A DNA stretch of 64,000 nucleotides from Bosea sp. BIWAKO-01. Its GTDB lineage: Bacteria > Pseudomonadota > Alphaproteobacteria > Rhizobiales > Beijerinckiaceae. Below the pieces are notes generated by a model. That model was given only the letters and a program-made list of their open reading frames with translations, did not search any database and was not told the DNA's origin. This document shows, piece by piece, positions 1-64,000 of this stretch. The stretch covers positions 2,287,501-2,351,500 of the forward strand of contig NZ_BCQA01000001.1 in the NCBI RefSeq assembly GCF_001748145.1. The letters run 5' to 3'. Both the position numbers and the translations under genes were made by a program. The stretch's first letter is position 1; each line of letters starts with the position of its first letter.

Positions 1-1
1 C

Positions 2-166
2 GCCACGATGTGCCTGGTGCGCGGCATGATCGCCCAGACCGTGCTGCGGAAGGACCCCGCCTATTACGTCGAGATGCTGAATTTCTGGAAGCTTCAGGTC
101 CGCGAGCACTTTCCGACACAGACATCGCCCTCACGCCGGCCCGTTGCGGGGGTACACGCTTCATGA
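2..166 (+). CDS. C-terminal end of a probable TetR-family regulator (5'-truncated)
   Basis: The window opens inside a reading frame that ends with TGA at 164-166. The 54 visible residues contain a stretch reading RGMIAQTVLRKDPAYYVEML followed by FWK and REHF, which resembles the last helices of the ligand-binding domain of TetR/AcrR regulators; no DNA-binding domain is in view, so the family call is tentative. Its stop overlaps the ATG of the next gene (ATGA), which implies translational coupling to the ABC operon. If it is a regulator it is probably the local regulator of that transporter. Confidence 0.4.
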   Translation, partial: ATMCLVRGMIAQTVLRKDPAYYVEMLNFWKLQVREHFPTQTSPSRRPVAGVHAS

Positions 167-927
167 CGCCGCTGCTGACGGTCACGGGCCTGAAGCTCGA
201 CTTCTACGGCGTGCATGTGCTGCGCGGTGTTGATCTCGCCGTGCCGGCCGGAAGCTTTACCGGCCTGATCGGCCCCAACGGTGCCGGCAAGTCGACCTTG
301 TTCAATGCTGTATCGGGACTGTACCGGCCCAAGGGCGGCACCGTCGCGCTGGGGCCAAAGGATGCAACGGGCCTGGCACCGGAAGAACTCGTCGCGGCGG
401 GGCTTGTGCGGACCTTTCAGCTGGCACGGGGCTTCCCCAAGCTCAGCGTCTTCCAACATCTGATGCTCTATGGCGCGGATCAGCCCGGCGAGAATCTGCT
501 CGCGGGGTTATTCGGCTCTTCTGCCGCGCGCCGCCGCGAAGCCGAGCTGGCCGAGCGCGCCTTCGAGATTGCGCGCCGGCTGAAGCTCGACCACGTGCTC
601 GATAATCCGGTCACGGCGCTGTCCGGCGGCCAGAAGAAACTGGTCGAGATCGGGCGAGCCCTGATGGCCAGGCCAAAGATCCTGCTGCTCGACGAGCCGA
701 TGGCGGGCGTCAATCCGAGCCTGGCCGACGAGATCGCCGAGCATCTCGTCGGGCTCAACCGTGAAGGCCTGACGATCTGCCTGATCGAGCACGACATGGC
801 GCTGATCAAGCGCCTCTGCCAACCGGTCGTCGTCATGGCCGAGGGCAGGACCCTGACCCAGGGGTCGTTCGAGGAGGTTGCCGCCGACATCCGAGTGCAG
901 GAAGCCTATCTCGGGAGGCGGCATTGA
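163..927 (+). CDS. livG: Branched-chain amino acid-type ABC transporter ATP-binding protein (LivG-like)
   Basis: A 254-residue cytoplasmic ATPase of the HAAT importer family. Walker A (GPNGAGKST), the ABC signature (LSGGQKKL) and Walker B (ILLLDEP) are all present, followed by a switch histidine in LIEHDM. The longer upstream reading frame from position 10 runs over the preceding gene in another frame, so I chose the ATG at 163 that overlaps its stop. It is the first of two ATPases; livF starts four bases before its end. The substrate cannot be told from the ATPase; HAAT systems carry branched-chain amino acids, amides, urea and aromatic acids. Confidence 0.93.
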   Translation: MTPLLTVTGLKLDFYGVHVLRGVDLAVPAGSFTGLIGPNGAGKSTLFNAVSGLYRPKGGTVALGPKDATGLAPEELVAAGLVRTFQLARGFPKLSVFQHLMLYGADQPGENLLAGLFGSSAARRREAELAERAFEIARRLKLDHVLDNPVTALSGGQKKLVEIGRALMARPKILLLDEPMAGVNPSLADEIAEHLVGLNREGLTICLIEHDMALIKRLCQPVVVMAEGRTLTQGSFEEVAADIRVQEAYLGRRH

Positions 928-1649
928 ACGTCGCGGCGGGCGCCGCCCTGCTCTCGGTCGAAGGTGTTGTCGCCGGCTATGGCGCGGCCGAAGAAATTCT
1001 CAAGGGCACGTCGCTCACAGTTGCACCAGGCGAGATCGTTTCGATCATCGGGCCGAACGGAGCCGGTAAATCGACCTTGCTCAAGACCGTCGCCGGGCTG
1101 GTTGCGGCGCGCAAGGGTCAGATCAGCCTGAACGGCGCGGATATCACGGCTGCGAATGCGCTTGGCCGGGCGCGGGCCGGCATCGGCTTCGTACCGCAGG
1201 AACGCAATGTCTTTGGAGCGATGACGGTTGCCGAGAATCTGGAGATCAGCGGTTTCCAGGATCCTGGCGGCGTCAGGACGCGCAGCGACGAGATGTACCA
1301 GCGCTATCCGATGCTGGCGGACAAGCGGCGCGCGCTGGCGCGTACGCTCTCGGGCGGGCAGCGACAGATCCTGGCGATGGCGATGGGGCTTATGAATGCG
1401 CCGAGCCTGCTGCTGCTCGACGAGCCGACCGCCGGGCTCTCGCCCAAGGCGGCTGATGAACTGTTCGAGGCGATCGTCGCCCTGAACAAGGGCGGGTTGC
1501 CGATCCTGATGGTCGAGCAGCACGCGCTCGAGGCGCTTGAAATCTCGACGCGGGGCTATGTCCTCGTTTCCGGACGCAACAGCCGAGAGGGGGCGGGACC
1601 TGCCCTCGCCGCCGACCCCGATATCCGCCGCCTCTTCCTGGGCGGCTGA
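924..1649 (+). CDS. livF: Branched-chain amino acid-type ABC transporter ATP-binding protein (LivF-like)
   Basis: A 241-residue partner ATPase with Walker A (GPNGAGKST), signature (LSGGQRQI), Walker B (LLLLDEP) and an MVEQH switch region. It starts with TTG at 924, overlapping the livG stop (TTGA), and is preceded by a strong GGGAGG ribosome-binding site inside the end of livG. Length is usual for LivF. It would pair with LivG to energise the LivH/LivM permease encoded downstream. Confidence 0.93.
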   Translation: MNVAAGAALLSVEGVVAGYGAAEEILKGTSLTVAPGEIVSIIGPNGAGKSTLLKTVAGLVAARKGQISLNGADITAANALGRARAGIGFVPQERNVFGAMTVAENLEISGFQDPGGVRTRSDEMYQRYPMLADKRRALARTLSGGQRQILAMAMGLMNAPSLLLLDEPTAGLSPKAADELFEAIVALNKGGLPILMVEQHALEALEISTRGYVLVSGRNSREGAGPALAADPDIRRLFLGG

Positions 1650-1690
1650 AGCCGACGCCGACGCAGTTCAAGAAACATAAGGGGATCACC

Positions 1691-2896
1691 ATGGCCGAAT
1701 TCATGACGAACCGCCGGACGCTCCTGACGGGTGCCGCCGCGCTTGCCGGCATCGGCGCGCTACCGAAGCTCGCGCTCGCCCAGGGCGCGCCGATCAGGAT
1801 CGGCACCCTGACGCCGTTGACCGGCTCGGGCGGTCCCTATGGCCCGGTGATGGTCAAGGCGGTCAAGGCCGTCATCGATGAGGTTAATGCGGCAGGTGGC
1901 GTGCTCGGGCGCAAGATCGAGCTGATCTCGGAGGACGATCAGACCAATCCGGAAGCCGGCGTCCGTGCGGCGCGCAAGCTGATCGACGTCGACAAGGTCT
2001 CGGCCATTCTCGGCACCTGGGCCTCCTCGGTCACGACCGCGGTCGCGCCGCTCTGCTGGGAATCGAAGACCTTCCTTGCGACCGTCTCGGGCGCGGATTC
2101 GATCACGCAGTTGCCGCATCAGGGCTATCTGATCCGCACGCAGCCGACGACGACCCTGCAGGGCCGCAAGTTCGGCGAGTTCGTCATCGCCGAGAAGGCC
2201 AAGCGCGTCTTCTTCTTGTCGCCGCAGACGCCCTTCGCCAAGAGCCAGTTCGACAACATCACCGAGGCGGTGAAGAAGGGCGGCGGCGAGACGGCATCCC
2301 TGATCTATGACGACAAGAAGCCGGCCTACCGCACCGAGATCGACGAGGTGCTGCGCTTCAAGCCTGACGCGGTCGTGTTCGGCGGCTATACGCCCGACAC
2401 AGCCGTGATGCTGAAGGACCTGTTCCGCGCCGGCTTCGGCGGCCTGAAAGTCGCCTTCGGCTATTCGGTGAACCAGAAGCTGGTCGACAGCGTTCCGGCC
2501 GATGTCGTCGACAAGACCTACACGATCTCGCCCTCGTCGGCGGAAGGCTCGAAGGCCTATGAGCGCCTGGTCAAGTTGATCGGCGTGCCTTCGCCCGATC
2601 CCTACACCACGCAGATCTATGATCAGATCAACCTGGTTCTGATGGCGATCGCGCTGGCCGGCGATGCCTCCGGCACGGCGATCAAGGATACGATCCGCAA
2701 GGCCAGCCAGGCGCCGGGCGGTGCCAAGATCGACAACGCCATTGACGGTCTGAAGGCGATCGCAGCCAAGCAGCCTGTCGACTATGACGGCGCCAGCGGC
2801 CCGTGCGACTTCACCGAGACTGGCGATATCAGCGACTCGAAGTTCCGCTACGAGCAGGTCCAGGGCGGGAAGATCGTCCTGATCAAGATCGCCTGA
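1691..2896 (+). CDS. Periplasmic substrate-binding protein of a LivK/HAAT-type ABC transporter
   Basis: A 401-residue Periplasmic_binding_protein_6-type receptor. The N-terminus has a twin-arginine (NRRTLLTGAAALAG) hydrophobic signal ending near ALAQG, so export through Tat is likely. The mature start IRIGTLTPLTGSGGPYG is typical of amino acid/amide-binding HAAT receptors, as is the later NPEAGVRAARKLID segment. A purine-rich RBS (aagggga) precedes the ATG. It lies between the ATPase and permease genes of one operon, which suggests a single dedicated importer. The co-transcribed amidohydrolase hints at an amide- or peptide-like substrate, which is inference. Confidence 0.92.
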   Translation: MAEFMTNRRTLLTGAAALAGIGALPKLALAQGAPIRIGTLTPLTGSGGPYGPVMVKAVKAVIDEVNAAGGVLGRKIELISEDDQTNPEAGVRAARKLIDVDKVSAILGTWASSVTTAVAPLCWESKTFLATVSGADSITQLPHQGYLIRTQPTTTLQGRKFGEFVIAEKAKRVFFLSPQTPFAKSQFDNITEAVKKGGGETASLIYDDKKPAYRTEIDEVLRFKPDAVVFGGYTPDTAVMLKDLFRAGFGGLKVAFGYSVNQKLVDSVPADVVDKTYTISPSSAEGSKAYERLVKLIGVPSPDPYTTQIYDQINLVLMAIALAGDASGTAIKDTIRKASQAPGGAKIDNAIDGLKAIAAKQPVDYDGASGPCDFTETGDISDSKFRYEQVQGGKIVLIKIA

Positions 2897-2913
2897 TCCC
2901 GAAAGACCCGCGC

Positions 2914-3777
2914 GTGACCCTTTTCCTGCAGGCGCTCATGAACGGGCTGATGACCGGGGCGCTGATCGCCGTCCCGGCTGTCGGCTTCTCGGCCATTTTC
3001 GCCGTGCTGCGCTATCCCAACTTCGCCATCGCATCCTATGCCACCATTGGTGCCTTTGCCGCATGGTGGGCGAATGTGGTGCTGGGGCTGCCGATCATTC
3101 CGGCTCTCGTGATTGCGTTTGCAATCGCCGGAGCCGTCGGCGTGGTCGCGGAGGAGAGTGCGCTCAGCCGCCTGCGCGGGAACGGGGCGCTCATCGTCGC
3201 CATCGCCTCGATCGCGCTCAATCTCGTGCTCGAGAATATCGTCCGCTTCATCTTCGGCAACGACATGCGCGGCTATGACCTGCCCCTGATGCGCGACATG
3301 CGCTTCGGCGATCTGCGGATCGGCCCGCAGCAGCTGCAAAGCCTCGCGCTGGCGGTCGTGATCATGGCGGGGATGTTTGCCTTCCTGCGCTATACGCGCT
3401 TCGGCAAGGCCATGCGCGCAGTCGCCGACAATCCCGATCTCGCCCGGCTGAAGGGCATCGATCCGGCCCGGATCGCCATCGTCACCGTCTTCCTGGGCGC
3501 GGGGCTCACCGGTGTCGGCGGCGTGCTGATCGGCCTCGATACCTCGATCGACCCGCTCACCGGCTATCGCGTGTTGCTGTCGGTCTTCGCCGCAGCGGTG
3601 CTCGGCGGGCTCGGCTCGATCCCTGGCGCTGTGGTTGGAGCGCTTGCGCTCGGCATCGCCGAGGAACTGGCGTTGATCGCGGTGCCCGCAACCTATCGCA
3701 CCGCCGTCGGCTTCATCGCGATCCTGATCATGCTGACCTTCCGCCCGCGCGGCATCCTGGGCGAGAGGGCGGTCTGA
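2914..3777 (+). CDS. livH: ABC transporter permease (LivH-like)
   Basis: A 287-residue inner-membrane permease with about eight hydrophobic segments. The conserved HAAT permease segment near residues 225-235 (VLGGLGSIPGAVVGALALG) is present. The open frame extends upstream into the receptor gene, so I chose GTG at 2914, just after the receptor stop (ATG at 2938 is an alternative that would shorten it by eight residues). Its stop overlaps the livM ATG by one base (TGATG). Confidence 0.9.
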   Translation: MTLFLQALMNGLMTGALIAVPAVGFSAIFAVLRYPNFAIASYATIGAFAAWWANVVLGLPIIPALVIAFAIAGAVGVVAEESALSRLRGNGALIVAIASIALNLVLENIVRFIFGNDMRGYDLPLMRDMRFGDLRIGPQQLQSLALAVVIMAGMFAFLRYTRFGKAMRAVADNPDLARLKGIDPARIAIVTVFLGAGLTGVGGVLIGLDTSIDPLTGYRVLLSVFAAAVLGGLGSIPGAVVGALALGIAEELALIAVPATYRTAVGFIAILIMLTFRPRGILGERAV

Positions 3778-4691
3778 TGTTGTCCTATGTCATCTTCACC
3801 CTGACGCTCTGCGGCATCTACGCGCTGCTCGCGCTCAGCCTGAACCTGATCTGGGGCGGCGTCGGACTGGTCAATCTCGGTCTCGCCGGGTTCTTTGCGG
3901 TCGGAGCCTATGCTTCCGCGCTGGCGACCGGGGCAGGGGCGCCGGTGCTCATCGGCTGGACCGCAGCGCTCGCGGTCGGCGCGGTGGTCGGGCTTGTCGT
4001 CACATTCGCGACCTTGCGGCTGCGCGACGACTATCTCGCCATCGTCACCCTCGGCTTTGCCGAGGTGATCCGGCTCGTTGCATTGAACGAACGCTGGCTC
4101 ACCAAGGGATCCGACGGCATTTCCGGGATCAAGGCGCCTCTCAAGGCCGAGCTCGGCCTCATGGGCTTCAACCTCTTCTATCTCGGTCTGGTCACGCTGA
4201 TCGTGGCCGGCGTCTGGCTGCTGCTGCGACGGCTCGACGGCTCGCCCTATGGAAGGGCGATGAAGGCGATCCGCGAGGATCAGCAGCTTGCGGCCTTCGC
4301 TGGAAAGACGGTGCTGCGTTTCAAGCTCCAGGCCTTCGCGCTCTCAGCTGCCATCGCGGCATTGGCCGGTGCGCTGTATGCGCATTTCCAGTCTTATGTG
4401 TCGCCTGACCATTTCCAGCCGCTGATCACGATCTACATCTTCCTGGCGGTGACTGCCGGCGGTGTCGGTCGCCCGAGCGGCGCTGTCGTCGGCGCTTATC
4501 TCGTCGTGATCTTCCTCGAGGCCACGCGCTTCGCCACCGAATGGGTGCCGGGTCTGCAGCCTGTCCAGGTCGCGGCACTGCGCGAGATCCTGGTTGGGCT
4601 CGCGCTGATCCTCGTCCTGCACCTGCGGCCACAGGGACTCCTGCCCGAACGCATTCCACGGGCCCCCAAGCCCGCCCCTTTCAAAGCCTGA
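3777..4691 (+). CDS. livM: ABC transporter permease (LivM-like)
   Basis: A 304-residue inner-membrane permease with the LivM-type pattern of hydrophobic helices. It carries the motif LRLRDDYLAIVTLGFAEVIR, and the conserved GKTVLRFKLQAFALSAAIAA segment precedes the last helices. It overlaps livH by one base and completes the importer. A short cytoplasmic tail follows LRPQGLLP, as is normal for the family. Confidence 0.92.
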   Translation: MLSYVIFTLTLCGIYALLALSLNLIWGGVGLVNLGLAGFFAVGAYASALATGAGAPVLIGWTAALAVGAVVGLVVTFATLRLRDDYLAIVTLGFAEVIRLVALNERWLTKGSDGISGIKAPLKAELGLMGFNLFYLGLVTLIVAGVWLLLRRLDGSPYGRAMKAIREDQQLAAFAGKTVLRFKLQAFALSAAIAALAGALYAHFQSYVSPDHFQPLITIYIFLAVTAGGVGRPSGAVVGAYLVVIFLEATRFATEWVPGLQPVQVAALREILVGLALILVLHLRPQGLLPERIPRAPKPAPFKA

Positions 4692-4706
4692 ATCCCGGAG
4701 TTCACG

Positions 4707-5195
4707 ATGTCCGATGATCTTGCCGTCCTGTCGCGCCTGCTTGCAGAGCCCGGCCAGCCGGACACGCTGTTCAAGGCCTTCGAGGCTGCGACCAAGCAGC
4801 TCGTCGGGCATGAGCTCTTCACCCTGCTCTATGTCGATGGCGAGGAGGTCGCGCGGATCTATTCGAACCGCCCGGCCGAATATCCGGTCTCGGGCCGCAA
4901 GACGATGGGGCCGACGCCCTGGGGCGACCATGTCCTCAAGGGGCGCAAGCCCTATCTCGGGCGCGACAAGGCCGGAATCCGCTGGGCCTTCTTCGATCAC
5001 GTGCTGATCGAGAGCATGGGCCTCGGCTCGGTCATCAACGTGCCTGCGCTCTATGACGGCAAGGTCGTCGGCACGATCAACCTGCTCGCGCCGGAAGGCT
5101 TCTATCGCGAGGAGCATGTGCCGCTGGTCGAGCGGCTGGCGCCTCTGCTGGTTCCCGCATTCCTGGCTGCCCGCGCAGAAGCGCGCGCTGTCTGA
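4707..5195 (+). CDS. GAF-domain protein
   Basis: A 162-residue soluble protein that consists of a single GAF fold, recognisable from HELFTLLYVDGEEVARIYSN near the N-terminus and the C-terminal GSVINVPALYDGKVVGTINL strand pair. There is no output domain, so it is not itself a kinase or cyclase. It sits 15 bases after livM and 27 before the amidohydrolase, inside the transport operon. Stand-alone GAF proteins in such operons may bind the transported compound or a product, or could be catalytic; neither can be decided here. Confidence 0.8.
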   Translation: MSDDLAVLSRLLAEPGQPDTLFKAFEAATKQLVGHELFTLLYVDGEEVARIYSNRPAEYPVSGRKTMGPTPWGDHVLKGRKPYLGRDKAGIRWAFFDHVLIESMGLGSVINVPALYDGKVVGTINLLAPEGFYREEHVPLVERLAPLLVPAFLAARAEARAV

Positions 5196-5222
5196 CAGCT
5201 CTCATCCGACTGGAGAAATGCC

Positions 5223-6458
5223 GTGGCTTCCACCCTCTTCACCAATGCCCGCATCGTCGACGGCACCGCGCAAGAGCGCGGTGCACCGGTCTCAGTCCTG
5301 GTCGAGGGCGGGACGATCCGCGAGGTCGGCAAGACCGTGTCCGCCGGCAAGGCGAAGGTGATCGATCTGGCGGGCCGGACCTTGATGCCCGGGCTGATCG
5401 ACGCGCATGTGCATGTCATCGCGGGCGTCGCCGATCTCGGGCGCAATGCGGCGCTGCCGGACTCCCTCGTGACGGTGCGCTCCCTCGTGATCATGCGCGA
5501 GATGCTGCTGCGCGGCTTCACCACAGTACGTGATGTCGGCGGCGCCGATTTCGGGCTGAAGGTCGCGACCGAGGAGGGGCATTACCCGACACCGCGCCTC
5601 GTCATTTCCGGCAAGGCGCTGAGCCAGACCGGCGGCCATGCCGATTTCCGCGGCCGCTATGACGATCGCGAGGCGGTGGCGACCCGCCATCGGCTCGGCG
5701 CTCTCGGCCGCATTTGCGACGGCATCGACCAGGTGCGCCGCGCGGCCCGCGAGGAGCTCAAGGGCGGAGCCGATTTCATCAAGATCATGGCCAATGGCGG
5801 CTGTGCCTCTCCGACCGATCCGATCCATTTCCTCGGCTATTCCGTGAGCGAACTCGAGGCAATAGTCGAGGAAGCCCGGATGGCCGGCACTTATGTCTCG
5901 GCCCATGTCTATACGGACGACGCGATCCGCCGCTGCGTCGAGGCGGGCGTCCACTCGCTCGAACATTGCAACCTGATCCAGGCGGACACAGCCAAGCTCG
6001 CCGCCGCGAAGGGCGCCGTCGCCGTGCCGACCCTGGTGACCTATGACAAGCTCGCCAGCGAAGGAGGCAAGCTCGGCTTCCCGCCGGATTCCATCGACAA
6101 GGTCGAGAATGTCCGTGTCGCCGGCATGGATTCGCTCGCCATCATGAGGAAGGCGGGCCTGCCCATGGCCTATGGCAGCGATCTTCTCGGCGAGATGCAT
6201 CGGCACCAGTCCGAGGAGTTCGTCATTCGCGGCCGCGCCCTGCCGGCGCATGAGGTGATCAGTGCTGCCACTCATGTCGCGGCGAAGCTGCTCGGGCTCG
6301 AAGGCAAGATCGGGACGGTCGCGCCGGGCGCCCATGCCGACCTGATCGTCGTCGACGGCGATCCGCTGAAGGACCTGGCGTTGCTGACCCGCCAGGGCCG
6401 GCATATGCCGCTGATCATGAAGGGCGGCGCGTTCATGAAGCGCTCAAGCCTGAGCTGA
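5223..6458 (+). CDS. Metal-dependent amidohydrolase (imidazolonepropionase/Xaa-Pro dipeptidase-like)
   Basis: A 411-residue TIM-barrel amidohydrolase of the COG1228 type. Metal ligands are visible in order: DAHVHV (HxH), the carboxylatable lysine in ADFIKIMANGG, histidines in SAHVY and LEHCN, and the aspartate in YGSDLLG. The start is GTG at 5223 behind a GGAG site. As last gene of the Liv-type operon it probably hydrolyses the imported molecule, by analogy with peptidase/amidase members of the family. The C-terminal LGLEGKIGTVAPGAHADLIV is the usual closing beta-sandwich of these enzymes. Confidence 0.9.
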   Translation: MASTLFTNARIVDGTAQERGAPVSVLVEGGTIREVGKTVSAGKAKVIDLAGRTLMPGLIDAHVHVIAGVADLGRNAALPDSLVTVRSLVIMREMLLRGFTTVRDVGGADFGLKVATEEGHYPTPRLVISGKALSQTGGHADFRGRYDDREAVATRHRLGALGRICDGIDQVRRAAREELKGGADFIKIMANGGCASPTDPIHFLGYSVSELEAIVEEARMAGTYVSAHVYTDDAIRRCVEAGVHSLEHCNLIQADTAKLAAAKGAVAVPTLVTYDKLASEGGKLGFPPDSIDKVENVRVAGMDSLAIMRKAGLPMAYGSDLLGEMHRHQSEEFVIRGRALPAHEVISAATHVAAKLLGLEGKIGTVAPGAHADLIVVDGDPLKDLALLTRQGRHMPLIMKGGAFMKRSSLS

Positions 6459-6484
6459 GCCCGCTGGCGGGCAGACAAGCGAGT

Positions 6485-6520
6485 GGTTCCGGGACGATCG
6501 GTCAGCCGAGGCCCGGAACC
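6485..6520 (+). terminator. Putative transcription terminator after the Liv-type operon
   Basis: A 9-bp perfect stem (GGTTCCGGG at 6485-6493 with CCCGGAACC at 6512-6520) and an 18-base loop lie 27 bases after the amidohydrolase stop. There is no U-tract, so an intrinsic terminator is only possible. The rest of 6459-6660 holds no recognisable gene. Confidence 0.4.
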
Positions 6521-6660
6521 CGGTTCCACAGCCGTGTGTCAAAGGCTCGCCGGGCGGAGCCTGTGTCCCGGGCCTGGCAGCCCATTCGCCGTTGACTTCG
6601 CGGAGGAGGAGAGGAGGATGTCGTCCTGACGCGTCGCCAGGCAACAAAGGGGCGCCTCCG

Positions 6661-7131
6661 ATGACAATCGCAAAGAAACTCCAGGCCTATATCGACGGTG
6701 AAGGCATCGCCTATGACACCGTCGCGCATCACCGTACGGCGACCAGCAGTCAATCGGCGCAGGCCGCCCATGTCCCAGGCAGCAGGATGGCCAAATCCGT
6801 GGTCGTGCACCACGAGGCGGGGTATGTCCTGGCCGTTGTTCCCAGCACACACCGCATCGAGCTCTCGACCTTGCAGGATGTGATACACCGACGGCTCGGT
6901 CTCGCCTCGGAGGATGAGGTGAGCTCGCTGTTCGTCGATTGCGACCTGGGCGCGGTTCCGCCGATCGGATCAGCCTATGACGTACCGGTGATCCTCGATG
7001 AAAGCCTTCATGACGCCAGAGACGTCTATTTCGAGGGTGGCGACCACAAGACGCTGGTGCGCGTCAGCGGGCCCGATTTTCGTAACCTCATGAAGGATGC
7101 GCGGGTCGCCCGCTTCAGCCACCCGTCCTAG
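6661..7131 (+). CDS. YbaK/EbsC-type aminoacyl-tRNA deacylase-like protein
   Basis: A 156-residue YbaK-domain protein. The core elements are the early SQSAQAAHVPGSRMAKSVVV segment with the functional lysine of the family, the VVPSTHRIEL strand and the late GDHKTLVRVSG strand. Family members hydrolyse mischarged aminoacyl-tRNA (ProXp, YbaK), but divergent copies have unknown substrates. I chose the ATG at 6661 over in-frame upstream codons because the conserved fold starts there. A gap of 202 bases separates it from the amidohydrolase, so it is probably its own unit. A second YbaK-family gene occurs at 20986-21453. Confidence 0.85.
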   Translation: MTIAKKLQAYIDGEGIAYDTVAHHRTATSSQSAQAAHVPGSRMAKSVVVHHEAGYVLAVVPSTHRIELSTLQDVIHRRLGLASEDEVSSLFVDCDLGAVPPIGSAYDVPVILDESLHDARDVYFEGGDHKTLVRVSGPDFRNLMKDARVARFSHPS

Positions 7132-7161
7132 ACATCGCCATCGCGCGGGGCGACAGAGCCC

Positions 7162-8406
7162 TTATCGATCGGCCCGCGCGACCACGGAGCGCAACAGGAC
7201 ATTCAGTCCGGGCTCCAGATCCTCGCGCGTGCAGAGTTCCAGGTTGTTATGGGTGATGCCGTTTTTGCACGGCGCGAAGATCATCGCCGTCGGAGCATGG
7301 CGGGCGACGAAATAGGCGTCGTGCCCGGCCTGGCTCAGGATATCCTGCGTCCGGTAGCCGAGTCCGAGCGAGACAGAGCGGATGCCCTCGATCAGCTCGT
7401 CCGAGAAAATCCGCCCGCCCCAGTTCCAGGTGTCGAGGATTTCGGCCGTGCAGCCGCCGCGTGCAGCGGCTTCGCCAATGGCGCGGCGCACGCGCTCGGC
7501 CATGACCAGGGTGGTCTCTGCGTCGGGATGGCGGACGTCGCAAACCGCCTGTGCCCAGTCCGACAGGATGCCAGGCTTGTTCGGCCAGGCGACGAGCCGC
7601 GAACCTGTCGCCTTGCCGCCCGTGCCGGCGTTCTCCCAGCCGATATCGTCGACCGCAGTGAGCAGGCGCGCGCCGGCCACCAGGGCATTCTTGCGCCGCT
7701 CCATCGGCCAGGGTCCGGTATGGGCGGTTTCGCCTCGGAATTCGACGAGCATGCCGCAACTGGGGTAGCCGCCGGTAACGACGCCGACCTGCATGCGCTC
7801 GCGGTCGAGGATCGGGCCCTGTTCGATATGGAACTCGAAATAGGCGTCGAAGGCGTGCGGGCTTGCCTCCATCTCACCGAGATAGCCGATGCGCTGCAGT
7901 TCCTCGCCGAGGCTGATTCCGTCATCGTCGGTGCGACCGCGGGCCCAGTCCAGAGTGTAGGTGCCGGTGAAGCAGCCCGAGCCGACCATCGGCGGGGAGA
8001 AGCGACCGCCCTCCTCATTGGTCCAGTTCACGATCTCCAGCGGGCGGCGCGTGCGATGGCCGATGGCATCGAGCGTGCGGCAGACTTCGAGCGCGCCGAG
8101 CACGCCGGCGATGCCGTCGAAGCGGCCGCCATTCACCTGCGTGTCGAGATGGCTTCCCATCACGACGGGAGGCAGTGTGTCGTCGCGGCCCTGACGCCGG
8201 GCGAAGATATTGCCGATTCCGTCGATGCGGACGCTGAGGCCGGCCTCCCGGCACCAGCCGACGAACTCGTCGCGGACCTGCTTGTCGGCGTCCGACAGGG
8301 CAAGCCTGGAGAGACCGCCCGGCCGGCCCGGACCGATCTCGCCCGACCGTTCGATTGTCGTCCAGAAGCGCTCGATGTCGATGCGGGCGGCGGCAGGGGG
8401 GCTCAT
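7162..8406 (-). CDS. Zn-dependent M20 amidase/carbamoylase (N-carbamoyl-L-amino-acid hydrolase or allantoate amidohydrolase family)
   Basis: A 414-residue M20-type hydrolase of the hydantoinase/carbamoylase subfamily. The dinuclear metal site can be read off: GSHLDTQ (His), GRFDGIAG (Asp), NEEGGRF (Glu pair), HIEQGP (His) and AGHDAYFVA (His). The family cleaves N-carbamoyl amino acids, ureidopropionate or allantoate to release CO2 and ammonia. Length is typical. It lies downstream of, and on the same strand as, the ABC importer genes but 165 bases away, and an 11-bp inverted repeat sits just upstream of its start, so it may be controlled separately. Confidence 0.88.
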   Translation of the reverse strand: MSPPAAARIDIERFWTTIERSGEIGPGRPGGLSRLALSDADKQVRDEFVGWCREAGLSVRIDGIGNIFARRQGRDDTLPPVVMGSHLDTQVNGGRFDGIAGVLGALEVCRTLDAIGHRTRRPLEIVNWTNEEGGRFSPPMVGSGCFTGTYTLDWARGRTDDDGISLGEELQRIGYLGEMEASPHAFDAYFEFHIEQGPILDRERMQVGVVTGGYPSCGMLVEFRGETAHTGPWPMERRKNALVAGARLLTAVDDIGWENAGTGGKATGSRLVAWPNKPGILSDWAQAVCDVRHPDAETTLVMAERVRRAIGEAAARGGCTAEILDTWNWGGRIFSDELIEGIRSVSLGLGYRTQDILSQAGHDAYFVARHAPTAMIFAPCKNGITHNNLELCTREDLEPGLNVLLRSVVARADR

Positions 8407-8435
8407 GGCGAAGGTCTCTTGCGCAAGGTCGGCGA

Positions 8436-8472
8436 GCGATGCCGTGCAAGCAAATAGCCGTCACGGCATCGC
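8436..8472. promoter_or_regulatory. 11-bp perfect inverted repeat upstream of the M20 amidase gene
   Basis: GCGATGCCGTG (8436-8446) and CACGGCATCGC (8462-8472) are exact reverse complements with a 15-base spacer, located 30-66 bases upstream of the start codon. It could be an operator dyad or a stem that ends importer transcription; no U-tract follows on the minus strand, so I favour a regulatory site. Confidence 0.45.
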
Positions 8473-8571
8473 GGGATGCACCAACTCTGAGCGGCGCGGC
8501 ACCGTTCTGGCAAATGGATATTCGTCATGGCCTCGCCCGGCGCCGCGCATTGGTCGTGATTCTCGCCAGTC

Positions 8572-9669
8572 CTAACGCTCCAGCCAGAGCGCGGTTCTCG
8601 GCGACAGCGACAGGCTGACGGGGGCCGCGACCTCATGCAGGTCGCCGCCCGACTGGAAGGGCAGGTCGACCGAGACCTCGGTTTCGCCGATCGTGACGCC
8701 GTAGCGCATGCTCGATCCCAGGAACTCGCGATGCGCGATCCTGCCCGGCAACGCGACTTGCCCGGCATGCGTGGCGCCTGCGGCGCCGAGAGTCGCATGC
8801 TGGGGACGAAAGACCAGCTTGGCGCCGGTGGGGACGGCAACATCGCCCGGGATCGGCAGCTTCGCGCCGCCCTTGACCTCGAAGGCGCGTTCGGTGCCGC
8901 TGCCGACAACCGTGCCCTCGAGGATATTGGCGGTACCAAGGAAGTTCGCGACGAAGAGATTGGCCGGGCGCTCGTAAAGTTCCATCGGGGTGCCGACCTG
9001 CTGGACGATACCCTCGTTCATCACCGCGATGCGGTCGCAGATCGTGTTGGCCTCCTCCTGGTCGTGGGTGACGAAGATCGTCGTCAGGCCGAGGCGCTGC
9101 TGCAGATCGCGCAGCTCGCGCCGCACCTGCACACGCAGCTTGGCGTCGAGATTGGAGAGAGGCTCATCGAGCAGCAAGACTTTCGGTTCGACCGCGACGG
9201 TGCGCGCGACCGCGACGCGCTGCTGCTGGCCGCCGGAGAGCTGGGATGGGCGCCTGTCGCCGAGATGGCCGAGCCCGACCAGGTCGAGCGCGACCCCGAC
9301 GCGCCGCTCGATCTCGGCGCGGGCGACGCCGCGCTCCTCAAGACCGAAGGCGACGTTCTTGCGGACAGTCATATGCGGCCAGAGTGCATAGGACTGGAAG
9401 ACCATGCCGACATCGCGCTTCCAGGGCGGCAGGGTGGAAATGTCCGGGCCGCCGATCCGGACCTGGCCGGTATCGGCCTGGTTGAAGCCGGCGATGAGGC
9501 GGAGCAGCGTGGTCTTGCCGCAGCCCGACGGTCCGAGAAAGGCGAAGAATTCACCGGGCCGGATGGCGAGGTCGACATTCTTCAGCACATGATTGGTGCC
9601 GTAGGAGAGATTGATGCCCTCGATATCGACGGCGACGGCTTTGGTAGCGAGCGGTGTGATGGCGTTCAT
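8572..9669 (-). CDS. ABC importer ATP-binding protein (FbpC/PotA-like, type 1)
   Basis: A 365-residue ATPase of the ferric-iron/spermidine/2-aminoethylphosphonate class. Walker A (GPSGCGKTT), Q-loop (MVFQSYALWPHMTV), signature (LSGGQQQRVAVAR), Walker B (VLLLDEPLSNLDAKL) and switch (FVTHDQEEA) are followed by a C-terminal TOBE-like region from about residue 270. The open frame extends far upstream into the permease region, but the ATG at 9669, two bases after the permease stop, is the only sensible start. It energises the permease encoded immediately upstream. Confidence 0.93.
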   Translation of the reverse strand: MNAITPLATKAVAVDIEGINLSYGTNHVLKNVDLAIRPGEFFAFLGPSGCGKTTLLRLIAGFNQADTGQVRIGGPDISTLPPWKRDVGMVFQSYALWPHMTVRKNVAFGLEERGVARAEIERRVGVALDLVGLGHLGDRRPSQLSGGQQQRVAVARTVAVEPKVLLLDEPLSNLDAKLRVQVRRELRDLQQRLGLTTIFVTHDQEEANTICDRIAVMNEGIVQQVGTPMELYERPANLFVANFLGTANILEGTVVGSGTERAFEVKGGAKLPIPGDVAVPTGAKLVFRPQHATLGAAGATHAGQVALPGRIAHREFLGSSMRYGVTIGETEVSVDLPFQSGGDLHEVAAPVSLSLSPRTALWLER

Positions 9670-9671
9670 GA

Positions 9672-11384
9672 TCAGTGGCCCATTCCCTTGGCCTTCTGGC
9701 TGCGTTCGATGATGAGATGGGAGAGGAAGGTGCAGGCCGCGACGAGGATGACCGCGACGACGCCGAGCGCCGCACCAGGCCCACGTCCGGCGGCGGACTG
9801 CATGAAGACATAGAGCCCATAGGCCAGTGGCGCGTCGGAGTTGGACTGCACCAGCATCAGTGTGGCCGAGAGCTCGACCGCCGCGGTCGAGAAGCTGGTG
9901 ACGAAGCCGGCGAGAATGCCGCCTGCCATCAGCGGGACGACGACGCGGCGCACGGTCCGGGATTTGGTGGCGCCGAGATTCTCCGCCGCCTCCTCGAGCG
10001 AGACCGAGATCTGCTGCAGCGCCGCGTGGCAGGCGCGCAGCGCATAGGGCAGGCGCCGGATCGCGAGCGCCAGCACGAGGGTGATCCAGAGCGAGGCGAG
10101 CGGCGTGCCGTCCGGCAAGGTGATACCGTAGAAGGTCCGGAGATAGCCGATGCCGAGCACGACGCCCGGGATCGCCAGTGCCGCCGACGCCGTCCAGTCG
10201 AGCCATTCGCGGCCGACCAGCTTCGTCCGCAGCACGAGATAGGCGATGGCCACACCGAGCACGATGTCGATCCCGCCTGCGATGCTGGCATAGATCAGTG
10301 TGTTCTTGATGTAGACCGAGCTCTCGCCGAAGACGCGGGCGTAATGGGCGACCGTGAAGGCGTCCGGCAGCGGCGAATAGGACCAGATCGTCGCAAAGGA
10401 GAGCAGCAGCAGCCCCAGATGCGGCGCGAGCACCAGCGCCAGGATCAGGATGACGACGCCATAGCCGAAGATGGCCTCCATCGGTGACATCACACGCTTG
10501 GCGAGGCCGCCGCCGCCGCGTTGGGTCGTGGCGTAGTCGCGGCCCTTCAGCGCCAGCGCCGACAGCCACATGGCAACGACCGAGGCGATGATCAGGACGA
10601 CCGAGATGACATAGCCCATCGGGTCGGCAATCCCGATCGAGGTCACGCGCAGATAGGCCTGCGGCGCCAGCATGTCCTTGACGTTGAGCAGGAGCGGGGT
10701 CGCCAGATCGTCGAAGACCTTGACGAAGACGAGCGAGGCGCCGGCGAGATAGCCCGGCATGGCGAGCGGGAAGACGATGCGGCGAAAAAGGCGGAAGCCG
10801 GAGGAGCCGAGATTCTGCGCGGCCTCTTCCATGGCCCGGTCGATATTGCGCAGCGCTGCCGAGAGATTGATCAGGATGAACGGGAAATAATGGACCGACT
10901 GGACGAAAATGACGCCGTTCAGCCCTTCCATGAAGCCGATCTTGAAGCCGAACCAATCATCCAGCAGCAGGTTGATCGAGCCGTTGCGGCCGAACAAGAG
11001 CTGCATCGCCACGGCGCCGACGAAGGGTGGCATGATCAGGGGCAGGAAACCCAGCGTTTGGACGACCGCAGCGCCGCGGAAGACGAAACGCGTCGTCAGA
11101 TAGGCCAGCGGCAGCGCGAAGACCGACGCCCAGACCACCGACATGGCCGAGACATAGACCGAGTTCCAGAACGACCGGATGAATAGCTCGGTCCGGAAGA
11201 AGTCGTAGAAATTGATCAGCGTGAAGCTGTTCGTGCCCTTCTCGGTGAAGGCGACATAGATCACCGTTGCCACCGGCAGCACGAGGAAGAACAGCAGGAA
11301 GGCTGCAATGGCCAGCGCGAGCGCGATCTGGCCAGGGGTCGCCGACATGCGTTTGGGGCGCGAGAGCGCGGGGACGGCGGTCAT
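9672..11384 (-). CDS. ABC importer permease, two fused transmembrane domains (FbpB-like)
   Basis: A 570-residue membrane protein with two repeated binding-protein-dependent permease domains. The first EAA loop is near EEAAQNLGSSGFRLFRRIVF and the second near EEAAENLGATKSRTVRRVVV; about twelve hydrophobic helices are visible. Such fused permeases serve iron(III), thiamine, phosphonate and related importers. The gap to the ATPase gene is two bases. The operon's binding protein is 159 bases upstream, separated by a palindromic element. Confidence 0.92.
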   Translation of the reverse strand: MTAVPALSRPKRMSATPGQIALALAIAAFLLFFLVLPVATVIYVAFTEKGTNSFTLINFYDFFRTELFIRSFWNSVYVSAMSVVWASVFALPLAYLTTRFVFRGAAVVQTLGFLPLIMPPFVGAVAMQLLFGRNGSINLLLDDWFGFKIGFMEGLNGVIFVQSVHYFPFILINLSAALRNIDRAMEEAAQNLGSSGFRLFRRIVFPLAMPGYLAGASLVFVKVFDDLATPLLLNVKDMLAPQAYLRVTSIGIADPMGYVISVVLIIASVVAMWLSALALKGRDYATTQRGGGGLAKRVMSPMEAIFGYGVVILILALVLAPHLGLLLLSFATIWSYSPLPDAFTVAHYARVFGESSVYIKNTLIYASIAGGIDIVLGVAIAYLVLRTKLVGREWLDWTASAALAIPGVVLGIGYLRTFYGITLPDGTPLASLWITLVLALAIRRLPYALRACHAALQQISVSLEEAAENLGATKSRTVRRVVVPLMAGGILAGFVTSFSTAAVELSATLMLVQSNSDAPLAYGLYVFMQSAAGRGPGAALGVVAVILVAACTFLSHLIIERSQKAKGMGH

Positions 11385-11423
11385 GGGGAGTTCCCGAAAG
11401 AGGCTCGATCGATAAGGCCTGCA

Positions 11424-11530
11424 CCGTCATGCCAGGCGGCCGTGCGGAGATCCGCGATCCATGCCCGAGCCTCCAACGGGGAGGTCGGCATGGATCCCGG
11501 CTCTTCACTTCGCTACGGCAGGGATGACGG
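11424..11530. repeat. REP-like intergenic palindromic element between binding-protein and permease genes
   Basis: The spacer contains nested inverted repeats. Outer arms are CCGTCATGCC (11424-11433) and GGGATGACGG (11521-11530), matching at 9 of 10 positions. Inside, 11457-11474 pairs with 11480-11495 around a short loop as a long near-perfect stem beginning ATCCATGCC and ending GGCATGGAT. This resembles dispersed extragenic palindromes and sits where malE/malF-type operons use a stem to raise binding-protein mRNA over permease mRNA. Confidence 0.6.
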
Positions 11531-11543
11531 CCGCGGCGACGGC

Positions 11544-12881
11544 TCAGCGCGCGAGCTTGAGGGCTTCCTCGGCCTTGGTCTTGGCCTTGGCGTAATTCTC
11601 GCGGGCAGCATTGGCCCACTGGCTCTCGAGCTCGGCCTGTCTGGCGCCCTTCTCCTTGCCGCCGGTAAAGGCGCCGCGGAGTTCTGCGCTTGCAGCCTGC
11701 GCTTCGGTGACCGGCATGGCTGCGATCAGGTTGCGCGCCTCATCGGCTGCAGCCTTGGCCTGGGCGTTGGGCTTCTTCGCCAGCGCGGCGTCGACCTCGT
11801 GCAGCGTCTTGGTGACGCCCTTCAGCGCATCGAGCTGGAAGGAGATCAGCTGGTCGAACAGAGTGTCGACGACAGCGGTCCGGGCTTCGGATTTGTCGAC
11901 GTCGAAGCCGATCATCTTCTGGAAGCGCGGATCGGTGAAGGGGTTGGGATAATCGGCGCCGGCCTTGGCATAGACGGCCGGATTGACCGGCAGGCGGCGG
12001 ATGCCGGGATCGAGCAGGACTTCCTGGCCGGTCGGCGAGAGCAGGAACTCGACGAAGGCCTCGGCCGCCGCCTTGTTCGGTGGGTTCGCGATGATGCCGA
12101 CATTGGCAGGCACGACGGTGGTCACGGTCGGATAGACGAACTTGACCGGGAATCCGGACGCCTGTGCCGAGAAGGCGAAGAAGTCGATGACGATGCCGAC
12201 GCCGACCTGTCCGGAGTTCACCGCTTCCGGCACACCGAACGAACGTTCCGTGATCGAGCGGAAATTGCCCGACATCTCCTTGAGCGTGCGCCAGCCCTTG
12301 TCCCAGCCTTCGCCCTGAAGGATGGTCTCGACGGTCAGGTGCGTCGTGCCGGAGCGGGCCGGCGAGGCGATCGAGACATGGTCGTAGAAGGCCGGCTTGG
12401 CGAGATCCTGCCAGTCCTTCGGTTCCGGCAGCTTGTTGGCCTTGGCGTAGCGATCATTCCACATGATGCCGTAGCCCGAGGCCGCGAAGCCGAAATAGAA
12501 GCCCTGCGGATCATTGATCGGATAGGAGCCGATCTTCTCGGGGATGCCGGTCGCCTTGGGCTTGTAGGGCGTCAGCAGCTTCTTGCCTTTGAGCACTTCG
12601 AAGGCGTCAGGAGCCGACGCCCAGAAGAGATCGACCTGGTTGTTGGCCTTGGTCTCCTCGACATATTTCACACCGGCATTGGTGTTGCGGTTCTGAACTT
12701 CGAGCGTGACGCCCGGAACCGCCTTCTCGAAGGCCTTCTTGATCGGGTCGGTCACGTCCTTGGAAAAGGAGGTGACAACGGTGACCTTGCCGGCCGGAGC
12801 CTGGGCGAGGGCGATGGTTGCGAATGACGTGCTGAGCGACAGGCCGAGGGCGGCCGCGAGTGCGACCCTGCGATTGACCAT
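11544..12881 (-). CDS. Periplasmic substrate-binding protein of the sigma-54-controlled ABC importer
   Basis: A 445-residue family-1 extracellular binding protein with a Sec signal (hydrophobic run after MVNRR, ending near ALAQAPAG). Core motifs are DLFWASAPDAFEVLKGKKLL and SPARSGTTHLTVE. The C-terminal ~100 residues form an Ala/Lys/Glu-rich helical extension beyond the usual length of about 340. I chose ATG 12881 behind GGAGG; a TTG four codons earlier lies within that RBS. It is a clear full-length paralogue of the sensory protein at 16365-17738, which shares these motifs in the same order. Iron-binding FbpA and phosphonate- or phosphoglycerate-type receptors are alternatives; the Pgt-like neighbours favour an organophosphate, by inference. 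Confidence 0.9.
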   Translation of the reverse strand: MVNRRVALAAALGLSLSTSFATIALAQAPAGKVTVVTSFSKDVTDPIKKAFEKAVPGVTLEVQNRNTNAGVKYVEETKANNQVDLFWASAPDAFEVLKGKKLLTPYKPKATGIPEKIGSYPINDPQGFYFGFAASGYGIMWNDRYAKANKLPEPKDWQDLAKPAFYDHVSIASPARSGTTHLTVETILQGEGWDKGWRTLKEMSGNFRSITERSFGVPEAVNSGQVGVGIVIDFFAFSAQASGFPVKFVYPTVTTVVPANVGIIANPPNKAAAEAFVEFLLSPTGQEVLLDPGIRRLPVNPAVYAKAGADYPNPFTDPRFQKMIGFDVDKSEARTAVVDTLFDQLISFQLDALKGVTKTLHEVDAALAKKPNAQAKAAADEARNLIAAMPVTEAQAASAELRGAFTGGKEKGARQAELESQWANAARENYAKAKTKAEEALKLAR

Positions 12882-12937
12882 GATTTCCTCCAAGACAATT
12901 TTTGCTCACCCGGCGTCGAGGCCGATGCACATCTGTC

Positions 12938-12953
12938 AGCAACGACGATGCCA
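12938..12953 (-). promoter_or_regulatory. Sigma-54 (-24/-12) promoter of the ABC importer operon
   Basis: Read on the minus strand, 12953 to 12938 is TGGCATCGTCGTTGCT. The invariant GG and GC dinucleotides have the correct spacing, and the TTGC(A/T) element is exact against the consensus TGGCAC-G-N4-TTGC(A/T). Its 3' edge lies 56 bases upstream of the binding-protein ATG. The regulator gene immediately upstream encodes the GAFTGA sigma-54 activator motif. Confidence 0.8.
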
Positions 12954-13026
12954 ACCGGGCGTCGTGTTGATTGTGTTGAGGAAATCCCGGGTTCAGTGCG
13001 CAGTTCGCGCTCTCTGCGGGTCGTTG

Positions 13027-13072
13027 CGGTAACCGTCGCGTCGAGAGGATGGGTCAGGACGGTAACATCGCG
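13027..13072. promoter_or_regulatory. Candidate upstream activator sites for the NtrC-type regulator
   Basis: CGGTAAC occurs at 13027 and again at 13060, exactly 33 bases (about three helical turns) apart, each followed by TCGCG. The first copy is an inverted repeat, CGGT-A-ACCG. They lie roughly 75-120 bases upstream of the -24 element, the usual zone for enhancer sites of sigma-54 activators. Confidence 0.45.
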
Positions 13073-13075
13073 ACG

Positions 13076-14428
13076 TCAGTCGGGAAGTGCTGCCGCGCCA
13101 CTCAAACCGTAGCGGCGCATCTTGAGGTAAAGGGTCTTGCGGGTGATGCCGAGGGCGGCTGCTGTGACGCCGATCCGGCCGCCATGGCGTTTCAACGCCG
13201 CACCGATCACCTCGGCTTCGGCGAGCGCGATCTGTTCGTCGAGCGTCAGTTCGGCACTCGATGGTCCGGCGACGGTCTCATGATCATCGAAATCCTCGTC
13301 CATCCCGAGCAGGCTGCGTTCGGCGGCGTTGCGCAATTCGCGCACGTTGCCGGGCCAGTCCTGCCGTGACAGGCGCTGCAGCAGATCGCGGCCGAGCGGC
13401 GGGGCGGAGCGGCCGACGCGAGCGGCGGCGAGCCCGAGGAAGTGCTGGAACAGCAATGGAATGTCCTCGCGCCGATCGCGCAGGGGCGGCAGGCGGAGCG
13501 TCACGACATTGAGGCGATAGACCAGGTCTTCTCTAAATCCGCCGGCCTTGGCCAATGCTGCGAGGTCCGCCTTTGTTGCCGCGACGATGCGGATATCGAC
13601 CGCGATCTCGCGGTTGGAGCCGAGGCGTTCGATGCGTCGCTCCTGGAGCGCGCGCAGCAGCCGGACCTGCGCGGCCATCGGCATCGACTCGATCTCGTCG
13701 AGAAAGAGCGTGCCGCCGCTGGCATGCTCGATCTTGCCGATGCGCCGCTCGCGTGCACCGGTGAAGGCGCCGGCCTCATGGCCGAAAAGCTCGCTCTCGA
13801 TCATGGTTTCGGGAATTGCGCCGCAGTTCACCGCGACGAAGCGCCCGCTGCGGCGCTTGCCGAGATCGTGCAGCGCGCGCGCCGCGACCTCCTTGCCGGT
13901 CCCGGTTTCGCCGAAGAGCAGCACGTCGGCATCGGCGTCGGCCATGAGGGTCAGCCGCTGCCGCAAACGGACGATCGCCGGCGAGGCGCCGACAAGCCGC
14001 GCGACCCACGGGTCGTCGGGGGTGGCTCCGGCACGCAGCTGTCGGTTCTCGATGATCAGCCGGCGGTAATCGCTCGCCCGGCGGACGGTCTCGGTGAGGA
14101 GCACGGGATCGGCCGGCTTCTCGACGAAATCCCAGGCACCGTCGCGGATCGCCTTCACCGCCATGGGGACGTCGGCATGGCCGGTGACGAGCACGACCGG
14201 AATTTCCGGGTCGATCGCCCTGACCGCCGCCAGCAGGCCGAAGCCGTCGCGGCCGGGCATCCGGACATCGCTGACCAGAACGACGGGGCTGTCGCGGGTC
14301 AGCAGGGGCAGGGCTGCGTCGGCCGAGCGCTTTGCCGCGACCTCGAAGCCTTCGAGCTCCAAGGTCAGCCGGCAGGCCTCGAGAACCTCGGCGTCGTCGT
14401 CGACGAGAACAATCCTTGGCGCATTCAT
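13076..14428 (-). CDS. NtrC-family sigma-54-dependent response regulator (PgtA/DctD-like)
   Basis: 450 residues in three domains. The receiver (about 5-120) has the acidic pair VDDD and phospho-acceptor aspartate in VLVSDVRMPG. The AAA+ domain (about 145-380) has Walker A GETGTGKE, the sigma-54-contacting GAFTGA loop and LFLDEIES. The C-terminal Fis-type helix-turn-helix reads RIGVTAAALGITRKTLYLKM. It overlaps the kinase gene by ATGA and is the last gene of the sensory operon. The sigma-54 promoter 120 bases downstream of its stop is the obvious target. Confidence 0.93.
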   Translation of the reverse strand: MNAPRIVLVDDDAEVLEACRLTLELEGFEVAAKRSADAALPLLTRDSPVVLVSDVRMPGRDGFGLLAAVRAIDPEIPVVLVTGHADVPMAVKAIRDGAWDFVEKPADPVLLTETVRRASDYRRLIIENRQLRAGATPDDPWVARLVGASPAIVRLRQRLTLMADADADVLLFGETGTGKEVAARALHDLGKRRSGRFVAVNCGAIPETMIESELFGHEAGAFTGARERRIGKIEHASGGTLFLDEIESMPMAAQVRLLRALQERRIERLGSNREIAVDIRIVAATKADLAALAKAGGFREDLVYRLNVVTLRLPPLRDRREDIPLLFQHFLGLAAARVGRSAPPLGRDLLQRLSRQDWPGNVRELRNAAERSLLGMDEDFDDHETVAGPSSAELTLDEQIALAEAEVIGAALKRHGGRIGVTAAALGITRKTLYLKMRRYGLSGAAALPD

Positions 14429-16368
14429 GCGTCAATTTCCATGGCAGCCATTGCGCGGTTCGGCAGGGCTTCGAGCATAATCAGAAAGCGTGTGCCGGCG
14501 GGACCGGAGCTTGCGACGGCGAGCGTGCCGCCAAGGTCCTTGATGATGTTGTAGGAGAGCGAGAGGCCGAGGCCGAGCCCCGAACCGACCGGCTTGGTCG
14601 TGAAGAACGGGTCGAAGATTCGCTCCAGATGCGCGCGGTCGATGCCGGGCCCGTTATCCTCGACCCAGATCTCGACGGCCTTGCCGCGTTGGGCCGCGCC
14701 GATCGCGAGTGTCGGGTCCGGCCGACCGGCGATGGCATCGAGGGCATTGGCGATGAGGTTGACCAGGACCTGCTCCAGCCGGATTTCCTCGGCGCGGACA
14801 TAGAGCCTTTCGCCTGGCATGTCCTGCTTCAGCGTCACCTGCCCGGCATCGAGGCGCGGACTGAAGAGCGACAGCGCCGTCTCGACCACGCCGCCGACCT
14901 CGACGGGAGAAAGCGTCACGCCCGGCTTGCGGGCGAAGCGCCTGAGGTGAGCAATCAACTCGGCGGCGCGGGTTGTCAGCGCCTGGATGCGCATGATGGC
15001 GTGGCGGGCCTCGTCGGGCCGCTCGCGCTCCAGCAGCAGCACCCCGTTATGGGCATGCGAGCGAATCGCTGCCAGCGGCTGGTTGAGTTCGTGGCTGAGG
15101 CCGGCCGCCATCTGGCCGAGCGCGGCGAGCTTGGCCGCCTGGATCAGGTCGTCCCGGGTCTGCCGGAAGACGGCGAGCGCCCGGGCGAGGTCGCCGAGCT
15201 CGTCATTGCCCGCATGGGGCAAAACAGCCGAGGACTGCCCGCTGGCGATGCTGGTCGCGGCTTCGGTGAGCACGCGCAGCCGCGCGACGAGATGACGGCG
15301 AACATAGAACCAGCCGATCAGGAGGGCTCCGATCAGCGAGGCGGCGGCGATCGCCAGGAGCAGGTTGCGGCCGAGCCTGATCGCTGTGGCGGAACGCTCG
15401 GCCGCAGCTTTCGCGGTTGCTTCCGTTCTCTGAACCTCCTGGGAGACCAGGGTGCCGAGCTCGCTGACCAGCCGCCGGCTTTCCGTGATCAGTCGTTGCG
15501 CGTCCGTCTGGGCTGCCAGCTCCGCGCGCTTGATGGCGGCCAATCCGGTGCCGGCATCGGCAAGTCCGATCAGCCGCTGGGCAATCTGCCTGACGGTGAT
15601 GGTATCGGGCCAGCCGTTCAGCGCCCTGGCCTCGATTTCGAGCTGGTCGACCGCCTCGCCGATGACATGGCCGGTCTGCTCCATATCCTCGCGGGAGCGG
15701 ACCGCGCCGAGCCGCCCATAGAGGCCGACGATCAGGTTCGCCTGGGCATTCAGCGTCATCAACGCCGCGCTCTTGCGCGTCTCCTCGCGAATGGCATTCG
15801 GCTTGGCTGCGCCTGATGCTTCGGTTCCGGCCTGACCGAGCGCCGTCTCGATATTGAAGCGGGCATCGTCGGTGAGTGGCTCGATTTCGTCGAGGAGATC
15901 GGCCTGGAGCCAACGTAGCTCCTCGCCGATGGCACGGTTGCGCTCGCCAAGCGGGAAGCGCCGCTCAGAGACCGCATCGATGGCTTTGAGATTGCTGCGG
16001 ATCTCGGTCGCTACCGCGGCCAGGGCAGGCGAGGCGAACCCGCCCTCGGCCCGTTCGGCCAGGACCCGGTCGAGCTCATCCAGTCGCTCCCCGACAAGCC
16101 GCCGGCCGCGCTCATAGGCATCGCGTCGCTCGGCATTGGCAAGCTCGGGCATGCTGGCGATGACGCGCGCGCTGGCTTCGGCAAGCCTCGCAGAAGAGGC
16201 AAGGCCCGGGAGATGATCGCGGGCGATGGCCGCCAGCTCCGTGCTCAGTCGCTCATAGGATATGACGCCGACGATGCCGGCGCCGACGGCGAACAGACCG
16301 ACGCCGAGAAAGGCGGCGATCAGGCGTTCGCCGATGCCGAAACGTCGGTCTCGCCAGAGGCGCCTCAT
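14425..16368 (-). CDS. Membrane sensor histidine kinase (PgtB/DctB-like)
   Basis: 647 residues. One transmembrane helix near the N-terminus ([20 protein letters not shown]), a long periplasmic helical domain to about residue 335, a second helix ([20 protein letters not shown]), then a HAMP-like linker. The DHp histidine is in [13 protein letters not shown], and the ATPase domain has [16 protein letters not shown] and GLGLGLSLS. The large periplasmic part is suited to docking a binding protein. Both neighbours overlap it by four bases. The set matches the Salmonella PgtB type by architecture and order. Confidence 0.92.
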
Positions 16369-17738
16369 GGCAGCCCTCCGGCCAGCCCGTCATCCGAATT
16401 GGTCCACCCTGCGGCCGCGAGACGCTCGGCGGCCTGGCGCAACCTGATGGCGGCGTCCGCGGCCTGGGCCGCGATTGCGTTGCGGATCTCGGCTTCGATA
16501 CGCGCCTGCGCCTCGGGAACTGCCAGGCCCCGAGGCACACGCACAAGATCGCGAAAACGTTCGGGCTGGCCGAGTTCCGAGGCTGGGATGGGCGGCCGCG
16601 CCAGCGCTCCGCGCGCTTCGGTCAGGAGGCGGGCGGCCTGCCCGTCGGGATAGGCGAGAAGCGCGGCCTCCAGTCCCTGGAGGCTGCGCCAGAGCCGGGC
16701 ATGCTCCGCGCGGCGGAAGGTGATCCACTCGTCGAAGATGATGTTGACCAGTTCGTAGCGGCCGGCCGACAGCCCGGCATCGAAGCGTGTCCGGTTGAAG
16801 AGGCCCGACAGGTCCGAAAGATGCGGCGGCGCCTCGTCGGCGCCATAGGCAGCCGGTGAGACCGCAAGCCGGCCGATCCGCGGCTCGCGCAGTAGCTTCT
16901 GGCCCTCGGGCGAGAGCACGAAGTCGATGAAGAGTTCGGCCTCCTTCGGATTGGGTGACGTTGCCAGCCGTGCGATGCTGGCTGGTGCGAAAAGCGTCTC
17001 CTCCGGCAGCAGGAAGCGGCTGGTCTCGCCCTCCGCACCGGCGGTTTCTGCCAGGAAATCGATCGAGATACCGATGCCGAACCGACCGCGCGCCACACCC
17101 GCCGTCACCCCGAAACTGCGCGCCGTGATGGTGGCGAGATTGCCGCCGATCTCGGACCAGAGCGCCCAGCCACGTTCCCAGCCGAGCGATTGCAGCAGGG
17201 CTTCGACCATCAGGTGCGTCGTGCCGGAGCGGGCTGGCGAGGTCAGGCCGATATGGCCGGCATAGGCGGGGGCGGCAAGGTCGGCCCAGTTCCGCGGTAC
17301 CGGGAGCCCCCGCGCCGCAAGATAGGACGGATTGTAGACCAGCCCGTAGCCCGAGACGGCAAAGCCGAGATAGTGCCCATCCGGATCGTTGACGGGATAG
17401 CCCGCGATGGTCTCGGGGGCGCCGGTCGGCCGGGCCTGCAGCGGAGCCAGCAGCTTCGTCCGCTTCAGCAACTCGAAGGCGTCGGGGGCGGAGGCCCAGA
17501 ACAGATCGGCCTCCTGACGCTGCTGTGTCCGGATATCCGCAACGGCTGCGGTGGTCTTGCGCTGCACGACCTCCACCGCGATGTCCGGGTGTCGGTTGCG
17601 AAAGGCCGCCCGGAAGGGCTCGAAGAAGGCCGGCGGGAACGAGGTGATGATCTGGACGCGGCGAGCTTCTGCCGGGCCGGCGGCAAGCCAGGTGAAAGCC
17701 GCAAGGGCAAGGCAGAGACGAGCCGCGCGTCGGATCAT
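16365..17738 (-). CDS. Periplasmic binding protein acting in signalling (PgtC-like), paralogue of the importer's receptor
   Basis: 457 residues with a Sec signal (MIRRAARLCLALAAFTWLA, ending near PAEA). It shares with the 11544-12881 receptor DLFWASAPDAFELLKRTKLL, GYPVNDPDGHYLGFAVSGYG, SPARSGTTHLMVEALLQ and RSFGV in the same order, and the C-terminal helical extension too, so the two are full-length paralogues. Being first in an operon with the kinase and regulator, it most likely presents ligand to the kinase, as PgtC does. The open frame extends 52 codons upstream, but the signal peptide fixes the start at 17738. Confidence 0.88.
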   Translation of the reverse strand: MIRRAARLCLALAAFTWLAAGPAEARRVQIITSFPPAFFEPFRAAFRNRHPDIAVEVVQRKTTAAVADIRTQQRQEADLFWASAPDAFELLKRTKLLAPLQARPTGAPETIAGYPVNDPDGHYLGFAVSGYGLVYNPSYLAARGLPVPRNWADLAAPAYAGHIGLTSPARSGTTHLMVEALLQSLGWERGWALWSEIGGNLATITARSFGVTAGVARGRFGIGISIDFLAETAGAEGETSRFLLPEETLFAPASIARLATSPNPKEAELFIDFVLSPEGQKLLREPRIGRLAVSPAAYGADEAPPHLSDLSGLFNRTRFDAGLSAGRYELVNIIFDEWITFRRAEHARLWRSLQGLEAALLAYPDGQAARLLTEARGALARPPIPASELGQPERFRDLVRVPRGLAVPEAQARIEAEIRNAIAAQAADAAIRLRQAAERLAAAGWTNSDDGLAGGLP

Positions 17739-17834
17739 GAATCTGTCATATAGCCGGCAATCGGACCCGCATAGATCGACGGGTGGACCTTCGCCGTCGC
17801 CGATCCTAAACATCGCTTGTCGCAGCGAGGGGAG

Positions 17835-18344
17835 ATGGGATTGAGCGGGACGAATCTGATCGAGAGCCTGGCGGGGTTGAAGGCGGGCTCCCAACTTGCG
17901 GATGCCGTATCAGAGCGCTCCGGGATCATGGAGATGAGCCAGGCCAGCCATGACGCGGTCCTGCTGCCGCGCGAGCCGGGCGGGCTGAGCCATGCCGAAC
18001 GTGCGGCGCTGGCGGTCAGGATGGCCCGATGGAACGGGGATTCCGGGCTGGCCGCCCACTATCGGGAACTGCTCGGACAAGCCGGCGAGACCTCCGCGCT
18101 GGCGGCGATCGCTTCGGGCGCGGCCCTTGAGCAGCTCGGCGCGGATGCGCGGCTCGTCGCCGTTACGCGTCATGTCGACATCCTGACGAAGACGGTCAAG
18201 GACGCGACGCGGGCGGATATCGAGGCGCTCAAGGCGGCAGGCATCGCGGAGCCCGACATCGTCCGGCTCGCAGAGCTTGCTGCCTTCGTCAATTACCAGG
18301 TCCGTGTGATTGCCGGCCTGCGGCTGCTGGAGGAGGTCCTGTGA
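17835..18344 (+). CDS. CMD-domain protein (carboxymuconolactone decarboxylase-like)
   Basis: A 169-residue small helical protein. The segment LSHAERAALAVRMARWNGDS followed by LAAHYRELLG and the late FVNYQVRVIAGL fit the CMD/AhpD superfamily partner proteins found paired with AhpD-like enzymes. No CxxC motif is present, so it is unlikely to be a peroxidase alone. ATG at 17835 follows a purine-rich GAGGGGAG site. It overlaps the next gene by GTGA. The 96-base divergent spacer with the PgtC-like gene is short and I see no firm promoter in it. Confidence 0.75.
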   Translation: MGLSGTNLIESLAGLKAGSQLADAVSERSGIMEMSQASHDAVLLPREPGGLSHAERAALAVRMARWNGDSGLAAHYRELLGQAGETSALAAIASGAALEQLGADARLVAVTRHVDILTKTVKDATRADIEALKAAGIAEPDIVRLAELAAFVNYQVRVIAGLRLLEEVL

Positions 18345-18916
18345 GCGTTCCGGTCCACGAGTTCACGGCCGACGTGCCGCGCTGGTCGCCCTATGTCACG
18401 CCGGTCACGCTTGAGGACGCGACTCCGGAGCAGCTCGATGCGCTTCAGATCACGCCGTCGAACAAGAAGGTTTCGGCCTATGTCCTGACGCTCGCGCATG
18501 ATCCCGAATCCCTGAAGGTGCGCTCGCCGCTCTTCAACGCGATCATGTATGGCAAGGGCGGGCTGTCCCCGGCCGAACGGGAGCTTGGCGCAGTCGGCGC
18601 CTCGATCGTCAATCGCTGCGTCTATTGTGCGGCAGTGCATGCCTCGCGCTTCAACCAGTTGACGAAGCGGACAGACGTGATCGAAGCGATCTTCGCCGAT
18701 GGCGTCGATGCCGAGCTGGAGGAACACCAGCAGGTTATCTTCGATTTCGCGGTCAGGCTCTCGAAGACGCCGTCCGAGGCGACACAAGCGGATATTGCTG
18801 CGTTGCGCGATCTCGGACTGTCGAAGCTTGAAATCCTCGACCTGATCCTTTCCGCCTCGATCTTCGGCTGGGCCAACCGGCTGATGCATACGCTCGGCGA
18901 ACCGGTTCGCGACTGA
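18341..18916 (+). CDS. Peroxidase-related AhpD-like protein
   Basis: A 191-residue alkylhydroperoxidase D-like protein with the active-site CxxC in NRCVYCAAVHASRF, the usual core of the family. It begins with GTG overlapping the CMD-protein stop, so the two are co-translated and probably form a complex. AhpD-type proteins reduce peroxides through the CxxC pair, but many members have unproven roles. The opine-dehydrogenase-like gene begins 30 bases later. Confidence 0.82.
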   Translation: MSVPVHEFTADVPRWSPYVTPVTLEDATPEQLDALQITPSNKKVSAYVLTLAHDPESLKVRSPLFNAIMYGKGGLSPAERELGAVGASIVNRCVYCAAVHASRFNQLTKRTDVIEAIFADGVDAELEEHQQVIFDFAVRLSKTPSEATQADIAALRDLGLSKLEILDLILSASIFGWANRLMHTLGEPVRD

Positions 18917-18945
18917 GCCGTCCGCACAGCAAGGGCCCATCGAAT

Positions 18946-20013
18946 ATGCGTGTCGCCATCATCGGCTCCGGCGGTATCGGCCGAGGCTATGCCGCCTATC
19001 TGACGCGGCAGGGGCATCAGCCGGTGCTGTGGTCGCCGAGCGGAGTGGCCCTCTCCGATTTCGCCGGGGGCGCGGAACTGGCGGTGACCGGGACGATCGT
19101 CGCATCCCTGCCCATCCCGGTCGCGCAGAGCTGCGCGGACGCCGTGGCGGGAGCCGAAACCGTCATCGTGGCGGTGCCGGCCAATGGCTTCCGAACCGTG
19201 CTGGAAACGCTTTCGGAGCATCTGCAGCAGGGCCAGAGCGTGGTCATCAGCGCGCATAGCTCCTTTGCGGCACTCTATCTGCATGATCTGCTGGCGGAGC
19301 GAGGGATTACGCTGCCGATTGCCGCCTGGGCGACGACTGCGCTGACCGCGCGCAAGACGGGGCCGCGCAGCGTCAACATCTCCGGCATCCGTGCCCGGCT
19401 CGACGTTGCGACCTTGCCGCGACGCTTCGCAGAGGAGGGGCACTCGATCTGCCAGGCGTTGTTCGGGGATCGGTTCGAGCCCCGTGAGGACCTGCTCGCC
19501 ATCATGCTGAGCAACCTCAATCCGCCCGGGCATATGGCGAGCATGCTGTGCAATCTGACCCGCGCGGAACAAGGCGAGGATTGGCCGAATTACGGGAGCA
19601 CGACGCGGGGCGTCGGCCGCATCATCGATGCGATGGACGAGGAGCGGCTCATGCTTGCGGCGGCCTTCGGACTCGCGGTGCGCAGCGTGCAGGATCACTA
19701 CGCCCTGTCATTCGGCGTTACGCCTGGCCCCGTCGGCGAGATGGCCGCCGCGGTCCATGCCATGCGTCCGGAGCTGATGGGGCCGAAGACGCTCGATACC
19801 CGCTTCATCACCGAGGACGTGCCTTTCGGGCTCGTTCCGCTCGAACTGCTTGGCGCCGTCACAGGCGTGGCAGTGCCGTTGCATCAGGCCGGCATCGCGC
19901 TGTTCAATGCGATCTGCGCGCGGGATTTCAGAGCGGAGAACGATCTCCTGCCATTGCTGGATCTGGGCGGCCTGGACGCCGCCGGTCTGCACAAGCGGTT
20001 GCGCGACGGCTGA
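18946..20013 (+). CDS. NAD/NADP octopine/nopaline dehydrogenase-family protein
   Basis: 355 residues. The N-terminal Rossmann motif is IGSGGIGRGYAAYL, and the C-terminal helical opine-dehydrogenase domain starts after about residue 185, with the catalytic histidine region in SNLNPPGHMA. Family enzymes reductively condense an alpha-keto acid with an amino acid, or oxidise the resulting opine. Clustering with the CMD/AhpD pair suggests a small catabolic or detoxification unit. No opine transporter is obvious unless it is the adjacent ABC importer, which is speculation. Confidence 0.82.
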   Translation: MRVAIIGSGGIGRGYAAYLTRQGHQPVLWSPSGVALSDFAGGAELAVTGTIVASLPIPVAQSCADAVAGAETVIVAVPANGFRTVLETLSEHLQQGQSVVISAHSSFAALYLHDLLAERGITLPIAAWATTALTARKTGPRSVNISGIRARLDVATLPRRFAEEGHSICQALFGDRFEPREDLLAIMLSNLNPPGHMASMLCNLTRAEQGEDWPNYGSTTRGVGRIIDAMDEERLMLAAAFGLAVRSVQDHYALSFGVTPGPVGEMAAAVHAMRPELMGPKTLDTRFITEDVPFGLVPLELLGAVTGVAVPLHQAGIALFNAICARDFRAENDLLPLLDLGGLDAAGLHKRLRDG

Positions 20014-20163
20014 GGCCGGGTCGTCGAACCTCTGCTGACAGGCGCTGACAAGCTGGTTGGCCACGATAATACGAGACGGGCTAAGACCGCTCTCCGAAAG
20101 CGGGTGGTCTCAATGCCCGTTTGCGACAAGAATGCCGCCAGCCAGCTTGAACGAGGAGCCGTC

Positions 20164-20979
20164 ATGTCCGCAGCAGCAAAGGGCGCCATCAGGATCGGCA
20201 TCGGAGGCTGGGTTTTCGAGCCTTGGCGCGGCAGCTTCTACCCGGACGGTCTCTCCCAGAAGCGCGAGCTCGAATATGCCAGCAGCAAGCTGTCTTCGCT
20301 CGAGATCAACGGCACCTATTACGGCTCGCAGAAGCCCGAAAGCTTCGCCAAATGGCGCGAGGAGACGCCGGACGGCTTCGTCTTCTCGTTGAAGGGTTCA
20401 CGCTACATCACCAACCGGCGCGTGCTTGCGGAAGCTGGCCCCTCGATCGAGAAATTCATCACGGGCGGCGTGCTGGAGCTCAGGGAGAAGCTCGGCCCGA
20501 TCAACTGGCAGTTCATGCCGACCAAGGCCTTCGACCCGGTGGATTTCGAGGCTTTCCTGAAGCTTCTGCCGAAATCCGTCGAAGGTCGTGCGCTGCGCCA
20601 CGCCGTCGAGGTTCGCCATGACAGCTTTCGCTCGCCGGACTTCGTCGCGCTGCTGCGCGAATACGGCGTTGCGGTCGTCACCGCGGCGGATTCCAAGTAC
20701 ACGCAGATCGCCGATCCGACGGCCCCTTTCGTCTATAGCCGCATCATGGGCACGCAAGAGGCCGAACCAAACGGCTATTCGGCCACAGACCTCGACGCCT
20801 GGGCCGAGCGCGCCCGTCGCTGGGCGGAAGGCGAGGTGCCGAAGGATCTCGATATGGTCGCGACCCCCGCGGGAGCGCAGGGCGGCCGCGATGTCTTTTT
20901 ATATGTCATCAGCGGGGACAAGATCCGCAACCCGGCTGCCGCAATGGCCTTGATCGAGCGCGTCGGCGGCAAGGGCTGA
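20164..20979 (+). CDS. DUF72 (YecE-like) protein
   Basis: A 271-residue DUF72 protein with a TIM-barrel-like fold, recognised by RIGIGGWVFEPWRGSFYP at the start, SSLEINGTYYGSQKPESFAK and AVEVRHDSF. Function is unknown. I chose ATG 20164, behind GAGG, because the conserved domain starts directly after it; an upstream in-frame start would add 20 unconserved residues. It is separated by 150 bases from the dehydrogenase and converges with the YbaK-type gene. Confidence 0.9.
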   Translation: MSAAAKGAIRIGIGGWVFEPWRGSFYPDGLSQKRELEYASSKLSSLEINGTYYGSQKPESFAKWREETPDGFVFSLKGSRYITNRRVLAEAGPSIEKFITGGVLELREKLGPINWQFMPTKAFDPVDFEAFLKLLPKSVEGRALRHAVEVRHDSFRSPDFVALLREYGVAVVTAADSKYTQIADPTAPFVYSRIMGTQEAEPNGYSATDLDAWAERARRWAEGEVPKDLDMVATPAGAQGGRDVFLYVISGDKIRNPAAAMALIERVGGKG

Positions 20980-20985
20980 GGCCCG

Positions 20986-21453
20986 TCAGGCCGGCTCCTG
21001 GCAGACATCGACCCATTCGGCCTTGGTCAGCTCGACCATGCGTTGCGGGCTGATGCGGAGCGCGCTCTGGGTGGATCCGGCCGCTGGCACGACTTCGTCG
21101 AAAGCTCTCAGCGTGATGTCGCAATAGACCGGCAGCGGGGAGGCGAGCCCGAACGGGCAGACGCCTCCGACCGGATGGCCGGTGATCTCGGTGACCTCGC
21201 CGGCATCGAGCATGCGCGGCTTGCCGCCAAAGGCCGCCTTGGCCTTGCGGTTGTCCAGCCGTGCATCGCCGCGCGCGACGACCAGCACGACCCGTTCGCC
21301 GATCCGCAGCGAGAGCGTCTTGGCGATCTGCGCCGGCTCGACGCCATGAGCCGCCGCAGCCAGGGAGACCGTCGCACTGCTCTCTGCAGTCTCGATGATG
21401 GCGATGTCCGGCGCGTGCTCGGCGAAGAACGAGCGAACCGATTCGAGACTCAT
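20986..21453 (-). CDS. YbaK/ProX-type aminoacyl-tRNA deacylase-like protein
   Basis: A 155-residue YbaK-domain protein. SLAAAAHGVEPAQIAKTLSL carries the conserved lysine, RLDNRKAKAAFGGKPRMLDA the central helix, and GHPVGGVCPFGLASPLPVYCD the family's GGVxPFG loop. Close relatives clear mischarged or non-cognate aminoacyl-tRNA. The long open frame upstream is an extension through two other genes; ATG 21453 overlaps the upstream membrane-protein stop (ATGA). Confidence 0.87.
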   Translation of the reverse strand: MSLESVRSFFAEHAPDIAIIETAESSATVSLAAAAHGVEPAQIAKTLSLRIGERVVLVVARGDARLDNRKAKAAFGGKPRMLDAGEVTEITGHPVGGVCPFGLASPLPVYCDITLRAFDEVVPAAGSTQSALRISPQRMVELTKAEWVDVCQEPA

Positions 21454-21728
21454 GCCGAGGCCTTTCCAAAGAACCAGCGTAGCAGCAGCGCGATCGCCAT
21501 CGGGATGCCGAAGACGATGAGCAGGATCGGAGCCTCCTCGAGAACCGTGTAGCCGGCGCGGGTCACGCCAACGACGAGATTGATCAGCGAAACGGCGAGC
21601 CAGAGCGGAATGAACAGTTTGACCGCATAGGCGATGGGGTGCGCGCTGCTGCGGTTCAACCGCGGCGCCAGGAACAGCAGCAGGCCGAGCAGCGCAAAGC
21701 CGGCCGAGAGCATCTTCATCGTATGCAT
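21450..21728 (-). CDS. Small membrane protein, three predicted helices
   Basis: 92 residues, mostly hydrophobic: helices near LSAGFALLGLLLFLAP, AVKLFIPLWLAVSLINLVVG and EEAPILLIVFGIPMAIALLL. I do not recognise a family. It lies between ltrA (3 bases upstream) and the YbaK-type gene (4-base overlap), so it is part of that operon. A role as an inner-membrane accessory is all that can be said. Confidence 0.75.
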   Translation of the reverse strand: MHTMKMLSAGFALLGLLLFLAPRLNRSSAHPIAYAVKLFIPLWLAVSLINLVVGVTRAGYTVLEEAPILLIVFGIPMAIALLLRWFFGKASA

Positions 21729-21731
21729 GCG

Positions 21732-22910
21732 TCAGGCCTCCTTCGGCCGAAGCGAGAGCGTTTCCCAGGCCGCGACCAGGACCAGGATGAGCGTTGCACC
21801 GAAGCTCAGCGCGAGCGGCGGCAGGATCGCGGCCGTCGGAGCCCAGAGGATCAGCAGTCCGAGCCCGACGAGGTGGGATAGCGGATACCATCCTGCCGTG
21901 GCCTTCTTGAAGAGCAGATTTCCGATCACGTAGAAGATCGGCCCCACGATGACGGCGATCGCCACCTTGAGTTCGGTGTGGCCGGCCGGGTGCGCTAGCA
22001 CGAACTCGTCGCCGACGGCGACCAGGATGATTCCGGCGACGAGGGGCAGAGGGATGAAGGTATAGGCGCTGCGAGCCAGCGAGCCGGGATCTTCTGCCGT
22101 GGAGATGCGCTGGCTGCCGCGCTCGGCGCCGACATGAAAATACAACCACCACATCGCGACGGAGCCGAGAAAGGCATTGGCGAAGGCGAGCGAATTGGGC
22201 AGCGTTGCTGCGAGCTTCGCTGCGGTGGCGCCCGTCACCAGTACGGATTCACCGAGCGCGATAATGATGAAGAGCGCGCACCGTTCGGCAAGATGCGCGC
22301 CTTCGATATCCCATTCGGCGGTGCTGGAGCGGCCGAGGCCCGGCACCCTGAAGCCGATCCAGGGCGCGCCATATTCAAGCGCAAGCGCGAGCGTCCAGAA
22401 CCCGAAGCGGAGACCGCCATCGGCCAATCCGCCGATGATCCAGAACACGCCGGACAGCGCGAACCAGAGGCATATGCGTTGGAAGTTCCGGTAGTTGGCG
22501 GGGCTGCGGCCCCGCAGGCTGATCAGCGTGAAGACGCTGCGTCCAAGCTGAATCGCGACATAGGCGCAGGCGAAGATCAGGCCGCGATCCTCGAATGCGC
22601 CCGGCAGCGAGGTCGTGAGCGCCAGGCCGATGAACATCAGCACGAACAGCATCAGACGGACCGGCGTCGAGTCGGGGTCGAGCCAGTTGGTCACCCAGCT
22701 CGTGCAGACCCAGGCCCACCAGACCGCGCCGAGCAGCAGGGCGGCCTGGGCGAGCCCAAGCAGCGAGAAATGCTCGAGCAACGTGTGCGAGATCTGCGTG
22801 ATCGCGAAGACGAAGACGAGGTCGAAGAACAGCTCGACGAAGCTGACCTTGGCATGCTCGTGTGCAACGCGCGTCCGCAAGGGCGTGCGCCGCTGAAGGG
22901 TCTGCGTCAT
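21732..22910 (-). CDS. ltrA: LtrA-family (low temperature requirement) membrane protein
   Basis: 392 residues with about ten hydrophobic helices. The N-terminal [20 protein letters not shown] is the LtrA signature, and [20 protein letters not shown] is the second conserved block. The family is named from Listeria growth at low temperature; its biochemical role is not established. I chose ATG 22910 (MTQTLQ...) since 44 preceding in-frame codons show no conserved sequence. Confidence 0.88.
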
Positions 22911-22989
22911 GCCGGCCTCGCTCGCGACGCCGGCAGAATAGGACCAAGCCGCTCCTGTGGTCGAGAGCGGCCCTTGCGGCGTCCGCGCC

Positions 22990-24582
22990 TCAGTGGCGGA
23001 AGTGGCGATGGCCGGTGAAGACCATGGCGAGGCCGGCCTCATCGGCCGCCTTGATCACTTCGTCGTCGCGCATCGAGCCGCCGGGCTGGATCACCGCTGT
23101 GGCGCCGGCCTCGGCCGCGGCAAGCAAGCCGTCGGCGAAGGGGAAGAAAGCATCGGAGGCCACGACCGAGCCCTTGGCGAGGCTCTCGGCAACGCCAGCG
23201 GCTTTCGCAGCCTCGCTCGCCTTCCAGGCAGCGATGCGCGAGGAATCGACGCGGCTCATCTGGCCCGCGCCGATGCCGACAGTCGCCTGACCCTTCACGT
23301 AGACGATGGCGTTAGACTTGACGTGCTTTGCGACGCGGAAGGCGAAGCGAAGATCGGCGAGCTCGGCCTCGCTCGGGGCGCGCTTGGTCACGACCCGCAG
23401 TTCCATGTCGTCGACGACGGCGTTGTCCCGGGCCTGTGCGAGGAAGCCGCCGGAAACGGTGCGCAGCGACAGCCCGCCGCCGCGCGGATCAGGCAGGCCG
23501 CCGGTCAGGAGCAGCCGCAGGTTCTTCTTGGCGGCGATCATCGCGATCGCCTCGTCATCGGCCTCGGGCGCGATGATCACTTCGGTGAAGACCTCGACGA
23601 TCTTTCGCGCGGCCTGCGCATCGAGCCTGCGGTTGAGCGCGACGATGCCGCCGAAGGCCGAGACCGGGTCGCAGGCCAGCGCCTTCTCGTAGGCCTCGAG
23701 CAGCGAGCTGCCGCTGGCGACGCCGCAGGGATTGGCGTGCTTGACGATGACGCAGGCGGCCGAGACGGCCGGGTCGAACTCGGCGACGCATTCGAAGGCG
23801 GCGTCGGTGTCGTTGATGTTGTTGTAGGACAGCTGCTTGCCCTGGACCTGGCGGGCGGTCGCGACGCCTGGGCGCTGTTCGGGGGTGCGGTAGAACGCAG
23901 CCCATTGATGCGGGTTCTCGCCATAGCGCAGCGTCTCGGCCAGGCCGCCACCGAGGGCGCGGTAGGCCGGAGATGTCTCCGCCAGTTCGTTGGCGAACCA
24001 GTTCGAGATCGCGGCGTCGTAGGCGGCGGTGCGGGCATAGGCCTTCTGGGCGAGCTTGCGGCGCAGCGTCCGCGTGGTCGCGCCCTTCTGGCTCTCGAGT
24101 TCCCCGAGCACGGCGGCATAGTCCGACGCGTCCACCACGACGGCAACGTCGTTGTGGTTCTTGGCGGCGGCGCGGATCATCGCGGGGCCGCCGATATCGA
24201 TGTTCTCGATGCAGTCGTCATAGGCGCGGCCGGCGGCGACGGTCGCCTCGAACGGATAGAGATTGACGACGAGCAGGTCGATCGGCGCGATGCCGTGGCC
24301 GAGCATCGAGGCCTGATGCTCGGGATGCGAGCGGATGGCGAGAAGGCCGCCATGCACCTTGGGGTGCAGCGTCTTGACGCGACCGTCCATCATTTCCGGG
24401 AAACCGGTGAGATCGGAGACATCGGTGACGGGCAGGCCGGCCTCGGCGATCGCCTTGGCGGTGCCGCCGGTCGAAACCAGCGCGATGCCAAGACGGTGAA
24501 GGGCGCGCGCGAATTCGATCAGCCCCGTCTTGTCGGAGACGGAAAGAAGGGCGCGTTCGACGCGGCGAAGCTCAGTCGGCAT
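22990..24582 (-). CDS. purH: Bifunctional AICAR formyltransferase/IMP cyclohydrolase
   Basis: 530 residues, normal for PurH. The IMP cyclohydrolase domain begins with [19 protein letters not shown], then STGGTAKAI and [16 protein letters not shown]. The formyltransferase domain includes [34 protein letters not shown] and ends with [20 protein letters not shown]. It catalyses the last two steps of purine synthesis. Start is ATG 24582. It follows the heparinase-like gene at 100 bases and rsmB beyond, an order that is common in Rhizobiales. Confidence 0.97.
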
Positions 24583-24682
24583 CGGGACAATCCGGTGTGC
24601 AGTGCAATGAAGGCGGCTTGGCGGGGCCGTATCATGCCGGGCCCTGGATGCAAAGGGCGGTGTCCGGAGCGCTGCCCCGCCG

Positions 24683-26410
24683 TCAAAGCGGCAGTTGTGC
24701 CTCGGGTCCGCCCCGTTCATGCGACCGCGTTGCCCGCGGCGCCGTGCCGATGCGGGTCAAGCGCCAGGTGACCTGCGGCGTCACGGCAGCGTCGAAGCTG
24801 ATCGTCAGCTGCTCGGTTCGCCGTTTGCCGTCGGCAGCGGCTAGGAAGATGCTTTCCTCGATCGCGATGGCGCGGCCGGAGGCTTCGAACTCCCAGATTT
24901 CGCCGGAGGGCAGCGCGAGCAGGGCGCCATCACCCTCGCGGATCAGACTCGGACGGATACCGGGGTGCAGGTGGAAGCGTGCCACGGCCGGCAGGGTTTC
25001 GGTTCCCTTGGGCAGGGCGATCTCGTCTTCGCCTGTCAGCGTCGTACCGTCATTGCTGAGCAGCAGCCGGCGGGTGTGCAGGGCGCCGAGATGGCGGTGG
25101 TAGCCATCATGGCTCGCGACCCATTCATGGCCAGCCTCGCTGTCCTGCCGCGCGACGCGCACGTCGGAGGGGCCGGCGGTGATGCGGTGTTCACCGAGTA
25201 CGAGGCCGAAGGAGGCGCTGGAGCGCTCCGCCAGGACCACCGTGGAATGGGCTGCGGTGCTGCGCGCCGCCAACCGGAGCTCGGGCGGCCCGAAACGGCT
25301 GGCGCCGCAATTGACGATGATGCGCTGGCTGCCGCTGGAGAACTCGAAGGACAGGCAGCCTGCATGGGCCTCGACCGAGTTGGCCCCTCGCGGCGCCGCG
25401 CCGGCATCGACCACCACGGTGCTGCGGCCGCCGCCGAGCCGATCATAGCCGGAATAGGCGGCATGCTCGATCGGCCGGGCGCGGGCATCATCATAGGCCG
25501 CGAGCGTAGCCATCAGATCGGGCGGGGTAATGCCCATGCCGTTGAAGAGGGCGAGCGAGCCGTCGCCATGCCGGAACAGCCGCAGATGCGGCATCATCCG
25601 CTCGATCGCCATGAGGACGCTGCGCGGCGGTTCCAGCCCGCGCGCGACGAATGTTTCGCGCAGGGGCAGGAGATCGAGCAGCAACTCGATGATCAGCCGG
25701 GGATTGCGGCTGAGATGGCCGCCATCGGGCAGGATCTGGACGTCGAGCTCGTCGGACAGGGTTGCCTCGGCGCGCCTCAGCCGTCGCTCCTGGCCGTCCA
25801 GGCTGATCGCGGCGAAGGTCACCGCGATCAGGCATTGCAGCCGCGCTGCGCCATCGACCGCGCCGGACAGCGCCAGCGTCAGCCGCTCCGTCAGCCGCGC
25901 GACATGGCGGATGAAGCGCTCGTAGAAGGCGTGATCTGCGCCCTCGAGAAGGAGCGGCGAATGTGACAGGAAGGAGATCAGTCGACGCGCGGCGACTGCC
26001 GGCTGCCTTGCGATCTCGCTGCGGTCGTACCGCCTGTCGATGAACTCATCGACCAGCGCGCGCGCATTGGCACGGGCGATCGCGGTATCGGCGGCGCGCA
26101 TATGCCGAAGCCATGAGAAGCCGTACAGGGCCTCGGACCAGCCCTCGCTCGGCGGCTGACAGTCGAAGGGCGATTCGCCGTGGGTTCTCAGCGTGCGCCC
26201 GGCGAAGGCATAATACCCGGAATAGATATCGCCGGCCGTGGTCGGATCGGCCGTGCGCAAATCATGCGGAGCAAAGAGCAGGCGGGTCGCCTGGACATGG
26301 CCGAAAGGCCAGAGCTTCCGCGCGGCGCCGACGAACTGGCCACGCGTCCGCCGCGCAGCCCGACCGATCGCCGCCTGGGCAAGCCCCCTACGCTCAGTCC
26401 AGCCGTTCAA
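24683..26410 (-). CDS. Heparinase II/III-family protein
   Basis: 575 residues. The first half is alpha-helical (toroid-like, with [25 protein letters not shown] helices and [12 protein letters not shown]). The second half has the beta-rich heparinase II/III C-terminal domain with [13 protein letters not shown] and [14 protein letters not shown]. The start is TTG 26410 since there is no ATG near it. There is no clear signal peptide, unlike secreted lyases, which suggests cytoplasmic action on a cell-envelope or glycan intermediate. Its fixed place between rsmB and purH is typical of the order. Confidence 0.85.
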
Positions 26411-26482
26411 TGCCCCCGCTCACCCCGTCCCGATGCGAATCGTCCCGGAGGACGTGGTCGCGCCCTGCGAATCCCGGTTTCG

Positions 26483-27844
26483 TCATAACCTGATCAGACG
26501 GCTTGCGTAAAATCCTGTCCATCCCGAGAGCCGCGGGCTTTCGCCGCGAAGCTGATGCGGCAGGGTACGAAGGTCGCCGGCGGCGTTGATCGCCTCAGGG
26601 AGACCACCGATTTCCTCGGGCTTGATCGGCAGGCGCGCAAAGTCCGGGTTCGCGGCGAGGAAGGCTTCGATCTGGTTTTCGCCCTCTTCCGGTTCAAGCG
26701 AACAGGTGCAGTAGACGAGGCGGCCGCCGGGCCGCGTCAGGCGCGCCGCCGCGTCGAGCAGCCGGGCCTGGAGTGCGGCGAGCTTGTCGCGATCCTCGGG
26801 GGTCTTGGTCCAGGCGACATCGGGATGGCGGCGGATCGTGCCCGTGGCGCTGCAGGGGGCGTCGAGCAGAACCGCGTCGAAGGGCTCGGCCTGCCAGTTT
26901 GCTGCGTCGGTCGCCAGAATCTCGGCCGTGAGCCCGAGCCGTTCCAGATTGGCGCGCAGGCGGCGCAAGCGCGGCGCCGAACGATCGACTGCGGTGACGG
27001 CGGCGCCGGCTGCCGCGAGCTGTGCCGTCTTTCCCCCCGGGGCGGCACAGAGATCGGCGATGCGTTCGCCCGGCTTGGGCGCCAGCAGCAGCGCGGGCAG
27101 TGCCGCGGCGGCGTCCTGCACCCACCATTCGCCTTCCGCGAAGCCGGGAAGGCTCGGCACCGGCGAGCGTTCGCGCAGACGTACCGATCCGGTCGGCAGC
27201 ACGATGCCGCCGAGTTTCTCGGCCCAGCCTGCAGCGTCACCCTTCACGCTCAGATCGAGCGGCGGCTCGTCGGCGTGGCTTGCTGCGATGGCGGCGGCCG
27301 TTTCATCGCCATAGGCGCTGCGCCAGCTTTCGGCGAGCCAGGGTGGGGTGTCGGCAAAGGGGGCGGCGCTTCCGTTCAGGATCGCGTCGCGCTCGCGGGC
27401 AAGCCGGCGCAGCAACGCATTGCCCAGCGCGACATAGCGGGCCGAACGCGCATCCTCGTGGAGATGGCGGATCGCGAGATCGACGGCGGCATGATCCGGT
27501 ACGTCGAGGAACAGGATCTGGGCCGCAGCGGCGACCAGAATGGGCTCGAACGGACCCGAATTCTTCGGGCTGCCGCGTTCGAGCCGCGCATTGATGGCGT
27601 GCTGGATCGTGCCGAGCCGTCGGAAGGCGGTGATGGCGATCGCGCGCGCCAGCGCTGCGTCGGCCGCGTCGAGCCCGAAGGCCGGGCTCATGCGCTCATA
27701 GGTTTCGTCGAGCGCGGTGCCGGCCCGCAGCACCTCGTCGATCAGGTTCGCTGCAAGGCGGCGCGCGGGCAGGCCCGGTGCATCATCGGCTGGCCGAGCG
27801 GGAGCCGGTGCTGGTTTGCGGCGTGAATTGTCCTGTTCAGTCAT
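26483..27844 (-). CDS. rsmB: 16S rRNA (cytosine 967-C5)-methyltransferase RsmB
   Basis: 453 residues. The N-terminal NusB-like RNA-binding domain spans about 25-165. The SAM domain has DLCAAPGGKTAQLA, LDAPCSATGTIRRHPD (the catalytic-turnover cysteine in PCSATG) and VYCTCSLEPEEGE (the nucleophile TCS). This is the normal Fmu/Sun layout. ATG 27844 sits one base after the htpX stop, so both are in one transcript; an upstream in-frame extension was discarded as it overlaps htpX. Confidence 0.95.
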   Translation of the reverse strand: MTEQDNSRRKPAPAPARPADDAPGLPARRLAANLIDEVLRAGTALDETYERMSPAFGLDAADAALARAIAITAFRRLGTIQHAINARLERGSPKNSGPFEPILVAAAAQILFLDVPDHAAVDLAIRHLHEDARSARYVALGNALLRRLARERDAILNGSAAPFADTPPWLAESWRSAYGDETAAAIAASHADEPPLDLSVKGDAAGWAEKLGGIVLPTGSVRLRERSPVPSLPGFAEGEWWVQDAAAALPALLLAPKPGERIADLCAAPGGKTAQLAAAGAAVTAVDRSAPRLRRLRANLERLGLTAEILATDAANWQAEPFDAVLLDAPCSATGTIRRHPDVAWTKTPEDRDKLAALQARLLDAAARLTRPGGRLVYCTCSLEPEEGENQIEAFLAANPDFARLPIKPEEIGGLPEAINAAGDLRTLPHQLRGESPRLSGWTGFYASRLIRL

Positions 27845-27845
27845 C

Positions 27846-28769
27846 TCAGCCCCACGGGCCGGGCTTGTGGGAGCCGTTCCACGGGCTCTGTGTGGCCTGG
27901 CTGCTGAAGCCGCCGGCATTGCGACCGCCGATACCCATGGCGCGCGCCTGCTCCATCAGGGCGGCGATGCGATTGCCGGTGTCGGGGTGGGTCGAAAACA
28001 GAAAATCCATGCCGCGTCCGCTCAGGGGATTGATGATGAACATGTGGGCCGTAGCAGGCTTGGCCTCCGCCGTCTCGTTCGGAATATGCGAGACTCCCCC
28101 GGCGATCTTGGCAAGCGCGTCGGCGAGCGCGACCGGATTGCCGCAGATTTCGCCGCCGAGCCGGTCCGCCTCGTATTCGCGGGAACGCGAGATCGCCATC
28201 TGGATCACCATCGCGGCCATCGGTGCGAGTACCGAAATCAGAATCTGCACCAGCAGTCCCGGCCGGTTCTCGCGCGAGCCGAAGAACATGCCAAAGGTGG
28301 TGAGCGAGGAGATTGCGCCCGCCATGGTCGCGGTGATGGTCATCGTCAGGGTGTCGTGATTTTTGATGTGGGCAAGCTCATGGGCCATCACGCCGGCGAG
28401 CTCATCGTAGCTCAGCGTGCGCAGGATGCCGGTGGTCGCGGCGACGGCTGCGTTCTGTGGGTTCCGCCCGGTGGCGAAGGCGTTGGGCTGCTCCTCGTCG
28501 ATCAGATAGACCCTCGGCATCGGCATGTTGGCGCGCGCGGCAAGGTCGCGCACCATGCCATAGAGCTCGGGCGCACTGCGCTCGTCGACCTCATGGGCAT
28601 TGTGGGAGGCGAGCGCGAGCCGATCCGAATTCCAGTAGCTGTAGAGATTGGTCGCGGCGGCGATGCCGAGCGCGATCAGCATACCGCCCGCGCCGCCGAG
28701 CAGATAGCCGACCATGGCGAAGAGCGCGGTGAGGCCGGCCATCAGAATGCCGGTGCGGACGTAGTTCAT
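27846..28769 (-). CDS. htpX: Membrane zinc metalloprotease HtpX
   Basis: 307 residues. Two N-terminal helices, then the catalytic HEXXH in [14 protein letters not shown], two further helices around [16 protein letters not shown], and the third zinc ligand in [10 protein letters not shown]. HtpX degrades damaged inner-membrane proteins with FtsH. ATG 28769 is preceded by an AGGGG-type site. The upstream 28770-28852 is a divergent spacer with the SDHAF4-like gene. Confidence 0.95.
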
Positions 28770-28852
28770 CTTGGTCCCCTTCGTCTGCTGCAGTCCGGGA
28801 TGGCGAATTGGCTCTCCCGGAATGCGGATTTCGGCCTTATGTGGTGAAGACC

Positions 28853-29134
28853 ATGCCGATCCCGCAAGAGAGCGCTGTGCCAATGCCAAACGACATTGCC
28901 AAGGATCAAGCCTCGGCCAAGGATCAAGCCTCGGTTCCGACGAGCGAGACCGATCGGGCCAGGAGCCTTTCGCCGGTGGCGCAGCGCGCATTGGCCGAAG
29001 CACAGGCGCGACGCGCCGAGATCGACGCCAAGGCGGCGGCGACAAAGCGTGACAAGGAACTCAACGGCCGCGGTGGTCTCGATCCGGTGCGTTACGACGA
29101 CTGGGAGGTGAAGGGAATCGCGAGCGATTTCTGA
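28853..29134 (+). CDS. DUF1674 protein, SDHAF4-like succinate dehydrogenase assembly factor
   Basis: 93 residues (or 83 if the ATG at 28883 is used). The C-terminal [20 protein letters not shown] followed by IASDF is the diagnostic DUF1674/SDHAF4 motif. Eukaryotic SDHAF4 binds flavinylated SdhA and shields it during complex assembly. The N-terminal half is charged and low-complexity and contains the duplicated AKDQAS hexapeptide encoded by an 18-base tandem repeat. The sdh operon is about 27 kb away. Confidence 0.85.
28898..28933 (+). repeat. 18-bp tandem repeat inside the SDHAF4-like gene
   Basis: GCCAAGGATCAAGCCTCG occurs twice in direct succession (28898-28915 and 28916-28933), in frame, encoding AKDQAS twice. 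It probably arose by slippage in the disordered N-terminal region. Confidence 0.9.
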
Positions 29135-29183
29135 CCGGTGGTTGCCAAGCCCCACGCCTGCCGTCAAACAGGTCGGGACGGGG

Positions 29184-30500
29184 ATGGATCGGCCACGCAT
29201 GGATCGCGACACCAAACGCCTCGCCGCCTTGCGGCGACTTCTGACCGAGGCACACCAGAAACTTGGATTGAAGCTTGGCTTCGCATTGTGGGACGGCAGC
29301 CGCGTCCCTTCCGAGTGGCCTCAGGACGGCCTTGCGATCGCGATCCGCGACTCCGGCGCCGTCGCGGCGCTGCTCCGCAAGCCAAAGCTCGATACGCTGC
29401 TGCATCTGCATGTCACCGACCGGATCGCGATCGTGAACGGAACGATCTTCGATCTCGCGGCGGCGCGCCCGGAGGGCAAGGTCGCGCGGCTGGCGCGCGG
29501 TATCCCGAAGTCGGCGGTGTTCGATGTGGTGAGGCGTTTCCTGCTCGCGCCCGGCGCCGCGCCGCAAGCCGTCGATCACCTGCAGGGCGACAAGGCCGCC
29601 CGCGATGGCGCCCCTGCCACCAACAAGGCCAATATCGCCTATCACTACGACGTTTCGAACGCGTTCTATCGGCTCTTCCTCGATGAGGAGATGGTCTACA
29701 CCTGCGCCTATTTTACCGAGGATCATACCGATCTCGAGCGGGCGCAGCACGACAAGCTCGACATGATCTGCCGCAAGCTACGCCTGCAGCCCGGTGAGAA
29801 GCTGCTCGATATCGGGTGCGGCTGGGGCGCGCTGATCTGCCATGCGGCGCAGCATTATGGCGTCGAGGCGCATGGCGTGACTCTTGCTGAGGAGCAGCTC
29901 GCGCTGGCTCGCGAGAAGGTCGAGCGACTCGGCCTTCAGGACAAGGTCACGCTGCATCTCAAGGATTTCACGGAGATGGAGGGGGTCTTCGACAAGATTT
30001 CCTCGATCGGCATGTTCGAGCATGTCGGCATCCGCAATCACCCGGCCTATTTCCAGGCGGTGAACCGGCTGCTCAAGCCGCGCGGTCTCTATTTACACCA
30101 TACGATCTCGCGGCGAGCCAAGAAGACCGAGCGCGCCTTCAACAAGATGCCGGCTGAGTACCGGGCGTTGGTGCGCTACATCTTCCCGGGGGGTGAACTC
30201 GACCATCTCGGCATGTCGATCGCCAATCTCGAGCGCCATGGCTTCGAGGTGCACGATGTCGAGGGTTGGCGCGAGCATTACCAGCGCACGACGCGGCTAT
30301 GGTTCGAGCGGCTGAATGCACGCAAGGCCGAGGCCGAGGCGGAGATCGGTCCCGAGCGGACGCGGATGTGGCTGCTCTATCTCGCTGGCTGTTCGCTCGC
30401 CTTCGAGCGCGGTGGCGCGCTGATCAACCAGACGCTGGTCTCGAAGCGGCGCAAGGGACCATCCGGACTGCCGCTGACGCGCGCAGACCTCTATCGCTGA
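29184..30500 (+). CDS. cfa: Cyclopropane-fatty-acyl-phospholipid synthase family methyltransferase
   Basis: 438 residues. The N-terminal CFA_N-like region precedes a SAM methyltransferase domain with LLDIGCGWGALICHAAQHYG and the catalytic area SSIGMFEHVGIRNHPAYF. It transfers a methylene group from SAM to membrane unsaturated acyl chains. Start ATG 29184 has a GGGACGGGG site; an upstream TTG in frame is unlikely. A two-hairpin terminator region follows. Confidence 0.93.
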   Translation: MDRPRMDRDTKRLAALRRLLTEAHQKLGLKLGFALWDGSRVPSEWPQDGLAIAIRDSGAVAALLRKPKLDTLLHLHVTDRIAIVNGTIFDLAAARPEGKVARLARGIPKSAVFDVVRRFLLAPGAAPQAVDHLQGDKAARDGAPATNKANIAYHYDVSNAFYRLFLDEEMVYTCAYFTEDHTDLERAQHDKLDMICRKLRLQPGEKLLDIGCGWGALICHAAQHYGVEAHGVTLAEEQLALAREKVERLGLQDKVTLHLKDFTEMEGVFDKISSIGMFEHVGIRNHPAYFQAVNRLLKPRGLYLHHTISRRAKKTERAFNKMPAEYRALVRYIFPGGELDHLGMSIANLERHGFEVHDVEGWREHYQRTTRLWFERLNARKAEAEAEIGPERTRMWLLYLAGCSLAFERGGALINQTLVSKRRKGPSGLPLTRADLYR

Positions 30501-30524
30501 GCCCGGCAGAGGCGAAACACAGAC

Positions 30525-30600
30525 ATGGTCGGCCTGGAGCCGACCATCTCGTCTCGGAATGAGAATGTAATCCAGGGATGCCCGGGTAGAGCCCGGGCAT
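30525..30600. terminator. Twin-hairpin bidirectional terminator between cfa and the DUF2853 gene
   Basis: Hairpin 1: ATGGTCGGC (30525-30533) with GCCGACCAT (30539-30547), loop CTGGA. Hairpin 2: ATGCCCGGG (30578-30586) with CCCGGGCAT (30592-30600), 5-base loop. The genes on both sides converge here. Confidence 0.6.
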
Positions 30601-30615
30601 GCGCGCAGAGCGCGG

Positions 30616-30933
30616 CTACTTCTTCACGAAGAGATCGAGCTTACCGTAATGCTCGGCGAGCAGGTAATAGAAGGTCAGGCGCGACTTGGTCTTGTCGTCC
30701 TTCATATGCTCGCAGGTTGCCTTGATGGATGCGTCGAGATCGGCGCTCTTGAGACCGAGTTTCTTCTTCAGGAAGTTCTCGCGAACACGCTCCAGTTCGG
30801 CCGGATCCGTGCAGGCGACGAAGCGGGTGTCGGGCTTGCCCATGACGAGCGCGTAAGATTTGGACATACCGGCAAAGGCAGCTTCGTTGACGGCCTTCCT
30901 GGCGTATTTCTTGACGTCGGCGAGATGATCCAT
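30616..30933 (-). CDS. DUF2853-family small protein
   Basis: 105 residues. It starts MDHLADVKKYARKAVNEAAF and ends with KTKSRLTFYYLLAEHYGKLD, the arrangement of the DUF2853 family. All-helical and cytoplasmic; function unknown. ATG at 30933 follows a purine-rich stretch; the 20 upstream codons in frame are not conserved. Confidence 0.85.
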   Translation of the reverse strand: MDHLADVKKYARKAVNEAAFAGMSKSYALVMGKPDTRFVACTDPAELERVRENFLKKKLGLKSADLDASIKATCEHMKDDKTKSRLTFYYLLAEHYGKLDLFVKK

Positions 30934-31171
30934 CGATAGCCCCTGTTGGGCTCGGTGCTTCAGGCCCGAGCGCGATTGAAGTCGTGCAAGCAAACGTTAA
31001 CGCGCTTCTTTGTCGCAGGCGAGAGGTTACGCTAGGCGATGTTGCCCTTTTTCGGCGGGGCGTCAGAGCGGTTGCATTGCGTCGGCGAGATGGCGGTCCC
31101 CGCTCCGAAATGGGTTGAGCAGGCTGCTGTTCGATGTTGCGATGCAACACCGCCATGGAGCTCGATTCCTG

Positions 31172-32119
31172 ATGAAACCGACCATCCTCATGGTGCCGCG
31201 TCTGCCTGATCGGCTCGTCGCGCGTCTGAACGAAAGCTACACATTGCTTGGCCCGATGGCGCGCTCAGCTCCGGACGCGTTGCCAGCAGGGGCCGAGGAG
31301 GTTCAGGCTCTCCTGACCATCGGCAGCCACAAGACGGATGCGGCCTTGATCGATGCCCTGCCGAAGCTGCGCTTGATCGCGTGCTACGGCACGGGTTTCG
31401 AGGGGGTCGACCGGGTGCGCGCCAAGGAGCGCGGCATCCAGCTGAGCAATGCCGCCGACAGCAACGCGACAAGCGTCGCGGAATTTGCCATGGGTCTGCT
31501 TCTGGCCAGCGCGCGGCAGATCAATAGCGGAGACCGGTTCCTGCGCGCCGGACGATGGCAGGGCAATGCGGTTGCGCGGATGGCGCATGTGCCTGGACTG
31601 GCTGGTCACAAGCTGGGCATTTACGGACTTGGCGCCATTGGCGCCCGCATTGCCAGTCGCGCCGCGGCCTTCGACATGACGATCGGCTACCATAACCGTT
31701 CGCTGCGCGCAGACCTGCCCTATCTCTATCATGACAGCCTACTCGGGCTGGCTCACTGGGCGGACCTGCTGGTCGTTGCCGTCCGCGCCAGTGCCGAGAA
31801 CCGCTACGCGATCAACGCGGAGGTGCTGAAGGCGCTTGGCCCGCAAGGGCATCTCGTCAATATCTCGCGCGGCATCGCCGTCGATGAGTCAGCGCTATGC
31901 GACGCGCTCGAGACGGGCTTGATCGCGGGTGCGGCGCTCGATGTCTACGAGAACGAGCCGCATGTCTCCGAGCGGTTGCGGGCCTGCGAGAATGCGGTGC
32001 TGACGCCCCATATCGGCGCCAATGCGGAATCGGCGCAGCATGCCCAGCAGGATCTGCTCATCGGCAACCTCGCGGCCTTCTTCTCCGGACGGCCATTATT
32101 GTCGCCGGTTGCCCTCTGA
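31172..32119 (+). CDS. D-isomer-specific 2-hydroxyacid dehydrogenase (glyoxylate/hydroxypyruvate reductase-like)
   Basis: 315 residues. The nucleotide-binding motif is GIYGLGAIGARIASR, and the catalytic triad is in NISRG (Arg), DVYENEP (Glu) and TPHIGAN (His). The segment YHNRS after the second beta strand has an arginine and serine, as in NADPH-preferring members. Members reduce glyoxylate, hydroxypyruvate or other 2-keto acids. ATG 31172 was chosen as the conserved domain begins there. Confidence 0.9.
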   Translation: MKPTILMVPRLPDRLVARLNESYTLLGPMARSAPDALPAGAEEVQALLTIGSHKTDAALIDALPKLRLIACYGTGFEGVDRVRAKERGIQLSNAADSNATSVAEFAMGLLLASARQINSGDRFLRAGRWQGNAVARMAHVPGLAGHKLGIYGLGAIGARIASRAAAFDMTIGYHNRSLRADLPYLYHDSLLGLAHWADLLVVAVRASAENRYAINAEVLKALGPQGHLVNISRGIAVDESALCDALETGLIAGAALDVYENEPHVSERLRACENAVLTPHIGANAESAQHAQQDLLIGNLAAFFSGRPLLSPVAL

Positions 32120-32183
32120 AGCATCGGCTCGAAAAAGTGGATTGCGGTTGTCGGGGGCAGCCGATGTCATCGCCAAAGATGAT

Positions 32184-32714
32184 CTAAGGCAGGACCACCA
32201 CGGGCGTGCCCATGCGGACCCGGGCATAGAGATCGATCACGTCGGGGTTGTGCATCCGGAAACAGCCAAAGGAAGCCGCCGTTCCGATCGTGCCCGGTGC
32301 GTTGGTGCCGTGGATGGCATATTCGCCACCTGGCCCGAGACCGATGACGCGGGCCCCCATCGGATTGCGGGGCGAGCCGCCGGCGATGACGTTGGGCAGG
32401 TTCGGCTGGGCGCGCTTGACCTCGGTCGGGGGGCTCCAGGCTGGTTCGACTGCGAGTTCCTCGACATATTTGACGCCGCGCCATTGTTTGCCGGCTTTGC
32501 CGACGGCGATCTGGTAGCGGATCGCTTCACCGGGGGCGGTGACGAAATAGAGGCTGCGCTGGCCGGTGCGGATCACGATCGTGCCCGGGTAGTAGCGCTG
32601 GTCCTGGAACTGGACGAGCTCGCGGGCGAGCGCGGGGCGGCCGGCGAAGGCAAGGGCCAGCAGGGACATCGCGCCTGCAAGCAGCAGGTCGATGGGGGCG
32701 AGGCGTCTGGTCAC
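32184..32714 (-). CDS. L,D-transpeptidase (YkuD domain)
   Basis: 176 residues with an N-terminal signal helix (LLLAGAMSLLALAFAG). The YkuD catalytic signature is HGTN at about 139 and SFGCFRMHN at about 153, with the cysteine nucleophile. It cross-links peptidoglycan (3-3) or anchors proteins. Start is GTG 32714, behind GGGAG; a nearby ATG is out of frame. Confidence 0.92.
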   Translation of the reverse strand: MTRRLAPIDLLLAGAMSLLALAFAGRPALARELVQFQDQRYYPGTIVIRTGQRSLYFVTAPGEAIRYQIAVGKAGKQWRGVKYVEELAVEPAWSPPTEVKRAQPNLPNVIAGGSPRNPMGARVIGLGPGGEYAIHGTNAPGTIGTAASFGCFRMHNPDVIDLYARVRMGTPVVVLP

Positions 32715-32842
32715 GGTTCATCTCCCGCTTCGGGTTCTGCGGGAGATGTGGCGCCGCGACCGTGAACCAGCGGTTGAGCGATATGGTGAAGCCTGGATTC
32801 ACGATGAATCCGGCGTAAGATCGATCGCTCCAATGATTTCGA

Positions 32843-34021
32843 TCAGGCGTTCAAGGCTTTCATCCGATCGAGAGCCGCGGCCACATCTCCTGCCGACAGC
32901 GCCAGGCCAAAGCCAAAGCGCAGCACGTCGCCGCGATGGTCCGTGGCAATGCCGTGCTTCGCCAATGCCGCCTCCAGCGCTCCGGCCTCGGGTGTGCGGA
33001 AGGCGAGGAAATTGCCATGTGCCGAGGGATTGCCAAAGGGCGTGATCAGGTGCGCCGGGGATAGCCAGGGAATCGTCGCCGCATCGAGACCGGAGAGGAA
33101 CTGCCGCATCAGGGAGATGGCGTGCTCGTGGACGTGATGCGCAGCGAGGCCGTTGACCTGCAGCCATGCCAGCACGGCTCGCATGCGATAGAGCCCGCTG
33201 GGATCGAAGGTGGCGCCGAGGAAGCGGCCGCCATCGGCGGAGTAGCCGACATTGCTGCCGGGTGGAGCCGCGAGCGCGCCGAAGGCTGCAAACCAGCCGG
33301 TATCGCGCGGGCGCGGGCCATAACCTGGCGGGCAGTGCATGAAGCAGCAGCCCTCGCCGGCCATCGCGTATTTATAGCCTCCCGCGATGTAGAAGGCGCG
33401 GTCCGCAATCGCGGAAAGGTCGGTCGGCAGGGCGAGGTAGCCGTGATAGCCGTCGATCGCGACCAGGGTTTCCTCGGACGGTACTGCGCCGGCAAGCGTT
33501 GCGAGATCGCCTGAGGTCGCTCCCGAATTGAACAGGACCTGGCTGACATAGATCAGGTCGTGGCCACCGGCGATGATCGCCGTCCGGAGGCGCTCGTGAA
33601 ATGTTGCGAAGGGCTCTGCGGCGATTTCATCGAGCCGGATCAGCCGCTCTTCCGCCAGTCGCGCGAGCTGCCGCCGAGCTGTGTGGAATTCGGCGCTCGT
33701 CGTCAGTACGCGAGGGGTGCGGTCGGTTGGCAGGCAGGAGAGGAGGCGGCGCAGGAATTCGTGGGTGTTCGGCGCAAAGGCGATGCTCGACGGATCGGGA
33801 AGCCGGAGCTCACGGGCGATGCCGGCCTGAACGGCCGGAATCAGCTCGCCGAAGACGAGGCTCCATTTATGGCCTGCGAGGCGGGCGGCGTCGGTCCAGG
33901 CCTGCTCCTGCGCCGCGAAACTGACATCGGGCCAGTCGTGATGGCTATGCGCCGCGAGGTTGATCCGCTCCGGTGCCGCGTTGCGGAAACGGCTGAAATG
34001 AGCTGTCCAGTCGCCGTGCAT
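32843..34021 (-). CDS. kynU: Kynureninase-like PLP enzyme (aminotransferase class V)
   Basis: 392 residues. The PLP lysine lies in AGGYKYAMAGEGCCFMHCP, and the motifs IDGYHGYLALP and TDHRGDVLRFGFG fit kynureninases. The reaction converts kynurenine to anthranilate and alanine. It is divergent from classic KynU, so substrate is inferred from its position. Its ATG overlaps the kynA stop by one base, so the two are co-translated: kynA makes N-formylkynurenine, and this enzyme acts on kynurenine after deformylation. No formamidase gene is seen here. Confidence 0.85.
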   Translation of the reverse strand: MHGDWTAHFSRFRNAAPERINLAAHSHHDWPDVSFAAQEQAWTDAARLAGHKWSLVFGELIPAVQAGIARELRLPDPSSIAFAPNTHEFLRRLLSCLPTDRTPRVLTTSAEFHTARRQLARLAEERLIRLDEIAAEPFATFHERLRTAIIAGGHDLIYVSQVLFNSGATSGDLATLAGAVPSEETLVAIDGYHGYLALPTDLSAIADRAFYIAGGYKYAMAGEGCCFMHCPPGYGPRPRDTGWFAAFGALAAPPGSNVGYSADGGRFLGATFDPSGLYRMRAVLAWLQVNGLAAHHVHEHAISLMRQFLSGLDAATIPWLSPAHLITPFGNPSAHGNFLAFRTPEAGALEAALAKHGIATDHRGDVLRFGFGLALSAGDVAAALDRMKALNA

Positions 34022-35097
34022 CAGGCCGCCCCGTAGCTGAAGCCCATGCGCCGGCGTACCCCCTCGGGCAGAGCCGGCAGGTCCCGGGCGGCCAGCAGAT
34101 AGCTGGAGAGATGGAAGAGGTCGATGAAGATGCGGTGTTTCTCGGCCGTGGCGCGCAAATAACCCGAGCCCGAGGAGCCGCCGGTGCCGGGCCGGACGCC
34201 GATCATGCGCTCGACCATCAGCGCATGGCGCAGGCGCCAGAGCGTCAGGCTTTCGTCGATGTCCATCAGGTTCTGCAGGAGCCGGAAGGGCAGCTGCAGC
34301 ACCGGCATGTCGCGATAGAGCGCGATGAACAGGGCTGCTTCGATCGCGCGCGCCGACATGTGCCAGGTCGTGCCGGTGGCATCCGGCTCGAACAGGGCCT
34401 GGAAGCGGGCAAGCGCCTTTTCGATCGCGGTGGCATCGGCCTGGCGCTGCGCTTCCGGCAAGGACGGGTCGGCGCCGACGCTGCGCGCATCGCGCTGAAG
34501 GGCCGCGGTCACGGCGGCACGATAGCTCTCGCGGAAATTGTAGTCGCCAAGGGCGACGAAGGGCGTGCGTGCGAGCCAGACGTCAAGCTGGGACAGCAGG
34601 GACGGTTTATGCTCGGCGTCGAGCCTGGCGCGATCCTCGGGCGCCAGGCGTTCGCGCATGCTTTGATCGTCGATCCGGAGGCGCAGCGTGTCCGCTAGGC
34701 CGAGACGGCTCTCGATCAGCCGGAACTGCACGGACTGGAAGCCCGAGGCCGGAGTCAGCAGGTCGCGGAATTCGAGGAAGCCGGCAGGCGTCATCGTCTC
34801 CAGGACGTCGAGCTGGCCGACCAGAAGCTTCAGGATCTCGTGAATGCGGCCGAGGCCCGCGACGATGCGGCCAAGATTCTCGTCGGCGACCGGGCTCGCC
34901 GAGAAATCGAGCTGGATGCGGTCGAGCTCATGCAGGATCTGCTTGAACCAGAGCTCATAGGCCTGATGGACGATGATGAAGAGCATCTCGTCATGGGCCG
35001 GAGTGCCGGCCTTCACGCTCTCCAGGGTCTGGCAGGCCAGCAGATCGTCGACCTGAAGATAACGTCCGTAGGACAATCTGCGCGGTGAAGCGGCCAT
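34021..35097 (-). CDS. kynA: Tryptophan 2,3-dioxygenase
   Basis: 358 residues, longer than the usual ~280 of short bacterial forms but like other proteobacterial ones. Conserved elements are LFIIVHQAYELWFKQILHEL, SGFQSVQFRLIE and the heme-binding region RHALMVERMIGVRPGTGGSS. It opens the indole ring of L-tryptophan. A 26-bp palindrome sits 23 bases upstream of its start, the probable operator. Downstream is kynU. Confidence 0.94.
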   Translation of the reverse strand: MAASPRRLSYGRYLQVDDLLACQTLESVKAGTPAHDEMLFIIVHQAYELWFKQILHELDRIQLDFSASPVADENLGRIVAGLGRIHEILKLLVGQLDVLETMTPAGFLEFRDLLTPASGFQSVQFRLIESRLGLADTLRLRIDDQSMRERLAPEDRARLDAEHKPSLLSQLDVWLARTPFVALGDYNFRESYRAAVTAALQRDARSVGADPSLPEAQRQADATAIEKALARFQALFEPDATGTTWHMSARAIEAALFIALYRDMPVLQLPFRLLQNLMDIDESLTLWRLRHALMVERMIGVRPGTGGSSGSGYLRATAEKHRIFIDLFHLSSYLLAARDLPALPEGVRRRMGFSYGAA

Positions 35098-35119
35098 GAT
35101 CGCGGACCCCGGTTCGGAG

Positions 35120-35145
35120 CAGTTATTTCAAGCTTAAAATAACTG
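35120..35145. promoter_or_regulatory. Near-perfect 26-bp palindromic operator upstream of kynA
   Basis: CAGTTATTTCAAG (35120-35132) and CTTAAAATAACTG (35133-35145) are reverse complements at 12 of 13 positions with no spacer. The centre contains AAGCTT, resembling MarR-family sites. It ends 23 bases from the start codon, so a bound protein would block RNA polymerase. No MarR or Lrp gene for kynurenine is in the window. Confidence 0.65.
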
Positions 35146-35155
35146 ATCCGGGGGA

Positions 35156-35989
35156 TCAAGCGGCTGCGTTGGGGCGGTGCTGCTGGGGCAGGAGGAAGGG
35201 CAGGCCGGCGGCGGGCGCGCGGCTGAAACTGAGGTCGACCTTGAAGACATTGCGCAGCAAGGCGTCATCCAGCGTTGCTGCGGGCGCCCCCTGGGCGACG
35301 ATGTGGCCGCGGTCCATCACGACGAGGTGGTCGGCATAGGTCACGGCGAGATTGATATCGTGGAGCACGATCAGCACCGCCACGCCGCGCGCCGCAATCG
35401 CGCGGGCCATATCGAGCAGGGCGAGTTGATGGCAGAGATCGAGGCTGGCGATCGGCTCGTCGAGGAAGAGGGTCTGCCGCGCAGCGACGCTGCGACCGGC
35501 CTCGAGCTGACAGAGCACGCGCGCGAACTGCACGCGCTGCTGCTCGCCACCCGACAAGGTCTGATAGCGGCGCGCTGCGAGCTCGGCGACGCCGGCCGAG
35601 GCCAGGCATTCGCCGACGAGGGCTTCGCGGCGCTGACGCGACAAGGCGCGCCCGACACCGTCCACGCCGAGGCGCGCGACCTCGTAAACGCTGAAGGGAA
35701 AGGCGAGCCGCGTGTGCTGCGCCATCACAGCGCGCTGGCAGGCCAGGCGCCAGGACGGGATGCCGGAGAGGCGCTCGCCGTCGAGCAGGACCTCGCCATT
35801 GGCAGGCTTCAATTCGCCGGTGACCAGCTTGAGCAGGGTCGATTTGCCGGCGCCGTTGGGGCCGATCAGGATTGTGGTCTTGCCCGGCTTGAGATCGAAC
35901 GAAGCCTCGCTGACCAACGCCCGCCCGCCGACCATGAAGCTCAGGGAACGGCCCGACAGGATCGGCTCGCCATTGATTGGGTCAGACAT
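35156..35989 (-). CDS. hmuV: Heme ABC transporter ATP-binding protein HmuV
   Basis: 277 residues with Walker A GPNGAGKST, signature LSGGEQQRVQFARVLCQL, Walker B TLFLDEPIASLDL and switch VLHDINL. The signature-box LSGGEQQRVQFAR is characteristic of HmuV-type heme ATPases. ATG 35989 overlaps hmuU by 8 bases; a GTG 9 bases earlier is possible. It drives heme import into the cytoplasm with HmuU and HmuT. Confidence 0.95.
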   Translation of the reverse strand: MSDPINGEPILSGRSLSFMVGGRALVSEASFDLKPGKTTILIGPNGAGKSTLLKLVTGELKPANGEVLLDGERLSGIPSWRLACQRAVMAQHTRLAFPFSVYEVARLGVDGVGRALSRQRREALVGECLASAGVAELAARRYQTLSGGEQQRVQFARVLCQLEAGRSVAARQTLFLDEPIASLDLCHQLALLDMARAIAARGVAVLIVLHDINLAVTYADHLVVMDRGHIVAQGAPAATLDDALLRNVFKVDLSFSRAPAAGLPFLLPQQHRPNAAA

Positions 35990-37091
35990 CGAGACCATCC
36001 GCGCGGCGCAGCAGGAGCCAGAGGAAGAACGGGGCGCCGAGTGCTGCGGTGACGATACCGATCGGCAATTCGGCCGGGGCGACGATCAGGCGGGCGACGA
36101 TGTCGGCGGCGACGAGAAGCGTTGCGCCGCCGAGCGCCGAGAGGGGGAGCAGCAACCGGTGGTCGGGGCCGATGGCGAGGCGGATCAGATGCGGCACGAC
36201 GATACCGACGAAGCCGATCACGCCGGCCGAGGCGACACTGGCGCCGACGGCAAGGGCCACCAACAGGATCGCCAGCGCCTTGATGCGCTGGACCGGGATG
36301 CCGAGATGATAGGCTTCCGCCTCTCCGAGCATCAAGGCGTTCAGTCCGCGTGCCAGCAGCGGCACGGCCAGGAGAAGCGGCAGGACGATGGGCGCGATGA
36401 CCACGAGCTTCGTCCAGCTCGCGCCCCCAAGGCTGCCGAGCGACCAGAAGGTCAGGTCGCGCAGCTGCCGGTCATCGGAAATGAAGGCGAGGACGCCGGT
36501 CAGCGCGCCGGCGAGCGCACCGAGCGCGACACCGGCGAGCAGCATGGTTGCGACCGAAGTGCGGCCCTGACGGGTCGCAATCAGATAGAGGGTCAGGGTC
36601 GAGATCAGGCCACCGCAGAAGGCGCCGAACGGAAGCGCTGCAAAGGGCAGCTTCATCGTCAGGCCGGCGAGGAGCCGGTCACCGAGCACGATGGTCGCAG
36701 CCGCTGCCAGGCCGGAGCCCGCCGAGACGCCGACGAGGCCGGGATCTGCAAGCGGATTGCGGAAGAGCCCTTGCATCAGAGCTCCGGAAATCGCGAGTGC
36801 AGCCCCGACGAGTGCCCCGAGCAGCACGCGCGGCAGGCGGATATTGAGGACGACGAGCGCGTCTCGCCCGTCCAGCAGGGCGGTCTCGCCCGTCAGCCTG
36901 GCCCAGAGGATCTCGGCGACCCGGCCGGGCGGAATCGAGAACGCGCCTTGCCCTACGGCCACAAGCATCAGCAGGCCGCACAGCAGAACAAGGCCGGCAA
37001 TGACCAGAGCGGCCTGCCGCCGTTGTCTGGCCGCGAAGCTGGCGAGCGCGGTCGTGGCCATTGCGCCGGCCGGACGGACGGCGAGCGTCAT
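35982..37091 (-). CDS. hmuU: Heme ABC transporter permease HmuU
   Basis: 369 residues of the FecCD/BtuC permease class with about ten helices. Conserved blocks include RLPRVLLGALVGAALAISGA followed by LMQGLFRNPLADPGLVGVSA and the coupling region GFVGIVVPHLIRLAIGPDHR. It overlaps hmuT by four bases (ATGA) and hmuV by eight. Confidence 0.95.
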   Translation of the reverse strand: MTLAVRPAGAMATTALASFAARQRRQAALVIAGLVLLCGLLMLVAVGQGAFSIPPGRVAEILWARLTGETALLDGRDALVVLNIRLPRVLLGALVGAALAISGALMQGLFRNPLADPGLVGVSAGSGLAAAATIVLGDRLLAGLTMKLPFAALPFGAFCGGLISTLTLYLIATRQGRTSVATMLLAGVALGALAGALTGVLAFISDDRQLRDLTFWSLGSLGGASWTKLVVIAPIVLPLLLAVPLLARGLNALMLGEAEAYHLGIPVQRIKALAILLVALAVGASVASAGVIGFVGIVVPHLIRLAIGPDHRLLLPLSALGGATLLVAADIVARLIVAPAELPIGIVTAALGAPFFLWLLLRRADGLDV

Positions 37092-38044
37092 GGCGCAGCG
37101 GCGGTCTTGAGCGGCGGGATCGCGGCCTCGGGGTAGAGCGCGGCCATCAGGTCGCGGGCTGCTGCCGGTGTGCGCGGCCCGAAACCGAGCAGGTAGAGGC
37201 CATCCATCCTGATGAGCGCCATCTTCGCCGCGGCCGGAGTCTGCGAGAAGGTCGGCATGGCGAACACATCGTCAGGCGATGCATTGTGGCTGTTGCTGTT
37301 GCGCATCATCAGGATCACGTCGGGCGCGGCGGCGATGATGGCCTCGTCGTTCAGGGGCTTGAAGCCCTCGACCGCGGTCGCGGCGTTGACGCCGCCGGCC
37401 ATCTGGATGATCGCATCGGCAGAGCTGTTGCGACCGCCGACCAGCACGCGGCCGTTCTGGAGCGACAGGACGAAGAGCACGCGTTTCTTGGCCGGCAGGC
37501 TGGAGCGTAGCGCCTGAAGTTCGTCGAAACGCAGCTTCGTCTGCTGCGCAAGGCGTGCCGCGGGTTCGGCGGCACCTGCAACGGCGCCAATCGCCTGGAT
37601 CTTGGTGACGACGCCATCGGGCGAGTTGTCTTCCGGGATGCTGGCGAGGCGCAGCCCGGCTTCGTTGAGCAGCGAGACCGCCCCGGGAGGCCCTGCGCCC
37701 TCGAGGGCAATGACCAGCGAGGGCTTCAGGGAGAGCACGCCTTCGGCCGAAAGTGCACGGACATAGCCGACGCTGGCCTTGTCGCGCAGGGCTTCGGGCG
37801 GGAACTGGCTGGTGGTGTCGACACCGACGATCCGGTCCTGCAGGCCCAGAGCGTAGAGCACTTCGGTGATCACGCCGCCGACAGCAACGATGCGATCCGG
37901 AGTCTGTGCCTGGGCCGGGCCCGGGAGCATGGACGGGGCAAGGAGGCCGGCGGCGGCCAGAAAGGTCAGTCCGATCGCGGCACCCAGCTCGCGTCGATGC
38001 GGCCGTGCGCCGAGCGGCCTCGAAGGCGCAAGGGGGCTTGGCAT
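37088..38044 (-). CDS. hmuT: Heme ABC transporter periplasmic binding protein HmuT
   Basis: 318 residues. Signal region near GLTFLAAAGLLAPSMLPG with cleavage around QAQTP. The mature start RIVAVGGVITEVLYALGL and VGVDTTSQFPPEA are typical of HmuT-type class III receptors. It is the first gene of hmuTUV, transcribed away from the TonB receptor gene. ATG 38044 was chosen since upstream codons are poorly conserved. Confidence 0.94.
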   Translation of the reverse strand: MPSPLAPSRPLGARPHRRELGAAIGLTFLAAAGLLAPSMLPGPAQAQTPDRIVAVGGVITEVLYALGLQDRIVGVDTTSQFPPEALRDKASVGYVRALSAEGVLSLKPSLVIALEGAGPPGAVSLLNEAGLRLASIPEDNSPDGVVTKIQAIGAVAGAAEPAARLAQQTKLRFDELQALRSSLPAKKRVLFVLSLQNGRVLVGGRNSSADAIIQMAGGVNAATAVEGFKPLNDEAIIAAAPDVILMMRNSNSHNASPDDVFAMPTFSQTPAAAKMALIRMDGLYLLGFGPRTPAAARDLMAALYPEAAIPPLKTAAAP

Positions 38045-38344
38045 GATGGTCTCTCCGCTTCCCGGGTTGCGCGCCAATGGAAGATGGGATCGGAATCGAT
38101 CTCGTCTAGCCAAGAGCGCGCGACATCTCGTCGTCTGAAGGTGATCTAAAGCAGATGTCAGTTTTTAATTATTCTAAGAAGGATAAAGCTTAAGCGTTGT
38201 TGACGGTGATATTCAGCTTTACTACAAAGGGTCAAGAGCGGCGCGCCGAGACGGTGCGACTGCCCGCGCCAGCCAGCCACACGCAGCCCGCGTCCAGCCA
38301 GCCAGTCGCTGCAAAATCTTCAGGTCAGGTTCGGGGCTGGACGT
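38045..38344. promoter_or_regulatory. Divergent heme-locus control region
   Basis: This 300-base AT-richer gap between hmuT and the receptor holds no gene. A candidate sigma-70-type promoter for the receptor is TTGACG (38200-38205), 17-base spacer, TACAAA (38223-38228). Just upstream are the small palindromes TTCT-A-AGAA (38172-38180), which contains an Irr-type TTCTAA half-site, and GCTTAAGC (38188-38195). They are good candidates for iron-responsive control (Irr, RirA or Fur); none is proven. Two CCAGCCAGCCA runs occur in the leader (38269-38279 and 38294-38304). Confidence 0.55.
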
Positions 38345-40417
38345 ATGAATTCTCACGCCGCGCTGTTGCGCGCTTCCGTTTCCGTGGCTGCCATCGCGCT
38401 ATGGTCGCTTGGCGCTCATGCTCAATCCCAGCCGGCGCCAGCCTCCGCTGCTACGCCGATCGCATTGGACGAGATCACGGTGACGGCGAGCAAGCAGGAA
38501 GAGCGCGCGATCGATGCGCTCGCCTCGGTCTCGGTGATGACGCGCAACGAGATCCGGTCGCAGCAGCCGCAAAGGCTCGGCACCCTCCTCAACCAGATGC
38601 CCAGCGTTTCGACGCAGGAAAACCCGAACGATCCGGCAACCGCGATCAATATTCGCGGTCTGCAGGACTTTGGCCGCGTCGCGGTGACGATCGACGGGGC
38701 GCGCCAGAATTTCCAGCGTTCCGGCCATAATGCCAATGGCGCCTTCTTCCTCGATCCCTCCTTCGTGCGCGTCATCGACGTGACGCGCGGCCCGGTTGCC
38801 AACGTCTACGGTTCAGGCGCGATCGGCGGTGTCGTGTCCTTCGAGACGGTCGACCCCAAGGATATTCTCCGGCCCGGCGAGCGCGCCGCGGTCGAGATCG
38901 GTGGGACCGGCGTGTTCGCCCGCCAGTCCGGCGCCTTCGGCAATGCCATCGGGGCTTTCCGGCCCAATGATGTCGTCGAAGGCCTCGTCGGGCTTTCATT
39001 CCGCTCGCTCAATCCCTATCGCGACGGCGGCGGTACGAAGATTGCCGATAGCGGGCAGGACCTGGTTTCAGGTCTCGGCAAGATTGTGATCACGCCCGGC
39101 GAAGGCCAGGAACTCAAGCTCGGTGGCCAGTACCAGCGTTACGATTTCTCCAATGGCGTCGGCACCTCGACGGCACCGCGCCGCGACAACGAGGTCACGA
39201 CGCAGAATTACACGGCACGCTACAGCTTCTCGCGACCCGATATCCCGTGGCTGAACCTGAACATCAGCGCCTATTCGACCTCGACGGACACCGACCAGAC
39301 CCAGATTTCCGGTACGGGCGCGGCTCTTGGCGCGAAGCGCTATTTCAAGGTCGAGACCAACGGGTTCGACATCCACAACACGATGAAGTTCGATCTTGGC
39401 GCGGCGGCGCTGAACCTGAGCTATGGCGCCGACTGGTTCGAGGATCGTGTCCGGACCAGCGACCCGGTCGGCAATGGCGACGAGACGACGCCGTCCGGCA
39501 AGCGCAGCGTCTATGGCGGGTTCGTGCAGAGCCACGTCAAGTATTCGATCTTCGATCTGATCGGTGCGCTGCGCTACGACGCCTATGAACTCAGCGGCGG
39601 CCGGACCTCTTCGGATGGCAACCGCATCTCGCCCAAGCTGACGCTCGGCGTCACGCCGCTGCAGGGCTTGCAGGTCTACGGCACCTATGCCGAGGGCTAT
39701 CGGGCGCCGTCGGTGACCGAAACCCTGGTCGACGGACCGCATCCGGCACCGGCCAGCTTCATCTTCCGGCCGAACCCGAACCTGAAGCCGGAAGTCGGCA
39801 AGACGCTCGAGGCCGGCGTCAATCTGAAATACGACAACATCCTGAGCGAAGGCGACCGCTTCCGCGGCAAGCTCGCGGTCTACAGGAACGACGTGAAGAA
39901 CTATATCGACGGCGTCTTCGTCGATCCCGGCGCACCCTGCGGCGCACCGGTCCCCGGCGCCTGCAACGACGCGTTCTTCACCTATGAAAACGTCGCCAAG
40001 GCGCGCATCACCGGCTTCGAAGCCGAACTCGGCTACGACGCGAAGCGCTGGTTCATGACCCTTGCCGGCTCGACCACTCGCGGGGACAACAGGACGCTGA
40101 ACCAGCCGCTGCAGTCGATCTATCCGGACAAGCTGATCCTCAGCAGCGGATTGCGCTTCTTCGAGGAGAAGCTCACGGTCGGCGCGAGGCTGACGCTGGT
40201 CGACGATCAGAAGCGCCTGCCGCCTGGTGCGCAGGTGATCGCGAGCAAGGCCTATGCGCTGGTCGATCTTTACGCCGACTACAAGATCACGCCCGATGCC
40301 CGCGCCTATGTCACGCTCGAGAATGTCGGCGACGTTCGCTATCGCCGCTACCGCGACGGTGACAACAGCCCGGGCTTCGTCGGCAAGATCGGCTTCTCGA
40401 CGCGCTTCGGCACATGA
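38345..40417 (+). CDS. TonB-dependent heme/hemoglobin receptor (HmuR/BhuR-like)
   Basis: 690 residues. Signal peptide to about residue 26 (AHAQS), TonB box-like DEITVTASK, plug domain with RGLQDFGRVAVTIDGARQNF and GSGAIGGVVSFET, then a 22-strand barrel ending in an aromatic strand (GFSTRF). Near the middle are YRAPSVTETLVDG, the FRAP-type motif of heme receptors, and NPNLKPE, the partner motif. It passes heme across the outer membrane to HmuT. Followed by the oxygenase gene at 78 bases. Confidence 0.95.
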   Translation: MNSHAALLRASVSVAAIALWSLGAHAQSQPAPASAATPIALDEITVTASKQEERAIDALASVSVMTRNEIRSQQPQRLGTLLNQMPSVSTQENPNDPATAINIRGLQDFGRVAVTIDGARQNFQRSGHNANGAFFLDPSFVRVIDVTRGPVANVYGSGAIGGVVSFETVDPKDILRPGERAAVEIGGTGVFARQSGAFGNAIGAFRPNDVVEGLVGLSFRSLNPYRDGGGTKIADSGQDLVSGLGKIVITPGEGQELKLGGQYQRYDFSNGVGTSTAPRRDNEVTTQNYTARYSFSRPDIPWLNLNISAYSTSTDTDQTQISGTGAALGAKRYFKVETNGFDIHNTMKFDLGAAALNLSYGADWFEDRVRTSDPVGNGDETTPSGKRSVYGGFVQSHVKYSIFDLIGALRYDAYELSGGRTSSDGNRISPKLTLGVTPLQGLQVYGTYAEGYRAPSVTETLVDGPHPAPASFIFRPNPNLKPEVGKTLEAGVNLKYDNILSEGDRFRGKLAVYRNDVKNYIDGVFVDPGAPCGAPVPGACNDAFFTYENVAKARITGFEAELGYDAKRWFMTLAGSTTRGDNRTLNQPLQSIYPDKLILSSGLRFFEEKLTVGARLTLVDDQKRLPPGAQVIASKAYALVDLYADYKITPDARAYVTLENVGDVRYRRYRDGDNSPGFVGKIGFSTRFGT

Positions 40418-40495
40418 GGACGGCAATGCCGTCCGGCATTGCCCATTTCCCGTTCAACCAAGCCAGCCAACAGCCAGCCAACTGAGGAAAACACC

Positions 40496-40843
40496 ATGTT
40501 CATCGCCATGAATCGCTTCAAGGTCGTCAAGGGAGAGGAGGCCGCGTTTGAGACGGTCTGGTCCTCGCGCAAGACCCGCCTCGACGAGATGAACGGCTTC
40601 ATCGCCTTCCGTTTGCTCAAGGGGCCGGAGAAGGAGGACCATACCCTCTATTCCTCGCACACGACCTGGGCCTCGAAGGAGGATTTCACGGCCTGGACGA
40701 AGTCCGACCAGTTCCGTGAATCGCACCGCAATGCCGGTCAGCCCCGCGCGACGCCGATGTATCTCGGCCATCCCGAGTTCGAGGGCTTCGAGACGGTGCT
40801 GAGCGAGGCCAATCCGCATTTGCCCCGCCAGGCGGCAGAGTGA
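40496..40843 (+). CDS. IsdG-type heme-degrading monooxygenase (HmuQ/HmuD-like)
   Basis: 115 residues of the antibiotic-biosynthesis-monooxygenase fold. The catalytic triad of IsdG-type heme oxygenases is seen at matching positions: Asn6 (MFIAMNRF), Trp67 (DFTAWTKS) and His77 (RESHRNAG). It opens heme and releases iron. ATG 40496 has TGAGGAAA upstream. A CAGCCA-rich leader precedes it (40461-40482). hutX follows 11 bases later. Confidence 0.9.
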   Translation: MFIAMNRFKVVKGEEAAFETVWSSRKTRLDEMNGFIAFRLLKGPEKEDHTLYSSHTTWASKEDFTAWTKSDQFRESHRNAGQPRATPMYLGHPEFEGFETVLSEANPHLPRQAAE

Positions 40844-40854
40844 GGGAGGACGGT

Positions 40855-41397
40855 ATGTCGATCTCGCAGGCGAGTGCCGCGGCGGTCCAGGACCCGTCAA
40901 CGGTAGACCCGATGGAGCGCGTCAGGCAGGCGCTGGCAGCCAAGCCGGATGGCGTGATCGAGGCCATCGCCCGCGAGGTCGGCGTGCCGACGCTCGCGGT
41001 GCTGGAGGCAGCACCGGCCGATCAACGCCATTTCATTGCAGCCGAGCGCTTCGAGGCGCTGTGGCAGGCGCTCTCGACCTGGGGCGATGTGCTCTTCATC
41101 GTCCACACCGCCGATATCGTGCTGGAATGTGAAGGCTCGCTGCCCGTCGGCTCCTTCGGCCACGGCTATTACAACATCCATGGCGACAGCCCGATCGGCG
41201 GACATATCAAGGCTGGCAACTGCACGGCGATCTATCTGGTCGATCGGCAGTTCCATGGCCGCCGCTCGTGCTCGGTCCAGTTCTTCAATGCTGCTGGCGA
41301 AGCGATGTTCAAGGTCTTCGTACGGCGCGACGAGAAGCGGGAGCTGATTGCCGAGCAGGTGGCGCATTTCGAAGGCCTGAAGACGCAATTTTCCTGA
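40855..41397 (+). CDS. hutX: HutX/ChuX-type cytosolic heme carrier
   Basis: 180 residues of the ChuX/HutX family, with GVPTLAVLEAAP, WGDVLFIVHTADIVLECEG and YYNIHGDSPIGGHIK as the conserved core. Members bind heme in the cytoplasm and hand it to oxygenases. ATG 40855 follows GGGAGG; a GTG five codons earlier would lie on the oxygenase stop. It completes the import operon. Confidence 0.92.
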   Translation: MSISQASAAAVQDPSTVDPMERVRQALAAKPDGVIEAIAREVGVPTLAVLEAAPADQRHFIAAERFEALWQALSTWGDVLFIVHTADIVLECEGSLPVGSFGHGYYNIHGDSPIGGHIKAGNCTAIYLVDRQFHGRRSCSVQFFNAAGEAMFKVFVRRDEKRELIAEQVAHFEGLKTQFS

Positions 41398-41424
41398 CAG
41401 CTCGGGGCTCAGATCCACGAGTTC

Positions 41425-41458
41425 AACGCCGTCGTCGCGATCTCGTGACGGCGGCGTT
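41425..41458 (+). terminator. Hairpin terminator after hutX
   Basis: AACGCCGTCGTCGCG (41425-41439) pairs with CGTGACGGCGGCGTT (41444-41458) with two G-U or mismatched positions and a 4-base loop. CTTCATTT follows, a weak U-rich tail. It lies 28 bases after the hutX stop. The rest of 41398-41648 shows no gene. Confidence 0.6.
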
Positions 41459-41648
41459 CTTCATTTGCCTTGGCTTTGGGCCCGGACGCGATGATTTTCG
41501 CCGGTGTTGCTGCGAACGCTGACACGGCCTGACAGCATGATCGGCACAATGAGCGATGGGGGAACGCCTGCGTCGCCGATGCGTTGACCGGCGGCGGTGG
41601 TTCTCACGCCGAGGCGATCTCGTTCAGTCGAACCGAAGGCTGCGCACC

Positions 41649-42332
41649 ATGAAGAACCAGATCATTGCCGGGGCCGCATCCACCAGACCAGGGGCTCGTC
41701 TGTCTGCGAATGCGATGCTCGAGAACGCGGCCTCGCTCCAGGACTGGCGTCGGCAGGTGGCCGATCTCTACGCGGCGGTCCGGGCCATGCCGGCGGAAGC
41801 GGGCTGGGGACAGTGGCGCGATGTGCGCGACCGGCTGTTTCGCGAGCACCGGCAGTCGCCGCTTGCGGCCGCCCGGCGGCAAAGCTTCCGGGGCATCCGC
41901 TATTTCTCCTATGATCCGGCGCTGCGCTTCGAGGTCGGCTTGCGGCCGGCCGTCGGGCGCGAAACCATCCGGGTCGAAGCCGGAAAGGACGGCGCCATGG
42001 TGCTCAGGCCCTACGCACTGACCGACGGGCTGGAGGGCGCGCTCGGTCGGGAGCTGACGCTTTACTGGATCGAGGGTTATGGTGGCGGGACCTTCCTGCC
42101 CTTTGGCGATGCGAGCAATGGCGAGGAGACCTTTGCCGGCAGCCGCTACCTGCTCGATACGATCAAAAGCGCCGATCTCGGCGTGACATCGGAGGGGCGG
42201 ACGATCCTCGACTTCAATTTCGCCTATTACCCGTCCTGCGCCTATTCCGAGGCCTGGGTCTGCCCATTGTCGCCCATCGAGAATCGCCTGCCCGCCGCGA
42301 TCCGTGCGGGCGAACGAAATCCCCTCAGTTGA
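41649..42332 (+). CDS. DUF1684 protein
   Basis: 227 residues. The C-terminal half holds the DUF1684 core: GGGTFLPFGDASNGEETFAG, LDFNFAYYPSCAYSEAWVCP and ENRLPAAIRAGE. These bacterial proteins are predicted to bind metal or a ligand but have no assigned activity. ATG 41649 was chosen; the preceding 31 codons are not conserved. No signal peptide, so likely cytoplasmic. Confidence 0.85.
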   Translation: MKNQIIAGAASTRPGARLSANAMLENAASLQDWRRQVADLYAAVRAMPAEAGWGQWRDVRDRLFREHRQSPLAAARRQSFRGIRYFSYDPALRFEVGLRPAVGRETIRVEAGKDGAMVLRPYALTDGLEGALGRELTLYWIEGYGGGTFLPFGDASNGEETFAGSRYLLDTIKSADLGVTSEGRTILDFNFAYYPSCAYSEAWVCPLSPIENRLPAAIRAGERNPLS

Positions 42333-42461
42333 GCGCTTGCCCGGCGCGTTCGTTCCCCGCACCGGAATTGCGACGGCGCGTTTTTCCTTCGTGCGCCCAA
42401 AACTTGCATCGTTGTTCGATCCCTCGTTAGCTAACCCCTTGAGCCATCACAGGAGGCGGCC

Positions 42462-43361
42462 ATGAAACTCATCAGCATGCGCTTCGCGAAGACGGTCTGT
42501 ACTGTTGCCGCGATGATCGTGGTCGGGCTGTCGGCGGCAGCGGCCCAGACGATCAAGATCGGTTCCAAGAATTTCACCGAGCAGTTCATCGTTGCCGAGC
42601 TTTATGCCGCTGCCCTGGAGGGCGCGGGCTTCAAGGTCGAACGCAAGATCAATCTCGGCGGCACGCTGGTGGCGCATGAGGCGCTGAAAAGCGGCGCGAT
42701 CGACCTTTATCCGGAATATACCGGGACTGGCCTCAACGCCGTGATGAAGGCGCAGGGTGTGACCGAGACCGACCCGGAGAAGGTGCGCGGCATGGTCAAG
42801 GCCTTCTACGAGAAGGAATTCAACCTGACCTGGCTGAAGCCCTCCGGTATCAATAACGGCTATGCCATCGTGGTGCGGCCGGAGACCGCGAAGGAATACA
42901 ACCTCAAGACCCTGACCGATCTCGGCAAGGTCTCGTCCAAGCTTCGGCTCGGCGCCGGCACCGAGTTCGTCGATCGCCGTGATGGCATCGCGGGCCTCAA
43001 GGAGGTCTATGGCGCCGAGTTTGCCGAGTTCAAGCAGTTCGCGGCGCTGCGGCTGCGCTACGAGGCGCTGAACCAGAAGCAGGTCGACATCGCCAACGGC
43101 TTCTCCACCGACTGGCAGATTGCGGCGGAGAAGTTCGTGGCGCTGGACGACGACAAGTCGCTGTTCCCGCCCTATTTCCTCGCCCCGGTCGTGCGTCAGG
43201 AGATTGCCGGCAACGCCAAGGTCGTCGAGATCCTCGAGAAGGTCGGGGCAGTGCTCGACAATGCGACGATGCAGGAGCTGAACCGACAGGTCGAGGTTGA
43301 CAAGAAGGAGCCGCGTGTCGTCGCCGCCGCCTTCCTGAAAGCCAAGGGTCTTGTCCGCTAA
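42462..43361 (+). CDS. Periplasmic quaternary-amine-type binding protein (OpuBC/OsmF/EgtU-like)
   Basis: 299 residues. Sec signal (VCTVAAMIVVGLSAAAAQ), then IKIGSKNFTEQFIVAELYAA and KSGAIDLYPEYTGTGLNAVM, the signature of the OpuAC-type receptors for glycine betaine, choline, carnitine and, as EgtU, ergothioneine. Substrate-cage residues cannot be assigned without structure. It is followed by a MIO-less lyase homologue, then two permeases and an ATPase, all on one strand with overlaps. Confidence 0.93.
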   Translation: MKLISMRFAKTVCTVAAMIVVGLSAAAAQTIKIGSKNFTEQFIVAELYAAALEGAGFKVERKINLGGTLVAHEALKSGAIDLYPEYTGTGLNAVMKAQGVTETDPEKVRGMVKAFYEKEFNLTWLKPSGINNGYAIVVRPETAKEYNLKTLTDLGKVSSKLRLGAGTEFVDRRDGIAGLKEVYGAEFAEFKQFAALRLRYEALNQKQVDIANGFSTDWQIAAEKFVALDDDKSLFPPYFLAPVVRQEIAGNAKVVEILEKVGAVLDNATMQELNRQVEVDKKEPRVVAAAFLKAKGLVR

Positions 43362-43377
43362 GGCGGGCGATCTGCGA

Positions 43378-44910
43378 ATGGAGCTGGTGCAACCGGCCCC
43401 TGCCGTCGTCATCGGAGCGGGGCTGCTTTCGATCGAACAGGTCCATGCCGTCGCGCATGGGTCTGTGCGGGTCGTGCTGGTTCCCGCACTGCTGGAGCGG
43501 CTGAGCGGGGCTCGCGCGGTGGTCGAGCGCAGTCTCGAACGTGGCGAGGCCGTCTATGGTTTGACGACCGGCCTCGGGGCTGCTGTGGACACGCGACTGG
43601 CGGCGGATCAGATCGCTGCCTTCCAACAGCGGGCCGTTCAGGCCCGGGCTGTCGGCGTCGGGCCTTGCCTGTCGCGGGGCGAGGTGCGGGCCATGCTGCT
43701 GGCGCGGCTTGCCGGTCTTGCGCAGGGCGCGTCGGGCATCTCGCCGGGCCTTGTCGGGACGCTCGCTGCGATGCTGAATTCCGGGCTTCATCCTGTCGTG
43801 CGACGCATCGGCTCGCTGGGGGAGGCCGATCTCAGCTCGCTGGCCCAGCTCTTCTTGCCGCTGACAGGAGAGGGTGAGGCCGAATTCGACGGAAAGATTC
43901 GCCCCGGTCGCGAGGCCATGTGCTTGGCCGGCATAGCGCTTCCGGCCCTTGGGCCGAAGGATGGGCTCGCATTGCTCAATGCCAATGCCGAGAGCGCCGG
44001 CCTGGCTGCGCTCGCGCTTCGCACCATGGCACTGGCGCTGCAGGCGCTGACGGCAGCAGGTGCACTCTCGCTGGAGGCTTACCGCGCCAATCTCTCGCCC
44101 ATCGCCAGCAATCTGGTCGCGCTTCGGCCGGTGCCGAGCCATGTCACTGGCGCGGCAAAGTTGCGCGAACTCCTGGCTGGGAGCGATCTCCTTGATGAAG
44201 GCGCTGCCAGCCGCGTGCAGGACCCACTGTCCTTTCGCTGCCTGGCGCCCGTGAACGGCGCCGCATGCGCCGCGCTCGATACGGCGCGCGCGCTCGTTGA
44301 AGTCGAGCTCAACGGGGCCGGCGACAGCCCGGCGGTGCTCATCACGGAGGATGTCCTGCGTTCGACCGTCAATTTCGACACGACGGCGCTTGCACTTGCG
44401 CTCGAGGGGCTCGGGCTGGCAGTCGCCCACGCCGCGACGATCTCGGCGTTCCGTATCATCAAGCTGATGTCGCCTGCGTCCAGCGGGCTGCCGCGCTTCC
44501 TGACCCGCCATGGTGGCACGCATGCGGGGTTTGCGACCACGCAGAAGACGACAGCAGCCCTGGAAGCGGAGATCCGCCATCTCGCCCTGCCACTCGGCCC
44601 GACGACCATGCCGGTTGCCGATGGTGTCGAGGATTACGCGCCGATGACGCCGCGCATTGTCGCAAAGACAGCCGTGATCGCCGAGCACCTGGCGCGGCTT
44701 GCTGCGATCGAACTCGTCGTGGCGGCCGAGGCCGCCGATCAGCGTGACGGCATCAGGCTCGGCGTCGGCACCATGCTCGCGCATGGCTTCGTCCGCGCCC
44801 ATGTCGCCCGGCTCGACGATGACCGGCCGATGGGGCGCGAGTTCGAGGTGCTGGCCGAACGCCTGGCGGCGGGAGAGCTTGCTGCAACGCTTTCGGACCC
44901 GCCAGCATGA
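43378..44910 (+). CDS. Histidine ammonia-lyase homologue lacking the MIO tripeptide (possible ergothionase-type C-N lyase)
   Basis: 510 residues, full length for HAL/PAL family proteins. The MIO region, normally GSVGASGDLAPL, reads GSLGEADLSSL at 145-155: the Ala-Ser-Gly that forms MIO is replaced by Glu-Ala, one residue shorter. Retained: Tyr60 (VYGLTTG), Arg in QDPLSFRC, Asn201 (GLALLNAN) and Glu in ALEAEIRHL. Changed: HAL His83 position and Tyr280 (now Leu). So it is not a canonical histidase. It is translated with a betaine-type importer. Treponema ergothionase is, to my knowledge, a MIO-less relative that eliminates trimethylamine; that is the best functional analogy here. Start ATG 43378. 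Confidence 0.85.
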   Translation: MELVQPAPAVVIGAGLLSIEQVHAVAHGSVRVVLVPALLERLSGARAVVERSLERGEAVYGLTTGLGAAVDTRLAADQIAAFQQRAVQARAVGVGPCLSRGEVRAMLLARLAGLAQGASGISPGLVGTLAAMLNSGLHPVVRRIGSLGEADLSSLAQLFLPLTGEGEAEFDGKIRPGREAMCLAGIALPALGPKDGLALLNANAESAGLAALALRTMALALQALTAAGALSLEAYRANLSPIASNLVALRPVPSHVTGAAKLRELLAGSDLLDEGAASRVQDPLSFRCLAPVNGAACAALDTARALVEVELNGAGDSPAVLITEDVLRSTVNFDTTALALALEGLGLAVAHAATISAFRIIKLMSPASSGLPRFLTRHGGTHAGFATTQKTTAALEAEIRHLALPLGPTTMPVADGVEDYAPMTPRIVAKTAVIAEHLARLAAIELVVAAEAADQRDGIRLGVGTMLAHGFVRAHVARLDDDRPMGREFEVLAERLAAGELAATLSDPPA

Positions 44911-45536
44911 CCTGGATCATTGAGAATTACGACCGCCTGCTGATCGCGCTCTGGGAGCATATCCAGCTCGTCGGCATCGGGCTCGCGATCTCGCTCGTCA
45001 TCGGCCTGCCGCTCGGGATCATCTCGGCGCGGCGGCCGAGCTTCTACCTCGTCGTGCTGTTGATTTCGGGCGCCCTCTACACGGTGCCGGCACTGGCGAT
45101 CTTTGCGCTGTTGATTCCCATCCTCGGGCTCGGCTTCGGTCCGGCGATCGTTGCGCTGGTGATGTATGCCTTGCTGATCATCATCCGGAACACGGCAACG
45201 GGTCTGCGCGAGATCGCGCCCGAGATCCTGGATGCTGCCGACGGCATGGGCTATGGCCGTTGGCGCCGGCTTTTCGCGATCGAGCTCCCGCTGGCGCTGC
45301 CGGTGATCATCGCTGGCATCCGCATCACGGTCGTCACGATGGTCTCGGTCGCGACCGTGGCCGCCTTCATCAATGCCGGCGGTCTTGGCGACATCATTTT
45401 CCAGGGCATCACCCAGGATTTCGGTGAGAAGGTCGTGGTCGGTGCGATCATGACTTCGCTGCTTGCCATCGCCTGCGACGAGAGCTTGCGCCGGCTCGAG
45501 CTCGGCCTGCGGGCGGCCCAGGCGGAGGGCGCCTGA
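44907..45536 (+). CDS. Betaine-type ABC transporter permease 1 (OpuBB-like)
   Basis: 209 residues with five to six helices. ProW/OpuB-class features are GLPLGIISARRP, RNTATGLREIAPEILDAADG (the EAA-loop helix) and GGLGDIIFQGI. Its ATG overlaps the lyase stop (ATGA), so permease and enzyme are co-translated. Pairs with the second permease to form the channel. Confidence 0.9.
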   Translation: MTWIIENYDRLLIALWEHIQLVGIGLAISLVIGLPLGIISARRPSFYLVVLLISGALYTVPALAIFALLIPILGLGFGPAIVALVMYALLIIIRNTATGLREIAPEILDAADGMGYGRWRRLFAIELPLALPVIIAGIRITVVTMVSVATVAAFINAGGLGDIIFQGITQDFGEKVVVGAIMTSLLAIACDESLRRLELGLRAAQAEGA

Positions 45537-46168
45537 TGCTTGGCTGGATCACCGCCAATCCCCGCATCTTCTGGACAGCGGTCGAGAACCACCTCTGGCT
45601 TTCGGGCGTCGCACTTCTCGCCGTGGTGCTGATCGCGCTGCCGCTCGGGCTTGCGCTGACGCGTCATCGCAGCCTCGCCAATTCGACGATCGCGATCGTC
45701 AACATCCTGCGCACCGTGCCGAGCCTCGCCTTGCTCGTCATCATGCTGCCCCTGCTCGGCACCGGCTTCCTGCCGTCAGTGGTGGCGCTGACACTCTATG
45801 GCCTGCCGGCTCTGCTGCTCAACACCTATACGGGCCTGAGTGAAGTCGACCGCGACATCGTCGAGGCGGCGCGCGGGCAGGGACTTTCGGATGCGCAGGT
45901 GATGACGCGGATCGAGATCCCGCTGGCGCTCCCGGTGATCTTTGCGGGCATCCGCACGGCTGCGGTGCAGGTCGTTTCGGCGGCGACGCTCGCGGCCTTC
46001 ATCGGTGGCGGCGGTCTCGGCGAGCTGATCACTGCCGGAATGGCGAATTTCAATTTTCCGCAGCTGATTGCCGGAGCGGTGGCGGTGGCCTTGCTCGCGC
46101 TGCTGGTCGAGATCGGTTTTGCGAGCGTCGAGCACGCCATGACGCGTTCCGCGCGAATGGGGGCCTGA
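45536..46168 (+). CDS. Betaine-type ABC transporter permease 2 (OpuBD-like)
   Basis: 210 residues, homologous to the first permease: LPLGLALTRHRSLANSTIAI, LLNTYTGLSEVDRDIVEAAR and GGGGLGELITAG. Its start overlaps the previous stop by one base (TGATG). A two-permease, one-ATPase set is normal for OpuB/OpuC and OsmF systems. Confidence 0.9.
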   Translation: MLGWITANPRIFWTAVENHLWLSGVALLAVVLIALPLGLALTRHRSLANSTIAIVNILRTVPSLALLVIMLPLLGTGFLPSVVALTLYGLPALLLNTYTGLSEVDRDIVEAARGQGLSDAQVMTRIEIPLALPVIFAGIRTAAVQVVSAATLAAFIGGGGLGELITAGMANFNFPQLIAGAVAVALLALLVEIGFASVEHAMTRSARMGA

Positions 46169-47124
46169 TGATCCGTCTCGAGAATGTCAGCAAGCTGTTC
46201 GCGGGCATCGCGCGCCCGGCCGTCGACAGCCTCGATCTTTCGGTGCCCGAAGGCCGGACCTGCGTGCTGATCGGCCCGTCCGGCTGCGGCAAGACCACGA
46301 CAATGCGGATGGTGAACCGGCTGATCGAGCCGAGTTCCGGCCGGATTATCGTCGAGGGCGAGGATGTAACCCAGGCCGATCCCGTGCTGCTTCGTCGCCG
46401 CATCGGCTATGTCATTCAGCAGGTCGGCCTGTTCCCGCACATGACCATCGCCGAGAATGTCGCGACGGTGCCCAAACTGCTGGGCTGGCCGGCCGAGAAG
46501 ATCAAGTCGCGCTCGGAGGAGATGCTGGCCCTGGTCGGATTGGAGCCCGCGCAGTTCCTTTCGCGTTACCCGCGCCATCTTTCCGGCGGGCAGCGCCAGC
46601 GTGTCGGGGTGGCGCGCGCCTTGGCCGCCGACCCGCCTGTTATGCTCATGGACGAGCCGTTCGGTGCGGTCGATCCGGTGGTGCGAGGACGCTTGCAGGA
46701 GGAGTTCGTCGCGATCCTGCGCCGGCTGAAGAAGACAGTGATCTTCGTCACCCATGACATCGATGAAGCGATCCGGATGGGCGACATCGTCGCCATCATG
46801 AAGGACGGCCGCCTGGTGCAGTATGACACACCCGACCGCCTGCTGGCGGCTCCGGCCGACGCATTCGTCGCCGATTTTGTCGGTGCTGACGCCGCGTTGC
46901 GGCGTCTCTCTCTGGTCAGCGCTGCAGATGCGGTCGAAGAGGGAGCGCCACAGGTTTCCGACCTGCGGCTTCCGGCATCGGCCAATCTGCGCAACGTGCT
47001 CTCTGCGCTTCTGACCGAGGGGCGAGACGGGGCGACCATCGTCGATGGCGACAGCCGGCCGCTGGGGCGCATCACGCTTGCGGCGATCCGGGCGCGCAGT
47101 GCCGGGCGCCCGGCCGAATCCTAG
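46168..47124 (+). CDS. Betaine-type ABC transporter ATP-binding protein (OpuBA/OpuCA-like)
   Basis: 318 residues. Walker A GPSGCGKTTTMRM, signature LSGGQRQRVGVARAL, Walker B VMLMDEPFGAVDPVV and switch FVTHDIDEAIRMGD. After about residue 255 is a short CBS-like tail (LTEGRDGATIVDGDSRPLGR), shorter than the paired CBS domains of OpuAA/OpuCA, so osmoregulation through CBS may be lost. Its TAG overlaps the CTA stop of the convergent gene. Confidence 0.92.
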   Translation: MIRLENVSKLFAGIARPAVDSLDLSVPEGRTCVLIGPSGCGKTTTMRMVNRLIEPSSGRIIVEGEDVTQADPVLLRRRIGYVIQQVGLFPHMTIAENVATVPKLLGWPAEKIKSRSEEMLALVGLEPAQFLSRYPRHLSGGQRQRVGVARALAADPPVMLMDEPFGAVDPVVRGRLQEEFVAILRRLKKTVIFVTHDIDEAIRMGDIVAIMKDGRLVQYDTPDRLLAAPADAFVADFVGADAALRRLSLVSAADAVEEGAPQVSDLRLPASANLRNVLSALLTEGRDGATIVDGDSRPLGRITLAAIRARSAGRPAES

Positions 47125-47945
47125 CCTGGCTGCCCATACCCGGCGGCTTCCGCCCTGCGTGCATCCTCGAGCAGCACGTCATAGGTGCCGCGTTCTATGG
47201 CTGCGAAACCGGAGAGCTTCAGGCGAGCCAGCAAAACCTGCGCCCGCGGCTGGACTGCAGCGTCGAGCAGCGCATCGCGAAGGTTTGCAAGTGGAGCCGC
47301 TTCCAGCGTGTCCGAGGCGACCAGGAGCGGCATCGGCCTTGGGAGCGTGGTCTCGATGATCCGCAGCCGTGCAGCGGTTTCAGGCTCATGCGCGAGCAAC
47401 AGGTCGTGAAAATACGAGTCGAGCGGACCAATATCGATTTCGTCGTTCAGCAGCGCGGCAATGACCCGGCGCGGCGTCAGAAGCGGGCCGATGCTTTGCC
47501 GGTACAGTGGCCCGGCCTTCCAATGGGGGAGCAGGTGGCTGCGCAACGCGTTGAAGCCGGACTGGGAGTGCTCGACCGTCCAGCCAAGGCGCTGGCCGAA
47601 GCTCCCGGCGAGCGTGGCGATCGGGCTTTCGGCACGGGTGACGAGATGAGTTGCGTAGAAGGGCCGTCCGCCCGCGAGCGCCGCGGCCCGGATCGGGGCC
47701 GCGATCGGCTGCACGGGAAAGCGACCGCTAGCGAAGGGGTAGCCGCAGATGAAGGCGAGGCCGAGATCGCCGCGTTGCCAGAGGTCCTCCAATGGAGCCG
47801 GTGCGGCGTGGTCGACGACTGTCAGCGGAACCCCCGAGTGGTTGGAGATCCAGGCGAACAGATCGGCCCAGGCAGCCCGAACCGCCGCGTTGACGGCATA
47901 CATCCGCGCATTCGCGACAAGGTGCGGCCTGGCAGGGTTCGTCAC
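47121..47945 (-). CDS. PhnD-like substrate-binding-fold protein without signal peptide
   Basis: 274 residues of the phosphate/phosphonate-binding-like fold: LANARMYAVNAAVRAAW-type start, LGLAFICGYPFASG, and LLNDEIDIGPLDSYFHDLLL. It lacks a signal sequence and starts with GTG overlapping the OCD-family stop (GTGA). A cytoplasmic ligand-binding or moonlighting enzyme role is more likely than an ABC receptor; phosphonate binding is not shown. No permease or ATPase is next to it. The gene ends on the same CTAG that ends the convergent ATPase gene. Confidence 0.72.
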   Translation of the reverse strand: MTNPARPHLVANARMYAVNAAVRAAWADLFAWISNHSGVPLTVVDHAAPAPLEDLWQRGDLGLAFICGYPFASGRFPVQPIAAPIRAAALAGGRPFYATHLVTRAESPIATLAGSFGQRLGWTVEHSQSGFNALRSHLLPHWKAGPLYRQSIGPLLTPRRVIAALLNDEIDIGPLDSYFHDLLLAHEPETAARLRIIETTLPRPMPLLVASDTLEAAPLANLRDALLDAAVQPRAQVLLARLKLSGFAAIERGTYDVLLEDARRAEAAGYGQPG

Positions 47946-48949
47946 GCGTAACGCAGCCTCTGGCCAATCCCCATGTGGCGGGCCTTCTCCAGCATGAAAT
48001 GGCCAAGAGCGATGTCGGAGAGCGAGAGCCCGCGATGCCAGAACAGGATCGTCTCGTCGTCGCTCTCGCGACCGGGTTTCAGGCCGGCGACGATTTCGCC
48101 CATCTCGGCATGAAGGGTCGCCTCCGAGAGCTTGCCGGCCTCGACATGGGCACGGAGCGCCCCGAACTGGCCCGATCGGCACTGGCCCCAGTCGTCGACG
48201 ACGAGCTTGCTCATGATATCGGTCAGCGAAAGCTCGACGGCGCTCATCGTGCCATAAGGCACGACGAAGGCGCCCGGCTTGATCCAGTCCGTCCTCAGCA
48301 GCGGCTCGGGAGCATCGAGGCGCGAGGCCTCGACAATGATATCGGCGCCCTCGACGCAGGAACGCCAGTCCTGGGTCACGGTGACGGGCTTGCCGAGATC
48401 AGCTGTGAGCCGTGTTCCGAAAGCCTCGCGGCTTTCCCTCCGGCGGGAATGCACCCGGATTTCGTCGAAGTCGAACAGCGAGTCGAGCAGGCGTACGTTC
48501 CAGTAGGCCGTGCCGCGTGCGCCGATATGCCCGAGCACCCTGGCACCCTTGCGCGCAAGGTATTTCGCGCCGATCGCGGTGACCGCGCCGGTGCGCATAT
48601 CGGTGAGATGGCTTCCGTCGATAATGGCCCTGGGCACGCCATTGGACGGGTCCATCAACAGGAGCAGGCCGAGCTCCGAGGGCAGGCCCTCCTTGTAGTT
48701 GTCGACGAAGTCCCCGATCACCTTGACGCCAGCCAGGTTGATCGGCGCACGAAATGCGCCCCTCAGCACGTTGAAATGACCGCTGCTGCCGCCTGGAATG
48801 AGGTGCATGCGTGGTTCGATCACGGTTTCCCCGCGTCCCTGCGCCGCCAATCCGGCCTCCACTGCCGAAATGATCTCCGGGTCGGTCAACCGAAGGGCCT
48901 CGACGTCCAGCGCATTCAGGAAATCGAGGTGGATGGGGGCGCGCGTCAT
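47942..48949 (-). CDS. Ornithine cyclodeaminase/mu-crystallin family protein
   Basis: 335 residues. The NAD-binding motif is in LGHIGARGTAYWNVRLL, with VNYKEGLP-type NYKEGLPSELGLLLLMDPSN and DMRTGAVTAIGAKYLARKGA as family blocks. Members are ornithine cyclodeaminases, alanine dehydrogenases or ketimine reductases. The motif GxGxxG is degenerate (GHIGARG). Start ATG 48949 was preferred to an upstream in-frame start. It precedes, and is coupled to, the PhnD-like gene. Confidence 0.85.
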   Translation of the reverse strand: MTRAPIHLDFLNALDVEALRLTDPEIISAVEAGLAAQGRGETVIEPRMHLIPGGSSGHFNVLRGAFRAPINLAGVKVIGDFVDNYKEGLPSELGLLLLMDPSNGVPRAIIDGSHLTDMRTGAVTAIGAKYLARKGARVLGHIGARGTAYWNVRLLDSLFDFDEIRVHSRRRESREAFGTRLTADLGKPVTVTQDWRSCVEGADIIVEASRLDAPEPLLRTDWIKPGAFVVPYGTMSAVELSLTDIMSKLVVDDWGQCRSGQFGALRAHVEAGKLSEATLHAEMGEIVAGLKPGRESDDETILFWHRGLSLSDIALGHFMLEKARHMGIGQRLRYA

Positions 48950-49168
48950 GGGATCAAGCCTCTCGATCTGCGAGGGAAACACTGACCGGGACGTCCGCAG
49001 ATGACAATGGAGCTCAGTTAGAACGCTGATAAATGCCGGATTTTGCCACTTTTCCGCCACAGCCTGCGTGGTAGCGAGAACCCTCCCCGGCGCGACCAGC
49101 GAAAGTGCTGCAAATTTACCTTGCGTTAATCATACCGGCGCAGCGTGCAGCTTGCGGAGTGAAGCGAC

Positions 49169-50611
49169 GTGATCGAAGGGGTTGATCGCGAGCGAGCTCC
49201 GGCAGGCGAGCGCCACGGCCCCGGGTCGAGCGAAGACGATCTGCCCGACATCCCGACCGGGGACGTGGATATGGCTGCGCAACTCGCACTGGACAGGGGC
49301 GGCTTTGCCGCGGCCGCCTCGGCGCCCGTTCCGGCCGAGCCGATCGCGGCCGATGGCTCCCCCGTCAGGCGCACAGGTCTTCGCAACGGCTTGATGCTGG
49401 CGCTGCGCTTCGTTCAAGCGCGGATTCTCTCGGTATGGGGCCTGCTTTTCGCAGCGGCCCTGTGCCCGCCCAAGGTTTTCGCGGATTTCGCGATCTTTTC
49501 GGCGCTGGCCAATTTCGTCTCGATTGCGGTTCTGCTGCGCTTCGAGGCCGTGTTCTTTCAAAGCAATGACAGGGTGCGTCTCGGCCGGGCGTTTCGACTG
49601 GCCCTCGCTGTGGGGACGGTTTTCCTGGCCGGCATGACTGCTGCGATCCTGTTCGCAGCATCCGCGGGCTGGGTGCTGCGTGGCTTTGGTGCGCTCTTCC
49701 TGATTTCGCTGGCCAGCCGCGCGGCTATCAGGCTGATCACCGCCGAGGCGACTGCCGAAGGCGATTTCGCGACGATCGGCAACAGCAATGTCGTTCAGGC
49801 GATCGTCCAGCCTATCATGATGATCCTGCTGATCTGGCCGCTCGGCCCAACGGCGCTCGCGCTGTTCGCTGCCGATGCCTTCGGCCATGCGGTGGCTGCA
49901 AGCTATCTGTTCTGGCGCCGTCGCAAGGCGCTGATCGGCTTCGTGAGGCTGGTTTACTGGTCGCAGCGAGAACTGGTCGAATCGGCGATACGCTGGCGCA
50001 CGGCGCCGACCTATCTGCTGCCCTCGGCGCTGCTGTCCTTCGGTTTCATGGTGGCGCCGCTGCTGGCTTTGCCCTTTGCCGGGAACGCTCTTCTGGCGGC
50101 GCATGTCGCGCTCGCCATGCGCCTTCTGGAAATGCCGATGCAATTGTTCAACGCAGCGGTCACTCCGCTGGCGATGAATGATCTGCGCAAGCGCGAGGGC
50201 GCCGATCGGCAACATTGGGCCCGTCGGATCACCATGGGCATGGTGGCGATCGTCGTCGTGCTCTTCACCGGAGTCGCCATCGCCGCGTTCGGGGCCGACT
50301 ACGTGCTCGAAGGCACGCAATGGGAAGGCGTCGGCGAGATCATGGCGCTGCTCTCGCTGTTCTATGGCTGCAGCACCCTGGTCGGACCGCTGCACGAGAT
50401 CGGCTCATTGTCGCTGTATCCGCGTCGGCAGATGATGACGAATGCGGTTGCGCTTGCCGGCGCGGTGCTGGTGGTGTGGTGGTTCGGGACGTTGTCCCTG
50501 GCGCTGCTCACCGCGACCGGCTGCGTTTCCTTCGCGCGCATGCTGGCGCATATCCAGTTTGCCTGGACGCGGATGGGTACCCCGCCAGAACTGCCGCGCG
50601 CTGCGCGTTGA
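49169..50611 (+). CDS. Polysaccharide biosynthesis/oligosaccharide flippase-like membrane protein
   Basis: 480 residues with about twelve hydrophobic helices after a roughly 70-residue polar N-terminus. Helix pattern and the LRFEAVFFQSNDR motif resemble Wzx-like MATE/MVF flippases. GTG 49169 follows GGAGTG; ATG 49271 would shorten the polar tail. No glycosyltransferase gene is near. A 218-base gap before it contains no gene; a TTGCGTTAATCATACC stretch at 49122-49137 is AT-rich but I do not call a promoter. Confidence 0.72.
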   Translation: MIEGVDRERAPAGERHGPGSSEDDLPDIPTGDVDMAAQLALDRGGFAAAASAPVPAEPIAADGSPVRRTGLRNGLMLALRFVQARILSVWGLLFAAALCPPKVFADFAIFSALANFVSIAVLLRFEAVFFQSNDRVRLGRAFRLALAVGTVFLAGMTAAILFAASAGWVLRGFGALFLISLASRAAIRLITAEATAEGDFATIGNSNVVQAIVQPIMMILLIWPLGPTALALFAADAFGHAVAASYLFWRRRKALIGFVRLVYWSQRELVESAIRWRTAPTYLLPSALLSFGFMVAPLLALPFAGNALLAAHVALAMRLLEMPMQLFNAAVTPLAMNDLRKREGADRQHWARRITMGMVAIVVVLFTGVAIAAFGADYVLEGTQWEGVGEIMALLSLFYGCSTLVGPLHEIGSLSLYPRRQMMTNAVALAGAVLVVWWFGTLSLALLTATGCVSFARMLAHIQFAWTRMGTPPELPRAAR

Positions 50612-50617
50612 GCGTGT

Positions 50618-51343
50618 CTATTCGCGCCGGATCAGCCGGTCGGCGATCAGCGACGACAGAAAACCGGTCTTGAAGTCTCTCTCGAGCGCCTCGGGATCGT
50701 AGCTGCGCTCGACCCAGTCGAGGAAGGCGATGCCCTTGGCCTCGCCCTCGCGGGCATAGGTTTCGAAGAACGCGTCGAGAATCCCGGTCTTGGCGAAGCG
50801 GAAATGGCCATACCGCAACGAAAGCTGTTTCATGGCTTCGTCGAGCGGGCGGTTCTCATGCACCAGCAGATAGAGCGCCGAGAAAAACCCGGCCCTGTCC
50901 GCGCCCGATTTGCAATGCACCAGCGCCGGTTCCTTCAGGCCTTCGAAGAAGGCCCTGGAGCCGAGGATCGTCTCGCGGTCAGGTGCGCCGCGCGAACGCA
51001 GGACGAACTCGACCAGTGCGATGCCGTGGCGTTCGCAGGCTTCGCGCTGCAGCGGCCAGGCGCCGTGCTCGCGGCCACCGCGCAGATTGACGATCGTCTT
51101 GACGCCCTGACGCGCGAACCAGGCGATGTCGGTGGGCGCGGGCTGGGCGGCGCGCCAGAGGCGCGGCGTGACCCGGTGGGCGTTGAGATAGGCCAGGCGG
51201 AAGATGCCGTGATCGACCAGCAGCATATTGGCCCAGGCGCGCAGTCGGTCGGCCCGGCCGGAAAGCGGTCGGTCCCAGCGCGCGATGCGGGCCATTCGCC
51301 GCGCATAACGCTGATCGTTGCGGCGCAGCAGGTTCAACACCAC
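50618..51343 (-). CDS. Dual-specificity/tyrosine phosphatase-like protein
   Basis: 241 residues. The catalytic P-loop is VHCKSGADRAGFF (CX5R), preceded by IVNLRGGREHG. No signal peptide. It acts on phosphotyrosine or other phosphoesters in the cytoplasm. Start GTG 51343; there is no closer ATG. It converges with the flippase gene with only six bases between stops. Confidence 0.85.
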   Translation of the reverse strand: MVLNLLRRNDQRYARRMARIARWDRPLSGRADRLRAWANMLLVDHGIFRLAYLNAHRVTPRLWRAAQPAPTDIAWFARQGVKTIVNLRGGREHGAWPLQREACERHGIALVEFVLRSRGAPDRETILGSRAFFEGLKEPALVHCKSGADRAGFFSALYLLVHENRPLDEAMKQLSLRYGHFRFAKTGILDAFFETYAREGEAKGIAFLDWVERSYDPEALERDFKTGFLSSLIADRLIRRE

Positions 51344-51431
51344 AAAATTCCATGCTTGATCATCTGCAGCCCGATATCAGTGGCGAAGGCTCCGCGCAAA
51401 CCCACAGGCCACGTCCGCCTAAAGGTCGGGC

Positions 51432-51460
51432 TTGGACTTTTGCGCTACAGCGCGCATAAG
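51432..51460 (+). promoter_or_regulatory. Candidate sigma-70-type promoter of ppa
   Basis: TTGGAC (51432-51437), a 17-base spacer and CATAAG (51455-51460) lie 35 bases upstream of the ppa ATG. The fit is moderate: 5 of 6 and 4 of 6 bases against TTGACA and TATAAT. Confidence 0.4.
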
Positions 51461-51494
51461 GCGCGCCAGTTTTTTGTCTCAACAGGTAAGAACC

Positions 51495-52031
51495 ATGCGC
51501 TTAGATGCCATCTCCATCGGCAAGAATCCGCCTGACGAAGTCAATGTGGTCATCGAGGTGGCCATCGGTGGCGAGCCGATCAAGTACGAGATGGACAAGG
51601 AAGCCGGCACGCTCTTCGTCGATCGCTTTCTCTACACTCCGATGCGTTATCCCGGGAACTACGGTTTCATTCCGCATACGCTGTCGGAAGATGGCGACCC
51701 CTGCGATGTGCTGGTCGCCAATACACGCCCCCTGATTCCGGGCTCGTACATCGCGGTCCGCCCGATCGGCGTGATGATGATGGAGGACGAGGGCGGCGGC
51801 GACGAGAAGATCATCGCAGTCCCGGTGCCCAAGCTCACCAAGCGCTACGAGAACGTCCACAACTACACCGACCTGCCGCAGATCACACTCGATCAGATCC
51901 AGCACTTTTTCGAGCACTACAAGGATCTCGAGCCCGGCAAATGGGTGAAGCTCACCGGCTGGGGTGACGCCACAAAGGCAAAGCAGCTCATCGTCGAGGC
52001 CATGGAGCGGGCGAAGAAGGCCAAGGACTGA
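51495..52031 (+). CDS. ppa: Inorganic pyrophosphatase
   Basis: 178 residues, family I. Active-site signature is DGDPCDVLV, with [20 protein letters not shown] and [13 protein letters not shown]. It hydrolyses pyrophosphate and drives biosynthesis. A strong 11-bp hairpin follows. ATG 51495 was chosen over a far-upstream frame start that runs through the promoter. Confidence 0.97.
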
Positions 52032-52048
52032 GGCCAGCGCTCAGCACC

Positions 52049-52077
52049 ATCATGGCCGGGCCCTTTCCGGCCATGAT
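52049..52077. terminator. 11-bp perfect hairpin between ppa and the CitE-like gene
   Basis: ATCATGGCCGG (52049-52059) pairs with CCGGCCATGAT (52067-52077) with a 7-base loop. The two genes converge, so it may stop transcription in both directions. Confidence 0.7.
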
Positions 52078-52135
52078 CTCGTCCCGTTACCCCGATCAAG
52101 ACGGGCCCTCGGCGCCAGGCCGGGCATCGCGCAGG

Positions 52136-53011
52136 TTACGCCGCGATTGCCTCGCTCAGCGCCACGACGCGCCTCGCCATCTCGGCATGAAGCCGCTCGA
52201 CCATGCGGCCGTCGAGCTGGATCGCGCCCTTGTCGGCATTCTCCGGCTGCTCGAAGGCGGTGATGATCGCCTTGGCGCGGGCAAGCTCATGATCGTCCGG
52301 CGCGAAAGCGGCATTGGCCGCGGCGACCTGGGCGGGGTGGATCAGGGTCTTGCCGTCGAAACCGAGATCGCGGCCCTGCTCGCATTCGGCCGCAAAACCA
52401 TCCTCGTTCTTGAGATCGTTGTAGACGCCGTCGACGATGTCGATGCCATGGGCACGAGCCGCGAGGATGGCCGTCACCAGCCAAGGCAGCATCGGCGCAC
52501 GGCCCGGCACGAAGCGGGCGCGGGTTTCCTTGGCGAGGTCATTCGTGCCCATCACGAAGCAGGCGAGCCGCGTCGAGGGGTCCTTCGCCGCCGCGGCAAT
52601 GCGCGCGGCGTCCAGGATGGCGAGCGGTGTCTCGATCATCGCCCAGATTCGAACCGCCGGATCGGCCCAGAGGCCGGTCAGTTTGTGGCCGATCTCGATC
52701 AGGGTTTCAGGGGCCGACACTTTCGGGATCAAGATCGCATCGGGCTTGGCCTCGGTCGCTGCGGCAAGATCCGCTTCGAACCAGGGCGTCTCGACGCCGT
52801 TGACGCGAATGACCAGTTCGCGCCGACCGTAGCCACCGGCCTTCACCGCGGCGCAGACCTGCTCGCGCGCCATGTCCTTTGAATCTGGGGCCACCGCGTC
52901 TTCCAGATCGAGAATCAGCGCATCGGCGGCAATCTCACGGGCTTTTTCGAGCGCACGGGCGTTCGAACCGGGCATATAAAGGACACTGCGGCGTGGGCGG
53001 ATCGCTGTCAT
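52136..53011 (-). CDS. HpcH/HpaI aldolase/CitE-like CoA-ester lyase (malyl-CoA lyase or (3S)-malyl-CoA thioesterase-like)
   Basis: 291 residues of the CitE/Mcl family: RRSVLYMPGSNARALEKARE, LDLEDAVAPDSK (Mg/CoA-binding Glu-Asp), IRVNGVETPWFEADL, AMIETPLAIL and GFDGKTLIHPAQV. Members cleave or hydrolyse malyl-CoA or methylmalyl-CoA. Position near mesaconyl-CoA hydratase supports an ethylmalonyl-CoA pathway role; the exact one is not settled, since Mcl1 and Mcl2 share this fold. Start ATG 53011. Confidence 0.85.
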   Translation of the reverse strand: MTAIRPRRSVLYMPGSNARALEKAREIAADALILDLEDAVAPDSKDMAREQVCAAVKAGGYGRRELVIRVNGVETPWFEADLAAATEAKPDAILIPKVSAPETLIEIGHKLTGLWADPAVRIWAMIETPLAILDAARIAAAAKDPSTRLACFVMGTNDLAKETRARFVPGRAPMLPWLVTAILAARAHGIDIVDGVYNDLKNEDGFAAECEQGRDLGFDGKTLIHPAQVAAANAAFAPDDHELARAKAIITAFEQPENADKGAIQLDGRMVERLHAEMARRVVALSEAIAA

Positions 53012-53111
53012 GGGATACTCCTTGACGAAGGCTGATCTGACTTCGCTGCAATGCACACTAGACGCGACCGCAATGCAACGACAGTTCATCGAAAGGTGAA
53101 GAGGGGGACAG

Positions 53112-54824
53112 ATGGGCTGGATCGCCGGCGTCGACGGCTGCAAGGCGGGCTGGATCGTTGCGATCCTCGACGACGCTGCGCCCGCGCGCCCGCAATTGCG
53201 CGTGGTCACGCATTTCTCCGCGCTCTTCGACGAACCTGAACCGCCTGATCTCGTGGCAGTCGACATGCCGATCGGCCTGCCGGACCGGATCGTCGGCTCC
53301 GGACGCGGTCCCGAGCAGGCGGTGCGCGGCCTGCTCGGTGAGCGCCAATCCTCGGTGTTTTCCATTCCTTCGCGCTCCGCCGTCCAGGCTGCGGAGTATC
53401 GGGAGGCCTGCGGCGTCGCCGCCGCGACCTCCCAGCCGCCCCGCAAGGTCTCCAAGCAGGGCTTCTTTCTGTTCCCGAAGATCCGGGAGATCGACGGCTT
53501 GTTGCGGCATCAGCCGCTGTGGCGCGAGCGCGTCTATGAAACCCATCCCGAACTTGCCTTTCGGACGATGCGCGGGGCTCCTCTTCTGAGCCCGAAGAAG
53601 GTCAGGGGCGCGATCAATCCCGATGGTATGGCCGAACGACGGGTCCTGCTGGTCGCGGCAGGCCTGCCAGCCGAGAGCGTCCACGCACGGCCGCCGCGGG
53701 GAGCTGCAGCAGACGACATGCTGGATGCGCTGGCGGCGCTGATCGTCGCCGGACACATCCGGGGCGGGCGTGGAAAGCCCTTCCCCGATCCGCCGGGACG
53801 CGATAGCCACGGGCTTCCCATCGCGATCTGGACCTTCGCGCCGGATCGCCCAGCCTATCAGGATCGCGCCATGTCCGACCGTCCGGTGTCCCATTCCATG
53901 ATCGAGGCGGCTGCCGCGCGCATAGCCGGCCATGCTCGCGTGACGCCGATCATGCGCTTGGGCAAGGGGGCGCTCGGATCCGCGGGGGACATTTCGCTCA
54001 AGCTCGAATGCCTGCAACATGCGGGCTCGTTCAAGACGCGCGGCGCCTTCAACAACCTGCTGTCCCTGCCGGTGCCTGCTGCCGGGGTTTCTGCGGCATC
54101 CGGGGGCAACCACGGCGCAGCGGTGGCCTATGCGGCGCGCGAACGCGGCGTGAAGGCGACGATCTTCGTGCCGGAGATTTCGCCCGCGGCCAAGATCGAG
54201 GCGATCCGGCGCTTCGGCGCGGAGGCCGTGGTCGGCGGCGCGCAATATGACGATGCGCAGGCTGCCTGCGATCGCTTCGTCGCGGAAACCGGCGCGCTCA
54301 AAATCCATCCCTTCGCCGCGGTCGAGACCATCGCCGGTCAGGGCACGCTCGGACGCGAATGGGATTTGCAGGAGCCCGATCTCGATACCGTGCTGGTCGC
54401 GGTCGGTGGCGGCGGGTTGATCTCGGGAATCGCCTCGTGGTTTGCGGGATCGAAGGTCAAGGTGGTCGGCGTCGAACCCGCGGGCTCGCGCGCCTTGCAG
54501 GCGGCGCTCGAAGCCAAGGGACCGGTCGCGGTCGATGTCGCCTCGGTGGCCGCGGATTCGCTCGGCGCCCGCAATGTCGGCCAACTGGTCTATGACGCCT
54601 GCAAGGACACGGTCGATCACGTTGCGCTCGTGCCGGATGCCGCCATTACCGAGGCGCAGGCGCAGCTCTGGCGCGATTTCCGTCTGGCCGTCGAGCCCGG
54701 TGGCGCGGCCGCTTTCGGCGCGCTGATCTCGGGAGCCTACAAGCCGGCGCCGGGCGAGCGCCTGGGCGTTCTGGTCTGCGGCGCGAATGTCGATCTCGCC
54801 AAGCTGCAGGCGATTGTAGCTTAG
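53112..54824 (+). CDS. DUF429 / threonine dehydratase-like PLP enzyme fusion
   Basis: A single 570-residue open frame. Residues 1-~250 are DUF429 (GWIAGVDGCKAGWIV, VAVDMPIGLPD, and KQGFFLFPKIREID). Residues ~254-570 are a serine/threonine dehydratase-like fold type II PLP enzyme with SFKTRGAFNN (Schiff-base Lys), SGGNHGAAVAY and VAVGGGGLISG. The junction is near QDRAMSDRP, where an in-frame ATG at 53871 with weak AGGA could give the second part separately. No stop lies between. Dehydratases deaminate Thr/Ser to keto acids; DUF429 is uncharacterised, so the fusion function is open. Confidence 0.85.
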   Translation: MGWIAGVDGCKAGWIVAILDDAAPARPQLRVVTHFSALFDEPEPPDLVAVDMPIGLPDRIVGSGRGPEQAVRGLLGERQSSVFSIPSRSAVQAAEYREACGVAAATSQPPRKVSKQGFFLFPKIREIDGLLRHQPLWRERVYETHPELAFRTMRGAPLLSPKKVRGAINPDGMAERRVLLVAAGLPAESVHARPPRGAAADDMLDALAALIVAGHIRGGRGKPFPDPPGRDSHGLPIAIWTFAPDRPAYQDRAMSDRPVSHSMIEAAAARIAGHARVTPIMRLGKGALGSAGDISLKLECLQHAGSFKTRGAFNNLLSLPVPAAGVSAASGGNHGAAVAYAARERGVKATIFVPEISPAAKIEAIRRFGAEAVVGGAQYDDAQAACDRFVAETGALKIHPFAAVETIAGQGTLGREWDLQEPDLDTVLVAVGGGGLISGIASWFAGSKVKVVGVEPAGSRALQAALEAKGPVAVDVASVAADSLGARNVGQLVYDACKDTVDHVALVPDAAITEAQAQLWRDFRLAVEPGGAAAFGALISGAYKPAPGERLGVLVCGANVDLAKLQAIVA

Positions 54825-55001
54825 CCTTCGCGCCTCTTCCTGTCGCGGCGCGGCGGAGAGCCGAGGCTCATTCGAAGTCTGGTCGGCGCTCGGCCGGCCC
54901 TTCCGGGCCTGCGCCTTACCCCATCGTCGCAGCGGCGCGGGGCTGGACGCAGGGTCTCACGGCAGCGCACAATCGCCTGCCTGACCAGACGCGAGACGCC
55001 G

Positions 55002-56075
55002 ATGTCCCAGACCGCGACGCTGCCCGCTTCCAAGACCAGCCCCGGCCGCTTTTTCGAGGATTTCCGGCTGGGCGAGACGATCGTCCATGCCACGCCACGG
55101 ACCGTGACCAGTGGTGATGTCTCGCTCTATACGGCGCTCTATGGGTCGCGTTTCGCCGTGCAGTCGTCGGACAGCTTTGCACGCGCGGTCGGTTACCCCG
55201 CGGCGCCGGTCGACGATCTGCTGGTCTTCCATATCGTCTTCGGCAAGACGGTGCCGGACGTTTCGCTGAACGCCGTCGCCAATCTCGGCTATGCGGATGG
55301 ACGCTTCCTCAGGCCGGTCTATCCAGGGGACACCTTGTCGACCACCTCGGAGGTGATCGGCCTGAAGCAGACCTCGGCGGGCGATGCCGGTATCGTCTAT
55401 GTCCGCTCGATTGGCCGCAACCAGCTGGGCGAAATCGTGCTGAGCTATGCGCGCTGGGTGCTGGTGCGCAAACGCGAACCGGGAGCCGCGGCACATGCCG
55501 AGCAGGTGCCCGAACTGCCGAAGGTCGTCGCTCCCGAAGAGCTTGGCGAGGGCTGCCCGGCTCTCGATCTCACCGCCTATGACGATGCGCTCGCAGGCTC
55601 GGCGTTTCGCTGGGGCCATTATGCGGTCGGCGAACGCATCGACCATGTCGACGGCATGACGGTGGAGGAAGCCGAACATCAGCTTGCCACCCGTCTCTAC
55701 CAGAACACCGCAAAGGTGCATTTCGACGCCTATGGCGCGCGCGAGACGCGTTTCGGCAAGAGACTGATCTATGGCGGCCATGTCATCAGTCTGGCCCGTG
55801 CCCTGTCGTTCAACGGGCTCGGAAACGGCCTTCACATCGCGGCGATCAATGGTGGCAGGCATGTCGCGCCACTTTTCGCGGGCGATACGGTCTATGCCTG
55901 GAGCGAGGTGCTGGAGAAGGCCGAGTTGCCGGGCCGCAGCGATGTTGGCGCCCTGCGTCTGCGCCTCGTCGCGACCAAGAACCTGCCTTGCGGGGAGTAC
56001 CCCTTGAAGCTCGGCGATCAATATGCCGGTGGCGTCATCCTCGATCTGGATTATTGGGTGCTGCTGCCGCGATGA
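55002..56075 (+). CDS. mch: Mesaconyl-CoA hydratase (tandem MaoC domains)
   Basis: 357 residues. It begins NPGxFFEDF-like (SPGRFFEDFRLGETIVHATP) with SLYTALYGSRFAVQSSDSFA, then a second MaoC half with GERIDHVDGMTVEEAEHQLA and RLIYGGHVISLARALSFNGL. This matches mesaconyl-CoA hydratase, which turns mesaconyl-CoA into beta-methylmalyl-CoA in the ethylmalonyl-CoA pathway. The 177-base gap before it carries no gene. The sdh operon follows 157 bases later. Confidence 0.93.
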   Translation: MSQTATLPASKTSPGRFFEDFRLGETIVHATPRTVTSGDVSLYTALYGSRFAVQSSDSFARAVGYPAAPVDDLLVFHIVFGKTVPDVSLNAVANLGYADGRFLRPVYPGDTLSTTSEVIGLKQTSAGDAGIVYVRSIGRNQLGEIVLSYARWVLVRKREPGAAAHAEQVPELPKVVAPEELGEGCPALDLTAYDDALAGSAFRWGHYAVGERIDHVDGMTVEEAEHQLATRLYQNTAKVHFDAYGARETRFGKRLIYGGHVISLARALSFNGLGNGLHIAAINGGRHVAPLFAGDTVYAWSEVLEKAELPGRSDVGALRLRLVATKNLPCGEYPLKLGDQYAGGVILDLDYWVLLPR

Positions 56076-56089
56076 TGCGTAAGCATAAA

Positions 56090-56113
56090 GTTACAGTTTG
56101 AGATTTATGTAAC
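56090..56113. promoter_or_regulatory. GTTACA-N12-TGTAAC inverted repeat upstream of sdhC
   Basis: A perfect 6-bp dyad, GTTACA (56090-56095) and TGTAAC (56108-56113), lies in AT-rich DNA between mch and sdhC. Downstream, TTGCAG (56134-56139) and TATAGA (56155-56160) make a possible promoter with a short 15-base spacer. The imperfect arms GGTTTCTATAGAG and CTCTAGAACC flank it. Candidate operator of the sdh operon. Confidence 0.4.
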
Positions 56114-56232
56114 CACCGATTCGCTGCCTCGCATTGCAGCGCCGGAACGGTTTCTATAGAGAGCCAATCACTCTAGAACCATTCCCAAATGGATCGGGCC
56201 CCCCGGCGGGCCGCAGAGTCGGAGAGTTTACC

Positions 56233-56628
56233 TTGGCCGAAACCAAACCGATCGCGCGCCCGCTTTCGCCGCATCTGCAAATCTATCGCTGGTCCTGGAC
56301 CATGGCGATGTCGATTGCGCATCGCGTCACCGGCACGGCGCTCTATGCCGGCACGGTGCTCATCGCCGCCTGGCTCGTGGCGGCCGCCTCAGGGCCGGGG
56401 GCCTATGAAACGGCTCAGGCGATTGCCGGCTCCTTCCTGGGGCGCCTCGTGTTGTTCGGCTATTCCTTTGCGCTGCTGCACCACATGGTCGGCGGCCTGC
56501 GCCATTTCGTCTGGGACATGGGACACGGCTACGACCCCGAGACGCGCACGAACATGGCGAAGTACAGCGTCTTCGTCTCGGCGGGCCTGACGATCCTGCT
56601 CTGGATCGTCGCCTACGCGATGCGCTGA
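56233..56628 (+). CDS. sdhC: Succinate dehydrogenase cytochrome b556 subunit
   Basis: 131 residues, three helices. [20 protein letters not shown] and the heme-ligand histidine in [11 protein letters not shown] are the SdhC signature. Start is TTG 56233, behind GGAGAG, giving [10 protein letters not shown]; an ATG is not available in that region. It anchors SdhAB and binds quinone and heme b with SdhD. Confidence 0.93.
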
Positions 56629-56639
56629 GGAGTTTCGTC

Positions 56640-57032
56640 ATGTCGTCAAATTCTTCCATGCGTACCCCGCTCGGCCGCGTTCGCGGTCTCGGCTCGGCCA
56701 AGTCCGGCACCGGCCATTTCTGGCTGCAGCGCGTCACCGCCGTGGCGAACGTCTTCCTGACGATCATCTTCCTCGGCGTTGTGATCTCGCTCTTCGGCAA
56801 GCCCTATGCGGCTGCGGTCGCGACCCTGTCGCACCCGCTCGTCGCGATCCTGATGCTGCTCTTCACCCTGTCGGGCGCCGTCCATATGCGCCTCGGCATG
56901 CAGGTCGTGATCGAGGACTATGTCCACCACGAGGGGCTGAAGATCCTCGCCGTGATGGCCAACACCTTCTTTGCGATCGCGATCGGCGCGGCTTGCGTCT
57001 TCGCGATCCTGAAACTCTCTTTCGGAGGCTGA
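56640..57032 (+). CDS. sdhD: Succinate dehydrogenase hydrophobic anchor subunit
   Basis: 130 residues with three helices. [20 protein letters not shown] and the [20 protein letters not shown] segment fit alphaproteobacterial SdhD; HMRLGMQ carries the second heme ligand. Eleven bases follow sdhC. Confidence 0.92.
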
Positions 57033-57037
57033 ACCCG

Positions 57038-58870
57038 ATGGCGATCACCAGAGCCCAATCGGTCCCGGCCTATACCGGCCAGGCCTACCCGATCACGGAT
57101 CACACCTTCGACGTCGTGGTTGTCGGCGCCGGCGGCGCGGGACTGCGCGCGACGGTCGGCTGCTCGCAGGCGGGCCTGAGGACGGCCTGCATCTCCAAGG
57201 TATTCCCGACCCGCTCGCACACTGTTGCGGCGCAGGGCGGCGTTGCCGCTTCGCTTGGCAACATGGGCAAGGATACCTGGCAGTGGCATATGTACGACAC
57301 CGTCAAGGGGTCGGACTGGCTCGGCGACCAGGATGCGATCGAGTATCTCGTGCGCAATGCGCCGGCGGCCGTCTATGAGCTCGAGCATTGGGGCGTGCCC
57401 TTCTCGCGCACCGAGGACGGCAAGATCTATCAGCGGCCCTTCGGCGGCATGACCACCGATTTCGGGAACGGTCCTCCAGCCCAGCGCACCTGCGCTGCCG
57501 CCGACCGCACCGGCCACGCCATGCTGCACACGCTCTACGGCCAGGCGCTGCGCTACAACACCGAGTTCTTCATCGAGTACTTCGCCATCGACCTGATCAT
57601 GGACGAGGATGGCGTCTGCCGGGGCGTGATCGCGCTCAAGCTCGATGACGGCACGCTGCATCGCTTCCGCTCGAAGATGGCGATCATGGCGACCGGCGGC
57701 TATGGCCGCGCCTATTTCTCGGCGACCTCGGCCCATACCTGCACCGGCGACGGTGGCGGCATGGTGCTGCGTGCCGGCCTGCCGCTGCAGGACATGGAGT
57801 TCGTGCAGTTCCACCCGACCGGCATCTATGGCGCCGGCTGCCTGATCACCGAAGGGGCTCGCGGCGAGGGCGGCTATCTCACCAATTCCGAGGGCGAGCG
57901 CTTCATGGAGCGTTACGCTCCCTCCGCCAAGGATCTGGCTTCTCGCGACGTCGTCTCGCGTTCGATGACCATGGAGATTCGTGGCGGACGCGGCGTCGGC
58001 AAGAACGGCGACCACATCTACCTGCATCTCGACCATCTCGACCCGAAAATTCTGCACGAGCGCCTGCCGGGCATCTCGGAGAGCGCCAAGATCTTCGCCG
58101 GCGTCGACGTCACCCGTGAGCCGATCCCGGTGCTGCCGACGGTGCACTACAACATGGGCGGCATCCCGACGAACTATCATGGCGAGGTGCTGACCAAGGT
58201 CGACGGCAATCCAGACACCGTGGTGCCTGGCCTGATGGCGATTGGCGAAGCGGCCTGCGTCTCGGTGCATGGCGCCAACCGCCTCGGCTCGAACTCGCTG
58301 ATCGATCTGGTCGTCTTCGGTCGTGCCGCCGGCCTGCGCTGCGCCGAAATCGTGACGGCGGGCGAGAAGCAGCCCGAGCTGCCGAAGTCCTCGGCCGATC
58401 TCGCGCTGACCCGCCTCGACAAGTTCCGCAACGCCTCGGGCGGCACCCCGACGGCCGAGCTGCGCAACCGCATGCAAAAGACGATGCAGGACAACTGCGC
58501 CGTCTACCGCACCGGCGAAACGCTGCAGGAAGGTCACAAGCTGATCCACGAGGTCTGGGCCGGTGCCTCCGATATCGCGACCACCGACCGTTCGCTGATC
58601 TGGAACTCGGATCTGGTCGAGACGCTCGAGTTCGACAACCTGATCACCCAGGCCGTTGTCACGATGGATTCGGCACTGAATCGCCCGGAAAGCCGGGGCG
58701 CCCATGCCCGCGAGGACTATCCGGAGCGCGACGACAAGGACTGGATGAAGCACACCCTGTCCTGGATCGACGACGAGAAGCGGACCGTCACGCTCGACGA
58801 CCGCCCGGTCCATACCTACACGCTCTCGAACGATATCGAGTACATCAAGCCCAAGGCGCGGGTGTATTGA
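57038..58870 (+). CDS. sdhA: Succinate dehydrogenase flavoprotein subunit
   Basis: 610 residues. The FAD motif is [20 protein letters not shown]; covalent flavin histidine in [18 protein letters not shown]; active-site [20 protein letters not shown]; and late [19 protein letters not shown]. It oxidises succinate to fumarate in the TCA cycle and respiratory complex II. ATG 57038, five bases after sdhD. Confidence 0.97.
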
Positions 58871-58884
58871 GGACGATCTGACCG

Positions 58885-59670
58885 ATGGCCGAATTCAATC
58901 TCCCCGCGAACTCACGACTGACCGAAGGCAAGGCCTGGCCGAAGCCGGCCGGCGCCAAGAAGCTGACCGAGTTCAAGGTTTATCGCTGGAACCCCGATAC
59001 CGGCGAGAATCCGCGCACCGACACCTATTATGTCGATCGCGAGGATTGCGGACCGATGGTCCTCGACGCGCTGATCTGGATCAAGAACAAGATCGACCCG
59101 ACGCTGACCTTCCGGCGCTCCTGCCGCGAGGGCATCTGCGGCTCCTGCGCCATGAACATGGACGGCAAGAACGGGTTGGCCTGCACCACCGGCATCGACG
59201 AGTGCGGCTCGAAGGGCAAGGTCGCGATCTATCCGCTGCCGCATATGCCGGTGATCAAGGATCTGGTCCCGGACCTCACACGCTTCTATGCGCAGCACGC
59301 CTCAGTCGAGCCCTGGCTCAAGACCACGACGCCGGCTCCGGAGAAGGAGTGGGCGCAGGGCAAGGAGGACCGCGAGAAGCTCGACGGCCTCTATGAGTGC
59401 ATCCTCTGCGCCTGCTGCTCGACGTCCTGCCCGAGCTACTGGTGGAATGGCGACCGCTATCTCGGTCCTGCCGTGCTGCTTCAGGCCTATCGCTGGCTGA
59501 TCGACTCCCGCGACGAGGCCACCGGCGAGCGTCTCGACGATCTGGAAGATCCCTTCCGGCTCTATCGCTGCCACACGATCATGAACTGCGCGAATGCCTG
59601 CCCGAAGGGCCTGAACCCGGCCAAGGCGATCGCCGAGATCAAGAAGATGATGGTGGCGCGGCAGGTCTGA
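58885..59670 (+). CDS. sdhB: Succinate dehydrogenase iron-sulfur subunit
   Basis: 261 residues. The [2Fe-2S] ligands lie in [20 protein letters not shown] and the following AC, and the [4Fe-4S]/[3Fe-4S] ligands in [16 protein letters not shown] and [17 protein letters not shown]. It passes electrons from SdhA to quinone. Ends the sdhCDAB operon; 148 bases separate it from the convergent oxidoreductase gene. Confidence 0.97.
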
Positions 59671-59818
59671 CGCGCCACTTATCCGACGGTGCGGCCGTCC
59701 GACGTGACGGCCTGCGCAGGTCTACCTGTCCTGGGTGCATTTCAGGAAGAGGCTTCGGCTCTCGCCCGTTGCATCGGCGCTATCGGGCTCGGCCGAGCGC
59801 GCGTCCGGATCGTCGGGA

Positions 59819-61060
59819 TCAGAGATATCGCGTCGGCGCGAATGGGGCGGGATCGGCAATCGGCTTCTCGCCGCTGATCAGAGCAGCCAGGATTTCGCCG
59901 GTGACCGGCCCGGTCGCAAAGCCGATATGCTGGCTGCCGAAGGCTAGCCAGAGACCGGGATTCCGCGGCGCCTCCCCGATCATCGGCAATGAATCGGGCA
60001 GGGTCGGCCTGGCTCCGCGCCAGGTCGTGGCTTCGGTCGCCTCGGTCAGGTCAAATGCTTCCTTCGCCCGTGGCAGGACCGCGTCGATCTGGGCGAAATT
60101 CGAAGGCGCATCCCGGTTGGCGAGCTCGACACCGCTGGTCAGGCGGTAGCCCTTTTCCATCGGCGCGAGGAAGTAAGCGGACTCGACGTCGTAGAACGGG
60201 CGCGAAAGGTTGCGTCCGCCGGCGGCCTTGTAATGACGGTGATAACCGCGCTCGACATTGAGCGGGACGCTCAGCCCGAGCGGGTGCAGCAGATCGGGGC
60301 TCCATGGGCCGAGCGCGACCACGGCGAGATCGGCATCGAAGCTGCCGGAATCGGTCGTCGCGCGCCAGCCCTGGGACGTTCTGGAGAGCCCTGAGGCGGC
60401 GGCGCGGATGATCTTGCCGCCACGCGCGGCGAAGAGCGCCGCATAGGCTGCGACCACGGCCTGCGGCCAGTCGACCGAGCCGTTGTCCCGCAACCACAGG
60501 CCGGCCGAAAAGATCGGGTTGAGATCGGGCTCGACCGCTGAAAGGGCCTGCCGGTCGAGATAGTCGGCGCGAAAGCCATGATCCTCGAGCCATTGCTGCT
60601 CGGTGCGGGATGCCTGTTGCCCGGCCTCGCTGCGCCAGAGTTTCAGCGTGCCGTTTTCACGCAGGCGGTGGCTGATTCCAGCCTCCGCCATCCACGCCTT
60701 GTGCAAGGTCAGGGCATGAACTGTCAGGCCGTGGAGCGCCGCAACGCGCGGCGCGAGACGCGATGGGCGCGCTTCGGCGAGGAAGCGCAGGACCCAGCCG
60801 GGATTCCGCAGCAGATGGCCCCAGCGATAGCGCACGGCGGCGTGATGGTTGCCGAGATAGTTCGGCAGGCTTTTCCAGAGCGAGGGATTGTTGAGCGGGA
60901 CGACGGAGGTCGGGCTGACCACGCCTGCATTGCCGTAGGAGGTCTCGCTGCCGGGCTCGCGCCGGTCGATCAGGGTGACCGTGAAGCCGCGTTTCTGCAG
61001 CGCGAGCGCACAGGAGACGCCGACGATGCCGGCGCCGAGGACAAGCGAGGTACGGGTCAT
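59819..61060 (-). CDS. FAD-dependent D-amino-acid dehydrogenase-like oxidoreductase (DadA family)
   Basis: 413 residues. The FAD motif is VLGAGIVGVSCALALQKRGF, followed by SYGNAGVVSP, and the C-terminal TWRGARPTLPDSLPMIGEAP and GSQHIGFATGPVTGEI complete a DadA-type enzyme. Members oxidise D-amino acids or proline-related imino acids to keto acids. Its ATG overlaps the amidotransferase stop (ATGA), so both are made together. Confidence 0.9.
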   Translation of the reverse strand: MTRTSLVLGAGIVGVSCALALQKRGFTVTLIDRREPGSETSYGNAGVVSPTSVVPLNNPSLWKSLPNYLGNHHAAVRYRWGHLLRNPGWVLRFLAEARPSRLAPRVAALHGLTVHALTLHKAWMAEAGISHRLRENGTLKLWRSEAGQQASRTEQQWLEDHGFRADYLDRQALSAVEPDLNPIFSAGLWLRDNGSVDWPQAVVAAYAALFAARGGKIIRAAASGLSRTSQGWRATTDSGSFDADLAVVALGPWSPDLLHPLGLSVPLNVERGYHRHYKAAGGRNLSRPFYDVESAYFLAPMEKGYRLTSGVELANRDAPSNFAQIDAVLPRAKEAFDLTEATEATTWRGARPTLPDSLPMIGEAPRNPGLWLAFGSQHIGFATGPVTGEILAALISGEKPIADPAPFAPTRYL

Positions 61061-61860
61061 GCGAGGGAGGTCTCTCCATCCGCCGGCACGCGCAGCCAGT
61101 GGTCGAGGAAGCCGTCGAGCCAGGCTCTGACGGCGGGATCATAGCGATACCAGCCTTCGAGATGCTGATGGCGCAGCTGGGCACCGGGCATCAGGGTGCG
61201 CTCATGCGCGCGCACCGACCAGCGGCACATCATCGCCGGGGTCACTTCGGGATGAAACTGGATGCCATAAGCTTTCGGCCCCGAGCGAATGGCCTGGACC
61301 GGAAAGTCGCCCCCGGTTGCGAGGCATTCGGCGCCGTTCGGGCAGTCGAAGCCTTCGCGATGCCATTGGTAAACGGTCGAGGGCCAGGAGAAGCCGGCCT
61401 CGCTCGCATGCGTATGGCCAGCATCCGTCAGCGCTAGATCATAGTAGCCGATCTCGGCGCGGCCCTGCGGATGCGTGTAGACGGTGCCGCCGAGATGCCT
61501 CGTCAGCATCTGGGCGCCCAGGCAGATGCCGAGAAAGGGTGCTTCCTCCTTCAGGCAGGTGCCGATCCAGTCGATCTCGGCCCTGACGAAACCGTCAGGG
61601 TCATTGGCGCTCATCGGGCCGCCGAAGATCACGGCGCCGGCATGATCGCGCATGGTCGCCGGGAGCGGGTCACCGAAGCGCGGCTTGCGGATATCGAGCG
61701 CGTGCCCTCGTGCCGCGAGAAGGCGGCCGACCCGGCCGGAAGTCGAATGCTCCTGGTGCAGGACGATCAGGACCGGCTTCGGTGCTGGCCTGTCCCTGCG
61801 GGGGCGGAGGGGGGAGCGGAGCTTGCGGGCAGCGCTGAGACGAAAGGGCTGATCGTTCAT
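61057..61860 (-). CDS. Class I glutamine amidotransferase-like protein (GMP-synthase-type domain)
   Basis: 267 residues. The catalytic cysteine is in FLGICLGAQMLTRHLGG and His/Glu in IQFHPEVTPAM. Arg/Pro-rich N-terminus (~30 residues). Such stand-alone GATases hydrolyse glutamine or gamma-glutamyl compounds. ATG 61860 was chosen over longer in-frame alternatives. It is coupled to the DadA-type gene. The 277-base gap to the divergent TetR gene contains the palindrome TGCATG-G-CATGCA (61975-61987) and further CATGC copies, a possible operator for this pair. Confidence 0.82.
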   Translation of the reverse strand: MNDQPFRLSAARKLRSPLRPRRDRPAPKPVLIVLHQEHSTSGRVGRLLAARGHALDIRKPRFGDPLPATMRDHAGAVIFGGPMSANDPDGFVRAEIDWIGTCLKEEAPFLGICLGAQMLTRHLGGTVYTHPQGRAEIGYYDLALTDAGHTHASEAGFSWPSTVYQWHREGFDCPNGAECLATGGDFPVQAIRSGPKAYGIQFHPEVTPAMMCRWSVRAHERTLMPGAQLRHQHLEGWYRYDPAVRAWLDGFLDHWLRVPADGETSLA

Positions 61861-61974
61861 CACGGGCTTCGGGTCGCTCACGCGCCAAGGTTGCGCTCGC
61901 CGGCGCAACGTCCATCCATGCACTGACAATGCGGTTCCATGCGGGACCGAGCAAAGCAATTCATGCGCCAGGGG

Positions 61975-61987
61975 TGCATGGCATGCA
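61975..61987. promoter_or_regulatory. 13-bp palindrome upstream of the amidotransferase/DadA-like operon
   Basis: TGCATG-G-CATGCA is a perfect dyad with a one-base centre. Further GCATG/CATGC copies flank it (for example at 61962-61966 and 61998-62002), about 115 bases from the amidotransferase start. Regulator unknown. Confidence 0.35.
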
Positions 61988-62060
61988 GGTGTTTTTTGCA
62001 TGGCGGCGCCCTGATTCCGCCGGGTGCGCACGCTTCTTGACTTCAAGTTCACGATAGGTC

Positions 62061-62084
62061 ATGAGAATGAACGTTCATTCTCAT
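62061..62084. promoter_or_regulatory. 24-bp perfect palindromic operator of the TetR/RND operon
   Basis: ATGAGAATGAAC (62061-62072) is exactly the reverse complement of GTTCATTCTCAT (62073-62084). A TTGACT -35-like element at 62037-62042 lies just before, so the site would cover the -10 region. The site is 54 bases upstream of the TetR ATG, the usual autoregulatory position. Confidence 0.85.
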
Positions 62085-62137
62085 CGCGGATCCGTCATTT
62101 GCCACCGCCCTTTGCCCTCGCCCCGTCCGACCGTGCC

Positions 62138-62740
62138 ATGACGGAGCGCCATACACGCATCCTCGATGCGGCGGAGCGCGTCTTCGCGCGCGCCGGTTTC
62201 CATGCAGCGACGATGAACGATGTCGCGGCCGAGGCCGGCATGAGCCCGGGCAATCTCTATCGCTACTTCGCCTCCAAGGACGCGATCATCGCGGGGATGG
62301 CCGAGCGCGACCGGGCTACGATCGCCGCGGATTTCTCGGCGCTCGATCCGCGCGCCGGCAATCTTCTCGACCAGCTCGAGGCGCTCGGCCGGCGACATCT
62401 CGTCGAGGAGCCGCGCGAGAAAGCCATCATCGCGTTGCAGATCTGGGCGGAGGCCGCGCGCAATCCGGAAATGGCGGCGATGTGCGCCGATATCGACGGC
62501 ACGGTCATCGTAGGCCTGGCGGCAGCCATCTCCGCGGCCAAGGAGGGCGGCGAGCTGCCGGCCGATCTCGACGAGATCCGCTTCCTTCAGGCGATGACGA
62601 TGCTCGCTGACGGCTATCTCTGCCGGCGCGCCATGGATCCGAATTTCGATACCAAGACCGCTGCCGAAACGATGTTCACCGCGATGCGAGGATTGGCTCA
62701 GGCAATGCGCCTGCAATCCCAAGACACAAATCAGCCATGA
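62138..62740 (+). CDS. TetR/AcrR-family transcriptional regulator of an RND efflux operon
   Basis: 200 residues. N-terminal HTH: TRILDAAERVFARAGFHAAT, MNDVAAEAGMSPGNLYRYFA and SKDAIIAG. The C-terminal ~130 residues bind an unknown ligand. ATG 62138 lies 54 bases after a perfect palindrome. Its stop overlaps the next gene's ATG (ATGA), so it is the first gene of the efflux operon and likely represses it. Confidence 0.94.
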   Translation: MTERHTRILDAAERVFARAGFHAATMNDVAAEAGMSPGNLYRYFASKDAIIAGMAERDRATIAADFSALDPRAGNLLDQLEALGRRHLVEEPREKAIIALQIWAEAARNPEMAAMCADIDGTVIVGLAAAISAAKEGGELPADLDEIRFLQAMTMLADGYLCRRAMDPNFDTKTAAETMFTAMRGLAQAMRLQSQDTNQP

Positions 62741-63960
62741 CTGATTCGAAGGTTATCACCATGTTGCCGCTTCCCCTCGCGCTGACGCGCCTGGCTGCCT
62801 TGTCCCTGCTGACCCTGGCGCTGCTGCCGGCTGTTGCGGCCTCGGCCCAGACGCCGGCCAGCGCGGCCGCGCAGGCAACTGCTCCCGGCCATGGCCCGGC
62901 CGTGACGGTTACGCCGGCCAGGACCGCGGAAATCGTGCAGAGCGTCGTGGTCTCGGGCTCGATGATCGCGCGCGACGAGGTCCTGGTTTCGCCGGAGATC
63001 GATGGCTTCGCGCTGGTCGACATCCTGGCCGAGGAGGGAGATCGCGTGGCGGCGGGCCAGGTGCTGGCGCGTCTGTCGCGGACGACGCTTGATGTCCTTC
63101 ACACCCAGAACGAGGCTCAGATCGCCCGCGCCGAAGCGGCGATCGCCCAGGCCAGGGCCCAGGTCTCCGAGGCGGAAGCCAATCGAGTCCAGGCCGAGAA
63201 CGCCTTCGAGCGGACCAAGGCCCTGCGCGATTCGGGCAATGCCAGCATCGAGACCTTCGATCTGCGCTCTGCCGCGGCGAGGACGACGGTCGCCCGCGTC
63301 AACTCGGCGCAGCATGCGCTTGCCATCGCGACGGCTGATCTTGCGCTCGCCAAGGCGCAGGAGCGCGATATTGCCGTGAAGCTGGCGCGCACCGAGATCA
63401 AGGCTCCCGCAGCCGGAATCGTCAGCCAGCGCCGCGCCAAGCTTGGCGCCATGGCCCCCCTGGCCGCGACCGAACCCCTCTTCCGCATCATCGCGGATGG
63501 TGCGATCGAACTCGAGGCGGATGTCGCGGAAGTCGAGCTTAGCTCGCTCAGGCTCGGCCAGACGGTCGCAGTCACGCCGGCAGGAGCACAGCAGCCGCTC
63601 GTCGGTGAGATCAGGTTGATCGCACCGCAGGTCGACAAGGCGTCCCGGCTCGGGCGCGTGCGGATCGCTCTCAAGGATAATCCGCCGATCGCGCTTGGTT
63701 CCTTTGCGCGCGGCGTGATCGAAACCGGTCGCAAGACGAGCATCACCCTGCCGCTCTCCGCCATCACCTATTCGCGCAATGGAGCGCTGGTGCAGAGCGT
63801 CAAGGACGGCAAGGTCAGCACCAAGAAGGTGACGCTGGGACTGACCGGAAATGGCCGGATCGAGATCACCTCCGGCCTCGCCGAAGGTGAGACCGTCGTC
63901 GCACGTGCGGGCACTTTCGTGCGCGACGGCGATGCGGTGACGCCGATCGCGACGAATTGA
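62737..63960 (+). CDS. RND efflux periplasmic adaptor (membrane fusion protein)
   Basis: 407 residues. Signal/hydrophobic helix (LAALSLLTLALLPAVAASAQ), barrel-sandwich half-motif VSPEIDGFALVDILAEEGDR, a ~90-residue coiled-coil hairpin (EAQIARAEAAIAQARAQVSE), then KAPAAGIVSQR, a beta-barrel and membrane-proximal domain. It joins the RND pump to the outer-membrane channel. It overlaps the TetR gene by four bases; an ATG at 62761 is a second possible start. Confidence 0.93.
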   Translation: MTDSKVITMLPLPLALTRLAALSLLTLALLPAVAASAQTPASAAAQATAPGHGPAVTVTPARTAEIVQSVVVSGSMIARDEVLVSPEIDGFALVDILAEEGDRVAAGQVLARLSRTTLDVLHTQNEAQIARAEAAIAQARAQVSEAEANRVQAENAFERTKALRDSGNASIETFDLRSAAARTTVARVNSAQHALAIATADLALAKAQERDIAVKLARTEIKAPAAGIVSQRRAKLGAMAPLAATEPLFRIIADGAIELEADVAEVELSSLRLGQTVAVTPAGAQQPLVGEIRLIAPQVDKASRLGRVRIALKDNPPIALGSFARGVIETGRKTSITLPLSAITYSRNGALVQSVKDGKVSTKKVTLGLTGNGRIEITSGLAEGETVVARAGTFVRDGDAVTPIATN

Positions 63961-63973
63961 CGGGGCCGGCGGA

Positions 63974-64000
63974 ATGAACATCAATTTCTCGGCCTGGTCG
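63974..64000 (+). CDS. Start of an RND efflux pump inner-membrane protein (truncated by the window end)
   Basis: ATG 63974, 13 bases after the adaptor stop with a GGCGGA site, opens a frame reading MNINFSAWS to the window edge. Only nine residues are visible. Position after the adaptor and the similarity of this N-terminus to AcrB-type pumps make an RND transporter the likely product. Confidence 0.6.

Follow-up and report, generated by a model that had tools for sequence, protein, structure and literature searches.

Inspection of the window, the whole 64-kb stretch of DNA analysed here, revealed an importer operon that encloses a lyase gene and faces two further genes on the opposite strand:

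42462..43361, + strand: periplasmic receptor of the OpuAC/OpuBC-EgtUC type, 299 aa (PF04069, 218 bits; PDB matches; residue comparison)
43378..44910, + strand: MIO-less trimethylamine-lyase-type protein (PF00221; PDB match 6s7j; alignments; tree)
44907..45536, + strand: ABC permease 1 (PF00528)
45536..46168, + strand: ABC permease 2 (PF00528)
46168..47124, + strand: ABC ATPase of the ProV/OpuCA type (TIGR01186, 323.5 bits, slightly below the cut-off of 326.6)
47121..47945, - strand: AioX/PhnD-like oxyanion-binding-fold protein, GTG start (fold and Cys motif)
47942..48949, - strand: OCD/mu-crystallin family NAD(P)-type oxidoreductase (PF02423, 187.5 bits, over the gathering cut-off)

The genes for receptor, lyase, two permeases and ATPase follow one another closely, some of them overlapping. 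The receptor gene ends 16 nt upstream of the lyase, and the ATGA at 44907-44910 is common to the lyase stop and the start of permease 1, in agreement with the original prediction that the lyase lies between an OpuBC/EgtU-type receptor and the permeases with a four-base overlap. That prediction omitted the two genes of the system on the other strand (47121-47945 and 47942-48949), which are assigned to it by their conserved neighbourhood; both converge on the importer-lyase genes, and the GTG start of the AioX-like gene overlaps the OCD stop as GTGA. A DUF1684 gene (41652-42332) lies upstream of the receptor and is kept in 14 of the 80 loci compared (the best 80 of 281), near the Bosea type. Further upstream, a heme uptake and breakdown cluster (35982-41397) encodes a BtuC-like permease, a receptor, a TonB heme receptor, an HmuQ-type heme-degrading protein and HutX. 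Scans for RNA families and tRNAs gave no match in the window.

The frame at 43378-44910 is open and intact, as had been predicted, and encodes 510 residues, nearly all of which are covered by a PF00221 match of 401.6 bits. Residues 145-152 read GSLGEA-DL, compared with GSVGASGDL in the HutH of the same genome. The MIO tripeptide is replaced by Glu149-Ala150 with one residue deleted, exactly the change originally described, and Ala-Ser-Gly is absent in all of the 120 listed homologues (60-94% identity; 120 of 1523). The key residues are Tyr60, Arg90, Glu149-Ala150, Asn203, Leu284, Arg287, Lys390 and Glu418, and Leu284 of QDPLS is the Tyr-to-Leu change noted earlier in the QDPYS motif. Among the residues said to be retained, Tyr60 and Arg287 are in place, whereas the glutamate aligned with ergothionase Glu411 and HAL Glu414 is Glu418 in VEDYAPM; the Glu of ALEAE is a different residue, likewise retained. 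Lys390 of QKT, common to ergothionase and the window lyase, had been overlooked; it occurs in the lyases of all 80 loci (best 80 of 281), and positions 389-390 are QK in all 104 motif rows available for the 120 listed homologues. Against the HutH model TIGR01225 the protein scores 334.9 bits, below the cut-off of 539.15, and it misses the Ala-Ser-Gly MIO precursor. A canonical HutH or a pseudogene is ruled out by the loss of MIO, the intact frame and the 120 listed homologues of the same kind. The genome has its own HutH with Ala-Ser-Gly inside a hut operon, in which hutI and hutG were assigned by eye and the urocanase by PF01175. A third HAL-family protein of this genome (L003:1411-3042) has Ala-Ser-Gly and adjoins an amidohydrolase-like gene, judged by eye.

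The best PDB match of the lyase is the ergothionase of Treponema denticola (6s7j, 248 bits; HAL, 212 bits), so that the MIO-less relative named in the original prediction is the nearest solved structure. That prediction would fall if the catalytic residues of ergothionase were absent, but the candidates for them, Tyr60, Asn203, Arg287, Lys390 and Glu418, are all present. We consider it highly probable, and well supported, that the protein is a lyase which lacks MIO and releases trimethylamine from a histidine betaine. HAL and ergothionase have His83 where Arg90 is found in the window and in 77 of the 80 loci (best 80 of 281); in HAL this histidine contacts the imidazole. Altogether 89 Arg90 rows and 8 His90 rows were inspected, among which at least three contigs are represented twice (L058/L129, L083/L128 and L104/L130). 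In a tree of 65 lyase rows, a Rhizobium/Mesorhizobium His90 group is nested inside the Arg90 group, and residue 90 has few independent changes, as Arg/His changed only twice (independent-pairs test, 2 pairs, p 1). When 394 genomes of another order were screened for His90 lyases, 11 of them showed similarity matches at 33-37% identity. Both the lyase residues and the gene neighbourhood are found again in several families of Alphaproteobacteria, in Gammaproteobacteria and in one metagenome contig of NC10, which argues against chance; within the genus, the window-type lyase was found in 11 of 37 genomes (E 1e-100 or better).

The OCD stands beside the lyase in 67 and a PhnD-like gene in 63 of the 80 loci (best 80 of 281), or, if only the 66 loci measuring 18 kb or more are counted, in 60 and 58. 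The receptor is present in 46/80 and 37/66, respectively, and some clusters have TRAP or TTT importers, which are not of the betaine type. On plasmid pRL12 of Rhizobium johnstonii the whole gene set lies on one strand behind a regulator named HutC. Among the enzymes of the set the OCD is conserved best, with about 67-77% identity outside the genus, and its nearest solved structures are alanine dehydrogenase and imine reductases. In the AioX-like protein, Cys59-Gly60-x-Pro62, Ser119-x-Ser121-Gly122 and Arg127 are invariant (numbering from the Leu at 47921); the coding region begins shortly before the first strand, and no signal-like stretch was seen by eye.

The link between OCD and lyase was examined in the family of the window, where a search of 199 genomes for the OCD gave 19 matches at E 1e-140 or better. 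The OCD-bearing sample comprised 14 genomes whose lyase status had previously not been looked up and four Bosea genomes chosen among those without a window-type lyase (n = 18); listed family genomes without an OCD match served as control (n = 18). A MIO-less lyase was found in 15/18 OCD-bearing and 1/18 OCD-lacking genomes (Fisher p 4e-6), where at least two of the OCD-bearing genomes (G845 and G932) coincide with earlier loci (L043 and L102) by contig positions, and other lyase types may be missed because the query was an Arg90 lyase. All 16 lyases have Arg at position 90. Counted by genus, the values are 7/9 and 1/15 (p 7e-4), three genera being represented on both sides. Of the 19 OCD genomes, the five outside the sample have the lyase as well. 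Among the OCD genomes lacking it, the assemblies G834 and G918 exceed 500 contigs, and G816 is not so fragmented.

Neither an OCD nor a PhnD-like gene adjoins the lyase in the 8 His90 MIO-less rows (7 distinct contigs). A strict rule that Arg90 equals OCD is nevertheless weakened from both sides, by His90 lyases with an OCD in Paracoccus (L162) and Polaromonas (L113) and by the Arg90 genomes of Labrys (G795 and G796) and the incomplete G801, which showed no OCD. The Paracoccus lyase shares a plasmid with OCD/PhnD, and the Polaromonas lyase combines His90 with Arg64. Elsewhere, OCD/PhnD pairs are accompanied by different importers and different MIO-less lyases, as in Paracoccus, Polaromonas and four Bosea genomes (G001, G008, G020 and G033); in the latter the importer is of the dipeptide (Dpp) type by gene layout alone, and the lyase is 41-42% identical to that of the window. 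Three of five plasmid records with OCD/PhnD (Terrarubrum, Rhodococcus and Cupriavidus) have no MIO-less lyase on that record, and the Rhodococcus record carries a normal HAL.

The receptor has an N terminus that appears signal-like by eye, and its PDB matches are ProX, OpuBC-type receptors, EgtUC and sensors built from such receptors. Compared with the EgtUC ligand contacts given in PMC9732360, the positions K242, T275, T296, N339, Y341, E375, R379 and Y443 are retained. Contacts to the carboxylate and to the imidazole are kept, as is most of the cage, with K36, T89, N132, Y134, R172 and Y238 of the window receptor among the aromatic cage and carboxylate contacts. EgtU F293 corresponds to Y86 and Y419 to F214, the latter position being Ala in 20 of 49 family rows. 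The sulfur-touching positions are altered, Ile243 to Asn37 and Thr274 to Gly67, and the invariant Gly244 of EgtU is Phe in 49/49 family rows. These changes fit, and do not prove, a related ligand that may carry a different C2 group.

Genes related to sulfur and histidine were also found around the lyase. YeiH-type genes occur in 13 of the 80 loci (best 80 of 281), mostly in Rhizobium, as well as in the pRL12, Paracoccus and Polaromonas clusters; against the model cut-off of 232.6, the Polaromonas protein scores above (344) and those of R. pisi (142.5) and Paracoccus (149.8) below. In the window operon no YeiH was found, and elsewhere in the genome just two sub-threshold matches. In Salmonella, yeiH is needed for sulfite resistance according to PMC12880088. 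A HutC-like regulator is present in 23/80 loci (best 80 of 281), and the two such proteins scored reach 281 and 283 against the TIGR02018 cut-off of 220, but neither reaches the stricter cut-off of NF011575. In two Salinicola species, Brenneria and Paracoccus, the cluster has a complete or partial set of hut genes next to it.

The genome of the window has one urocanase and nothing over the thiourocanate hydratase cut-off (NF058530). Urocanase-family genes were found in 25/25 entries scored, of which at least two pairs come from one genome each, and are taken as HutU since their 675-696 bits are below the thiourocanate hydratase cut-off. Thiourocanate hydratase itself exceeds the cut-off in 2/25, Rhizobium setariae (His90) and one Arg90 Rhizobium. 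In the former it is encoded at L089:4182-5771 (1018 bits versus 930) near a His90 MIO-less lyase, making L089 a likely true ergothioneine locus. As a mark of every His90 lyase this enzyme was discarded, being over cut-off in just 1/8 His90 entries, at least two of which are one genome. Another HAL-family type without MIO, which reads GSVGY and lacks three residues, was observed in Salinicola (L058:5880-7511), where its hut operon includes a BCCT carrier, and in Rhizobium (L065:514-2064), where it has an OpuC-type importer of its own; the receptor of that importer is nearest to Lmo1422 and EgtUC. This type is a candidate hercynine lyase.

We propose that the operon serves the uptake and catabolism of a histidine betaine substituted at C2, with ergothioneine sulfonate as the likeliest substrate, a proposal as open to doubt as to belief. 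Removal of a C2 sulfonate by the OCD and the AioX-like protein, which we consider about evenly balanced in probability, best explains Arg90, both partners, YeiH and the Hut links taken together. Against it stand the failure to find YeiH in the window operon, the exceptions to the pairing of Arg90 with OCD, the TRAP or TTT importers of some clusters and a CoA-transferase set described below. The sequence itself shows the fold, the loss of MIO, the residues common to ergothionase, Arg90, the operon, its conserved partners and the Hut genes of the genome; we infer the substrate, its sulfonate, the roles of the two partners and the order of the steps as follows. The OpuC-type importer (42462-43361 and 44907-47124) would bring in the C2-substituted betaine. 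The MIO-less lyase would then eliminate trimethylamine, a good leaving group which would allow the reaction to proceed without the cofactor, and leave a urocanate still carrying the C2 group, with Arg90 contacting this group as an anion. The conserved OCD and AioX-like partners, together with YeiH in some clusters, suggest that one more group, most likely a sulfonate, has to be taken off C2. The OCD-family reductase would deliver hydride to C2 and, together with the AioX-like protein, strip the substituent, as sulfite in the case of a sulfonate. The urocanate formed would enter the Hut pathway, for which the genes are present in the genome. A three-protein desulfonation of histidine betaines, in which the MIO-less lyase, an OCD that attacks C2 of the imidazole and a periplasmic-receptor-fold protein that stays in the cytosol and bears the AioX Cys motif work together and the last of these serves as catalyst or carrier for sulfonate or sulfite, is put forward only tentatively and is itself doubtful.

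The original prediction had named ergothioneine, or else hercynine, as substrate. Its wider frame, a trimethylated histidine handled by an ergothionase-kind lyase and a quaternary-amine importer, holds up well, as ergothionase is nearest, most EgtU contacts are kept and some relatives stand beside hut or HutC-like genes. Its preference for ergothioneine itself does not. If the enzyme were a true ergothionase working with ergothioneine uptake, the OCD and the AioX-like protein would form a new route for thiourocanate, and both the nearest solved structure and the retained EgtUC contacts would be explained. However, Arg90 replaces His83, the receptor has Phe38 in place of the invariant Gly244, a change (G244F) that makes EgtU bind about 100-fold weaker according to the EgtU paper (PMC9732360), and thiourocanate hydratase is not over cut-off in the genome. 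This reading is therefore quite improbable, and for the same reasons we would not label the lyase an ergothionase.

Uptake of hercynine and its cleavage straight to urocanate, with Arg90 hydrogen-bonded to the imidazole, would suit the presence of a hut operon or of HutC-like genes near some relatives, the urocanase-family gene in every entry scored and the lack of a thiourocanate hydratase over cut-off in the window genome. It fits less well because no OCD or AioX-like step is needed, so that both proteins would be otherwise employed although the OCD is so well conserved; YeiH in some clusters also speaks against it, and hercynine has a better candidate in the GSVGY type of the Salinicola hut operon. 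We regard this reading as unlikely. About a quarter of the loci contain a CoA-transferase (19/80), SDR (20/80) and MaoC (22/80; best 80 of 281), for example a CoA-transferase, SDR and MaoC hydratase upstream of the HutC-like gene and lyase in Rhizobium L057:5895-9222. This set has no place in the proposed pathway and is unexplained by it. It would be accommodated by a non-imidazole betaine whose acrylate product passes as a CoA ester into beta-oxidation, as would the AMP-binding ligase, SDR and saccharopine-dehydrogenase-like gene of Arenibacterium. But no such set was detected next to the window-type Bosea loci (L027-L033), the HutC-like and hut associations speak against it, and Glu418 is retained as in HAL and ergothionase, leaving a substrate of this kind very unlikely.

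Genes for window-type lyases are named histidine ammonia-lyase in many public records, and a probable trimethylamine-releasing branch of histidine-betaine metabolism is thereby hidden by annotation. If the sulfonate reading of the operon is true, soil and plant-associated bacteria would recycle the antioxidant ergothioneine, in oxidised form, via one conserved locus, and Arg90 together with the OCD partner would be a usable, not a strict, mark to tell its lyase from ergothionase and HutH. A limited literature search gave no detailed description of a lyase pathway for ergothioneine sulfonate or hercynine, and PMC4621440 mentions an ergothionase homologue in a Methylobacterium genome with no further detail.

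The AioX-like protein resembles the AioX/ArrX oxyanion receptors in fold and has the Cys motif ICGYPF in common with AioX, whereas it has no apparent signal peptide and its gene overlaps that of the OCD. The receptor shares with EgtU (EgtUC 7txl and others) the receptor family and most ligand-contact positions; it differs in Phe38 for Gly244 and in the changes of Ile243 to Asn, Thr274 to Gly, Phe293 to Tyr, Tyr337 to Ile and Tyr419 to Phe. The lyase and ergothionase (6s7j/6s7q) have the HAL fold, the identical one-residue deletion of the MIO tripeptide, QDPLSFRC and the Lys of QKT in common, and Tyr53, Asn196, Leu277, Lys383 and Glu411 of ergothionase correspond to Tyr60, Asn203, Leu284, Lys390 and Glu418. 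Unlike ergothionase, the window lyase has Arg90 for His83, Thr64 for Arg57 and Val70 for Lys63, its operon has an OpuC-type importer, an OCD and an AioX-like protein, and its genome is without a thiourocanate hydratase over cut-off. The title of Yan, Huang and Zhang 2022 (ACS Catal) names a bacterial ergothioneine sulfonate catabolic pathway, which a citing paper ties to Agrobacterium radiobacter. The substrate in that title is the one proposed here for the window operon, and the published pathway may already include window-type enzymes.
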